The position numbers were made by a program, and so were the translations under genes. A DNA stretch of 64,000 bases from assembly GCA_001600495.1 (NCBI GenBank), contig BCKE01000012.1, forward strand, positions 18,525-82,524. Direction: 5' to 3'. Source of the DNA: Pilasporangium apinafurcum. Taxonomy: Eukaryota > Oomycota > Peronosporomycetes > Pythiales > Pythiaceae. Positions 1-64,000 of this stretch are shown here, in pieces. The first letter of the stretch is position 1. Every line of letters begins with the position of its first letter. Below the pieces are notes generated by a model. That model was not told the origin of the DNA. It was given only the letters and a program-made list of their open reading frames with translations, and did not search any database.

Positions 1-1677
1 CATCTGGGAGGAATACTTCTTCCGGTTTGTTTGGTGCGTGACGGTAGATGGCGTCGTAAATACCCTGGAACGGGTTACAGGTCTCAATGGGAGCGTCACT
101 TCCTCCAGCACAGATCACGCCGTTCGACATCATCTTCTTCCAGCAGTACGAATACGGAAGCATCTCGTCCGGCAGCCGTTTCCGCACGATGGCGGCATCA
201 GTGATGGTGAATGAAGGTTGGATGTTTCCAATCACCCCAAGCTCCTGCATCTGAGCAATGATATCGGGACCTAGAATCTGACAGTGTGTGAGAATTGGGC
301 GTTTTTCCGGTAAAACGTTAGCGGCTTTCAGTGCCATCATAACTTGCTCAGCTGCTCGATCGCCTGTAGACAAAAGTAGTTTGACACATTGTATATGCTT
401 CATAACGTTTTGTAGAGAATCTCCAACATACACACGCTCACGTACCGATCGCGTGAATTTCCAAGCGGTATCCAGCAGCATTGGCATCAGCGATTTGCTT
501 GATAAGATCTTCGTCCGTCTCCATGAGAATACCTTTGTTTTCTGTTCCCTTGTATGGCTGACGAAGTGCAGCAGTTTCCTATCGCATATAAGTATATCGG
601 AAGAGAATATGGCGTGTTCATTAAGCAAGATAAGCCAGCAGTTGAATGGGAGACGGTGACGTACTGCTCCTAAGCTTCCATCAGACCAAATTTTCAACCG
701 ATTACAGGAAAGAAGCCCGAGTTTTGTTCCTGCCAGGGGTGTTTCAGCTTTACCGAGCTCATGGATGAGGGGCGTAAGGTGCACACGTAAAGGAAGTCCA
801 CTCTCTTCTTGAATTTTAGCGTACAGACGCCACGCATCATGGTCATTCGTGTGGATCCCCGTTAGCCCAACGCGCACACACTGCTGAAGAGATTTCTTCA
901 AATAATTTAAGCGGATCTCTATGCAGGAACGGTGAGATAGCAAGTCAAAGAAACATTCTACATGCAATAAATAAAATTATAATTCCCAAGAAATCACCAT
1001 CGGAAAGCTCATTCGTATGCTTATTAATAAGTCCGACCGCCTGCATACAAGATAGATAAATCGCGTCATTAGCTCGGTATTCGCAGAGACCAAATCATAT
1101 TAACAATACATACTGCCTCTCGAAGTACGCCCGTTGGACCATGCTCATCCATGTCTACCATTCCTGAGCCACCATCGAATTCTTGGTTGTCAGAAGTGAT
1201 TCCTGCGATTTCCAGCGCTTTTGTGTTCACTACCACGATGTGCCAGCATGTGCGATGCAGTACTACGGGGCGATCTTTCACAACGGCATCAATATCGTGA
1301 CGTGATGGATAGCGCGCTGAGGACGAGAGCTTGTCTTGTTCCCAGCCAAAGCCAACGATCCAAGTCTTCTCTGGATACATCGCGTCGTACTTCCGCAAAC
1401 GATCTGCAAAGTCCTCGTATGAACTGCAGCCTGAGATGTTGAGAAATTCCGAGCTCTCACCCATGTAGTACGCATGAATATGCGAATCATGCAGCCCTGG
1501 TAGCACAAGTGATCCGCCTAGGTCTTCTCGCTCTATCGCTACTCCTTCTTCCAACGAGGGAGTCGCACCGTTGCCCACCTGAAGGATGGTGCCTTCATCT
1601 GAGACCACCATCCAGTCCGCAAATATAGCAGTTGGCTGGCTCCATTGCCAAATTTTCCCATTCACAAAGAGCTTCAT
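1..1677 (-). CDS. Amidohydrolase family 3 (YtcJ-like) metal-dependent hydrolase, 3' end cut by the window
   Basis: Four exons read on the minus strand: 1677-1114, 916-665, 578-446 and 363 to the window edge; the introns (197, 86 and 82 nt) keep frame and give about 437 residues. The N-terminal beta-sandwich leads into the metal motif LHDSHIHAY (residues about 58-66). Later come VGLTGIHTND, IWSDGSLGA, RLEIHAIGDRA, PILTHCQ and CAGGSDAPIE, the usual order in YtcJ-type amidohydrolases. These enzymes hydrolyse amide or related C-N bonds in a TIM barrel; the substrate cannot be told from sequence. The intron between exons 1 and 2 is unusually long for this window and its acceptor is the least certain junction. 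It is divergent from the next gene, with 145 bp between start codons. The final C-terminal part lies outside the window. Confidence 0.82.
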
Positions 1678-1822
1678 GGTAGGTTGTTCGTGAAGAAGAG
1701 CTTCTGGTCAAAATGATTGCCAAGCTTCAAGCATCAACTCTTAAATAGCAACTGATATTATTAGCAATGCTTCATCTAGTCGTCATTTGGAAACTAAGTC
1801 AAATTGGGTGAATTGATAAATA

Positions 1823-3700
1823 ATGGAGGAGCGACCAGTACACGCCAGTCGCCGACGCCGTCGCTGTGTAGTGCTGGTAGACGGCACGACCATCAATAGC
1901 TTCCTGATCAACACCCATGAGACCCATACGATAGTGCTAGAGCCTAGCGGACATACATACACGTACGTCCATCCGACAGGTCGTCTCACACGCCATCTGT
2001 CACCCACTGCACTCTCCAGTCATCGGCTGCTGGTGAGTGACACCATCGCGATCCGCAACCAATTCACCAATCAGACTGTCACTACCGAGAAAGGCGTTTT
2101 ACAGCCGTACCTGCACATGGCGTTAGTGGACCCACAATGTGTGCGCTACCAGCGCAAGATTCACCGCAAGGCACGCTGGCCAAATGGCACTTTTTACGTG
2201 CAGAAGCTCTTCAACAACACCACCCAACGTTTTGAGATGCAATCTATTGAAGGAAATGCCACAGTGTGTCTGCATCCAAGCGATCAGTTACTGGATCTTT
2301 TTGTGTTGGTGCGAGTTAAGCAGACTGCTGAAGAATCAACATCAGATGAAGACCACCACACGCATGCACACTACACAACACTTCATCAAACGATGACGAT
2401 TGATAGAGTACCGCACTCGTTCCAGTACCCTTTACAAGTTCTTCTCGCAGCAAAAGATGCGTTACGGAACAATATGGCAATGTTTGACTTCTCGCCGCAG
2501 TCTGGAGTAGGCGTGACAAGCGAGTTACCTGAGAACGCTGCCTTCACAGCACGATCAGCATTTCCAACCATTTCCAGCACTAATAGTGGGGGAAGTAATC
2601 TTACACTCCCCGATCTCCAGCGCGTGGCTACACTCCCATCCACAGCATTCTATCGTCGTGTGGTAGTGGAAGTGCAGGAGGACGCCGATGCCACGTTCTT
2701 CATCAGCCGCGATCCGATTGGATCTGCAACTGTGCGCGTTCAGTTAGCACAGCATCCATTGTCACTCCTGGAAGGATCAGGAAGCTTCTTCCGATGGTTT
2801 GAAGCTGCAGGAGAGCCGCAACAGCAGTTTACAATCGAGACGATTCCGCCATCAGCTCTGGTCGCTTCCTCATTCAGCTACAGGTGTGGTTGATTGGTTA
2901 TGTGTCGATCTTGTTGAAGATTTTTGATGATTGATGTGATGACTGCTTTATGTGTACATTGATAATGTGTTCAGTATGAGGGCGTTCTGCCAGCACATAG
3001 ATTATCTTTTGAAGTCTGCACAAGACACACAGCGAATAGATTCTCCATCTTCTCAAGACACTGAGGTACATGAAGGACTACGTCGCATACTGCGCTGTCA
3101 GAATTGGTGAATTTACATGCTAATTTGGTTCATCATGTTTGATGACAGACTGCTCATGTTGAAAACGTGCTAGTTGAACAAGTGGAAAACGAAGAGGGAC
3201 GGTTCCGCGCGTTTAGTAATGCCAAAGTGCGTGTCGTGTTCGCCGATCGAACGATTTTGCAAATTGATTGCAACACTGAACTCTGCTCGTTCTTTTTTGC
3301 TGATGGTTCTTCCGGCCAAACGACTGTCTCTGCAGCTCCTCGTGATCAGCAAAGCTACATTCAAATGGCACTAGAATTCGCGGATTGGGCATATGCAACG
3401 CATGAAGAACGCATGCTACGGTATTTGCGGCGACGTCAAACTCAAGAGATGGCATCTCAAGAGCTACAGCGCATTCACATTCGCCGAGGACTGAATCAGA
3501 GCCAAAACGAAGATAATACCAAAGGAGACACCAGTAACGCAACCAGCAACATAGTAGTCGAAGAGCAATCGAATCCCTTATCGTTACCGATGATCAAGAA
3601 GCTGCAACAAAAAACTCTGCAGCACATCGCTCGTGTGCAAGAGCTTCTCGATGCATCTACAATCGACCGTAACGAGGAACGCAATCTATCTTCGGACTGA
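1823..3700 (+). CDS. C5orf34-like protein
   Basis: Three exons, 1823-2883, 2975-3065 and 3149-3700, join in frame to 567 residues. The N-terminal part begins with a basic patch (RRRRR) and VVLVDGTTINSF. The C-terminal part carries KVRVVFADRTILQI followed by FFFADGSSGQTTVS, the 'character-of-a-filter' beta-strand pattern I associate with the C5orf34 family of animals and many protists. Human C5orf34 is of similar size (about 640 residues), and its function is poorly known. The last about 80 residues are charged and probably coiled. The gene converges on the SEC66 gene, with only 38 bp between stop codons. The splice structure is well supported by phase; the family name rests on motif memory and is moderately certain. 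Confidence 0.6.
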
Positions 3701-3738
3701 CTACAAAAACGAAATACGGTCAGGGTGGTTTGATCGGT

Positions 3739-4527
3739 CTACTTTCTCTTTCTCAACGTCTCTTCACTCTCTGGAGCCGCAACTGCTGGATTTGGTGCTG
3801 AAGCTGCCGCGACACCTGCTCCTGCTCCTGCAGCCTGTGCTTTCTGCATCGCCTGCATCTGTGCTTCTGCAGCCTTTCGCTGTGCAGCCATTTGCTGTTC
3901 TGCTATCTGATTCAAAAATTGGACCGCCTGGGGGAAAATCTTGTCTGGCCAACCCTCACCTACAAGTGACATAGCAAGAATAATGTAAAGTAACAACCCT
4001 CGCGTCCAGATACACAAGCAAAGATCGTGCATACCAGGCTTGAGGGCTTCTACTTCTCGACGGACATCGTTGATTTCTTGGTTGATCATTTCCTGCTCAT
4101 CCATGTCAATAATCATACATTAGTTAACCGTCACAAAATAACAAGTATAAGCGTTTTTACGCACCTCTGCCATCTTGTAACTAAGGAACGACCCATCCTT
4201 AAGGATGTCGTTTTTCTTCAAGCGCTGAATGCCGGTGCTTTCCGTCTGGATTTTACGGATCAACGGGATATCCGCGACTGCGCGACGAAATAGCATGTTG
4301 AACAGTGCCGCAGTGTCGTCAGGCTTTTCTTCTTTTAGCTTCTGGTACATTTCCACCTCTTGTGGCAACTCAAAGTCAAATCCGTTGATCATCGCTTCCA
4401 ACGACTGGTCGATTTCGCTCGTTTTCTTGGGCAGCCAAACGCGCGCCGCCATGAACAATAGCGCAAAAGAGATGACCGTTACAACGCTTGCCACGATCTG
4501 CAATTCCGTCAACGCCATGGCTATCAA
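3739..4527 (-). CDS. SEC66: SEC66/SEC71-like subunit of the ER Sec62/63 translocation complex
   Basis: Three exons (4527-4165, 4095-4035, 3959-3739) give about 214 residues; yeast Sec66 has 206. One N-terminal membrane segment (IVASVVTVISFALLFMAA) is followed by a cytosolic helical domain. Typical Sec66 features are YQKLKEEKPDD, LFRRAVADIPLIRKI, a stretch of EINDVRREVEALKPG, then EGWPDKIFPQAVQFLNQIAE. The protein assists post-translational import into the endoplasmic reticulum together with Sec62/Sec63. The tail is rich in Ala/Gln and ends in basic residues (LRKRK). Initiation could be at 4527 or at the ATG nine bases downstream; the acceptor of exon 2 could also lie three bases later. SEC66 is present in fungi and some protists and absent from animals. 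Confidence 0.78.
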
Positions 4528-4892
4528 GTGAGGGAAGATGCTGGTGTTGCCGTTGGCGTCTGCTGCTGCTGCTATGGAAACTCAGTGCGGAAGCGCCTAC
4601 GTGTCCGCGTTTGGTGACTGCCGCCAACGTGGCAACATAAAAAACCTTAAATGCGGAAAAGATAAAACCTACATAATATGGATTGAAGATTGGATAAAAA
4701 TATTATTTATTTCCACCAATCAATACGAAGCATAAATTTTCAACTTCCTCTTGATCCGGAAAGCGCCTAAGGAGATCCTCATAGATGCCAAAGATACCAA
4801 AGTACCGGACACTTACTCCCTCTTGGGCCTATAACACCAGTAAAGCTGGCAGGACTCCTCGAAGAAGGCGACTTCGATATTTTTTTGCTTTA
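4528..4892. other. Intergenic: 3' flank of the Fanzor gene
   Basis: No gene is supported here. The half next to the Fanzor stop codon (about 4740-4892) lies where TnpB and Fanzor loci usually encode the guide (omega) RNA, overlapping or just after the 3' end of the nuclease gene. I see GC-richer, potentially folding sequence there but cannot define an RNA or element end by eye. The other half is AT-rich and serves as the upstream region of SEC66. Confidence 0.3.
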
Positions 4893-6839
4893 TCAGGCGA
4901 AGTGTTCGCGNAAGATAGATCCGCCGATATTCTTGTGGAAGATGTTCTTTGCGGCACTTACATCACGATCGTGATCAAACGTACACTTCTTGCATTTGAA
5001 TGTCTCGCTTTCACTGAGTCTCTTGTTGATCTTCCCGCAGCGTGAGCACGAGATAGACGTGTATCTCTCACAGACTTCTTCCAAGTGTCCGCCTGTGCGC
5101 TCCATCTTCTGTGTTAGGAGCATTCTGAACTGATAATGTGACTGAGCCAACATCATCCGCGTCGTCGGACTTGAAATCTTGTGCTTGCGTCCACGTACTG
5201 TCAGCATCTCCTCTGGCTCCCATAAGTTTCTTGGTGTTGCATCTTCAACTTCCTCACGTACATATCTCGCAGACATTTTTTTTGTCTGAAACGTTGGTAA
5301 CAGTACCTCATGATAATTGTCGCTCAGCCACCGCGAGAGCTTCTGGTGCATATCATTGACCATCCGTGACACCTTTCTCAACAGAAACCGAATCTTGCGT
5401 CGCAGACGATAACGCTGACGTTTGTTCGTGCGTATTCTTTGTCGTGCTTGCTTCTTCGCAGTCCGTGTCTTACAAAATCTCTTGCAATTACAGACGGACT
5501 TCTTGCATGTAGTTGACTCAATCGCGTTCTCCATTAACGACAACTCTCTCTTATACGTGTTAATGAGTTGAAAGCGCCGCACGAGCTCTTTGTTCGGATC
5601 ACCCACACATAACACCCTGCCGTCGGGGTCGTATAGCGTGATGAACTTGCGTACTCCTGGATCAAGTGCGCATGATCGATTTGAGGTTGATATTGGGAAT
5701 GCCTTGTGTCGAGGGATGCATAAATGATATTCACCTTCACGAGAGCGCCGCACCCGAACTGAATAGTTGAGTTCGGGAAGCTTCTCGCGCACCTCGATTC
5801 CTTCGTCTTTCTTGAAACCAAAAAAAGTTGGGTGGAACCTAACACCGCTTTTCACAATCTTGATCGAACGACTACACAATTCGATCGAGTTCGAGCGTGC
5901 GAACTTGCTTTTGAAGCGAAGCTCTGGGAACGTGGTCTTCTCATTTTTTTCCTTTTTGGCAAAAAACAACGCCAACGATGAATCGACCGCTTTCGTAAAG
6001 TCTCCAAACGCAGACCCCNGTACTTCATCGTCAGCTTGACAATGNCGCCTCAATGCTTTCTTGTTTCTGAAATATCCCGCCATTTTACCTGATTGTGAGA
6101 TCGGGCGATGCTTTGTCGCGAGTTCTTTCTTTGTCATTTTTTGTGAATCACCTTTCTTCCTAGCGACTCTTGTAGCGACATCTTCCCTTGATCTGGCGAC
6201 GAGTTTGTTGTAAACAGNGCGGTTCGTAGCAAACATTTGCTCGAGTTTCTCGCGTTGCGATTGCGTCGGATACAATCGAATCTTGATATTACTGGTGATC
6301 GATGGGATTAAGGGAGGAGGCGGTTCATCCTCTTTTCGAAACCGAGCGCGCTTGACGTATGGTTTGAGTTCCTTGGCGGGGACCAGTATCCGCTTAGGGT
6401 TCCAACCAGCCACGTCCTCGTCCGCATAATTGAACACTTGGAACCACGACGTCATGAGAGGCTTGAGTAGATCTGGAACGTTTCGTAAATGCGCTGGTTG
6501 TTTGTTTTTGACTCGCTTTTCCCGATGTTTTCTTTGTTGGCGTTTCTTCTTACGAACTTTTTTGTTCCCACAGATCTTTGGTTTCCTCGACTTTCTTGTT
6601 TTGATGCGCGTATCCACCACTCGCAACGCACTACGCTCGGGGAACCACAATGTGCTTGCTATAGCAGGTCTGAACCATACAGATGGATGTCCATCCTTAT
6701 TGACCGTGGAGGCGTCTTCTTCGCGTTTGCGTTTGGTAGTGATCTTTTGATTTGAAGGCTTCTGGTTGCACTTGACTCTAGAACGCGAGCGTGGTGTGCC
6801 AATTTGAAGCCCTACGTCTTCAAAGTCATCGTGACAGTC
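4893..6839 (-). CDS. Fanzor (eukaryotic TnpB-like, putative RNA-guided DNA nuclease)
   Basis: An open frame runs from a putative splice acceptor at 6840 to the stop at 4893, about 648 residues; no in-frame ATG lies in its first 60 codons, so a short 5' exon is needed (donor possibly at 6888) and the start is unresolved. Order: basic N-terminal extension with KRKRE (likely nuclear localisation); IKIRLYPTQSQREKLEQMF and VYNKLVARS as in TnpB/Fanzor; RuvC-I CALDPGVRKF (Asp at 5661-5663); Cys-rich basic insertion; RuvC-II LLPTFQTKK, where the classical Glu is replaced by Pro; CERYTSISC with a candidate alternative Glu (5067-5069); zinc ribbon CSRC...CKKC; RuvC-III HDRDVSAAKNI. All catalytic positions expected for Fanzors are present. 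Four ambiguous bases fall in this ORF and none can encode a stop. Fanzors are reported to cut DNA using an omega RNA; activity here is inferred. Confidence 0.86.
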   Translation of the reverse strand, partial: DCHDDFEDVGLQIGTPRSRSRVKCNQKPSNQKITTKRKREEDASTVNKDGHPSVWFRPAIASTLWFPERSALRVVDTRIKTRKSRKPKICGNKKVRKKKRQQRKHREKRVKNKQPAHLRNVPDLLKPLMTSWFQVFNYADEDVAGWNPKRILVPAKELKPYVKRARFRKEDEPPPPLIPSITSNIKIRLYPTQSQREKLEQMFATNRXVYNKLVARSREDVATRVARKKGDSQKMTKKELATKHRPISQSGKMAGYFRNKKALRXHCQADDEVXGSAFGDFTKAVDSSLALFFAKKEKNEKTTFPELRFKSKFARSNSIELCSRSIKIVKSGVRFHPTFFGFKKDEGIEVREKLPELNYSVRVRRSREGEYHLCIPRHKAFPISTSNRSCALDPGVRKFITLYDPDGRVLCVGDPNKELVRRFQLINTYKRELSLMENAIESTTCKKSVCNCKRFCKTRTAKKQARQRIRTNKRQRYRLRRKIRFLLRKVSRMVNDMHQKLSRWLSDNYHEVLLPTFQTKKMSARYVREEVEDATPRNLWEPEEMLTVRGRKHKISSPTTRMMLAQSHYQFRMLLTQKMERTGGHLEEVCERYTSISCSRCGKINKRLSESETFKCKKCTFDHDRDVSAAKNIFHKNIGGSIXREHFA

Positions 6840-6959
6840 CTAAAAACGGGATAAACCCGAACAGGTTTGATAAAGTACGGTTTCTTACTGTGTGTAGGAT
6901 GCGAACTTGTGCTACGTGCGATAGTTCATTGCTTACGGTTCTGTTTGAATTGGACACTC

Positions 6960-7127
6960 GAACATCAGTCACTCATTCTTTTACTTTCTACATAGCTTTC
7001 TTAAATGTGATAATTGAGTTCCTAAGTTTCCTCCAAAAGAGCAAGTCTCTTTCAATTCCTCTCTTTCCTCTTCATATGCTTCCTCGTACGTGTATATAGT
7101 GTCAGTTAGTAAAGAGGGTGTATATCA
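6960..7127 (-). repeat. LTR-like remnant upstream of the Fanzor gene
   Basis: Read on the minus strand, this stretch matches by eye much of the LTR at the right end of the window. Shared blocks in the same order are ACCC..TTTACT, ACACT(A/G)T, GAGGAAGC, GAGGAAAG..GAAAGA, CTTTTGGAGGAAA and AGGAACT..ATTAT. It starts with TG at 7127 and ends without a clear terminus around 6960. It lies in the same orientation as the Fanzor gene, directly 5' of it, so it could supply a promoter or mark a nested insertion. The similarity was judged visually and needs an alignment. Confidence 0.42.
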
Positions 7128-7401
7128 TATCTCTCTCTAACGTTGGTAAATGATGGGAACTTTGGCAAAATGACTTTCTAGTTGCTGTAATTGCTGATAT
7201 TGCATATACTTGCAAGATTTAACCTCCCAATTTTACCCATTTCTTAGAAAAAATAATGAAAAAATTAGGTAACTATGAGTAATACTGTATTAATTAGGTA
7301 AAGTCTAAGCGGTAAAGTAGGCAACAGCTTGTGCGGCGGTAGGCGCTTTCCCACCTGGGTGACTGCTCGCACTGATTGCCAAAGACCTGTGAAGTAGTGA
7401 G

Positions 7402-7886
7402 AGATGCTCAGAGGAAGCTGATGCTATCAGTCGCTCCAAAAATGAAGTAAGTGTGTATGCAAAGGTAGACGTGTGAACTTGCATATCTTACTTTAACATC
7501 GATTAACACTTCTGTGAATGGTATTTTTCTTCTTCTCTTGTAGTTTCTGGAGGGGATGGAGAAGGAATACGAGATAATGGTTAATTATCATATAACACCA
7601 AATCCACTATAACTATTTATGGAAAAGGCGTTGCACATTGAAGCAAACAACGTTGGAACGACAATACAATCAAGAAGGGCCACTATCAGCAATACCAACC
7701 AATGAACGTAGAAAATCCGCCACCGAAGCGAGTAAGTAAGTTATTCAACTTGAGTTCTATAACTTGCTCATTCCTCTTGTTGTATGCATACTGCGGTTAG
7801 AGCAGCCGCAACTCGCAAGTCGAAATACTGCAAGAAAAACGATGCTGCACGTTGGTCCGAAGCAACATAAAAAAGTTTTTCCATGA
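7402..7886 (+). CDS. Small unrecognised spliced gene or gene remnant
   Basis: Four exon-like pieces, up to 7446, 7544-7579, 7644-7731 and 7801-7886, join with matching phase through introns of 97, 64 and 69 nt bounded by GTAAGT/GTTAAT/GTAAGT donors and AG acceptors. The joined frame contains EEADAISRSKNE, FLEGMEKEYEIM, LERQYNQEGPLSAIP and a basic tail KQHKKVFP, then TGA. No initiating ATG is visible: a stop lies upstream of the first piece at about 7390. It could be the 3' part of a real small gene or a decayed passenger of the neighbouring mobile element. I do not recognise the family. Confidence 0.35.
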
Positions 7887-8467
7887 ATCAATTGTTCAAA
7901 ACCACACATACAACCAGCAAATGTGTTACATCTGAGTGGGAATTTATTTGGCAGATGATACTGCTGATGTGTGTGTGATTGAATACTATGCAGTTCTCGT
8001 CAACGGGTACTTCAAAGTTGAAAAAGACCAATCAGCTCGCCTGCATGTACAGATACACGCGGAAAGGATAAAAGCAAACTTCTCCGCACTTGACCAATGT
8101 TTCTGAACTAGCATGAGCGATTCGACTTGCGGAGCATACAATGCGCAATAGTTTCAAGTGCTCGACCATTGAGCATTCAATGAAAGTATCAGATGCAATA
8201 ATAAAAAGGATAAAGCAATCAAAACACATCCAATAGCGAATCAGGGGAAAGAGATAATCTTTGGAAAGGCCCTTCAAAAGGTTTGGAAGTTTGTCGAGCA
8301 GCAGCAGCTTTCGCGCTATGAGTAGTGGGAATCAGAATTTGGGCCAAACGAAGACTACACAACACGATTTTGTACAATATCAATCAAGAACTTAACTTCA
8401 ACGTGTAGCTTTAGGAGAATGGACCATTGTGCTCACTAGCTCTAAAGATTCTCTATCAGTTGAAGCT
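7887..8467. other. Intergenic, AT-rich
   Basis: No coding exon, tRNA or repeat could be supported. This is the downstream region of the minus-strand nitroreductase gene and probably contains its 3' UTR. Confidence 0.5.
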
Positions 8468-9181
8468 CTATTCGGTAATCCATTGAACCTTCTCCTTGAT
8501 GGACTTGCGGAATCCCTTGTATTGACCAGGCTTCGGGTAGCCGACATAGAACAATCCAATACATTTGTCCTTCTCGCCCAAATTGAGGAATTGCTTCATT
8601 TCGTTAGAGAAAATTGGAGGGCCAGAGCTCCAGTAAGCACCAACGCCATGACCCGTGGCGGTGAGGTGCATGTTCTGCACAGCACAAGCCACTGCACAAA
8701 TTTCTTCAATCTCCGGTAGCTTTTCACTTTCTTGTCGCTTCATCACAATAGCGATAACATACGAAGATACCTTCTTGCTCTCGATGGCCTTATTATACTT
8801 TTTCTGTATGAACTTGTCCGCGGGCACCATCTTCTTATACAGTTCAGCCTGGAATTGTCCAAGACGAACACGCGCTTCCAAGGTATCAAATATAATAAAT
8901 CGCCACGGCTCCGTACGCGCGTGTGTGGGTGCCCAGTTAGCGCTTTCGAGCATCTTCTCGAGGATCTCCCGCGGTACCTTGCGGTTTGGATCGTAATCTT
9001 GAGGGAAGATAGAGCGGCGCGAGGCGATCAGTTGTTCAGCGGTCCACTTTTTCTCTCCATCATCCCCAGGGGAGGCAGCATCGGTGTGCTTGGCGGTACG
9101 GACAGGCTTCTTCACGTAGTATGTGATGGCAATAGCGACCGCAGTAACGATAGCTACCGACTGTGCCACTGGAGATACCAT
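8468..9181 (-). CDS. Membrane-anchored nitroreductase family protein
   Basis: A single exon encodes 237 residues from the ATG at 9181; the frame is open further upstream, but that part reads like promoter sequence. An N-terminal hydrophobic segment (VAQSVAIVTAVAIAITYYV) precedes the nitroreductase fold. That fold has SRRSIFPQDYDP near the start of the FMN site, ANWAPTHARTEPWRFIIF (the family pattern APS..N.QPW is varied to APTHARTEPW), and a C-terminal AVQNMHLTATGHGVGAYWSSG with a GLFYVGYP strand. Such enzymes use FMN and NAD(P)H to reduce nitro or quinone substrates. The leader suggests attachment to a membrane such as the ER or mitochondrial outer membrane; which membrane is unknown. Gene spacing is loose on both sides. 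Confidence 0.86.
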   Translation of the reverse strand: MVSPVAQSVAIVTAVAIAITYYVKKPVRTAKHTDAASPGDDGEKKWTAEQLIASRRSIFPQDYDPNRKVPREILEKMLESANWAPTHARTEPWRFIIFDTLEARVRLGQFQAELYKKMVPADKFIQKKYNKAIESKKVSSYVIAIVMKRQESEKLPEIEEICAVACAVQNMHLTATGHGVGAYWSSGPPIFSNEMKQFLNLGEKDKCIGLFYVGYPKPGQYKGFRKSIKEKVQWITE

Positions 9182-10603
9182 GTTGATTGAGATGGAGGGA
9201 GAAATGGGAAATGACCACGAATGAGAAGTTATGGCTACGGAATGATAGTCACTCTTACGGAATGTTGGTAAAGGGTCTAGAGTGGAACTCTTTGATTGGT
9301 TGAAAGGAGCAAACACATCGAAGATATCACTCCATCGGGAGATTGTCTAAACAGCAGAAGCGAATGCTTATGCTGCAAATGGATTATGTTTGTCACGTTA
9401 CGTGTTTTCATGTTTTGCTGCTTGTATACCGCAGTGTCCAGCTCGTCTCCCGTAGATCCATAATGCAGCCGTTTATGGGGAACTACCTGGAATGAGACGC
9501 AGCTCGTAAACATTGACCTGTATGTTTACTTTCAGTAAATAGAGCGTTTCTATTGGTCGGAAGCACGTTGCCCGCCTCATTTTCGCAGTTGTCAAAAACA
9601 CAGTGTTGACCCACATTGCATAAGAGCACTGAAGCTGTGCACCATCATCCTCCAGACACATCCCCCATGGATCATTTGTGCATGCAACATTCTAGTATCT
9701 TTCTGATCTGCTCAAACACTTTCGACGCAGCCTTTGAGGTGAGTGCTGGGAAAGTCAATCGAAAGCTGTAGACGTATCGGAGAGATACGCGCATAAGGTT
9801 ATCACAAATTCTCGGTCAGAATATGAAAACGATGGTCTCACAGTGCTTAGCTTTACGTCACAAAGCACTTGCATCCTGTTCGTGACGCTATCAGTTGTGG
9901 TCGTTGATATTTAAGATAAAGGGCAATTTAGTGCATCATTTTGGGGTCTGCTCTTCATCCATGAACTTAACAATGGGACATCGAATTCAATTGTACAATA
10001 TAGAAAACACAAAGCTATCGCTAATTTTTTTCATATTTTTCATGCATTTTTCTCGGTGGTTGCGGATAAGTAGAACAGATTTATTATCTGCAATCTGTTG
10101 TCACTGCATATATACATCCATGCCATGCTCACTGTAGCACAGAATTGTGCAAAGCATTTTATGGTAAATGTCGTTAAATACGTCAAGGACACTAATCTGA
10201 TCCAGGACCTCTGTTCAGAATGTTTCTCGAAAATAATGGCAGTTTCAGGATAATAATACTAGAAAACTGGAATATAATTGGGAGTTTCTGCCAAGCATTT
10301 GATAGAAGCTTCGACTCAGAAAAGCTCTTTTTGCGTTTGTCCAATCAAGTTCATGTGATACGATGACACAGTTTCTAATCAACCAAATTAACTTCTCTCA
10401 GTTCATGGTTATGGCCAACAGCGTGTTGTATGCAGATGGATCAAAATCCGTTACTTAATACTAATCTGCTATTGGCTAAAATATTTAATAAGGGGTAGGG
10501 TCTTTCCGCCGATGGAGAAAATTCGACCATCACTCTCGATTCGGATCATTCCGAGCTCACTGGAGGAGAGGGGCAACAGTCAGTTTAGCTGTCGACGGAC
10601 GAT
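9182..10603. other. Long intergenic region between divergent nitroreductase and sulfite oxidase genes
   Basis: No gene is supported. One exon-like stretch (9667-9738, starting ATG and ending at a GTGAGT donor) has no convincing continuation. Much of 9890-10500 is AT-rich without repeats I could recognise. The right end holds the likely sulfite oxidase promoter. Confidence 0.45.
10546..10552 (+). promoter_or_regulatory. Initiator-like TCATTCC upstream of sulfite oxidase
   Basis: TCATTCC matches the oomycete initiator consensus (TCAYTYY) and lies 52 bases before the sulfite oxidase ATG, a usual 5' UTR length in such genomes. Motif match only. Confidence 0.33.
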
Positions 10604-12569
10604 ATGCGTTCTCAAGTGATTCGAATGCGGCGCGCGCTGTTTCCAAGTGTTTTCCGCGCCCGAGACCTCTCTCACTGCCTTCAGACGCGATATTTCGCGT
10701 CTTCTTCTGTGTTATATTCTCGGGAACATCACCATCAGCACCAAAAGAATTATTTCCGTCAGCACCCATGGAGTAACGTTGGTGTAGTCACAGCTGCCGT
10801 ATCTGCTGCTCTATTGTCAACTACATTCTGCGAAACACCGGTAGTTGTCGATGAAGACACCGATGGAGATAAGCCCTCTGTTTCACCTGGTATTTTTGAT
10901 CCGTCCCTCCCAACGTACGCGTACGAGGAGGTCCAAGAACATACCGGTGCCAAGAAGAACGGAATCTGGGTAGTCTACAAACACGGTGTTTACGATATCA
11001 CCAAATTCATTGCCTCCCATCCTGGCGGGACGAAGATTTTGTTGGCTGTAGGAAAATCCATTGAGCCATTTTGGCAGTTGTATGCAGCACACAACCACGT
11101 CGATGTCCATAAAATTCTGGAAAATCTTCGGATTGGGAACTTGCGTGAAGAAGACGTTGAGATGTTGGAGAAAGTCAGAAAAGAACGATACGGTGATGGA
11201 CCGTACAGTAAGGATCCTACACGTCATCCAGCGCTGAAAGTTAATTCGAGTATGCCCTTTAATGCCGAACCACCACCAGAACTCTTGATGGAGTCATTTA
11301 TCACACCTAACGAGCTCTTCTTCGTTCGCAACCATTTGCCCGTACCTAACGTGGATGTGGAGAAGTATACACTCAAGATTACCGGCATCGGCATTGAAAA
11401 AGGTAGTATCAGGTCTTCAACTGCCGCCTCATTTTCTATGTTGTTGTAGTTTTGCTGATATGATTGTTTTGATTATTTGATTAGGTAAGGAAATTCATTT
11501 CACATTGGATGAACTCAAAGCCAAGTTCAAACATCATACGATTGCTACAACCATCCAGTGTGCTGGTAACCGCCGCGCTGAAATGTCCGGAGTGAAGCAA
11601 GTAAACGGTCTCAGTTGGGATACGTCAGCGCTATCCACAGCCAACTGGACAGGAGTCCTTTTGGCGGATGTATTAGCCAGCATTGGTGTGATGGATGAAG
11701 ACTGTCGTCCCGTGCACGACTGCGTGATCGCTGAGAACTTCGGGGCTTGCGACGACTGTAACTGTGTGATTCAGCATGTGCAATTCGAAGGGCTGGATGT
11801 AGACACGGAAGGCAAGTGCTACGGAGCCTCCATCCCAGTGTCGACTGCACTTGACCCACGTAAGGATGTCCTTCTTGCTTTTGAGATGAATGGCGAACCC
11901 ATTCCACGTGACCACGGGTACCCTCTACGCGTAATCGTGCCCGGAACAGTTGGAGCTCGCAACGTCAAATTTGTACATCGTATTGTGCTCGCCACAGAAG
12001 AGAGTCCAAGTTTCTGGCAACAGCGCGACTACCGTGGATTTCCTCCGAATGTCGATTACTCGCAGGATGATTACTGGAAATATGCGGGTGATTCCATTCA
12101 GGAATTGCCAGTGCAATCGGCAATTACCGAGCCGAAGAATGGTGCCATACATGCTGTAGATGATATGAATGACTCGTCAATCGTGACTGTGAAGGGGTAC
12201 GCTTGGAGCGGAGGCGGTCGCAATATCATTCGAGTGGATATTTCTATCGACGGTGGGAAGACATGGGCGCCAGCGGAACTGAGTGAGTCGGGAAAACGCC
12301 AAAAGTACAACCGCGCATGGGCATGGACGCCGTGGGAGTTGGACGTTGAAGTGCCACCTGGTCGAAAGAGTCTCGATATCATGTGCAAGGCCGTGGATTC
12401 TTCCTATAATGTCCAGCCAGATACCATCGCGCCGATCTGGAACATGCGAGGGGTTTTGAATAATGCCTGGCACCGGGTTGCAGTGAACGTCATTGAAGAA
12501 AAAACAGAAGATGAAGAAGACGAAGAGAAAGAAGAGGAGAAGGAAGAAAAAGAGCAATCAAATAAGTAG
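10604..12569 (+). CDS. SUOX: Sulfite oxidase, mitochondrial (cytochrome b5 plus molybdenum cofactor domains)
   Basis: Two exons (10604-11402, 11485-12569) give 627 residues. The Arg-rich N-terminus (MRSQVIRMRRALF) followed by a hydrophobic stretch (residues about 50-70) fits a bipartite signal to the mitochondrial intermembrane space. A cytochrome b5 domain (about 105-178) carries HPGG with axial His139. The molybdopterin domain contains FFVRNHLPVP, the cofactor-ligand Cys292 in IQCAGNRR, and RDHGYPLRVIVPG. The C-terminal dimerisation domain includes VKGYAWSGGGR and DGGKTW. There is no FAD/NADH module, so it is not a nitrate reductase. The enzyme oxidises sulfite to sulfate and passes electrons through the b5 heme to cytochrome c. 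The last about 30 residues form an acidic/lysine tail unusual for the family. Confidence 0.94.
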
Positions 12570-12765
12570 CTGTAGGATACCGAGTAGTACACCTACATTT
12601 TTGTACATATCAATACGGACTGAGCCAAATTGAGGCGCGGTTTGCACAATTTTGGTCCTCCTAAGAATACGTCTATTTTTACCAATCTAGTTGTTTTTGA
12701 TCCATGCGCTGTAGGTAACTTTGGATACTTTCATCTCACATGATGCATGCTTTATCGCTGTTGTG

Positions 12766-13536
12766 ATGGAAGACATTTTCGACGAGAGCCTCCGACCGGA
12801 TGCGAATGGGATCCTCGATCTACACGACAAGCACTGGGTGACACTCGATGAAATCGTATGGACGTACACCCACTCACTACTCGTGCTCAATGTTTCCAGA
12901 AACCAGATCGTGCACATTCCTCCCGATGTCGGCAACCTTGTCCTTCTGCGAGAATTGCTGCTGGGTAATAATCGCATTTCGTCGCTTCCCGCACAGATCG
13001 GTTGCTGCATTCAGTTGCGGATCTTGACGCTACACCACAATCGCCTTACGGAGCTGCCAAGTGAGTTGCAATATTGTGAGCGGCTCGAAGTGCTCGATGC
13101 ATCTTACAACGAACTCACTGCCATCCCATCGGAGCTGGGTCGTCTGGAGCACTTGCGTGTACTCAACGTCCGCCACAACAAGCTCACGTCGTTACCACAT
13201 ACACTCTGTGATTGTCCATCATTGGAAGAAGTGGGATGTGAGGGTAACGCTGGGCTGAAAGATATTCCTGAGTCACTACGAGGCAATACGAAGCTCGTGT
13301 TGTGGATCTGCAGCACCGTTAAGAAACATCACTGTGAGGTGCAAGAGCTGGTGGAGATCAACGCGGAATTGGAGCGCTTGGCTCGCCTCGGGGACAGTGA
13401 GCGACTGCAATTACGCGAGACAATCGCACAATTGCAGCGCGAAAAGGCGGTATTGGAAGCAGAAAGACCACACAACTACCTTTTGGTGAAGAAACACGTC
13501 ATGCAGGTCTCCTCACAGATCTGTTCCATCATGTGA
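12766..13536 (+). CDS. Leucine-rich repeat protein with C-terminal coiled coil
   Basis: A single exon encodes 256 residues from ATG 12766; the upstream in-frame TTG is not used as a start here. After a short N-terminal segment come about five LRRs of the Shoc2/Ras-binding type (LLVLNVSRNQIVHIPPDVG, LRILTLHHNRLTELPSEL and so on). A helical segment rich in Glu, Leu and Gln (residues about 205-240) is probably a coiled coil. No kinase, LRR-receptor transmembrane segment or signal peptide is seen, so it is likely a cytosolic scaffold. Specific partners cannot be inferred. It lies in tandem after sulfite oxidase with about 200 bp between. Confidence 0.85.
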   Translation: MEDIFDESLRPDANGILDLHDKHWVTLDEIVWTYTHSLLVLNVSRNQIVHIPPDVGNLVLLRELLLGNNRISSLPAQIGCCIQLRILTLHHNRLTELPSELQYCERLEVLDASYNELTAIPSELGRLEHLRVLNVRHNKLTSLPHTLCDCPSLEEVGCEGNAGLKDIPESLRGNTKLVLWICSTVKKHHCEVQELVEINAELERLARLGDSERLQLRETIAQLQREKAVLEAERPHNYLLVKKHVMQVSSQICSIM

Positions 13537-13898
13537 TATGATAGAGTGAGCGCGACAGAAAATGTCTTTCGACCGTCATCGATGGTTGAAGGTGCTGCTG
13601 ATACTAACAAAGGGAGCACTATCCCGTCATTTTCAATTAATTTGCTGGGTCATTTATAGATACTTAATCAAAATGTACCAAATAGGAGCATTATATATTT
13701 TTATCCTATGTAATAGTATATTTATACAAGACTGCAAGTTCGGGTTCCTTTCGTCTCGTTTGCTTTTTGGCGCGAAGTTTAGTTTTAAAATTTTTCGATA
13801 TTTGTGAATTTTGGAGGTTTTTGAATTTTGGGGCGGGGAGGTGCAACTGACAGACGGAGGCGCGCGGGAGTGTGGAATCGGAGGAAGAGAAAAAGACG
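13537..13898. other. MCM3 upstream region
   Basis: AT-rich sequence without a gene. It holds an E2F-like site (13765-13776) and a GGGGCGGGG run near 13832, then the MCM3 leader. Confidence 0.5.
13765..13776 (+). promoter_or_regulatory. E2F-like site upstream of MCM3
   Basis: TTTTGGCGCGAA matches the conserved E2F/DP consensus TTTSGCGC and lies 123 bases before the MCM3 ATG. MCM genes are E2F targets in animals and plants. Binding here is inferred from the motif and its position. Confidence 0.5.
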
Positions 13899-16697
<2,799 letters not shown>

Positions 16698-16781
16698 GCA
16701 AACAACACAAACCAACAGCGACTATATATGGGAAGAAAAAAACGTAATGGAAGTCTTGTACATACTTAAGAGTGACTTCTT

Positions 16782-17060
16782 TTACTTTTCTCTGGAATTC
16801 TTCTCACATGCATCCGTCGTATCAGGCAATTTGTCTTGCTCTGGTTCAGGGTTTTGTGCTGAATTTTTGTAGTGAATCAACGTCACATCCACATAGTTTT
16901 CCATACTGGTGAACGCCTGGAAGTGACGGAAAGGGTTGCTGCTGGTGCTACTAGTGGTAACATTCTCTGTCGCGTATTTCTTCGTCTTTACTGCCGCTGA
17001 GGTCTTCACATCACGTGCCGTTGGCTTGACTGTCGATAGTAGTCGTCTTTGCATGTTCAT
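16782..17060 (-). CDS. Small hypothetical protein, possibly incomplete at its 5' end
   Basis: An open frame of about 92 codons begins at ATG 17060 and ends 84 bp from the MCM3 stop, in convergent orientation. The N-terminus is basic (MQRRLLSTVKPTARDVK) and could be a mitochondrial presequence; the rest is polar with HFQAFTSMENYVDVTL. A second ATG-started frame just upstream (MSQWVKTVTD, from about 17153) ends near 17060, so a missed intron may join the two. No family is recognised. It is kept because it fills the space between two good genes in the orientation expected from its neighbours. Confidence 0.35.
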   Translation of the reverse strand: MNMQRRLLSTVKPTARDVKTSAAVKTKKYATENVTTSSTSSNPFRHFQAFTSMENYVDVTLIHYKNSAQNPEPEQDKLPDTTDACEKNSREK

Positions 17061-17245
17061 CAAAAAGCTCCAACCGCGGAACTGGTTCGCTGTTCCACCC
17101 GTTCATGTGGGAGATGATGTGGGTCCGTAACGGTTTTCACCCACTGTGACATCTGCGACGTGTGCTCTCGTTCTTTCTGATCCACATCATTGTCATCATC
17201 ATCTGCGTCTTAGTTTGCTTTCGCCATTAGACAACAGAATCGGAA

Positions 17246-18362
17246 ATGCTGCTAACCTCCCGTGTCATCCGCTCGTCCTCCCCTGCTCCGCTGGTACGTC
17301 ATCACCAGCGCACCAACCCCGCGCGTCGAGTCTTTTGCTCGGCAGCTAATGGAACCACCAAGAGTGCAGTAGTTCCCCTGCCTGTAGGCGTCACCTCTGG
17401 TGTGTTCGAGTACTGTAGCTTTTCAATCATTTGCTTAGTTAGGTCTGCTGAGCACTTATATCGCTATTCACAGGTGGAATCGCAGGCATTGTCTCTGCCT
17501 TAACTGGCGTTGGTGGTGGAATCATTCTCATTCCAGTAAGTTTCCTACACATTCTTATTGAACTGATGCGATAATTACCGAAATTTTGATTGGACGGGTG
17601 TATTTACAGACATTGGCCAAATTCACAACGCTCCAACAGCAAGCCATTAACGGCACGTCTATCGGTGCTGTGACGCTCAGTGCCTCGTTGGGAGCGTGGA
17701 ACTACTTTGATTCGGGTGCATGCAATATCCCGCTGGCAGTTGCGACGACTATTCCGTCCGTAATCTTTACCCGCTACGGTGTACAGACAGCGCATCGACT
17801 CAGCAGCCGACGCCTCTCGCTCGTCGTCGGCACAGCGATGCTGTTGTGTTCGCCACTAATTTTCCTCAAGAAAAGTCCATACTTTCCCAAGTGGAACACG
17901 AAGCAGGATCCGCTGGATCTACAATTTTATGGCCAGCAACAGAAAGCGGGCGAGACACCGTATGTCGAACGTGTCACACGTGACCTCCCAAATTTTGCGC
18001 TTGTGAATGCCAAGTACCTCGTCGCTGGGGCATTTGCTGGTTTCATTTCGGGGCTCTGTGGCCTCGGTGGTGGGATTTTGATGACTGCATACCTCACGGC
18101 GGCCAGCGACATGCCTCAAGGACACATCATCGGCACGTCGCTGCTCTCGATTGTGCCCACCGCCGCGTCCTCAACGTACTTCAATATCAAGGCCAAGTCC
18201 ATTCATATCCCCAGTGCCATCCGCATTGGCGGATCGCTAGCTGCGGGCGTGTACATCACGTCCAAGTATGTGACTCACGAAGTACCGGAGGACACGCTAC
18301 GTGGCATTCTCGCGTCGACGCTGAGTGCAGCGGCGCTGGTCATGATCAAGCGATCGCTATGA
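17246..18362 (+). CDS. TauE/SafE-family (sulfite exporter-like) membrane permease
   Basis: Three exons (17246-17399, 17474-17535, 17610-18362) give 322 residues. The first 45 residues are rich in Ser/Arg/Pro and look like an organelle-targeting presequence. The body shows the two-fold TauE pattern: AGIVSALTGVGGGIILIP near residue 60 and AGFISGLCGLGGGILMTAY in the second half, each followed by hydrophobic segments (about 8 in total). Bacterial TauE/SafE members export sulfite, sulfoacetate or related anions. A link with the sulfite oxidase 6 kb upstream is tempting but is only inference. The gene converges with the DUF4833 gene (150 bp between stops). Confidence 0.86.
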
Positions 18363-18512
18363 CGTGAGATAACCAATGAAATATAGACATGGATAACATT
18401 TGATCATGACAACATGAAGATCAACACTTCATTTTCTGCTATCGCTCCTTTCAGCTGTCGAATGACTCTATCCTGCGTTTGTGTATTTCTTTCTCCAAAA
18501 AGTCTTACGCAC

Positions 18513-19468
18513 TCACTTGTTCTGCTTCTTTTCGTAAACAGGCGCAAACGTCACGGGATCAACACCAAAGATTTCCACATAATCGACCGTCGGGATGCCC
18601 CAGCTCGTCGTCATCTGTACGTACACGCGCCGTAATAGCATATTCTTCTTACCATTGATGATCGTACGCGCCTGAACATTGCCGTGCTCGTCTAGCAACA
18701 GCACGCAATCTCTATCTCGTAATGCTGCTAATGTAGCCGTGTACTGCTCGCTGTTACTGGGGGATGGCGCGCAGGCTACACCGTAGGCACTCGTGCGTTC
18801 AATCATATTCAGATCTTCCCGTGGGTTGCCTTCTTTTTCATACATGATCCAGTAGACAGCCAGCGGTTTTGTTGGATCCAGGGCCTTCCCCTTCTTCTGA
18901 CCAGCATATACAACCGTATTCTTGTTCTGAAACAAACGACCACAGTCAGTAACCACATACTCCGACAAGTAAAATGAAATCACCACAGACATACCGTGCT
19001 TCGCTGAATGATGAATGCTACGTTCGGTTCTTCTTTAGCAACGACTTGCAATTTCTCATCCATGGGGAGCGTTGTCGGTTTCTTCTTCGCGTCTGTTGCT
19101 ATTGATGCTGCTGCTACTGCCTTCGTAGCTGCTGCAGGCGATTTCACCTCCTCATCAGTGGTCACTGTTGCTGCTGTTTTAGCCTTCACCTTCTTTCGCT
19201 TCTTGCCTCCATTTTTAGTCTTCTGAATGATCTTTTGTTTCTCCTTGATCAGCGCATTTACGGCCGCCAGCTCCTCCTCGATCTTGGTCCGGCGCGTCTC
19301 TAGCTCGCGGATCTCCGTTTGCACCATCTGCTGGAACTCCTGCTGCTCACGACGTAGTGCCGCCTCCAGTGCCTGGATCTTGGTCTCGCGCTCATCCAGC
19401 TCACCCTGCAGCGCGCTCACGACAATCTGCGCCTGCTCCGTCGTCTCGTTCCCCCATAGCCAACTCAT
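18513..19468 (-). CDS. DUF4833-domain protein with N-terminal coiled coil
   Basis: Two exons (19468-18995, 18926-18513) joined through a 68-nt intron give 295 residues. Residues 1-95 form a predicted coiled coil (ALQGELDERETKIQALEAAL...), followed by a Lys-rich stretch (KNGGKKRKKVKAKT) and Ala/Thr-rich linker. The C-terminal domain begins VAFIIQRSTNKNTVVYAG and continues PLAVYWIMYEKEG and ERTSAYGV, the pattern of DUF4833. The intron splits the QRST/NKNT junction of that domain, and only the spliced version restores it, which supports the model. Function of DUF4833 is unknown. Start is the ATG before SWLWGNE; upstream in-frame sequence looks non-coding. Confidence 0.82.
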
Positions 19469-19597
19469 CCTGCGCGCACCTTGTACCTGCTCACGTGGCA
19501 ATTGTTCCCAATTGTGAAAAGGACAAGAGAAAGCCAGAACTGATACCAAACTTGGGTTTTTATTATGATGTATACTTTATCGAAACTACCACAACGT

Positions 19598-20702
19598 CTA
19601 TTTGTACTTCTTGCGCCTCTCAAATTTCCGGAAGCGCGAGACTGCGAGATCATCGCTTGCCTGGTGTTTCCCCACTGTCGATAAAGAAGCAACGAATAAG
19701 CAGTCAGATAAATATAGTAGAGAGTACTGATCAAGATATACATACCAGTGCGAAAGCCTAGCTCCTTCTGTTCATCTGTAGCAAGTGAAAAATCCAATCC
19801 ATTGATCAGCCATCCGCACTCTTACTCTCTACCACAGCACAAAATTTGCAAGCACTCACCTTTGTTCAGACTCTTAAGCTCTGCCACGTAGTCACCACGA
19901 TGGCGATTGAAGTCAGTACTAAAGTTCGCAGGTAACGCGGAGCTGGTAATCTTACTGGCACTTTTCGACATGGCTAATTCACGATCCAGCGCCAATTTCG
20001 TTGCATGGATTGTCTTTTCGGCATACGACGACGGTAATTCAACCTCCGCAATGCCAGTATTCCATATCAATACTCCTCCATTGCCTGACTCCTCTGGCTT
20101 TGGGACCACATCTGGTTTCAAATGATCCAGTATCGCGACCAGCGCTTCATCTTCATTCCCCAGTGCTGATACATCTTTTTGCTCACTGTCCGGGTCGTTA
20201 AATCGCTTCTTTTGCAACTTCTCTTCGATGTATTTATTCCTGAATTTTTCGTATCAACGACGCCAACAAAAAGTGACAAGATTGCAAATCAGTCCACGCA
20301 CGTCAACGCTGGATAGAAACAAATAACTGGATACAGTACGCACATGAGTTCCTCGTGCTGATCCTTCTGCGTGGTGGTGCTCTGACCGGTAAATTGTCCA
20401 TCAAGCAATTTCATTAGTTTTTGGTTTGTGGAGCCGTCTTTCTTGGGGTCGTGTAGCCCATATTGCTGATCTGTAGACGCATTACTAGCTGTGGGTTTCT
20501 GTGTGCGTTTACTGGTGCTGCTGAGCTCGCTCTTTAACAACTGGGCACGTAGTCTTTGGTCTTCGAGGATCTCCTCAATAGTCTGCTCCGTCTGACTGGC
20601 ATTATCGGCATCACTATGAACGTCGTCGTCTGCTGATTTGCGGGAGCGCTTCCGTCCAGTGGTAGTCGTCTTCCTCACTTTCTTTTTAAAGGTGACCTCC
20701 AT
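19598..20702 (-). CDS. TLS1/C9orf78-family protein (splicing- and telomere-linked)
   Basis: Four exons (20702-20344, 20239-19860, 19775-19746, 19674-19598) give 281 residues; exon 3 is only 30 nt. The basic N-terminus (FKKKVRKTTTTGRKRSRKS) leads to EEILEDQRLRAQLLK, then FTGQSTTTQKDQHEELMNKYIEEKLQKKR, like the family's conserved SFSAETNRR...MMKYIE..L core. The middle contains WNTGIAEVELP, and the C-terminus SDDLAVSRFRKFERRKK resembles TDDYHYEKFKKMNRR of human C9orf78. Fission-yeast Tls1 acts in splicing of telomere-protein transcripts; human C9orf78 associates with the spliceosome. The role here is inferred from family. The last two tiny exons are supported by exact phase and by the recovered conserved tail. 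Confidence 0.82.
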
Positions 20703-20845
20703 GTTCCTTTCCAACAGCTCCACACTCACACACACACTCAAAAAAGAGGTTAGTGTACTGTTCTATCTTCAAATAAAAGTCTTACTTAAATAAAGTACGG
20801 TCTTTTATTATAGTGTTCAAACTTTCATGAAGGGTGGACTATTAT

Positions 20846-20863
20846 GGTTAAGGGTTAGGGTTA
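20846..20863 (+). repeat. Short telomere-like repeat (TTAGGG-type)
   Basis: GGTTAAGGGTTAGGGTTA gives about two and a half TTAGGG-like units, about 145 bp upstream of the TLS1 start. It is too short for a telomere scar and more like a telo-box regulatory motif. Confidence 0.4.
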
Positions 20864-21554
20864 TAAGATTTGAAGTGGAGTACAGAAGAACGACATCAGC
20901 AACCATCGCATTGTTGGTCGCTTTGTCTCTGTGCCTTTGTTGTCAGTCGAAATTTTCCAAAACATGGTCTACTCGTTCATTTTCTACATGTAAACCAGCG
21001 AAGAGTAGGCCATGAATGAACATATTCTGATAAAACATAAAATTTGCATCCTATTTCGATATTTTTAATGTGTGTAACCTTTAGCACTAACACCACGACA
21101 GTCAATATGTCCCACTACCAACAATGGGACAATTGCACGAATTCGTGTATTGTGGATATTCCATGACCGTATTTCTGGAGGGAAATCCACTTAGTAGATT
21201 GAACCCGTTTGTAGATTTTGTTTGTCTCTCCACCATGCACAAATGGGAAATATTCTCTCCAAAGAATCCTTTCATGGGTTCGAATATGGAGACAAGAATA
21301 GACATTACCAGAAGAAATCTATGGAGCGTCACATGCACTGAGTGGGTTCAACTGCCAAAAAATGCGATGTTCCTTAACTGCCCATGATATTATTTTTTTA
21401 ACCAATCAATTTATTTTATTTTTCCACGTGTTATCACCTAATCGCCGATAGGGCCAGTCCAAATAGAGGCCCTGGCTAAAACACAAGAGGAAGCGACTCA
21501 TCTAGTGTGGGGCATCGGCTCTCTACCTCTTGGGCTGTTGGTTGTAGCGACGTA

Positions 21555-21573
21555 TCATTCATTCCCACATTCC
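21555..21573 (+). promoter_or_regulatory. Oomycete-type initiator plus flanking element before the PH gene
   Basis: TCATTC followed by ATTCCCACATTCC resembles the paired initiator and flanking promoter region described in oomycetes. It ends 11 bases before ATG 21585, giving a very short leader. Confidence 0.38.
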
Positions 21574-21584
21574 ATCCGCTCGTA

Positions 21585-22625
21585 ATGCCTCCGTCCTCCT
21601 CTTGGCAGTTCAAGAGGGCCCACCTTAACGGCGGTAGTGACGACTACATGCGTAGTACTATGATCCTAGAGGATGAACAGGACATGCGTCCGAGCCTGCT
21701 AGACTTTCGACCGTCGCGCGTTTTTCGGCCCTCGACCGTCATGAATGTCCAGCAAAAACATCAATTGCGGCAAGAAATGCAGCAGTACACAAAAGACCAT
21801 CAGCCGCATCATCAACCGCATAATTACTATGATGATAATGCATCGATGGCTAGCAGTAGCAGTCCCATGTCCACTACGACAGAAGAACGCGATGCGTTTC
21901 CGCTCATTGAGGATGTTGCCCTAGACGCATCGAATGTTTCAACGCCGCGAAGTGAAGCGACGAATGAAGAAATCAAAGATAAAGAAGAAGATGAAGTAAC
22001 GTGGATGCCATTGCCCGTCCCGAGTGACGTGGCAATTCTGGAGCTGGACGATAGCGACGACGAAGATGAAGGCGTTGCGAATGACATTGATATCGTTTCT
22101 GTGGATCAATCGATACGTGGCACGATGATCGTTGATGAACAGGGTTTCTCCATTTCCCGTCAAAGTCTGATGCTGAGCGCAGCGACGCTTGATCGCTCGA
22201 GTGTGATCAAGACCGGGCTGCTTTTTAAGCAGGGCTTTGGGCTAATGAACGGCGGGTGGAAAGTGCGATACGTTGTGCTCACGAGCTCTAAATTGACATT
22301 TTACCGGGAAGAAAACGGTCGTCGTCGCGGTGAAATCGACCTGAAGCAGTGTAGTACCAAATCGATCGAGATTATGCCGCGTGATTCGGTGTTCGATGGC
22401 ACACAGGCAACCATGTGGCGGTTCGCGATCCGGGGAAAGATGCGGCGTGTGCTGCTCTGCGCGTATACGGAGGCAGACATGAAAAGCTGGCTACGCTGTC
22501 TGCATGTGGCAATGGCTGTGCAGGCAAGCGGCCAAGGCCGGCTAACGGACGTTGTCGTGCCCAGCGGCTCGTTCCTCGCGGAAAAGAGCACAGGCCTCAT
22601 GCGTTCGTCTGCGTATTTGGGATAG
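21585..22625 (+). CDS. PH-domain protein
   Basis: A single exon encodes 346 residues from ATG 21585. The first about 200 residues are low-complexity: a QQKHQLRQEMQQY stretch, His/Gln-rich QPHHQPHN, Ser runs and an acidic patch (DDSDDEDEG). A pleckstrin-homology domain follows (about residues 205-310): VIKTGLLFKQGFGLMNGGWKVRYVVL, LTFYREENGRRRGEIDL, then WRFAIRGK and the closing helix DMKSWLRCLHVAM with the conserved Trp. The basic loop (ENGRRRGE) could contact phosphoinositides. No GAP, GEF or kinase domain is present, so it is likely an adaptor. It converges on the next gene, with 226 bp between stops. Confidence 0.83.
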   Translation: MPPSSSWQFKRAHLNGGSDDYMRSTMILEDEQDMRPSLLDFRPSRVFRPSTVMNVQQKHQLRQEMQQYTKDHQPHHQPHNYYDDNASMASSSSPMSTTTEERDAFPLIEDVALDASNVSTPRSEATNEEIKDKEEDEVTWMPLPVPSDVAILELDDSDDEDEGVANDIDIVSVDQSIRGTMIVDEQGFSISRQSLMLSAATLDRSSVIKTGLLFKQGFGLMNGGWKVRYVVLTSSKLTFYREENGRRRGEIDLKQCSTKSIEIMPRDSVFDGTQATMWRFAIRGKMRRVLLCAYTEADMKSWLRCLHVAMAVQASGQGRLTDVVVPSGSFLAEKSTGLMRSSAYLG

Positions 22626-22851
22626 AAACACAGCAAATAGATGGAGAGAGAGAGCGATGAGTGAGTGACCAAGTAACCACCCCCACCTGACCGATTTGAC
22701 TGCAGCAATTGGTACTGATGCAAAACACACACCCTATGAAAATTGACGTGAAAAACGCTTCTGTGTGTAGGATAATTTAATACAACGACACCTCTATATA
22801 TTAGCCGTCTGCCTCATTTAGTATTGCTACCAGTTATCCTTCTTTTAACAT

Positions 22852-24168
22852 TCACACCATCATTATTTGCAGCAGGAAGGCAATTAGCACTAACAAGAGC
22901 ATATCTGCGTATTTGTGCATCAGCAGATGCAGATGGAATCCCATTGTCGTTGTCGCTGATGGCAAAGGTCTAGGAACTGAAAATTGCATCCGTTGGCGCT
23001 GCACGACACGATGCTTCAATTGCTGGAAGACGTGCTGCTTGCGCCTGAGATTGCGCGAAGACTGGTGGGCATTCCGTTTGAGCGCTACAAAGACGCAGTA
23101 CTTGAGCATGAGAGCTTTCACGCTGTTGCTATTATTACTAGTGGTGTGGTGCTGGATTTTGGTGAGCGCCTGGCGGCAGAGCATACGATTATGGATGCTA
23201 CGAAGCGACTGTATCGCCTTTTGCCGCTGCTGAAAGATGTTGGACATTGGAACATCGCGTAATGATTCTGCGCGCCGAACGACTTCGGAGAACTGTGAGC
23301 CTTGGATCCCGTCCAGTTCATCATCGTCATCTTTGCCTCTATATGAGACTGAATCGACTGTCGAGGCATAATCGAATTGTTGTCCACACGGATTAGTACA
23401 ATTCTTCCTCTTCTTCTTCTCGTGCTGCTTGGTGATCTGTTGTCGTGTTGATTGGCCTGCTTCGGAGCACGTTTCGGCGTAGTCAAACGCTGGATTCTCC
23501 TCTTCCAAGTCATGGATTTCATTTGCACACGCTAGCAGAAATTCCTTGCAGTGGTGCAAATTGAGACTCTTGACGCGACCGCTATTTCGTGGGTGAGTAA
23601 CTGTCGATGTCTCCGCGACTGTCGAATGCTCATAGACGAATGACGGCGCCATGTAATATGCCGTTTGACGGCACGAGGAGCAGGATGATATACTGACATC
23701 CTCACTGCAGGAAGATAATGTGGATTCCGACGGTACAGTTTCTTCATTAATTGGCTTTCCCACCTCCAAATGCAACTGTAGATCCCGCAATAATTCAAAA
23801 CATTTGCCACGCACGTGACGATTCCCGAGTGGCATTTGCGCCAGTGCCTGCAGAATCGGCACTATCCCCTCTAAGGTTGCTTGGTCGTGATCGAGTAGGC
23901 TCATCATCACGTGCACCACCGATGCACGAGCCATAGCCGTTGTGACGACGGGAGCATTACCTTCGCCCTCGATCATCCGCTGATCTGGGTTAGTAGCTCT
24001 AGTAACTATGGCAGCAGAAGCAGCAGCGTGCTGTAAGTGCTTTTTGATGGGTGACTTGGGTGCTCCAGCGTTGATGTTGATAGTGAACTGCGGACGATCG
24101 ATTGGCATTTTCTTTGGCGATACAGGCACTTGAAGACGCATATTTTGCTTGGGCAGTGACATGATCAT
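22852..24168 (-). CDS. Unrecognised protein with C-terminal membrane anchor
   Basis: A single-exon frame of 438 codons from ATG 24168 (another ATG lies six bases later). The first part has MPIDRPQFTININAG and a helical block ARASVVHVMMSLLDHDQATLEGIVPILQALAQM that may be one or two helical repeats. A Ser/Cys-rich section (SSCSEDVSISSCSSC) is followed by a basic helical region (RQKAIQSLRSIHNRML). The last 20 residues (YADMLLLVLIAFLLQIMMV) are hydrophobic and end at the C-terminus, as in tail-anchored proteins. No family is recognised. The intact frame of this length between two convergent neighbours supports a real gene. Confidence 0.65.
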   Translation of the reverse strand: MIMSLPKQNMRLQVPVSPKKMPIDRPQFTININAGAPKSPIKKHLQHAAASAAIVTRATNPDQRMIEGEGNAPVVTTAMARASVVHVMMSLLDHDQATLEGIVPILQALAQMPLGNRHVRGKCFELLRDLQLHLEVGKPINEETVPSESTLSSCSEDVSISSCSSCRQTAYYMAPSFVYEHSTVAETSTVTHPRNSGRVKSLNLHHCKEFLLACANEIHDLEEENPAFDYAETCSEAGQSTRQQITKQHEKKKRKNCTNPCGQQFDYASTVDSVSYRGKDDDDELDGIQGSQFSEVVRRAESLRDVPMSNIFQQRQKAIQSLRSIHNRMLCRQALTKIQHHTTSNNSNSVKALMLKYCVFVALKRNAHQSSRNLRRKQHVFQQLKHRVVQRQRMQFSVPRPLPSATTTMGFHLHLLMHKYADMLLLVLIAFLLQIMMV

Positions 24169-24480
24169 TCTTGTTTTGTTGAAGAGCAGAAGATGAACGT
24201 CAGTTAATGGTTGATTGCTTGGCTGTTCGCTTGAGTGCTGATGCAAATGGAATTGTGAGGCTCCATTAGGTCAGCGTTTTTTCTGTATGCCACTAATGAC
24301 TGTATCATCATCCATTTGATCTGATCTGTCCGATTGCTGCGACCAGAGCGTGGAGGAGCTAGGACTACTTTCATTCAAGCTGGGCGGCGATGCTATAAAT
24401 ATCACCACTTGAATCAAGGTCATGCCGTGAGCCAATAGCAGTCAGACAGAAAGAAGCACGGGAATGGACGTAGAACGCGA

Positions 24481-25423
24481 ATGAATCCACCAGCGACGCT
24501 CGAGCCGCTTCTCGACGCGTTTACGAAACAACCGACAGGGTCTTCTACACTCGACCTGCTCCAGAGACTTCCAGCTGCGTCGGATCCTCTGCGACATGTG
24601 AACGCCAATGTTCGAGCAGAGATGCTAATGCTCGCTGCCGCTCCAGGCAATTTGCCTCCAGATCGAAAGGTGAGAAGAAGGAACACACATAGCATCATTC
24701 TTAAGCTAGTTCGTCGACCAAACAGTCAATCTCTTGATATGTGTCACATAGCACACGGTCCTGCAGATCGGCGAGCGTTTAGATCGACTACAGCAGAAGT
24801 ATGTGCCTGGGACACCCATTACACGGAAACTAAAAGGCGGACGCTTTGTACGCATGGACGGTAAAGATGGCTTGTATGAACGGGGCGGAAGTCTTTTGGG
24901 CTCATGCAGTTCATCTCCCGACTTGGGAACAACCGTAAAACAACACAGGGTACTTGCTTGCCATCTCAGCAACAATGATTCGTTGGATCTAGCCGTACAG
25001 AGACACTCACCCCAATGCACTCAGAAGGAGAAGCGAGTGGATGCAAATGCACAAGGCGACCCAAAGATAACACAGCTGAAGCAGCAACAAACGAAATTGG
25101 AAGAGGAGCTCCTCCATGTTACAAAGAAGCTCTGTCGGAAATACTCCAAACAGCTCTTCTCTTCCACCACCGACCCTTCTGTCAACAAGACCAAGCAGCT
25201 CGCTGCACAATGGAATACGCAAGCCATTAGCGGTCAAACGGAATCAGAACGTTATGGAACCTACATGGCTGGTAGATACACTACGCAGACACAGATGAAC
25301 TATTACGCACACGAGTTGGAGCCCCGTGACGCTAGCAATAGCAACTACCGTCACCACTCGGAACACACCAAATACGGTGACACGCTCGCTCTCAACAAGA
25401 AGAGTCTTCGAGGCCGATTTTAG
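24481..25423 (+). CDS. Unrecognised protein with central coiled coil
   Basis: Two exons (24481-24669 and 24767-25423) give 281 residues. The N-terminal third is helical and Pro-containing (LEPLLDAFTKQPTGSSTLDLLQRL). The conserved-looking block IGERLDRLQQKYVPGTPITRKLKGGRFVRMDGKDGLY follows the intron. A Gln/Lys/Glu coiled coil (ITQLKQQQTKLEEELLHVTKKL) and a polar C-terminus with repeated Tyr (YGTYMAGRYTTQTQMNYY) follow. The stretch 24950-25024 has GT/AG ends, is 75 nt long and is free of stops, so it may be an in-frame optional intron. No family is assigned. Stop codons of this and the next gene are 34 bp apart. Confidence 0.68.
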
Positions 25424-25457
25424 GCAATAATGTGGATTTATTAACAATAATATATTA

Positions 25458-26322
25458 TCACTGGTAGTAGCTGCCCACACGCGTGCTACTTAGTAGTTCT
25501 TTGATGCGAGCTTCCTCGGTTGAGTGTTTGGAGATCTGAGGTGTGAAATTAAATTTCTCCCGGAAGCGCGGTGAAAGCATACGTGCGATATTCATGGCTT
25601 CGATAGAGGAGCTTTGCTGTGCGATGAGCGAACTTATTTCTTCCTCTTGCTGTTGACGCTGCTTTTCCCTTCGTTGACGCAGACGTTGCGCAGTCAGTAG
25701 GGATGCTTCCTGACAAGACTGCTGGTTTCGCTCCAAGCGTTCCTGCTCGATGGCCAACTGCTGTTTCTTGAGGCGTATCTCCTTCTCTCGCACCGATTGG
25801 ATGCGGTCTTCACATCGTCGACACTATACAGTGAACAGGAATCGTAACTTCAAAGGGAAAATGAGGTGAACATACAGATGAGAGCGATAATACCGCATCG
25901 GCAAGTTCTTCAGCGGTGTAGTGCTTGCGTTGATCTTCAAACATTAGCATTGTGTCTCTTGCACTGTATATACCAGCAGGTACTGTCTGATCACGCTTTG
26001 TCGTTGGTTGGAAGTCGTTTGGATAGCCTGTTTTGACAATCAATGCCAGCGATCGCTCCTGCTGTAGCTGCTGTCGCCTGCGTTTGGCGTCGCCGTGTCG
26101 GGCACCTAATATTCACCATTTATTGCATCGGCAATTGCGTTTACACTATTCAGTCAGTCCTGCTCCACGCTTTCCATCAAACAACACATATGTTCACTCA
26201 CTCAGATGTGACATCCGCTCTTACGTCGATGTAGAATTCTCTCTCAGTGTTGACAAACTTTTGCTTGAAGCTGATCGCGCAAATGCTGCTAAGTATAGGC
26301 CGATGGGTACAAACCAAATCAT
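25458..26322 (-). CDS. Unrecognised coiled-coil protein, possibly with a signal peptide exon
   Basis: Exons 26077-25876 and 25823-25458 are well supported and encode GYPNDFQPTTKRDQ, HYTAEELADAVLSLSSCRRCEDR and a long Gln/Arg/Glu coiled coil (RLRQRREKQRQQQEEE), ending SSTRVGSYYQ. A candidate first exon (26322-26225) begins MIWFVPIGLYLAAFARSASS, which reads as a signal peptide or membrane anchor, and joins in the right phase through a GTAAGA donor and a GCAG acceptor. The whole would be 221 residues. The N-terminal exon is much less certain than the rest, since a cytoskeletal-looking coiled coil is an odd secreted protein. No RXLR-like motif follows it. Confidence 0.55.
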
Positions 26323-26739
26323 AACGGTAGCTAGACAGTCAAAATGCTATAGTGCTAGTATCCTATATGTGCTAAATTAAACTGAGACTTTCATATCTGC
26401 AGCAGGAATAATATCTTTTATTTTGTAAGACACGCGCGCGGTTGTGGAAACGACTTTCCAATGAAATGGATACCTTGAAGTCCAGGACGATCAATATGTT
26501 ATTTTAGCAAAATAGAATATAGTCTTGTGCTAAATTGCCTTTTATTGGCTATTTTAATTGGCTATTGATCTAAAAAGCTACTTTTTCATTGCTGCTGGGC
26601 CGTACCGTAATCTTAGTATAGAAACACGGAAAAGAGGCGGGCAGAAACGAAAGAGACGCGCAGCAGCAGACGACCATTTGGTCACCCCACCACTCTGCAC
26701 TGCACGTACCGCTCATTTGACGACACATCAGCAAGTGCA
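26323..26739. other. Intergenic between divergent genes
   Basis: AT-rich in its left half, with no gene or repeat. The right end contains the promoter of the coiled-coil adaptor gene. Confidence 0.45.
26713..26719 (+). promoter_or_regulatory. Initiator-like TCATTTG
   Basis: TCATTTG fits the oomycete initiator consensus loosely and lies 21 bases before the ATG of the coiled-coil adaptor gene. Motif match only. Confidence 0.28.
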
Positions 26740-26992
26740 ATGGACGTCTTACGCAACGAGACCGCGACAGTGGAGCGCGTGGCCGATCTCATCACCGAGT
26801 TGCTGCGGCCAGCAGCTGTAGCAACCACCCGCCACTACTCCACGACTGATGAAGAAGACCCTTCGGACAGTGAAGCCTCAGACGACAATAACGACGATAA
26901 CGACAATAATAAGAACAACAACGATAGCGATTCACATCAAGACGGTACTGCCATTCATTCACACAGTAATAGCAGTGATTGTGGACGAAAGC

Positions 26993-27026
<34 letters not shown>

Positions 27027-28758
27027 GACAAGCACGCCGACGGAGCGTTTCTTGCAGGAGAAACTGGCGCTAGTGCTGCTGGAACTCGCAAGTGAACAAG
27101 ACAACGTGCGATTAGCGGCCAACGCTGGAAAGGCGCTACTAGAGCAATTGAGTGCAGCGCAAGATGAGGCGCAAAGCGTGCACGATCAACTGGACTGGTG
27201 CCAGCAGGAATTGGAGACGAAAAAGAAGGAAAATGAACGACTATGTCACCAAGTGCAAGCGCTGGAGCAAGTCATCAGCCGCCATGAGATGGCGTGGACA
27301 AGCAACACACTGGTTGATGTTAATTTGAGACGCGGTAAGAATCAGCATCACACACAGAATGAAAGTGAAGATCCGCAGCAACAGTGCGGTAGATGCGCAC
27401 AACACATCGTGGAAATGCAGAATCTGCGCCAGACGAACGATGTACTTAAGCGGCGCTGCTTAGAATTGGAAGTGGAGGTTGAACGAGAGAAGAACAAACA
27501 GCTGGAATCTCAACAGTGGAAGGCAGAGCAGGATGCAAACATACAACAGTTGCGAATGAAATATGATCATGCGCTACAGGATACTGAGTACTTGTCAACC
27601 CAACTCAAACAGCTTCAGCAACAGAAGCATGAGAGCATTGTCATGCGAGACAATTTGCACAACATGATCCAGGAGCTCCAGCGCGAGAATGACGCGTTAA
27701 CACACGAAATTGGCAGGCGAGATGATCTCCTTTCCACACTACAATGCGACAAACAGGCGCTTGTCATGCAGACCCAAGTTACAGAGAATCGCATGGCGAG
27801 TCTTTCATTAGCAAACAAACAAATTCAGCAGACCTTGCAAGAGTTACAAACCCAAGCGCAAACACAGCAGGTTCAAGAGTATGCGGATGCAGACCTTCAG
27901 CAACACGTACAAGACTTGGAACAACTCCTGGAGGAAGCTCAGATGGAACTTGCAGTCTTACGGATGGAAAACCAGCAGCTTCTTCAACGATCTTCCGAAA
28001 CACCAACGATCGCGCGACAACAGCGACGCAGTCGGCGACCAACAACATGCAGTGATAGCTACATCACAGCAGCGGATGTGTTACTGGGACTGGACATTAG
28101 CCCTGTTTTGACTGAGAAGGAATCCCATAAAAAAAAGGCTGTGATGTCAAGCACATGGGAAACGAGCGAACTTCAGGATAATACTGATCTCGCCGTTTAC
28201 AATAGCTTCGAGGTGGACTCATTGGCATCATCCGATGCGTGGACGGTAGAGCAGAACGACGACATACGGCAGCAAATTGCATATACTCGGATCGATCCGG
28301 AATACGACGAGCCTCCTGTCAACCACAGCGTGGATCCACCTAGAGACAAAGATGTTTCTCCTGTTGTGGGCAGTGGCAGCGATAACATAGTCGTACCTGA
28401 GGCTCGCAATATCAGTCACCAAGGGAGTCTTGCACTCGAAAGAGATGCATCCAGACACAGTAAAGCACATGGATTACTTCGATCCAGGAGCAGCCAGGAA
28501 CTTCATGGCCATGAATCTTCAAGAAGTACTCGCTCTTCGTCTAGTCCCTCCATTATGCAAACCCACTTCTGCAGTAGTGATGTCAACAGTACTGGCACAG
28601 ACGGAAGCAACAAGCAACTGCTGGAAAAATGGAAAGATCACATCAAGAAACTGCAAAGCATCGAGAATGGCTCATCTCCAAAGTCTCCTCTCTATATCGG
28701 TCTCTCTGTTATCGCTTGCGCGACTGCAGCAGGGATATTGGCGACAACGAGACGATAG
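26740..28758 (+). CDS. Tail-anchored coiled-coil protein with CC1-box-like motif (putative dynein adaptor)
   Basis: A single exon encodes 672 residues. After an acidic, Ser-rich N-terminus comes LQEKLALVLLELASEQDNV and then RLAANAGKALLEQL (AANAG at residues 126-130). This matches the AAxxG CC1 box through which BICD, TRAK, HAP1 and Spindly bind dynein light intermediate chain. Long coiled coil fills residues about 130-430 (QQELETKKKENERL, LQRENDALTHEI, LEQLLEEAQMELAVLR). The C-terminus SPLYIGLSVIACATAAGILATTRR is a single hydrophobic segment with a short basic tail, typical of tail-anchored organelle proteins. I infer a cargo adaptor that links a membrane to dynein/dynactin. The motif and anchor are visible; the function is not proven. 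Confidence 0.85.
26995..27024 (+). repeat. (TCA)n microsatellite in coding sequence
   Basis: Ten TCA triplets in a row encode a Ser run in the N-terminal linker of the coiled-coil adaptor. Length may vary between strains without disturbing the frame. Confidence 0.9.
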
Positions 28759-28787
28759 CTTGTCATAATATTCTATGTGTACTTGTA

Positions 28788-30968
28788 TCACCTTAGGCGT
28801 TTTGTTGTCTTCGCATTTGGCTTCCTTCGTACGTTAACACTGCTCCCTTTACGGTTATTTGTACTCCCATGATTTCCTCCAATTCGAGCAGGAGCTGTAG
28901 CACTTATCATTTGAACTTTTCGACCGGAGGTAGCATCTTCCTGTTTAGCTCTAGGTGCGCTACTTCGGGTAGTAGTTGACCGATTCTTTGGCCGCGAAGA
29001 GACAATCGGAGATGGTTTCGACAATCTCTTTATGTCATGTGTTTCACTTTCACCCTCTTCCTCTGGCAAACGTTTGCGTTTCCTCGGTACGCCATGCGCT
29101 CCTAAGTATTTAGAAGTAATCAAATCACCAGCCACAACTTGAAGCACAAGTCTTTGTGCCCTAAAAACGCGGTTCATCTCTCCTGTGAAGACGCAAATGC
29201 GAGTTTCGTCATCTTGTGGGGCAAGGAAGCGTGTATGAGCTCCTGATTTTTCAGCGATTTCTTTGATTAATACGCCACGCTGATCCAACAGATAGCTGCA
29301 AATGCGGATAGGCAGCACCAGTTTGACCGAAATTTCGTCAACGTCTTCGTCGACAGGGACATCATCAGGTGTGGTTAGATAGTCTCGGAGCTTGGCACAG
29401 ACAATCCTGTAAGCATGCTCCACCTGTTTCTTGTTCCCGCGTATATGAATCGTACGATTGATACATCCCAAAGGCAAATCTTGCTGTGCTGCTATCTGCA
29501 GACGAGCTCCAGTTCTCTCTGATACCTCACGGATCCTAGTTCCTTCGTGCCCAATAAGAAATCCTGCCGATCGATAGGGAATGGCATAGTACTGACCGAG
29601 TTTGCCGTTAAAACCATTCGGCTCAGGCCGGCCACCAACTTTACTTACAACGATCTTTAAAGCTGTCTCAATATTTTCAGGTGTACCCTTAATGGTGACG
29701 ATACGTTCCGTACTCCCTGGGGGCATCTCATCCGTGGAGGAGACGTGGATAATCGTTCCTGAATCTCGTGCAATCGCCAAAAGAATCTTTCCTTTGGTGC
29801 CCATGATTTTCCCCACATCTTCCCGTTGCACAAGCCAATTAAGCGTATCGTCGGTAATTGTAACTGTTTCGAATTGCTTGTCATCTGCTGGTGCAAGGGC
29901 AGCAGCCATTGCTTTTGTGACAGAAGTGTCTGGCAGCGGAACAAGAAAATCGCCTGTGAGTTGCACGTAGTTTGGGTCTCTTTTTTCTGCACGATGAGCG
30001 CGAATGCGTTCTATAACAAGACGCTGCGCCAAGCAGATACCTTTGGGTTTCCCATAAATACGCAGGACCCGATCGTCCTTGAACGGGAACAAGTTCTGAT
30101 CGCGAATTGATAATGTGCACTCGGTTTGTTTGTTGATATCACGAATATAATCTCCCCCTTTCCCAATCAGGCAACCAACAGCATTGGCGGGGATGAGTAT
30201 ATGCACCATATGAAGAAAGTCGCTGTGCAACTCGAAATCTTCATACTCATCTGGTGTCAACTTGGAGAAATCTAAACTTGCTCGTCTTGGCGATACTGGT
30301 TGGTCGTGCAGACAAAGCCGAGTGATAGCACCGTGGTTCTGGGAGGGTTCAGTGTGCAAATTTACGTCTGTATCCCTATGATTGACGGATGGAACGGTTG
30401 TGGGAGATAGAATGCTTTGTAAGTTGGTCGTCACAGACTGCATGATTTCATTCTTTTTGCTGGGATTGAAGCTTTCTTCCTGATAACAGGTTAACGATGA
30501 TGGTGCGTGGGATATATTTGTCGAGTGTTCAGCCAAAGGAGTGAATGACGAAAAAGAACCGGCAGGACCCACAATGTTCAAATCCTTCATTTCTGGCGGT
30601 GAGGATTCGGAGGAGGTAGTATGGAGAGTAATTGTGTGGTTATATGTGCACTCATGTATATTGGGTGGAGCTTCATAGGTGCTGGTAGTGGATGGAGAAG
30701 CAGAGGCAGATTGTTGTTCCGTCTTGACGGTTGTTGGGTTTCGAATGGCAGGACCTACATGGTCAGCACTCTGGGTTAACACAGCATGAGCATGAGTTGC
30801 TAAAGGTGATACCGGTGGCTTCGTTGGTGGTTGAAGTCCACGGTTTTCCCGCGCACGATCCAATAACTTGAGGAGTTTGGCTCGGTCCTCGCGGTCGTAG
30901 GCGTTGTCAGTCGTCGTCACGACTGTGTCGGTCACTGCCATTGCTGTTGTGACGTCCCGTTTCATCAT
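28788..30968 (-). CDS. Four-KH-domain RNA-binding protein
   Basis: A single exon encodes 726 residues from ATG 30968. The N-terminal 240 residues are low-complexity, rich in Thr/Ser/Pro. KH1 (about 252-325) has HILIPANAVGCLIGKGGDYIRDI; KH2 (about 370-445) has EDVGKIMGTKGKILLAIA; KH3 (about 455-530) has IPYRSAGFLIGHEGTRI; KH4 (about 545-620) has LPIRICSYLLDQRGVLI, where the GxxG loop is degenerate (DQRG). The layout resembles PCBP/hnRNP K- or Vigilin-like proteins that bind C- or U-rich mRNA. The tail is strongly basic (RKRKRLPEEEG, KPNAKTTKRLR), probably a nuclear signal. Stops of this gene and its convergent neighbour are 29 bp apart. Confidence 0.92.
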   Translation of the reverse strand: MMKRDVTTAMAVTDTVVTTTDNAYDREDRAKLLKLLDRARENRGLQPPTKPPVSPLATHAHAVLTQSADHVGPAIRNPTTVKTEQQSASASPSTTSTYEAPPNIHECTYNHTITLHTTSSESSPPEMKDLNIVGPAGSFSSFTPLAEHSTNISHAPSSLTCYQEESFNPSKKNEIMQSVTTNLQSILSPTTVPSVNHRDTDVNLHTEPSQNHGAITRLCLHDQPVSPRRASLDFSKLTPDEYEDFELHSDFLHMVHILIPANAVGCLIGKGGDYIRDINKQTECTLSIRDQNLFPFKDDRVLRIYGKPKGICLAQRLVIERIRAHRAEKRDPNYVQLTGDFLVPLPDTSVTKAMAAALAPADDKQFETVTITDDTLNWLVQREDVGKIMGTKGKILLAIARDSGTIIHVSSTDEMPPGSTERIVTIKGTPENIETALKIVVSKVGGRPEPNGFNGKLGQYYAIPYRSAGFLIGHEGTRIREVSERTGARLQIAAQQDLPLGCINRTIHIRGNKKQVEHAYRIVCAKLRDYLTTPDDVPVDEDVDEISVKLVLPIRICSYLLDQRGVLIKEIAEKSGAHTRFLAPQDDETRICVFTGEMNRVFRAQRLVLQVVAGDLITSKYLGAHGVPRKRKRLPEEEGESETHDIKRLSKPSPIVSSRPKNRSTTTRSSAPRAKQEDATSGRKVQMISATAPARIGGNHGSTNNRKGSSVNVRRKPNAKTTKRLR

Positions 30969-31062
30969 CAATCAAGTCAATGTAGGTGTGTATGTGTGTC
31001 TAAAAGTAGCTCTTCCCGCAAATTGTTGGTGTCGACTTTCTTTTTGTCATGGTTCTCGTACG

Positions 31063-31100
31063 GTGGATCCACCAAAAGTGGATCCACTCAGGTTAGGGTA
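31063..31100. promoter_or_regulatory. Twin GTGGATCCAC palindromes followed by a telo-box-like motif
   Basis: The 10-bp palindrome GTGGATCCAC occurs at 31063-31072 and again at 31078-31087, one and a half helical turns apart. CAGGTTAGGGTA follows directly. The cluster sits between the divergent starts of the KH gene (30968) and the giant gene (31201), so it may bind a dimeric regulator of both. No known factor is recognised. Confidence 0.4.
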
Positions 31101-31132
31101 AATATCCATTTGAAGTGTCTCGTCAGAGACCA

Positions 31133-31140
31133 TCATTCTG
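31133..31140 (+). promoter_or_regulatory. Initiator-like TCATTCTG before the giant gene
   Basis: TCATTCTG matches the TCAYTYY initiator and would give a leader of about 65 bases to ATG 31201. Motif match only. Confidence 0.33.
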
Positions 31141-31200
31141 TGCGGAGTGAGTTGAAGGGCAGCTAGCAAGTGGCGAGGTGGCGCGGAGGTGATAAAGAGT

Positions 31201-34200
31201 ATGGAGAAGGAAGCGTTTGCAGCAGCGTTGGCAGAGATTCGCGCGCGACGCGAGTGTCTGTCGCGTGGAGTAGTTTTTCCCAAGGAATATCGTTCTCGAC
31301 ACACCCGATTGCAACAAGCAGGCGTAGAAGCTCTCACGAAACCGAGCGGAGGTGGACGACGACCTCTTCTACGACCGGCTCCCGAGGCAGCGCCGCGTGA
31401 GACTGGGATTGTGTGGATCCAGAAGCCAGTTATGCGATGGAAACATAAGTCCCATCAAATGGAAGACATGGGCGTCATTGAATTCACATCGTTGGCGTCA
31501 CTGGCAACAGTCCGCAGCCTAATTGACTGCTTCCACCCACTGCCGCGACAACAGCTCTACGAATTCCTCCATCCGACTCTCTACGTTCGTATTGATATGG
31601 AAGATGAAGCAAACATTGTGCCGGCGGACTTCCCATGTATCCTCATATCGGCACTACCACAATCGAGCCTTCCTATGAAGGAAAAAGTGGAAGATTCTCT
31701 ACCAGCAGCGGAAAATATTGGCGATTATTCGCAGACGATACCAGGCGTGAAAGAGAGTAAACGCGATGAGTCACACCTAAAACTCAACGCAGGGACTCTT
31801 TTACACACTGCGACTGGGTCTACGCGCGTTCGCACCAGTAATGCTATCGACACTGGCAAGCCCCACCACATCAGAACTCGTCAAGAACATGCCATCTCTC
31901 TCTACCAGCCTTTAAGTATTGCAGATCATGCAGATGACAAAATTCGTGTAATAGCGAGTAAATCATCTGTGAAGGAAACATCAACTAGTAGAATCCGATC
32001 TGATGTGGTTGAACATACGTTCCACTCATTTTCATCGAATACAACCATCGATAGGTTTAAGTCGACAAGTACCGGGATCACCTCTGTCGACTCCAGCCGC
32101 AATTCAGTATATGCCAAAATTGGAATCCAAGCAAAGTCGCTGGTAGTCACATCAACACACATCCAAGGCCGCGGAAGCGAAATGATAGACAAAGAGAAAC
32201 CAAAAGTAAGTTCCCCTCCCAGAGTTCGAACAAGGGCCATTAACGCACAAATCCAGAGATCTGTGAAAGACATCCCAACCACTGCTATCACTCCTGTTGC
32301 AAATGAGTTAACCAGTCGAGATACAAAGAATGTATCCAGATTAAATAAACACAGTGCATATGAAAACTCGGCGTTAATAGACGAAACTCGTCGCATACAA
32401 CCACCAACGAAAAGTAAATACCAAGATATTGAGTCAGGTCACGCTATACGCCCAAATTTGAAAAAAGAGACTGCAAATCAGCTTAACACAGTACAAGAGA
32501 TCGACCCAACATTGAAAATGACCAATGCCATCAATCAAGCAGATCCTGGGAGTATGGAAAGCACAGAGTATGCGGTATCCCCACGACAGGCTGTAAATAA
32601 TCGTATGATGGGTATAATACTTACCATTCAGGATGCTGGCAACAAATTCTATGATCGTGCGAGTATGGAACAATTGCGCGCCCGTGAATCATTATCCATG
32701 CAGGGCAGAAGCGACAGTATCAAGGCTGGTAGGAACGAACTTATCTATGATACTTCCACAATTTCTGCAGAAGAGGATAGAGAGGAAAGTTCCCAAACAG
32801 AATCCCAACATCCAAGCACTATAATGGCACCTCATATAGAAACAGAGCATGATGGCCATCCGATCGAAATAGAACCCCATGTAAAGGAATCTGCAGTGAT
32901 GGAATTGCCGCAAATACCAAACAAATCGCCCCCATCACAATCCGAGATTATATCATCTATCAAGGACGAAGATCCACCACAATCCGAGACTATATCATCT
33001 ATTAAGGCCGAAGACCCATCACGGGATAGATCTGATCTCGAAGCTTCGTTTTATTCCGGGCCAGCGTTAGCCAAGAATCATGCACTGGACATTGAAGCAA
33101 ATCGACCGCGAAATCTCGCTGTCAATCTTAACCCCGACTTTGTCCGTTCTATGTTAGATGTATTCATCAATGCGTTTGAAAATCTACAAAGCAATAAGCC
33201 TACCCCATTGTTTTCGATGGAGCAAATTCAAGCATCGTTCGTAAACTACGGTATTCGACATCAAACATTTGGTTTGCAAGGTATTTTCCTGGCTATAGAA
33301 GATAGTCTTACAATGTACTATGGCGACGACTGGCAGCAAGTGGAAACGGAACTGATCAACTACATTATGACAACCTTCTCGGAAAGTGATGAAGGCTCGC
33401 ATGCAGATCTCCCAACCCGTTTAGAGATCTTATTTCGTGTCGAATGCACATTAAATGTGGTTTCAGATATTCTGACGTGGTGGAAGCCGACGCAACTTCG
33501 AGTTGCTGTTGTAGAAGAAATGAATCCGCTTATATTCGGTCATCAACCTGACCAAAAGGGCACTTCATTTCGACTGACTCCGAAAGATCATGAACTTTTC
33601 TCGGTAGTTCATTCCAGTCAGTTAAAATCTTCATTAGGGGAATGGATTATGAATGGTCTGGAGATATTTTACATGTTCATGTACTCCTTTCTCAACTCGC
33701 GCCGCAACACTGGACCAGGGTCTAGTACGAAAATGACGTTCACGCGATCTCGTCAGGAACGCGTGGAGTATACCATCCAAAAGCTCTCCAACATGGATCC
33801 AATGATGTGGAAGAAATTGGACTTCCGTTTTAGTGAAATTGATGATATGATGGTGTTGGCACGTCTGAAGGATCTTCTTGGTACATTTCTTAAAGAACAC
33901 AAAACTCATATCAAATCTCTAGATATGTGTGCCTTTTTCCCCGCGCTTGTTGCGTATTTATCCAGAAAAGCACAGCAAATATCGAAAAGTCTGTATGAAA
34001 CGATCATCGATCAACCTTCGACATCACTTCAGCTTGACATGTATAACCATATGGCGAGGAAATTTTTACTCTCTCTTCACCATTGCATTGAATACGACGG
34101 GTTGGATTCATCTCCTCAAGAGGTCTACATGAGAAATGTTGGTACGAAGGTTATTGACATGGATAAAATTAACAAGCATCGTAGCTTGCGTGGTCTTTCG

Positions 34201-37200
34201 CATATGAATCTGAGCGCAAAGTATTCATTGCTGACGCATCATCAAAGCGAGTTGATGGGGTCTGCTTATGTGCTGCATCGCAAGGCGCGATGGGATCAAA
34301 ATTTGCTGCAGCCCGGGTGTACCAACAGATATATTTTCCATGGTGACGCAAGCGTTGCTGTCGAATACGTCTATGTTAGAACAAGAGTTGATTTTTCACA
34401 TGCAAGCGAGGCATGGGAAGGGCTCGAACATTTATCGGAAAGTGAAATTAGGGCTGCATTCAATGTGTTCTGGACTCAATCACTTCCAAAAGGCTCCAAT
34501 GTTTTCCTTGGCATTGGGATTAATGCCCTGCACATTGATTTGCTGCGTCGAACTTCGCCTTTCTTGTCGCTGAAATCGTTGCTGCGCGAAGATCCAGATA
34601 TGAGTTCGATTTCGATAGGTTATTACACGTCAACAAATCCAGATATTCAAGCAGTTCGAGTCACATTTCGTATCCATGCGGACATGTATCCTCAACAACT
34701 ATACAATGTCGTTTTAAACGATGATGGTAGGGAACTTAGTTACAACCTTGAAAGAAGCATCCCAATTATGAATGCTCTAAACCGGTTCTTACAAGCTGAT
34801 GATTCAGCTCATCAGCATTTGCTTGAGATGGGAGGACTACTATTTTTGTTTGACTGTCTTCAAGAGAATCGCGAGTCCAAGTGGAAGCAATTGAAGTGTG
34901 AGAAAGACTTCTATGATCTATTTCAAGCCCATAGTAGCTCGTTGGGATATCCTCGTGATGAAATATTGCATCATGTGCAGAAACTTATTTTGTTAATCTT
35001 GTCATCTCCCAAATTTGTCATAAAAGAGAACATGAAGATCCTCACAACATTAGTGGTGAAGCTAAAGGCCGAGACTGAGGCAGAAAGTAAGGTCGTCCAA
35101 ACTGTAATTCACGTTCTTACGACACTGTGCAGCAATCAATCAAGATTTGCTACTAATACCTATGATAGGTTTTCCGTCTTTGGATTGACTGATTATCAGG
35201 TATGAATGCTCGTTCCTTGCCTATATTACTTGCCATTTCTTAGTCGTTCAAAAAAATGTTCATATTTAATACACAGAAAGCGTTCGTTGTCGAGAATGGC
35301 CTTCAGCTGATGTCCACTGCCGCTGATCAGATCGCAGATCTTCCAGAGAGAAAAAAGTTGCTAGAAGAAGGTATACTGAACTTGATGATGACAAGAGAGT
35401 TTTGCATGAAAGGCGGCCTGTTGGTACATTGGCAACACTGGATGATTTATTTTGTGGAAAAAGAGGCGTGGACAGCGAGTGCAGAGAGAGCATCCTTCCT
35501 CGAGTACCTTCTTGAGCAAATACATAGCAGCTTTTTTAAGGCAGGAGATTTCGAGGAGCGAGCAACTGTATATTGCACTTGTGGATGCAAGAGCAAACTG
35601 CCCGAAACGTTGCTGATGTCGACGTTGATTGAATTACTACATATGTTTGTTCGGTTAATACTCACTGATAAAGGCGTTATGTGGGCTCAAGACGAAATGA
35701 AAGGACTAAATGATATACTATTACTGCTATCATGGACACTGACGTCGACACGTTCAGTGGCTGTTGACTTCCAACTGAATGTGCTGGATGCGTTGTATCA
35801 CTTTTTGGAAAAGATAAAAAGCGCTGATCGCTGTTTGCATTTCTTCGTGGTATCGACACCAAAGTTGCTTAGATTTCTGCAGGAGTTCAACGTTTTTTCA
35901 GTTCGTTTTTCGCTTTTGCGAGTATTAAGTCTGGCATTGGAGCTGTCTATGGACAAAATGGTGTGGAAAATCTCTCTGAAGAAATTTTTGAAAGCAATAT
36001 ATCTTATCCTTGGAGCTCTGCATGAAGATACCTCGCGCTCAACCATGAATATCTTCATGGTTAGTGTTTTATTTCGCCATAACAAGGAATGGAAGGACAA
36101 TCACGGTGATGCCAGCAATAAATTATTGCCGATATTACATGAAGAGCACATGGAAAAGGGCAAAATGCAGGGGGTCCATCCAAGGTCGCTTATCCAATCA
36201 CTTTTCCAATTGATAACACTGCCTGCTGACTCTCCAATTCAACCGTTCTGCCAAGTTCCTACGCTCATCGCACTCGGATGGATGATGGAAAGTACCCTTC
36301 TTGCTGAAGATTTTGCTGATATGAGATTGAATGTGGTTCTCCAAGAGTTGATTGAAGACGATCTAACAAGAATAAGTATTCTGGCGGCACGTGTTTTGAT
36401 AACTTTCTATTTCCAGGCACTCAAAACGCAACGCATGTTTGACGAAAAGTGGCTCAGGCGACTCTGTAACTCGTTAACAGTAGCTTTAGGAATCGGAGCT
36501 CGTATGTCAATAGTTCATGAGCACTCAGATATCCCAGATAACCCTGAAGCTCTTGTCTTTTCTGCGGATCAGCAAGATTCACATATACTATTTGGTAGAT
36601 ATTCTCACTACGTCCAAGAACAGCTGTCAGAGAACTTGTCAACCGGGGCGACGGGTAATGGGGTCGAATGTCTGGAATATGCGTGGGCTGAGCATTACTG
36701 GACTGATAGTAGACGAGCGACAGTGGAAAAAGTCACAGTATTCTTAAAACTGCTAGCAGTTTTTTCGTCTTTGACCACTAATGTGAGCCAAGTAAAAGAT
36801 TCTGCTGAGATGAAGCAAGCACTTATTTTGCTACAGGTATATTTCATAGTGTCATTTATGTCCTGAACTCGCTGCTCTCGTCAGCCAGCTCAACTAATAT
36901 GTCTTGTTTTTGCATAGCGGTTTGTCAGAGATCGAGTCTACGTTGCTGAGAATCATGTTCTGTTGTATTTATACAGTCTGCGAAACCTCATATTTGTGCT
37001 TCGAGCAGACTTGGTTCGTTTAGAAGTGTTCAAGCTTAATGACTTGGAGTTTCTGCGCAAGCTTTTTCAATATTCCCGATGGAGTTTGTCTCAGTTGTTA
37101 CAAGTACGTAAGCTACTGTCAATATTCTTGAAATTACCAAACGTGGTCACATTCGCTAATCATATATATCTTGTAGGAATTAGCATCAGGTGTGCTATGG

Positions 37201-40200
37201 GCGCTAGCTGATGCGTATGTGGATACAACAATCTGGGCTCCACAATTTGTGATGAAGTTTGTTGTCGCAGACGAATCGACTTCGAACTCTGTCAGTGCTA
37301 CATCACCTATTATTGAGACAACAGGGGTGACGATACTGTCAGAGAATATACTATCAAAACTTACCGTTGGGAGAACGATAGAGGGAGATGCGGGCACCCT
37401 GGCTGCACTGTTACTGAACCCTTCCTGTGGCATATTTTTCATCGAGAATTATGGATATTCCTTCATCGTAAAAGCTATCGACTCGTTTCTTCGTTCTGAA
37501 ACGAGACGCGGTTCTGTGGATAGATCGCTGCCGAAAAGAAGAAAAAGTAAATCAAACGATACGCTTTTGGGGAAGTTTGGGTCAGAATTATGTTACGGAG
37601 TGCCAGTGACAAAAAAAGACAAGGATATGATTCAACTGTGCTGTCTCGCGCATTCTTGTCTGGAGGCGATGTACTCGGCAACCCGAGCAGCAATTGGAGA
37701 TGAGATCATCTATTCGAAAAAAATTGTACTAGTACTTTTGGACTATCCTAATGATATGGTTTTGCATCAAGTGATGTGGTGTATAATCATCCATCTGAAA
37801 GCTCAGAAGCTGCGCAGCACTGATCTATTAGATCTTTCGTCCTACGCAAAGATAATGAAGCTTTTATTTCGATCAACATATCCACCTCTCCAAGCTGCGA
37901 CATTTAAGTGCCTTCGACTGGCGTTAGGAGACCCTAGCAACCTCCAAGGTGAATATAAATTGCACAACAAATTATTCGGCATTCGCGAGAAAGTTGTTTC
38001 CTGTCTGCGCAACTCGGATTTTGAAGTAATAAAGCAGGTAGGAATGATCTGGATATAGACTATCCCAATGTGGGTGCTTGACGTGGTCGATCGTATTAGG
38101 TGATGATTTTGCTTGTAGATCTCGCTTTTGTCTTCCATGACGAAAATTTGCTTGCAGAATTTGCAGCAGTGTTCAGAGAACCAGACAACGATCAATTGCT
38201 TAGCGAGCTTTTCTACACGCTATGCAACGACTTTGGGAGTAACCCGGAGAGTGGATATGTACTCCAACTACTCATTCGTTTAGTAATTCGTCTCAATCTT
38301 GTTGCACAAACCAACAACGACCATCTGATCGAAGCCATTTGTCTGACGTTGCGGGCTCACAAAGATACTACGATGCTGCGTCCATTGGTAAGTAGTATAC
38401 CTGTATTGGTTTCGCTAATGTACTAAAGGTTGTGATACTTTTGGTTCGAATTTAGCTCTGCAGCTGCCTATGTCAGATTGCATCCCAACGAGGCAATGCA
38501 ATGTTCTTTGCCAAAAAAAGTCGACTAGAAACGATCACAAACCTTTTACTACAGCGATTAACTGTGGGTGAGCTGAAAAGTATCGGTAGTTTATTGCGAT
38601 CACTCGTTTTGGACCACGAAGGAATCCGTTATTTTCTTAGCCATGCTGCTTCAGGTTGTATTGGAAAAATTACTCGAGTACTTGGGGCTTTTTTTGAGAC
38701 CTCCAAGGACGGAACTATTGTGCAGGAATCGCCTGCGTTTGATGATCTCTCTCAGGAGTACATACACGCCGAAGACATCGATGGCTTGGAATTAAAGAAA
38801 GAAAAACCCGAAACTTCGCTGACACCTCTCCGTTATGTGCTCAAAATTACGAATAGAAAGCAGGTGTTTATCTCACATTTCACTGATGATATCTACGAAG
38901 AGGTAGGCACAATGACTCAGTCAATATTTGATGTGTACTAACCCACTCTTTCTGGGTTCCTGGATTGCTAGTTCCTAGGATTACTACTGGATTTGCTTGA
39001 ATCTGAAAAGTTTTCTGATGAGCGATACGGCTGTGCTTGTGATGAGAAAATAGGCTGCCACCAGTGTGATCCATGCGATCTAATTGCAAAGGTTCGCTTG
39101 TTTAGATGCAAAAGATCCCATGTTCAATTAAATTCAACAGAACTAATTCATGTAATTAATCGCTAGGCTGAGTGTGGGCGTGTGATACTACGTTTCAAGG
39201 CAGCTTTTCGAGTCCCAATTCGCTCAACCTATGATCTGAATTATTTCCTAAGTACGACTGGTTCTGAAGCTACTAAGTTAGGAGCTCTCAGTCTTCAACT
39301 ACTGTATATTCTGGCTCCAAATCACCAAAGTCGTGTCGAAATACTTCGAGAATACACTTCTGATTGGAATTGGATAGAGTGGCTGATGAAGCACGTAAGC
39401 AATTCCAACGCCACGGATATAAGTACGGCAGATTCTACACATTATGGCATGCAAGCTATTATGTGCTTGGGTCATTTCTGTGCAGAAAAAGGTAAGTCAG
39501 CATGTCGTGATCTGTGAATCCCATTGAACTCATTTTTGGGATCACTGTACAACTTATACCAGTGATTGGTGAATATCTTGTGCGGCAACAAGAGTTCGTT
39601 CTCCAGTTTTTCGATTGTGTGGCAATCAATGAGTAAGTGAACAATTTTACTTCGTGGCTCTGATTTGTGTTCTTAATTAATCAAACTTTATTTTTTAAAG
39701 TTCCATTCACCAAATCCCGCAAGCTCTAGATCTTCAACGAGCGTCACTATTTACGATCGCACGGTTAGCAGAGTATCAATACGCTGTGTCGCAATCGTTA
39801 TTTCAAGAAAAAATCGCGGCGCTGATGAGACAACAGAATCTACTTGAAAATGACCCAATTTCTTTGGCAAACTTTTACATAGTGCTTCGAAACATATCTA
39901 TATTGGTCCCAGATCTACAAGGACGAATACCAGGTGAATCCACTTTGATGACAATCGTGGGTCTCCTTTGTAATGAACATGCCTGTGATGAAAATCATGT
40001 GACCAATCCGGAACTGTGCTTGGTCGCAGCGGATATTTTGGCTCATGTATTATTCTTCAAAAGTACCAAGTATGATGAAATCAAGCGTCCTTCCCATCAG
40101 AGGCAACGTCGAGCGGGGATTATCATCGCATCTACTCCAGTGCTTGGTCAACCTTTAGTTCCACCAAACAACTACATGGAAACGTTTCGCCATTTTTTTG

Positions 40201-43200
40201 TTCAATCACGTGCTCACTCGGATTATAGTGCAGAAGACCATTTCTCCGAAATGCATATACTACTGGAAGAGCTAATATTTGTGTGTTCGTTGCTTCAAGA
40301 GCAAACAATTGAGGCTTTACTTCAATATCTGTTGCGTCTCCATCTAACACAAAGATATTCTGGTAATGCGGCAATACATGAACCACGACCTGATGATGAT
40401 CTGCCCGAGGTTATTGAGAACTATGCAAAACCTCTTCTGCAGCACCAGCGTCGGCGTTGCTTGCAGTACGTGCTCCATGCATCTGATCGAAACTTGCCTG
40501 AAGGTAGCGACTCCAGCTTTCTCGGGTCTGCTCATTTGTGGATGTTCCTTCTTAAGCTACGGACAATGTGTTGGAGAGATCGCGCGGAATTTATACCGAA
40601 ATGGGTTGAAGATCTCCTTCTTGATTGCATCCCGCGTCTCATTGCATCATGGAGCAGTTGTAAGGAAAAAGCCTCATCTGAATCAACGTGCGAAAGACGC
40701 CACTTTATTTTGCGATTTGTAATCTCGGTATTGCCATCCGCCCCAGAATTGTTACAAACGCTTCAAGTAGAGCACTTAATCGGCGTGATCGAAAACTTCA
40801 ACTTGAGTCGTGCCGTGTATGCTGCCGGCTATGAAGTTTTGCTCACTCTGTGCCAACAACGCCCTGAATGTGTGACTGAGCTAGTTGCGTTTTTTGCAGT
40901 GTTTAAAGAAGGTACTGCTTCGAGAACTCGGGAACCGAGTCCACATTTCCAGTTGTTTTGGTCCGCAGCGAAGCTCGAACATTTGCAGATTCTCTTATTA
41001 ATCCCTAAGATCCGTGGGCAAGATTCCCAGATTACCCTTAAGATGATGGATCCTCACGCTCCAACAAATTCGTCTATCGCATTTCTGATGGCACTGTTAG
41101 AACTTGCCGCTGCAGAATCGGAGTGGATATTTCTTTGGTTTTTGGAATGTTTTGGCTATGAAGTTGTTCTGGATTTAATTCTACTCGAGCCAATATCTGG
41201 AGCAAATATGAGCTCTTGTTCCCGTCAGCTGTATTCATCGAGTCTCCTCCGACTTGCATTAAGACTTCTACATATTGATCGTGAGCGATGCCAGCCATTA
41301 TTTGTGACAAATCCTCGACTTCTTCAATGCGTGATCAATCAAGTTTATGCTGTGAAGGTGCCTATCCAGATCGCTGCGCTGCAACTCGTTCAGGAGCTCG
41401 TCAAGGGAAGTATGATTATTCGTCAAATGCTCTTTCGATTGGACTACTTTTCTTCTTCATTAGCGACTGTTGATCTCGCAAATATTGTTTATGTTCAAGA
41501 ACGGCTCACAAGGTTGAACATTTTACCAGCATTTCGCCAGAAAGACTTTTCAAAGATAGCCCATTTAAGCCAAATTCCATTCTTTCTCGATTTGGCAACT
41601 TCAGAATTGGTAAAATTATCGATGAGCTTCATAGATAGCCGACTCATTGAGGACGACGCCTTTATGATAATCGTTGGAGATGGTCGCTTCAGTATAATTC
41701 CAGAGTGGATGTACTCCGTTGAGCAGCAAGGCAAGACAAATCCAAACATAGGTAGCGCCACCATGAAGCATATAGGAGAAGAGTTTACATACGCCGCAGT
41801 GAGGAAGAAGAGCGACTCTGCGTTGATATACAAAGTTCAGAAGGATGCGTATTGGTGCTGCACGACATCATCCACGCGCAAGAAAATTTCATGGCGAATT
41901 GTCAGTTTTCTCAAACGTAGTGCTTTAACGAATGGGGATACTAGTAATCATCCGTCTGGAAATATTCTTTCCAAAGCAATTCGCACTTTAGTTGAAGATC
42001 GGGCAGAGATTGTTCGGCGTGTAGCCTATACAAAGCGCCTACCAGAGCCACAGGTGTTTGCTCAAGCCAAGCGAGAGCAGTTGCGAGACACGGTATCATT
42101 GCTGCATCAAACACTTCTGTTCAGCGACATCAGCCGCGACACACTCGCGTGTCTCGCAATACACCTTGGTGATCCATCCCCTTTTTCACTTTCCATGGAT
42201 GTCAGTATTCAAGCTGCGCCACTTGTTCTTGTGTATGATGAAGATGTGCAGATTGAATTACGCGAACCGAATCAAAAGTTGGTACGCTGTCGGCTTCAAA
42301 GGGGCAGTTTATTTGGGTTTCCTGACTGGATAATAGGCAATGGTGGGTGCGTATTTGAATCAATCACGAAAGCGAGCAAGCAGCGCATTCTGGTTTCGGT
42401 AATTACGATGGACGCGCTCCAAGAGCATCTACTTGACACAGAGTTACAACCGATGCTTCAGAAAATCAAGGCAGTCATAAAGGAACAAAATATCGACGGG
42501 CTTCTGCGATTCATGAGTTCAGGCTCTCAATCTGAAGAAGACAACACAACAAGCGTTGGTGGTATGTATCGATATCTGCAGAGAGCTGCGATATCGCTAC
42601 TTTCAGAGCTTGTGACAGCGCACAACTTCATCCAAAAGTTACAGGCAAACACATGGGCTATCGAAACAATCGTTGAAGTGGCGCTGTCAGTGCTAGAACC
42701 ATTTTTAGTGGAGAAGGCGCTACTAATTCTCATTCATATTGCTGACACAGACCTTTATTGTAAGCGATTGTGCGGAGTGGAATTACCATTATTTGAAGTC
42801 ACGAACCAGAATATACCATCATGGGCAAATCACCTTCAGCTTTTCATAGGTATCATTCGACGATTTGATATCCTCCTCTGGGAAAACAACTTCCAAATCT
42901 TGCAAAACTTTTTCGAGCTTCAGCATCGAGTAATAAAACATTTCTCAATCATTTTGGAGCACATGGAGCACGTTTGGTCATCTGAGTATATGCAGACTCT
43001 TTGCACGGTCCTAACAACTAGTGTCGATCCTCAGATACCTGAACTGGTTGCCGAACATATTCTACTGGCTGCCAATGGCCGACCAGACTTCGTGCTTACG
43101 TATAGCTGTGAGCATGCGCTGCATTTCGATGTGGCAAATGCCCTTATCCATTTCAGTGGGAGAGATTGGGAGAATTTGTTGCATTTATTTTGCTTTTTAT

Positions 43201-46200
43201 CGGGGGATGAAGACATTCGAAATGATCTCTGGACAGATAAACGAATGACTGTAGATGCTTTTGATGAAATATTTGAAGTGATTGCATCCGAGCTTCGCCA
43301 GATAACCCAGCCCTCAACCTCTGATATCAGCGGTGAGACCCACAGACAACACAAGATTAGTGTGATTTGCGATTTCGTGCAATTGTTCTGTGCCAGCGAT
43401 ATTGACGAAGACTTAGATAAAGGACATCGCTCCAAGATGGAAACCAAATTTTCCATTTTAACTCTTCTAATTGGATGTATCAGCAAATATCCACAAGAAA
43501 GACAGGTAGTATCATTCATACACATGCAAGTATCGCTCATTTATTGTGTTGATTAATACGCCTCCTTTCTCATTCGTGTATGCATAGTCTATACTTCGAT
43601 GCATTGGAGTAATTTGCCTAGAAGATACTTATAACTGTGCCATCGCTCAGCAGGCGACGCTCACACGTGAAAGTATTGAAGTGACCTTTGCTGACTTGAT
43701 CTTGGAAGCCATGGTGAATCTACCGACATCGTTGGAATATGCTAACCAGGCAAAGGAGATTGAAGCGGTCTTCTTGTGCATCCAGGCACTTTGCAGTTCT
43801 GATGATGGAGCAACGACATTTATCCACGCAGGTGTTGTTGACATTATCAAGAGGTTCTTCCATCCGCTTTCTGCTATCGCTTCTCAGCATCATGTGCAAG
43901 CTTGGAGAGCGATATTGTTAATGGTGACCAATCTCGTTACAAAAGAAAACTGCACCATCACGCTTCATGCAGCTTTTGCCACACGTTTAATGGCATTCTT
44001 CGCCCACCTCTCGCAATTGTACGCTAACGAGTGGGCAAATTGGCAACTAGGGCGTCTGTTTCGAGATTACTTTCGTCTTCTTGCTGATTTTGTGTCAAAG
44101 GCAGTGTTTCATGACATACTAGACATGAAGGAATGCGTGCTGGGTACAGATCTTATTCATCATTCACACCGATGGGCAATGTACCGCATAAGAGCAGGAA
44201 AAGAAATTGAAGTGCTCAACACCGCAACAGTTGGCAGATTAATGCGATTGGGGAGCAATATTACAAATGCTGCATTTGCCGTATTGGCAAATTTGTGTCA
44301 AGCATCTTCTATCGCACTGCAGTTATGTGTCCAACCGAAAATTCTGGATCTCATCGGTCACGTAGTCATCGAGCTGATGGATACGGAAACTGACACCACT
44401 GTGCGTCTGCGATTTCTCTGTCTCATTGCGGAACAATGGGAAGCGAATCACCGCATTGAAGCACTGTCTACTACCTCATTACTGAAGGTGCTCAAGATGA
44501 ATGCGCTCATTCGAATTTGCCAGAAGTTGGCACCGTCAGAGGAAGCGTTTACTTATGCATCACGGCTAATGTGGCTACTTCAGCTTATAAAGACAGCGGC
44601 AGAGAACGAACAACCCCTGCAGTTTGATATCAAAAGTAACGGCGAAGAAATTTCTTCGTTATTATGCTTGGTTACTGATAACATTAGTTCTACTGGTAGC
44701 GAGCGACCTACTAGGTGCTGTCTGATTGGTATTCTCGCTGAAATTGCGCAATGTACAAACAATAGCGCCGAGTTGAACCCTGATTGGGAAAGGCACTTAG
44801 TGGTATGTGTCCGGTGTTTGCTCGAAACAGGATTATCCCTGCAATTTCCGGATGACATGACACGAATTACGTCGACCCAGGAACATGAAAGGATTTATTC
44901 TTCCCTGCGATGGATGAATGATCGTGCTTACACTTTAACAATCATGAAGTTTGGTGTGATCCATCAGTCAGTCCGTCTCTTTCGACATCTATGGTCTTGT
45001 ATATCAATTCGCAATTTACTGTCCAAAGTCGATGCCAATGGTTTTCATTGCCAGATTCAGCGAACAATTTTCTTCGCCGCAGTGAAATGCTTGTCTGTGC
45101 TGAAGCGAGATTCCGATTTTTGCCAGAGAGTTCGTTTAAATGCTCTTGTGTTCATCACAAGTCTCGTTTCAACCTTAAATCCCTGTCAGATCAGTGTTTC
45201 TCTGGAAATCCAGGTCATTGCATCATACCGTAGACAGGCAAGACAGTATGGATTTCTTCTGCACGCTCTCAACATTCTTGTTTCCACATCGTTTAGGTCG
45301 CAACGCGAGGTATGTTCTTTGCTAGAAGTATTTAATTGTTGTGAACTTACTCACTTTGGTTGTATGGATTTTTAGGTATTAACTGCTATACTTGCTTATG
45401 TGACAGAGAATGTTTTAGCTGGCGCTGAAATTGAAAAGCTGCGAGACAAGTGTGCAGTTGACCTAATGGTCATACTACTAGATCTAGTTTCTGGAGAATC
45501 CTCAAACGAGGACGATATACATGAATTCCAGTTGGATTGCCTGCAATTGTTCAACGCGATCGTTGAATATTCATATGTCAATGCAATGTATGCAGCCGAT
45601 ATCTGTATATCCAAGCTACTGAAGATACATGCAAAAAGAACACAGCCGATATTTGGCATGACGCTTCTTCAATCATTCTACTTGATCACCCGAATGGTCA
45701 AGTCAACTATTGCAATAGAACAAGATGATATCTGGGATTTATTGCGTGATGTCATGCTCGATACATCGGCAAATGCAGCCTGGAGCACTGTGAATTGTTG
45801 TTTGCATTTAATTATGCAAAGCATTAAAAAGAGTAGCCACTTTATCACCTATCTTGTGAACAATTGGGATTCGTGTGGGCGTGCTATCGTTCAATGTGCA
45901 ATCAAAATAGCCAATCGAAATGAATTTCATGTTCATCAGCGTGCTGATTACTGTTCAATCACGGAGAACGCTATTCAAGCTCTTAATGCGCTTTGTTGTG
46001 TGGATATAATACGAATGAAGATCGTGTCTGATGATAGCATGGTGTTGTGTCTATTAAAGACACTCGTACTGACAAATCCGCTCTCTAGCTCAGCAATCGA
46101 GCTTCTTGATCAACTGATCCGATCAATGCCCCACTACATCCATTGCGCGCTACGACTGCGTTTACGAAAGAGCTATGAGGAACTTCCCAATCTTGATACC

Positions 46201-49200
46201 CTGTCTCGAAGCAACTTTCTTGCCCTGTTTCCGTCAGTTGTTTATGATACGGAAAACGGTGATTGCCTTATGTTTGAAGAGTTTGATTTGCAGACCCTCA
46301 GCCAGTCCGAAATATGGAAAGGCGTTTTGGAATGCATTCTCAATGAACTTTGCATTGAAACGGAGATAGATGAGCAAGCAACCCTAAGAAATGATGGAAG
46401 ATGCACATGCCCATCAAGATCAAAGTATGTGGCCATTTCAGCACTAAATGCTTTCCTTCGGTCAGGAGGACTTCGGCACATTCACACCGACGCACTGACA
46501 TCCCTGCGACAACTTTGGAACAAATTGAACGCATCGCTGGAGCATCTGCACAATGAACTTGAAGCAAACAACGGGTTGATGGTATATTTTTTCACTGCCA
46601 AGAAGCAGTCCAAATACAAAGCGCCAGGAGCTAACTTGCATGATTTATCTTCTTTGTCAGTTTTTTCGCTGACAAGCGGGTTTTCTCCACTGCATATGCA
46701 TCTTTTAATGGTAAATTGCCTCGTGCGCCTCTCTCCCGTCGTATTCATTGCAATGAAACTGGCACAATGGGGCTCCACTTGCTTCTCTGTTTGGGTTGCC
46801 AAGGGATTTTGGACAGCGGAAATCAATTATATCCACACATTTCGAGAACTGAGTGATGTGCTTCTGTGTCTCATCAGTCAGGAAGATAGCGAATTGTGGC
46901 AGCAAATATCGATGTGTGTACCTTTTTGGCGTCTTCTTGTTCGTATCGTCGCATCGCAGCATCAGAACTCGTTGATTCAGACAGCAGAACAGATTATGGC
47001 AGCACTACTGAAAACGCCGAGTGAAAAAGTGAGCGGTGTTAAAAGTCATTTTCTACAGTTCATACATGGAATCGAATTTGATCTCATTAACACAATTTGG
47101 TGGCGATTTCAAAGCCTTCCAAAAATATCTGTTGAGAAAGGTGAACGAGCGATTTGGTGCTCACTACTGAAGGAGCTCTGCATTGATGCGAACGTTGCTG
47201 ATTCTCTCGTGAAATATCAGCTCCTTAATGATCTTTTGCTGATACAGTACCATTGTGGCAGTGCCGAAGAAAACTTACGAAGCCCAGCCAACGAGAATTT
47301 GCTGTCTTTGTTTGCTACAGTGTTCCAGTTGCTTCATCGTGGTATACCTTTTGCAGTTACTGATTTCTCAACAAGTGAGATGTTATCTGATCACTGTGCA
47401 CGAACTATCTCAATGATTACTGGGCTGCATCGAGTGAAAAGTCATGCTATAGAGGTATTATACTACTTATCCCTCCATATGGAGACACGACCGGTGATAT
47501 ACAAGGCATACATCCTTACTAGAGAGGATAATATATTCAAAGCCGCTCACGTGACTCGAAAGCAACGGTTGCAAGCCCACAAAGAGATGGTAAAGCTGCA
47601 CAAGGAAGACATATGTATACTGAGAATGGTGCTCTATGTGCTATTCACACTGTGTCATTCGGAGCTTGGAGTTAAACCGCTACTTTATGTCCAGTCTACA
47701 TCAGCTTTCACTATGCGCGACGTCATTATCAATGGACTGAAGAAGGGTATCGGAACGACACAGCAATTGCTACTTCTACCCGTGGGATCATTCCCTTTGC
47801 ATGACCCATCGTCCTTTCTAATGCTACATCCACCTTCATCGCTCCATCAAGAGATTTCAATGTCAAGTTTACACATTTTCCGGTTGTGTTTAGCTGAGAA
47901 GCGGTTTTTTGAGTCTCTTCAATCAGATATTGTCATATTTCAGAGGCTCTTTGCTGCGCTAGCATGTCCTGTTTGGAAGGTCTCCCGTTTGGCAGCCTCC
48001 GCACTCAGCTCGGCTATTAAATCCCTTCCTCATTTGGAGAATGTGGATATGGAGTTGCGCGGCATGCCACTTGGGTTGTCCCAATATATTTGCAGTGCTG
48101 GTTTATCGAGTGAAACTTTGTATCGGCGGTTAGCATTTTTCGATAGGATGGATGAAAATAACAGGTTGATTAAAGTAGTCCCTCCATCGCCCCTACCGTC
48201 CAGTTTCATACTGCTTGTCCGCTGGATTCAGTTCTTCTCAAGAAATGTTGGACTGGATCAGTCGGTCTCAGCTGTGATCGAACACAGTCATGCGACGCAG
48301 CCATACGACGCGACAGCTGTTGACAATCAGGAGTTGCAGTCGCATCACGTTCAACATCTTCGCTGTATTCTTGAAGTGTTGCTGTACATGTTAACCAACT
48401 ACCTCTCTCACGCGTTCATTTTCGGCGATAATGAGTCATCGAAACAAGAAAAGGTGCTGCACTCTGTGCTCTGTACCGATTTACTTCGTTTTTGCAAACG
48501 CCGCTATCTGGACGAAAGCCAACTGCACGATGCAATTCCCCAAGACGAAGTGATTCGTTGTCGGACAATTTTGCTGCTATGTGTGTTATGCTCCTATGAA
48601 ACACATCGCTATGCGCCAGTAATCGTCACGCAACGATCGAATATATCACTTCTTTTGACTATTGCTGAACGGACAACCTCTGAGCGCGAGCAGTTGTGCA
48701 TTGCTCATCTTCTGCAGGACATTACTCATTATGCAGCGGTCAAAGATCTTTTTGTGTGTAATCATTCGTTGGTTGATCGACTCAACGCGTGGCTGGAAAA
48801 CCCGAAGTTCCTGGCGCTTCAAATTCATGCGGCGATTATCGTAAAGAACTTGGTCACTAAAGCAAATAGCCGGAAGAAGCAAAGCATCTTTCACTTCGCT
48901 AGAAATAGTCAGCAACAGCTCGCGCGATTGTTCTTCCTTGGGACCGATTGCGTCCCAAAGAATACAGGATCTTTGCAGAGCTTGGGAACCTCAATATATT
49001 TTGAACAGTGTGGAGTTAATGACTGTATACATCAACATGTGAACGTTGTGGTTCTATTGATTGAGTTCCATGCTAATGTGGTAAGAGATGTAACACAGTT
49101 TCCAGTGGCGATCAAAGTGCATCTCCAGCTGTTAAATTCGAATGAATGTATACGAGAGTTGCAGGTGAAAGCTAACTTTCACTCGACCAGTGATCAGCTA

Positions 49201-52200
49201 CAACATGAAATCGTGGTGGAAAAGGATATTTGTGCGATCAAATGGAAAACCGTGATACGCTATGGTAATGTAGCTACACGAATAGTGAACAAGTTCTTTC
49301 TAAGACGCGACGGTGCCAATGATACATTGTGCGATCAACCTGAGGCTTCAAAACAGATTCACTTGGACTGGAAACTTGACGATGAACTAAACCTCAGTAT
49401 TTCGATTGAAAAGCCAACCGAATCTACCAAGAATATGGGGGCAATAGGTCGACTGCTGAGGCGATCAGACGACTACAGTCCGGAGTTGGTGAGTAATATG
49501 ACTGGTATTGTGGCAGAACTGTGCAAAAGCAACATCGTGTTTTGTGATTCATCGATCCGGATTTGGTCGCATATCTTAGCGGTTCTGGGGCGGTCAACCA
49601 TGGAGAGAGTAAACCAAAAGATAGATTTGCACTGTCTTGAGAGCCTATCAACGTGGTTTTGGAGTAAGCCCAGTGTTTCATTTTTCAAGTCAAGTATGAT
49701 TCCAATATTGAAGCTGATCCAACATATGCGCCAATACGCATTTACTCTTCCAGTCAAGTCCAGCCAACGACGAATAAAAGTTCTCCAAGATATTATGGCT
49801 TCTGATCGCACTGATGCCCTTTCGCGACAATCGCATAGTAATTTCCTCACCTCGTTGGCCGAGTGGATCGCTGGGATAGAGACTCCTGTATTTACTGAGA
49901 ACTGCATTAACATTCTCTTCATGGGAAATGCGGACGTGCTGCTATTCTTATGTTCCCATATTTTTCCGCAACGAAGCGCCCGGGCGAGTTATTTCTTCCT
50001 CGTGGCTACGGTCGTGCGGACAAACATGGCTCATTGTTCCTTGTTTTCAAGAAAGCATGCCGTGCGACTTCTCCAAGCGTTGCTACTTGACGATGATCCC
50101 ACTGAAACTGAGGCTTCCAGAATGGAGATGCTGCAACACGCGGCTCGAATTGTTGCCAAAATCAGTCGTTATCCGACAGCTCGTGATAAGTTTCTTCGTC
50201 ATGGTGGGATGAATTATTTTAAAAGGATTGCATTTGAAATCTACCGACGGCCGTGGCAAAGTGGACAATTTCCACAACCGGCGGCTGAAAATCTCGTGCT
50301 CGCCTGTTCCTTCATGTGCGAGTTCCTCGTAGGATGTACAGCTGTGGATGCACGCGATACCAAGCATGTGTCGTTCCTTCACCAATCGTGTGAACCACCG
50401 ATTGATGATTTAATGCCAACCCTCATAGAAACGCTTCTGCTCTTTCTTGGTCGGTCAACTCAATTCTCAGGAAGCTACAGTGGTCATGAGCGAGGAAGAG
50501 ACTGTTTGAGCAGTTTTGATCGACTCGCTGCATCACTCTTTGCAGCTATAGCAGAAAAACACCCGAGTCGGGTGGAATTTGGGCATGGTCTGCTAAAAAC
50601 GATGAATAACGCGTCGAAAAGCATCCACTTGAAATCAGAGCTTATGACTGGTCGATCCTGCTATCTCGCTGGTTTGAAACGCTGCCTTCAGCTGACTAGG
50701 TGGGATTTCGAAAGTGAATTGAACACAATTCGGTGGACTTACTACACGTGCATCCGTGAGGGAGTGCGGCGAGGAATACTCCCACCTCCATGCGGCAATG
50801 CATTTATGCAGTTTGACAATGAATTTCTTCGTCGGCGAGTCGAGCCGTTGTTACAGAAGATAGAGATGCAATCCTGGAGTAGATCAGGTAATGATCAGCG
50901 TCAGAATAGCCGAACTATCAACACAACTACTCTCAATATACCTGAAATAGAAGACAGCGACTCGATCATCCGCGATCAGGCGGAAGAACTGCTATCCTTT
51001 GCGCAAAATCATGATGAACTGCTCGAAACACTTAAGCAGAACCACAAGAAAACGCTGATGCGCATTATCAACGTTGCCGACCGGAATGCCCGTGTGATGA
51101 TGGCCATTCATGCAATATTAAGCGTTGCTTTGGATTTCTTTGTGGATTTGCTGATAGCTGTAAGGAAGGCAACGAGAGCAAGCGACTTTTTTGATGGAAA
51201 AAGTCCTCCGAACAAGATGGTAAATACCGATACAGATCTTATCGTGATTTTTCAAGCATGGCTTATTCTTCTCGAAGATCTCGGTGGTTTGGTTTGCTGC
51301 GGGCTCCAGAATTTGGATCCGACATATTATTCCGTTCTCCTTCAGCAGTTTCATTCCCTCATATTCGAATTTCCCGTGTTTCTGCAGAAAATGGAGCGTG
51401 TGCGGTCGAAAAAGCAATCAGTTCTCGTCTTTCTAAGTAATCTGGACAATTTACTGAAGCGCTTGACAAACAAAATTGAGCTAAAGGGTATCGCTGCAAA
51501 TGGATTTAGCGTCACAATTGAGGCCAAACTCACCTGTGAGCGTTTACGCGTCCTGCACCCATTTGTCGCAGAATCACTTGGGATGCTATTGGAAGCTAAC
51601 ATCGCAGCAGATCGTCTTGCTCGAATGCTAGTCGCTATGGATTACGTGTGGAGAAGAATAATGGGTTCAGTCTCACTTATTGACTGTATGGTCACGAATC
51701 AAGAGACTGAAAGTCTGTGGAAAAAGGTTATTCGCTACAGCACCAAGTTTTTCTCGTTTCTCCTCCATTCTGGTCAATTTTTTGTCGATCAATGGAGAAA
51801 AGTTCGTACGAAGTTTATGTCATTCAATCAGTATTTGACTGTACTAGTGAGTCGTCAAACACCAAACAATGTACCATTTCAGCATGTGGGTGGGGATGAT
51901 AAAACCTGTCCTGTGAACGCTCGTGATGCTCACGCTAACGTTGAGGTCAAGCAGGGTACAGTCCACACTGACTCTCTAGCAAATTATAACCACGAACGAT
52001 CGCTATTCCCAGTATGCTCATTGGAATCACTACTTGATCACTTTGCCTTTGCATCCCTTGGTGCAAAAAAGATCAAGCAAATGATGGCTTTGCCGAACTT
52101 GAAAACGGACGCTGTTCGCCTTATCGCCGAAACCATTAACAGAGATATTGGTACTGTGGAGGCATTTTCGGTCTTTCAATTAGAGTCTCAGTTGCAGAGT

Positions 52201-54564
52201 GTATCTCCTGATGCTTCTACTGCACTCTATCGTAGACTGTTGATGTTAGCCAAACAAACAGATGCTGGGATATACGCCTTGCACGTCGATCAGGTTCCGC
52301 TTGAAGTGAACCTATGGCGTTTTCTTGCTCGACCAGTGCAACGTCTGCGACTATTCCACATCTATGACCTCGCTAAACAGTTCACCAATGGCGACAGAAA
52401 CAAACGCAAACACCTTTTGAAGCAACATCGAAGCACTATGACAACACACGAGACTATCCCTTTCTCTGAACAAGCGAGTGTTGTGCGCAAAGAGATTCTC
52501 AATACCCACGAAGAACCGCAGACGCTGCTGCAAAAGCTGCGGCTGCAAACAGTACAGCGACACTTGTCAGTCCTTCCCACCAACAAGTTACCTAACGACA
52601 GCCTCGTCAATCTTGAGTTCAGTCAATTGGCACTACGCGTTTGTGACGAAATATCATCTGTGAACCCGCTTTCAGAGCAGGAATTGATTAAATATTTCAA
52701 AAACACGCTTCAGAATCGGGATTATGCAAATGCTCAGTCAAGGTCGTGGTTCAAATGGGTTTTTAGCCGATGCGGATCTTATGGTAAGTATGAGACCGAG
52801 CAATCGCAGCACTATCCTGCCAAGATCAGGCGAAAAGTGATGAGAATGGTGCTTTACGTGGCATTTTGGCGGTGTGAAGAGCTGGAATTGGATTTCAAGA
52901 GTGAAATATTAGCAGAAGTCATTCCAAATCAGCTGGAACGAGAAGACTACTTACTCTCACTGCATGTTCGAAAAGCCGCAACGGAGTTTATTCGTATTTG
53001 GATGCCCGAAAATGGCACCTTAGGTCTTCGTTTGTGGGAATGGCAATCATACAGCATTGTTGGAACTCTATTATGCATTGGGATCGCCTATGGGATGCCA
53101 GAAGGATGCGACAATGATCAATTCTGTGGCTTAATGAGTTCAGTTATCTTCGTCTACATTGTGCTCGTTTTTCTCCTCTCAGGTATTTCGATCGTAATTA
53201 TTGCTAGAAGTAAGTATTACGCGACTTGCAACTTTTGTGTGTTCTATCTCTTGCTCCTTGTACATGGTCGAAATTTCTGCTGACTACTTTCTCCTTGTGT
53301 AGAGCGCTTTGTGCTACAAGATCGGGATCGCATTCGCTTTTTTCCCTTTGAAAAATATTATCAAAACGCTGCCGCTGTGGGTGCTATTATGGTCGATCTT
53401 GTACAGCTTAATTCGCTTTCGTTTGATTCTATGATGGACCCAAAAAATGACACACAGAAAGAAAGCAACCAGATCTCAGTATTCATCGGTTGGCTGGACA
53501 ATTTCGGTATTAGTTATATGGAACTGAAAGCGCTACTCTGCTTGTCGTTGCTCGTGCTGTGGTTCTTTGTGCTCAAGGCTGAAAACAAGTTTCAAGAGAC
53601 CAATCCCTTCCTCAACCGCATTCTCACAAGAGATATTCCATCCGTTCTCAACGGGTTTCTGTACATGACCATCATCTCTTCTTTCTTTTCGTTTTTGGTA
53701 TATGACGATGGTAATGAAACACAGCCGTGGATGGATAACAAAGTCTACAAAATCCTTGGACTATGGGGAGTCACATTTTTCCTCCCCATCGGGTTGCTTG
53801 CGCATGGTATGAACCAGGTTCTCTTCCAGCAGGAAACACTCGATATCAAGTACGCTCCGGTAATTCTCCTCTTCAGTCAACTTGTCAAAGCTATCTCTGC
53901 CATGGCCAAGGTATTCTTCCCGTCCAACCCGAAGGTACTCGCAGGGACTGGTCTTGCAGGCAATGCTACTTTGTTACTCCTGATGGCTATCATGAAAAGT
54001 TCGTCGCTCTGGTATATTCGCTTCATCAAATGCGGTATCTATGCGGCGTCGTGCTGGTCGGCCATATGTGCGATCTATCACACTTTGTATCCAAATCCCA
54101 GTGAATTGATAAATATCATTTATTTAGGGTGGTTGAGTGTTGCAGCCATCACAGCAACATCGGTTTGGTGGCACGCATGGCGTCGCGCCGAGCTCAAGCA
54201 ACGTGAAGAGCAGCTGCAATGGTCGATCCAACGGCAGTTGCTCGCGGATTCGTCATCATTACGTCGCTCCAACGACAAACTAACGTTGAGTGAGAAGCGA
54301 TTCCTCAATGAAGCATCAAAACGAGTCAAGAATCGAGCACTTCGAGACACATTCGTTGCAGCTTCGCAGAAACTTGATCCAGACAATCCACCCCCTGTGT
54401 TAGAGGCGTTCATGCGTCGATCAAGAGCTCTCGCACATAAACGATCTTCACAGAAGTTCGTTAGTTCAACACCTGATGTTGTTTTCTTGTATAATGCGCA
54501 GATACTTGCGAGGAAGCTGAAAAACAACGACTTCCAAGTGAAAGACAAGAAGAAACGCGCCTGA
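31201..54564 (+). CDS. Giant multi-pass membrane protein (about 7,470 residues) with globin-like segment
   Basis: Thirteen exons: 31201-35199, 35277-36836, 36918-37103, 37177-38037, 38100-38387, 38456-38902, 38972-39091, 39167-39491, 39563-39632, 39701-43505, 43654-45309, 45376-53209, 53303-54564. All introns are 50-150 nt and preserve phase. Residues 1-640 are mostly disordered. At about 640-735, YGIRHQTFGLQGIFLAIEDSLTMYYG and the following DDW read like globin helices F-H, with His687 as a candidate proximal ligand. Long helical stretches resembling ARM/HEAT repeats follow to about 6,900. They are interrupted by a Cys cluster (CACDEKIGCHQCDPC, about 2,470-2,482) and a degenerate cyclic-nucleotide-binding-like part (about 3,405-3,500). 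About 10 hydrophobic segments lie between 6,996 and 7,343, then a basic cytosolic tail. No ion-pore or kinase signature is seen. No family is recognised. Confidence 0.85.
32938..33021 (+). repeat. Two tandem 42-nt units in the giant gene
   Basis: Two adjacent copies (32938-32979 and 32980-33021) encode QSEIISSIKDEDPP and QSETISSIKAEDPS. They lie in the disordered part just before the globin-like segment and look like a recent duplication. Confidence 0.85.
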
Positions 54565-54628
54565 GGACAGAATCAGTTGCGTTATATTCATACCGCGCAC
54601 ATTGCACGCTCAATTAACCCTCTTACCA

Positions 54629-57573
54629 CTAATTTGATTTGACTTCGCCGTTGACATCGCCATGTACTGTTGGTTTGACCCGCTCTGGATTCTCTCGAGG
54701 TTTAAACCAAGCAGTAATTCCTGGCTTTGATGATTGTTGCACTGAAGTTGCGCTTGTACTTGCACCAGAATTGCTGGGTTTCGGCGCAGGACTGGTTGTT
54801 GAAATATCTGGCCCTTGTGTATGCTGATTGTGTGGAGTGGACTTATCGTTCACCTTCGTCGACTTTACTGCAGCATTTTGTTGTGATGTCTCTTGCTCTT
54901 GTTGCTTCTGCAACTCAATCTGCTGAAGTCGCTCCTGTTCTTTCTCGTATGCTCTTGCCTTCAGTAGCAGGGGTGATTCAAAACAGGGTACCCGTAGCAA
55001 ATGTCCAGAATACCCCGTGAAATGTTCGCTACATTCATTGGAGGAACACCAGAAGGGACCAACAATCTGTGGTTCCAACTTGGTGAGCTTGCTGTGTTTG
55101 TTACTCGCAGGAACTCGGACTCCTTTTTTCTGCTCCAGCTGTGCGGGTAATTTCCGTCTTCGCTCGGGGGATGTTGCATCATGGCCATCTTCATCTTCTT
55201 CTTTTTCTTCGTTGTCACTACCATCAATATAATCCACTTCATCTTCATATGCGAGCCATTTATCGCCATAATCCAGATTATCATCCTCGGATTCATCACC
55301 ATCGCTGTCGACCCCAGAAAGACTCTCACCTGGTTCCTCCTCCTCCCATTCATCATCACTATCCACAGAATAATCAAACTTAGCATACCGAGCGAATGGC
55401 CGTCGACCATCTCGAAAGAGCCTGCTTCTCGTACTGAAGGTACCATAATAGGCAGGTCTATGATTCTCATGAAACTGGAAAAACTTCATAACACCAAGCT
55501 TTGGATCGCGTCGCTGCCGGATGCCCCATCGTCCGGAACGAGCTGAGATTCGACTAGCTGTTTTCTTGTCTTTCATTAGGACCATCGCTTCGTTTGGATC
55601 AGATGTAGCGTTAATAACACTACTGCTAGCGTCTCTTCCAGCTCCAAACTTCAAGAAACCGATCTGAGTATCCATTCGCACCATTGTCTCATTTTGCGCT
55701 GATACAATTTCTACTTCAGATGTGTCAGTCCCACTTCTTAAAGATGCTGACAGACCGTTAAGAGAAAACCCACTACTGGAAGTTAATCCCGAACCCATGG
55801 CTGAACTATCTCCTCCCACGTTGCTACTATCAATAGACCGAAAATACGACACGAGGGATTTTCTTCGCTTTGAGGACTGAATCTTTTCCGCTTCCAACTC
55901 TAGCTCTCGTTTCCGCTTCTCTTCTTCCTTTGCTTGTTGTCGCTCAAGCTCCTGTCGCTTTTTCTCTTCTGCAGCATTCGCTTTTTCTTGTTCTTTCCGT
56001 TCCCGTTCTTGTGCCTTTCGCGTCTCTGATTCTATCAAGAGAACGAACTTGCCTACTTTGGCTTCTTCAGCACTGATCTTGACTTCATCTACGGGGGATT
56101 GTTGAAGTAATTGTACCACACGACCGAGTGTCTTCAGTTGTTGGCCTAGGCGTTTGCGATTCTTTCGCATCCGTTTAATGATCTTCTGTGCCTCCTCATC
56201 GAAATATTTGTCGACGCTGCCCACTTCCCAGATCCACAAAGCATCGACACTTGTATCTTCATATATATTTGCTTTTGAAGGACGGATGCCATATGTCGTG
56301 CGCTGAGCAAGCATCTTAATCTCCATTTCCATCATCACGCCCAATCGTTCCATTAATGTTCCCTCGCTCATTTGGTCGCTGTCATGGATGTTTTCGGTGT
56401 TATTCGACACTTTTTGCTGGATCATCTCAATGAGCTCCCCGGATAGAGCCGAGAGACTAGCAGTCTTGCCTTGAACATTTTGAGCAATAAAACGCCTCAC
56501 ATCCTCGGAAATCTCAACAAATTGTGTAGGTTCATCTTTCGCTGTATCAATCCTCTGTTCTCCTGTGAAGCGCTTGCACAACTCCGCAAAAGTTTTGTCC
56601 ACATCCATCTGCTCTTTGTTTAGCTCAATATCCAAGCCCACGCCGTAGAGTTCCTGTAACAAAGATGCATCACCATCACTTGACCAATCGCCATGACGCG
56701 CAGCAAATAGCTGCGTGATTTGATCTGTAAGTTCCTCAATTTTCAATTGGTAAGTGTCGATTCGTGCTTTCAGTACCGGATCTAGCACTACCACAGCTGG
56801 TGTAACATCCGATTCTTTCGTCGATTCCTCTGTTGCTGCTGTTTTACTCGCTTTTGATGCCTTTTTCTCCTGTTCTTTTGTTGTGTTAGCTGTGTTTGCT
56901 GAAGGCGTTGCTGTGGTGGTCGTAACGCTGTTTTTGGCTCCCACTTTGCCTCTGGATTTTTGTGCTGATGTTGATGATGAAGAGGAAAATTGTTTTGTGC
57001 TTTTCGGTGTCGATTGGTTCAAGTCTTTATCGGGTGTCACATCCGTCAGGTCAATCAGCTCTGCTGCCGTCGCTGCCTCAGTGGATGAAGTGTGTGGTGG
57101 TTTTGTTGGTGTATTTACACTTGTGTCCTTCGCGTTTTCCCTTTTCGACTTCTTCTGAGTCACTTGTTTGTTCGCTTGGTCTATGACTTCTCCTTTATCC
57201 TTCGCTGTCACTCGTGCACGTTTCGTTGGTGGTGGGGTCGTAAAAATTTCTTTCCCAGAAGGCTCTTGTGGACTGCCTTTGCAACGCGGACTCCGTCGTA
57301 ACTCTGCTACCTTTTCTTCTGCTTTATCTATCGAAGCGATGGTGTTATTTGAAGCAGCAGTAACAACTGGAGAGGCAGTTGCGCAATTTTTTTCGTCCGC
57401 ATTTGTCTGGCGCGGACGCTTCGGTTTGGCCTGCGGCGAGAAAAACGCGGCGATGGATGCCTGCCGCGGCGTCTTCTTGCGCTCCTGCATAACCACATGC
57501 AAAAGCAAAACCACATGTTAGTGAAACACACCAAGCACCTGCCTATGTTATCGCTCCAACGCACCTCCGCCAT
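54629..57573 (-). CDS. CHAF1A: Chromatin assembly factor 1 large subunit (CAF-1 p150 homologue)
   Basis: The main exon 57484-54629 is preceded by a proposed 9-nt coding exon (57573-57565, Met-Ala-Glu) across an 80-nt intron. Alternatively, translation starts at ATG 57490 inside that intron. The product is about 954 residues. An N-terminal PCNA-interaction motif (QASIAAFF) lies within the first 20 residues. A Lys/Glu/Arg coiled region (KERKEQEKANAAEEKKRQ) precedes KRRKSLVSYF. The CAF1A domain near residue 670 has MKFFQFHENHRPAYYGTFS followed by RPFARYAKFDYSVDSDDEWEEE and a strongly acidic stretch. A C-terminal GITAWFKP resembles a second PCNA motif. CAF-1 deposits H3-H4 behind replication forks. 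A canonical E2F site sits about 52 bp upstream. Confidence 0.9.
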
Positions 57574-58326
57574 CACTTGCTCCTCCTATTTCTCGTTCCT
57601 GGCACTTAGTGGGGCGTTTTTGCAGGCGGGAAAGAGGATGTGCGCGCGCACAAAAGTCTACTATTTTAAACATCAAGGTATGCCAAAAAACGCAATGATA
57701 TAACTGTTAAGTGTAATTTGTAGCACGTCGACTTATCATCCAAAGTGTGTTGATTTAGTGGAGGGTGTGCTTCGAAAATGCGATCTTCAAGCGCTTCGAA
57801 CCAAACAGACTGTTATGCGCCAGTGCGAGCGCGCTTGTGGCAGCGTCGACAGACGGAAACTGCATGTTTAGGCAATACAAGATGGATAAATGTATCATCC
57901 GTGAGTTTCGTGTAGGAATGGATAGTAGAAATATGGAAGTTCATACCTCTGCCAAAGCTTGGAGATGACCACTTGGACTTGCAAAAATCTTAACCTTGGC
58001 GTGTTCAGCACCCTGGAACGTCCCAAGATGAGTCTTTAACTCCTACATGCAAGTAAGAAGAAGGTGACCCATGTGATCATGTCCCAGGAAAGCTTATCAA
58101 TCTGGCGTGGATACCTCTTGAGTGGTGGACTCGTCAAAATTTGATAGATGAAGGATTTTTGTGGGGCTGTAGATGTGCTTGGTCGCATTTGTATATTTTC
58201 CCGTGAAGCGATTGAGACTATGACCGTATTCTTTCATCCATGTAGATGCTCTGGCGGTTACATGTGATACCATTCATTTGCTCAATTAGTCCATCATGAC
58301 TCAAACATTCATCAAATGTTGATAAT
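57574..58326. other. Intergenic between two minus-strand genes
   Basis: Apart from the CAF-1 promoter at its left end, no gene is firmly supported. A 41-codon ATG-started stretch (57778-57900) ends at a GTGAGT donor and could join 58088 to a stop near 58142, but there is no recognisable domain. It may be a spurious exon pair. Confidence 0.4.
57625..57633 (-). promoter_or_regulatory. E2F-like site upstream of the CAF-1 gene
   Basis: GGCGGGAAA (TTTCCCGCC on the gene strand) is a canonical E2F half-consensus and lies 52-60 bases before the CAF-1 start codon. CAF-1 is an S-phase gene in other eukaryotes. Confidence 0.48.
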
Positions 58327-59609
58327 TTACCCATCGGTGGTTGCTGATCCTGGGCGAATTGAAATGTACGAGTGTTTGGAAAAACTGATTTCCAGCGATC
58401 TTCCCAAGAGCGTGAACCCTCTTAGATGAACCAATGCGGATTGTGATGAAAGTGGGCTGGAAAACTGAATCAGGGCATGATCCTGGTGATCAAAGACAAC
58501 GAAATGATTAGTCTCTCTCGCAATTTGCTTCGTTATCAACAACTCATTGATGCATACATACTGGTTTGCCATTGAGTTTCTTAATGCGTGCAACGTTGCC
58601 ATAGCAGGAGAAGAGATTGAAAAGGCAATCACACGTCACGCTTTCACGAAGGTTGCTGACTAAAAGCACCGGAGACACCACCTCACGTCCTCCTGAAGCC
58701 GCTTGGTCGTGCCCTTTGTCACCAGTTGTTACAGGGTAACCCAAAATACCTGCATTACTTATATCTGCAATGGGATTCACAGGTGCGTCGTTCTCCGCGA
58801 CAGGGAGGTCTGGATTTAAAAAATCTTTGGTTCGCACACCATTTTCCTTCACAATAAGCTCTTGCTGTGACAAGAAATAGCAAATATTAGTCTTTCGTTC
58901 CTGCTACTTCAAGTATAACCACACGAGACAACGAACAGGAAGATTGGAGAAATTGATGACAAGAGCACAGCAATCGGGAAAGATAGAAAGACCTGCGAGT
59001 GCATTTTTCGCTTGCACTGCTTCGTCAGTGGATGCAAGCTGCACAAGACACTATGAACGTACCAAATAGCTTAGCAAGCATCCGACTACTGCAAATAACG
59101 AAACGTATGTTTCCTACCTGAAGTCCAATAGGTTTGACAAAAATAACGATTTTTTCTACGGTCCCATAAGGTTCAAAGACCTCATGGATCAAATCGGTCG
59201 TAATTGGGTACGTGGGATTCTGTACCGTGACAAGCAGGATGCGGTTAGTTTTGCCGTGGTCACCTGACGTGTGCCGGCTGCTTCGTCCGGAGATACCGCG
59301 ATCGCGAAGCTCCTGATTCTTGGAGAACGTGACAGTGACAGTGATGCCGTCGATAACCAACGGTGTGTTCTCCATCGCCTTTATCATCCGCGCGGCAATT
59401 TCCAGATCAGCAACCTCAACGAGCGCCTGGATGGTGCTGCTTTTGGTAATTTCCAATGTGATTGGGTCGTATCCGAGGAAAACTGCATTGCGTTTCCGCA
59501 AAAGCACGATCTTGTGGATTGTTCCGATCGGATTGAGGAAGTGGCGAAGTTTGGCTTCAGTCCATTCGGATGGAAGGTTGTCGAAGTAGAGCACTTTGGA
59601 AGACGCCAT
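58327..59609 (-). CDS. PTB-like RNA-binding protein with three RRMs
   Basis: Four exons (59609-59118, 59050-58937, 58864-58562, 58482-58327) give 354 residues. RRM1 starts at the N-terminus (KVLYFDNLPSEWTEAKL, later ALVEVADLEIAARMIKAM). RRM2 runs ILLVTVQNPTYPITTDLIHEVFEPYG into CLVQLASTDEAVQAKNALAG and INFSNLP. The linker QELIVKENGVRTKDFLNPDLP is like the one after RRM2 in polypyrimidine tract-binding proteins. RRM3 is split by an intron (SPVLLVSNLRESVTC and DHALIQFSSPLSSQSAL, ending ISFSKH). PTB usually has four RRMs; this one stops after the third. PTB proteins bind pyrimidine-rich RNA and control splicing. It is divergent from HRQ1 (282 bp between starts). Confidence 0.87.
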
Positions 59610-59812
59610 GGTCAGGATAAAAAAAAGAAGAGGGGGTAAGGAGGAGATAGGAGAAAAGATGCAATCACGTAGAAAGGGGGAGGAAGGGGCGGAAGCGAGC
59701 AATGCGAGAAGAAGAAGACGCGCGATCTTCTGTTGCCGTTGCCGTTGCCTGCTGCTTGGTGATGAGTGATAATTTCTTTCGATAAGAGCAACAGGGTGTT
59801 TCACATATATTC

Positions 59813-59850
59813 CCACATTACAATGTGGAACACCAAATAGGTTAGGGTTT
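59813..59850. promoter_or_regulatory. Inverted repeat and telo-box-like motif in the divergent PTB/HRQ1 promoter
   Basis: CCACATT (59813-59819) is followed after two bases by AATGTGG (59822-59828), an exact inverted repeat. GGTTAGGGTTT (59840-59850, reverse complement AAACCCTAACC) follows and equals the plant-type telo-box. Both lie between the two start codons. Confidence 0.42.
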
Positions 59851-59891
59851 CACATTGAGTGTCATGACCAAAGCAAAAGTAACAAGGCGAA

Positions 59892-62800
59892 ATGGAGAGC
59901 AAATTTGCACTGGTGGATGCGAGTTTCTGCTTTCTATCAAAGCACCATGCTGCGCTGACAGTTCAGAATGTGATGAATATGGTTAATAGTTTGGCTCCTA
60001 ATGCAGTCATCGCGGATGATCTGTACGCCATGGCGAAACTGGCGCCAGATTTGCTCGTCATTAGTCGAATCACTCGAAGCGAAATGCAACACAAAGGTAT
60101 AACCTCGTGATTCCATTGCTTTACACGTCATTGGTGATGTGATTCGAAGTACCCTGTGGTGACACAGATGAAATATTTTGTCTTGAAACGGGAAAAAGCG
60201 AAGATAAAAGCAAAAATTTGGAGGTTCTGTCGTTTCCAACAGTCCCCCATCCCAGTCAACGGGGAAGTAACAAACGTAAGAAAATGTTTGCAGATGCTCT
60301 GCGTAAAGCAGAGACCCAGGTGCAGCAGCAACTACCAGATGCGAGTAGTACAGCAAACGAAACAGCCATTTCAGCAGCAACAAATGAACTCACAGGAGAG
60401 AAAGCGCAGGAAGCACCCCTTGTGATGGACAACGGCAACAAACAGCCAGAGTGCTCTTCGCGTTTGGTACAACTTCTGCGAAACATGGACATCTACAAAC
60501 AGCAACTCATGCATATTGAGCGCAGGCCAGCTCGAGTAGCTAAATATCGCGCCATTTCAGAACTACACTTGCCCACGCTTGTGGAAACTACGCTTGAAAA
60601 ATGCCTGATTAGTCAACTGTATTCCCACCAATTTGAAGCTGTTCGTGCCATTAAAGACGGAAAGAACGTGGTGATTTCTACATCAACTGCGAGTGGCAAA
60701 TCGCTTGCTTACAATATTCCGATGCTGACAATGCTACTGGAAGACAGCGAATCGACCTTTCTCTATTTATTCCCAACGAAGGTATGAATTTATCGTTAAT
60801 GATGTACCCATTGTTGTTCTTCAGTTGACGAACTACTTGATGGTATACAGGCATTGGCACAGGATCAGCTAAAGTCTTTGCGCCGTTTTCTAGCGTCTGC
60901 TGGTCTGTCTCATTATCTATGCGCCACTTTCGTACGGCCGTCAGTGTTTGTCGACTTGAATTCCTCTAGGATTGGCTTGACATTACTTCTATGCTGTTGT
61001 GTTCTATAGGATGGTGATACGCCAATGAAAAGTCGCTCAGCATTGATTCGCGAGACGCGTGTGTTTCTCACGAATCCAGATATGCTTCATCTCACCATTC
61101 TTCCTCAACATTCCCAGTGGAAGACTGTCCTGACCAATCTCAAGTAAGCAAGCCTGTTATAAGCTTCCTCTATATATCTCTGAAATGAATCTATATGGTT
61201 GTCGTGCTTTATGTCTTACAGATTGCTGGTGGTAGACGAATCTCATATATATCGTGGCGTTTTCGGGTCTCATATTGCATGCGTCTTCCGTCGATTATTT
61301 CGACTCTGTGCGCTCTATGGATCCAATCCACAAGTAATCAGCTGCTCCGCCACTATCGAGAACCCTGAAGCACATTTTAATCGGCTATTACCAATGATAC
61401 CTCCAAAACCAACCAGCACTTCTCCCACCGGTAGAAGTGACATGTTGCCAGTTAACCTGGACTTTTTTAGACAACGAACGTTGTGTGTGATCACTAAAGA
61501 TGGATCACCAAGCGGAGAGAAGTTATTCTGTATGTGGAATCCCAAAGCGGAGATCACCACTGAGAAGATAAGTACAGCGCCACCACCAAAAGTAATATCA
61601 CATAAGCGAAAGCGACGTGCCTCAAATCGTGGCTTGAATGGCGACTTATATGGAGAAATCCAGATCAATCCAACTCCAACACACGAAGATAATGCGAAAA
61701 ATTCTGACAATATGACCACCAGTGCTATATTTCAAAGTGCCAAGATCTTCTCAAGACTGGTGGAGAATGAAGTGCATACCCTTTTATTTTGTCGAGGGCG
61801 GAAATTGGCAGAGCTGATGTTGATGACTGTCCATTCGATATTTGAAGCAACTCCAGCAACTCGACACCTGCTGAAGCGCGTGAGCACGTACCGTGGTGGC
61901 TACACATTGGAAGACCGTCGTGGTATTGAACGTCGACTCTTTTCGGGCGAATTACTTGGTGTCATCGCAACAAACGCTCTAGAACTCGGTATTGATGTAG
62001 GTGAATTGGACTGTACGATGCATTTAGGCTTGCCGTCTAGTATCTCTTCACTCTGGCAGCAGGCTGGGCGTGCAGGCCGTAAACACACCCAAGAGTCTGT
62101 CGCCGTGATTATCTGCTTTGACTCTCCACTGGATCAGTACTTTTCTCGGCATGGGTCGGAGCTATTTCAACTCAACCCTGAATCCGTGACATTAAATCCT
62201 TTGAACGCTAAAGTGCTGTCACAGCACCTGCTGTGTGCCGCTCGAGAGTCGGCGCTCTTTTGCGCCCGGTCGGGGCTGAACTATATTGATTCCTACGTAT
62301 TTGGAGACTCAGCAGTGACCCTAAAAAACATTTTGGAGCAACTTTTATCGGATAAAAAGCTGATACGCAACACTGTAGCAGACGGCGGCGGATATCGTCT
62401 TCACTCCTGTGTTCCTAAGAAATTTCGTGCAGTAAATCTTCGAAGCATCTCGGACAATTTATATCAGGTTAAGCTTGATCAATCCTTTCGAAATGAGGAA
62501 GAACCTTTGGCTCATGTATTGCTACTTTCTTGTAGGTCGTAACAGATGATGATACTCAAGTGCTGCTGGATGAGATTCCGGGTGAAGCGGCATTTCTGCA
62601 AGTGTATCCAACCGCAGTCTATCTCCATCAAGCTCAAGAGTACCTTATCACGCGTTTGGACATTGATCAGCGAATCGCTTTTGCCAAGAAATGTCCAGAG
62701 AAGCTATCATATTTCACTACCTGTCGAGACTTCTCTGACGTAGATATTGTTCACATTCATCGGACAATCACCATCGCAGGTTCGTTCCTGGTCAATGTCG

Positions 62801-63529
62801 GTGTGCTCTCAATTGTGAAGACCGTGTTCGGTTCAACGCTTAAGGAGAAACGAACAATGCGTGTGATTCATACAAATGAATTCTCGTTACCACCTATGCA
62901 AATGTTTGGGAACGGCATGTGGCTGGAGCTGCCTCACATTGTCAAGGACTCGGTTGAAGCTGCTGGCTGTCTATGGAATGGAGCCCTTCACGCTGTGGGT
63001 CATCTCTGCGTTGCTGTTGTCCGGCTGTTTGTTCTTTGCGACACTAACGACATCAGCTCGGAGCACTTCAATCCATTTGAGCGCCGTACCAGGTAAAGTA
63101 GGGGCAAGGGTGATCTGTAAAGTTGGGCACTTAACTTTTCTCACTTTATACTTTTTCAAATTGTCGCCAGACCGTCTCGGATTACCATTTATGAGCGACG
63201 AGAAGGCGGCACTGGCATTGTGGATCAAATTGTTAATATTCTCCCGAAGGTGTGTGTCGACTTCATCCACATGATCTTGATCATATCGTGATGATAATGG
63301 TTAAACACTGGTTATCGTTCCTGCGGGTGCTTATGGTATATAGGTCATTGAAAGGGCATGGACGATTGCAACCGAATGCCCATGCCTGGCAGGTTGTCCA
63401 GCATGCATCCATGCGCCTGACTGCTCCGAATACAACGCAGCCCTAGACAAACAAGGATCCCTTGTGATACTAACGTATCTTCATCAAATGTTTACTAAAG
63501 ATAACTGCAGCTACGATAACAAGAAATGA
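59892..63529 (+). CDS. HRQ1: HRQ1-family 3'-5' DNA helicase (RecQ4-like)
   Basis: Eight exons: 59892-60096, 60168-60781, 60851-60931, 61010-61143, 61222-62467, 62536-63092, 63171-63249, 63344-63529. They join in phase to 1,033 residues; yeast Hrq1 has 1,077. Motifs in order are Walker A STASGKSLAY, FPTKALAQDQ, DGDTP, TNPDML, DESHIYRGVFGSH (DESH box), SCSATI, FCRGRKLAEL, ATNALELGIDVG and QQAGRAGRK. The C-terminal MZB region has LCDTNDISSEHFNP, RITIYERREGGTGI and then the Cys cluster TECPCLAGCPACIHAPDC. One position usually Cys (in the EC..P motif) is His here, which could still bind zinc. The enzyme acts in interstrand cross-link repair and genome stability. The last two exons were found by frame and motif continuity. 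Confidence 0.94.
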
Positions 63530-63606
63530 TCTGACACGATGTCACCTGTGCAACGTGTACCTGACCTCTTGCGTACCTAGCACGTGGAAGGTCGAAGCAT
63601 GCGTCT

Positions 63607-63624
63607 GACCTCGAATACGAGGTC
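63607..63624. other. Perfect hairpin after HRQ1
   Basis: GACCTCG, AATA, CGAGGTC form a 7-bp stem with a 4-base loop 78 bp downstream of the HRQ1 stop. It may be a 3' UTR structure or a palindrome at the edge of the inserted retroelement. Confidence 0.4.
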
Positions 63625-63696
63625 CGGCAATCATTACATATTTTAAGTCATTTCAATACATTAAGAGGGAAAATAGTCGGATAAAAATTTGGTTGC

Positions 63697-63956
63697 TGTA
63701 AAAGGGTAACCCATTTACTGGCGTACACTGTTATGCAGTGAGGAAGCCCAATTGATTGGCGACGGACGTCGTCAATCAAGAGGAAAGGAAAGAGAGAAAC
63801 CGAAAGACTCTTTTGGAGGAAAATCAGGAACTGGATTATTGTTTTAACAAGCAATCCGCGAGTCAAGGGCGCCGGATTTCTGGGGGCTTCCTTGACCCAA
63901 AAGATCCGCAAATATTTCTTTGAGGGTGCAATCTTGGTGCAAGAAAGTCGCTTACA
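63697..63956 (+). mobile_element. LTR of a retrotransposon (5' LTR, element continues beyond the window)
   Basis: A 260-bp block begins TGTAA and ends TTACA, matching inverted LTR termini. It contains an inner palindrome (GATTGGCGACGGACGTCGTCAATC with small mismatches) and purine-rich GAGGAAAGGAAAGAGAG. A primer-binding-site-like sequence follows two bases after the end. The second LTR and the coding region are outside the window, so the family (Gypsy or Copia) is unknown. A related sequence lies upstream of the Fanzor gene. Confidence 0.6.
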
Positions 63957-63958
63957 TT

Positions 63959-63974
63959 TGGTGGCGGATAATGC
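63959..63974 (+). other. tRNA primer-binding site of the retroelement
   Basis: TGGTGGCGGATAATGC starts with TGG, the complement of a tRNA CCA end, two bases after the LTR terminus TTACA. The implied primer tRNA would end in GCATTATCCGCCACCA; I did not match it to a specific tRNA. Confidence 0.5.
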
Positions 63975-64000
63975 AAACAGTGTTCAAATAGACTTAGTGG

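Follow-up and report, generated by a model that had tools for sequence, protein, structure and literature searches.

A start-less copy of a multicopy Fanzor-bearing element in Pilasporangium apinafurcum, with a putative omega RNA at its 3' end

With reference to Table 1 of Bao and Jurka 2013 (PMC3627910), Fanzors are recorded in five oomycete species, with counts of 6 in Pythium ultimum, 4+1 in Phytophthora sojae, 2+1 in P. capsici, 1+1 in P. ramorum and 2 in Albugo laibachii, and a Fanzor of Phytophthora cactorum has been modelled in PMC10711439. Since oomycete Fanzors were already in print in 2013, the suggestion of a first-pass annotation that an oomycete example would widen the set of natural RNA-guided nucleases does not hold, and no widening of the Fanzor range is claimed here. 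In this study, a Fanzor locus was investigated in the window, by which we mean the whole stretch of 64,000 nucleotides of Pilasporangium apinafurcum DNA that was analysed. We consider it highly probable that this locus is a copy of a multicopy eukaryotic DNA transposon in which the Fanzor is the sole recognised gene, the start has been lost, and the 3' end would give rise to a putative omega RNA.

The open frame, its domains and its active site

The Fanzor open frame lies on the minus strand and runs from 6839 to a TGA at 4893-4895 (648 codons plus the TGA), with a TAG at 6840-6842 as its upstream bound. Its four N bases fall in the codons NCT, CGN, CNG and TTN, none of which can be a stop, and the open frame of about 648 codons that had been annotated from 6839 to 4893 is thus confirmed. 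The translated frame comprises 647 residues, numbered from 6836. The TnpB N-terminal signature, the three acidic RuvC residues and the four-cysteine zinc ribbon of the earlier description were all found, as follows:

6177..6290, minus strand: HTH_OrfB_IS605 domain (PF12323), the TnpB N-terminal signature or helix-turn-helix (Pfam, E 5.7e-10)
5661..5663, minus strand: RuvC-I aspartate in a DPG motif, read in the translated frame (motif after PMC10711439)
5067..5069, minus strand: RuvC-II glutamate at the alternative place (CERYTSISC), six residues before the first zinc-ribbon cysteine
4983..5048, minus strand: four-cysteine zinc ribbon CSRC..CKKC, within the PF07282 match
4962..4964, minus strand: RuvC-III aspartate (DRDVSAAKNI)

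The profile search that had been called for at first pass was run, and it agrees with the Fanzor identity proposed there. Pfam detected the zinc-ribbon/TNB domain PF07282 (E 3.6e-19) in addition to the helix-turn-helix, with a weak match to PF01385 under its cut-off, and NCBIfam guided_TnpB spans the frame end to end with 109.6 bits against a cut-off of 100, which excludes a chance resemblance. Solved relatives in a sequence search of the PDB were the mimivirus TnpB-like L79 (9b0l first), TnpB, Fanzor and Cas12f, so that the domain content of a TnpB, comprising an N-terminal helix-turn-helix, RuvC and a zinc-ribbon TNB, is present by Pfam, NCBIfam and PDB search. Structure prediction, also proposed earlier, had a divided outcome. 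The top Foldseek matches of the core model were nucleases of the TnpB, Fanzor and Cas12 kinds, led by the mimivirus Fanzor2, at TM-scores of only about 0.3; the AlphaFold models were poor (pLDDT 43 and 57, the latter for the core), and because of this low confidence the Foldseek scores are used as support only.

According to PMC10711439, a DPG motif together with the alternative glutamate is the Fanzor arrangement, and the window frame shows precisely this, the glutamate preceding the zinc ribbon by six residues and a proline (LLPTF) occupying the usual RuvC-II place. The spacing between aspartate and glutamate is 198 residues, and the TnpB search pattern of PMC10711439 uses a shorter one of 120-160. 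Pfam, NCBIfam, the PDB sequence search and the active-site layout together support the reading of the frame as a Fanzor. For the class, we looked for a large protein, REC insertions and a TDG motif in WED as the marks of Fanzor1, and for a co-encoded IS607-type serine recombinase with neither terminal inverted repeats nor target site duplication as those of Fanzor2/IS607. The protein expected from ATG-bearing sister copies is about 660 aa long; no clear TDG motif was seen by eye in the window protein, whose predicted models are too poor for domain detail, and its best solved match is a Fanzor2, that of mimivirus.

A second Fanzor-like lineage was observed in the same genome, represented by L005 (G000:C135:15207-18401, minus strand ORF) and L001 (G000:C7:591416-594610). 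Its RuvC-II glutamate (IIFLEKF) sits where TnpB canonically has it, falling at the corresponding position of a TnpB-like chain in an alignment, and the alternative place has no glutamate (VDAHHTTKTCS); DPG is present in L005, and the L001 fragment starts downstream of that motif. In the account of PMC10711439, Fanzors whose glutamate is at the canonical place seem to be bacterial TnpBs annotated in error. One of the canonical-glutamate copies is located on a contig of 875 kb, and the lineage may be a true eukaryotic case. The zinc-ribbon pattern was matched in 5 of 9 loci; L001, L005, L008 and L065 gave no match and were inspected separately.

No viral relatives came up in scans with the window protein, A2 or L003, and the A3 scan yielded two among 101 pattern matches. 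The first, L074 (IMGVR_UViG_3300013105_000001, IMG/VR, a viral contig of 175 kb), encodes a Fanzor of 483 aa that has DPG as well as the alternative glutamate, and the ORF after it by eye resembles a TFIIB-type factor; the second, L075, encodes a TnpB by eye. Two ORFs neighbouring the Fanzor in the window were scanned with Pfam, and of these 8471-9316 is a nitroreductase and 4120-4527 had no match.

The element, its copies and the lost start

The frame is carried by a mobile element, which we delimited by comparison of its copies:

4764..7313, minus strand: Fanzor-bearing transposable element of about 2.55 kb; the similarity of the copies starts and stops at about these positions, and the flanks differ

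On the gene strand, the 5' end reads CCGC.. near 7312 and the 3' end ..AGGCG at 4764, and the copies looked at have near-identical ends in unrelated flanks. Searching P. apinafurcum's own genome (36.5 Mb, 136 contigs) with the element at the DNA level gave at least 80 matching pieces from the best 40 of 226 candidates. The 3' end had 61 first-look candidates and the 5' end 59, and all of the best 40 scored in each case matched; altogether, matches were obtained for no fewer than 43 distinct 3' ends, three of them added by a search with the 3' end of the diverged copy L072. The locus is therefore one of several dozen copies of a Fanzor-bearing mobile element. More broadly, PF07282 had 852 candidates, and among the best 150, all of which scored above the cut-off, there is a minimum of one further family (L002, L003, L004, L006 and L007).

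Inspection by eye showed no clear inverted repeats in the element, and no target duplication in 16 of the 19 copies with both ends readable; possible duplications were seen in the other three (L021, L033, and L013 together with its neighbour L035). The Fanzor is the only gene recognised within the element, where neither a transposase nor a recombinase was recognised. Helitron_like_N (PF14214) had no match in the genome, a weak null result since the control genomes were equally silent. One copy, L071, was considered as a longer autonomous element of 6 kb and rejected, as the extra length is a gap of N.

The first-pass annotation called the gene apparently intact. This had to be given up, as the window copy has neither the conserved start codon nor the full N-terminus:

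6839..6840, minus strand: junction left by a deletion of 145-148 bp particular to this copy, single in the genome
6453..6455, minus strand: first in-frame ATG of the window copy (MTSWFQVFNY..), which would give 520 aa

The deletion removed the ATG together with the first 13 codons and a portion of the leader, and the missing 145-148 bases are retained in the sister copies L013, L017, L021 and L028. The leader of the sister copies ends in ..CTCCGATTTGCCACGATGA.., a pattern that occurs at 29 genomic places when up to 2 mismatches are allowed, and the native start MKRRGRPP.. is kept at 16 places with up to 3. A start of the same kind (MPAKGKKKKK..) is found in the diverged subfamily (L065, L072), which indicates that the lost N-terminal part is ancestral.

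We surveyed the start in 31 copies (28 of L009-L038 plus L069-L071, with L027 and L032 left out for overlaps). Sixteen were readable from the 5' end to the early coding part, namely the window copy (L009) and 15 sisters; L028 and L029, read in a separate comparison of copies chosen for keeping the start region, bring the readable sisters to 17. An upstream in-frame ATG is present in 14 of these, six with the native start and eight with a loss of 49 bp and another ATG, and absent in L014, L020 and L022, which lost the whole start region by other deletions. Of the 18 copies readable at this point, 4 have thus lost the start; start loss is shared with other copies, and the particular deletion of the window copy is private. 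The eight copies with the common 49 bp deletion, which removes the native start, are L012, L015, L016, L019, L024, L029, L033 and L070; each has another in-frame ATG and a different N-terminus, and their leader indels differ with the frame kept.

Gaps and scattered N lie inside many element copies of this assembly, and the deletion, or the near-identity of the copies, could in part be an assembly artefact. That the missing start is itself such an artefact, the true locus resembling its ATG-bearing sisters, is in our judgement quite unlikely. The N runs or single N bases of many copies are typical of collapsed repeats, and the junction lies about 475 bp inside the element; against this, the junction is clean, free of N and unique, with a single genomic match even when 3 mismatches are tolerated, and has normal element sequence on both sides.

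A genome-wide copy count had likewise been proposed at first pass, with the thought that it might reveal the locus as a decayed relic. The result goes both ways: the start is gone and several dozen copies exist, yet the 520 codons from the ATG at 6455 retain the whole nuclease core, comprising the helix-turn-helix, the three catalytic residues and the zinc ribbon. This remainder speaks for the window copy being a working gene, in which the ATG at 6455, or a non-ATG or spliced start upstream, would yield a functional compact Fanzor. Related short frames exist elsewhere (504 aa in L003 and 483 aa in viral L074), the upstream ATG is missing from three sister copies as well, the junction bases TTTTTAG can be read as a 3' splice site, and some Fanzor2s have about 500 residues according to PMC10711439, so a 520-aa form may work. 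We nevertheless regard a working gene as unlikely, given the further-upstream ATG of most readable sisters, the type of N-terminus common to L065 and L072, and the lack of visible purifying selection among the copies, to which we now turn.

Frame-shifting indels were recorded within the coding part covered in 11 of 30 tabulated copies, and stops in C24 (one) and in C18 and C65 (several each); none of the copies examined, many of them gapped, is demonstrably fully intact. Minority states at codon positions 1, 2 and 3 numbered 81, 67 and 84 of about 10,590 cells each, so that this tabulation has no clear excess at position 3 and no sign of purifying selection, and the even spread fits copies that decay after insertion. 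Variation per 1000 cells among the close copies was 40 in the 5' noncoding part, 12.6 in the 3' noncoding part and 6.3 to 7.9 in the coding part; within the close family, the 3' noncoding end is thus not better conserved than the coding part. The coding figures may be lowered by collapsed assembly repeats, and as evidence on selection the whole tabulation is weak. The table omitted L027 and L032, columns with fewer than 8 letters and opposite-strand HSPs within a locus, and deletions between HSPs were not scored as frameshifts. In the 5' leader (window 6840-7313 and the same region of L010-L024), variation among copies is about five times that of the coding part, and numerous short indels affect repeated motifs, among them GCAAGTATATGCAATATCA and GAGAGATAT.

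Our preferred reading is that of an element copy that has lost its start: the window copy probably makes no full-length protein, and at most it would make the 520-aa form from 6455 or supply omega RNA to the Fanzor of other copies.

The 3' noncoding end and the proposed mechanism

Two further features concern the 3' boundary of the element:

4764..4880, minus strand: candidate omega RNA scaffold, the 3' noncoding end up to the element boundary, conserved in diverged copies
4744..4763, minus strand: flanking DNA, the would-be guide if an omega RNA crosses the boundary, by analogy with TnpB/Fanzor loci

Two diverged elements were available for comparison, L072 and L065, L073 being a partial representation of the latter. 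The last 115-117 or so noncoding bases of the window element are 84.7% identical to L072, 82.4% to L065 (119 columns) and 81.6% to L073, above the 60-65% of the coding stretches; L065 shows a protein identity of 44%. A global comparison with L072 gave the same order, with 100 of 115 columns identical in the 3' end, where two coding stretches had 335 of 519 and 367 of 553; a shuffled control for this comparison was set aside as unsound on account of its free end gaps. The first 170 or so bases of the 5' end reach 68.7% over 179 columns with L065, and in L072 there is only a weak match of 38 bases. A DNA search with the 3' end of L072 had 60 candidates, of which the best 40 scored were L072 itself, C135 and 38 of the window family. 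This conservation between subfamilies is as expected of an omega RNA and supports that assignment for the candidate region.

Both diverged elements were observed to be interrupted. The Fanzor of L072 (G000:C102:8600-12000) is broken just before the DPG motif by an insert with a tRNA-like stretch by eye and a short flanking repeat, TCGAGTGT, as of a SINE, and an insert of about 430 bp interrupts the zinc-ribbon region of L065/L073 (G000:C135:12584-13400), which adjoins the canonical-glutamate gene L005 on the same contig of 20 kb.

Transposase ends are usually shorter than about 115 bases. A conserved end that simply binds a transposase, with no RNA, is a possible though doubtful explanation of the 3' region: the conservation extends exactly to the element boundary and is without covariation, yet the stretch, at about 115 bases, exceeds the usual length of such an end, and conservation at the element's 5' end is lower than at the 3' end (in L065, 68.7% vs 82.4%). 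Changes on both sides of a pair occurred in 0 of 34 pairs of the consensus fold, a test limited by the alignment, in which all but 2 of the 8 sequences are close copies. Single sequences fold slightly better than their shuffles (z of -1.0, -2.1 and -1.2), and a covariance model of the 3' end matched the window only, among the window and eight loci of other Fanzor copies. With no compensatory changes and weak folding, it is the conservation that argues for an RNA role. The flanking 20-mer at 4744-4763 has one exact match in the genome and four at 3 mismatches, against two for the reversed control.

The mechanism that we propose for the element is drawn from TnpB and Fanzor systems, the analogy for a transcript at the 3' side being SpuFz1 (PMC10432273) and IS607 TnpB (PMC10711439). 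Transcription of the element would continue across its 3' boundary; the conserved end (4764-4880) would fold as the omega RNA scaffold, and the guide would come from the first 15-20 or so bases of host DNA in the flank. The Fanzor-RNA complex may then cut insertion sites that lack the element, favouring its retention or spread, and movement would require a transposase separate from the recognised gene. As neither a transposase nor clear inverted repeats were seen and target duplications were mostly absent, and yet the element exists in several dozen near-identical copies, spread driven by the Fanzor was also considered, in which guided cutting of empty sites and repair copying would be the main route of upkeep or spread and start-less copies would donate omega RNA; we hold this to be very improbable.

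Our data describe a Fanzor family that is young and present in high copy number in a single eukaryotic genome, with a 3' noncoding end that surpasses the coding part in conservation between subfamilies, so that an omega-RNA boundary can be predicted by comparison alone. The natural loci with and without start codons offer a test set for whether a Fanzor helps in cis or in trans.

Comparison with described Fanzor elements

The Fanzor1 elements CRe-1, CRe-2 and CRe-3 of Chlamydomonas, borne by Helitron2, are comparable in their insertions: as described in PMC3627910, these are as a rule without target duplication, with occasional duplications at copies with altered 5' ends, as in the window family. 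They differ in their Helitron2 carrier, in so far as Helitron_like_N was unmatched here, a weak point with silent controls.

The mimivirus Fanzor2 (PDB 9b0l) is the best solved match both by sequence and, on a low-confidence model, by fold. By sequence alignment it has the DPG motif of the window frame and the glutamate before the zinc ribbon, in a chain of 520 aa, where ATG-bearing sister copies would be expected to encode roughly 660 residues. According to PMC3627910, the IS607-type elements of mimivirus encode a serine recombinase, and none was seen within the window element.

With Spu-1/SpuFz1 of Spizellomyces punctatus, as presented in PMC10432273, the element shares its design, a single-gene element in tens of copies, many of them partial, and approaches it in length (about 2.1 kb for Spu-1 vs 2.55 kb). 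The inverted repeats of Spu-1 are conserved, and none is clear by eye in the window element. The omega RNA of SpuFz1 is known, at the 3' side of the gene, and its counterpart in the window is a candidate only. SpuFz1 is absent among the sequence matches listed, and in Foldseek the SpuFz entries appear from rank 35 downwards.

The window element is also like the oomycete Fanzor elements of PMC3627910, here likened by their description and not by their sequences, in carrying a TnpB-like gene within a repetitive element. The motif given there, D-X(125,275)-[TS][TS]xx-C4-RD, fits the window frame by eye, with about 200 residues from DPG to TSIS.
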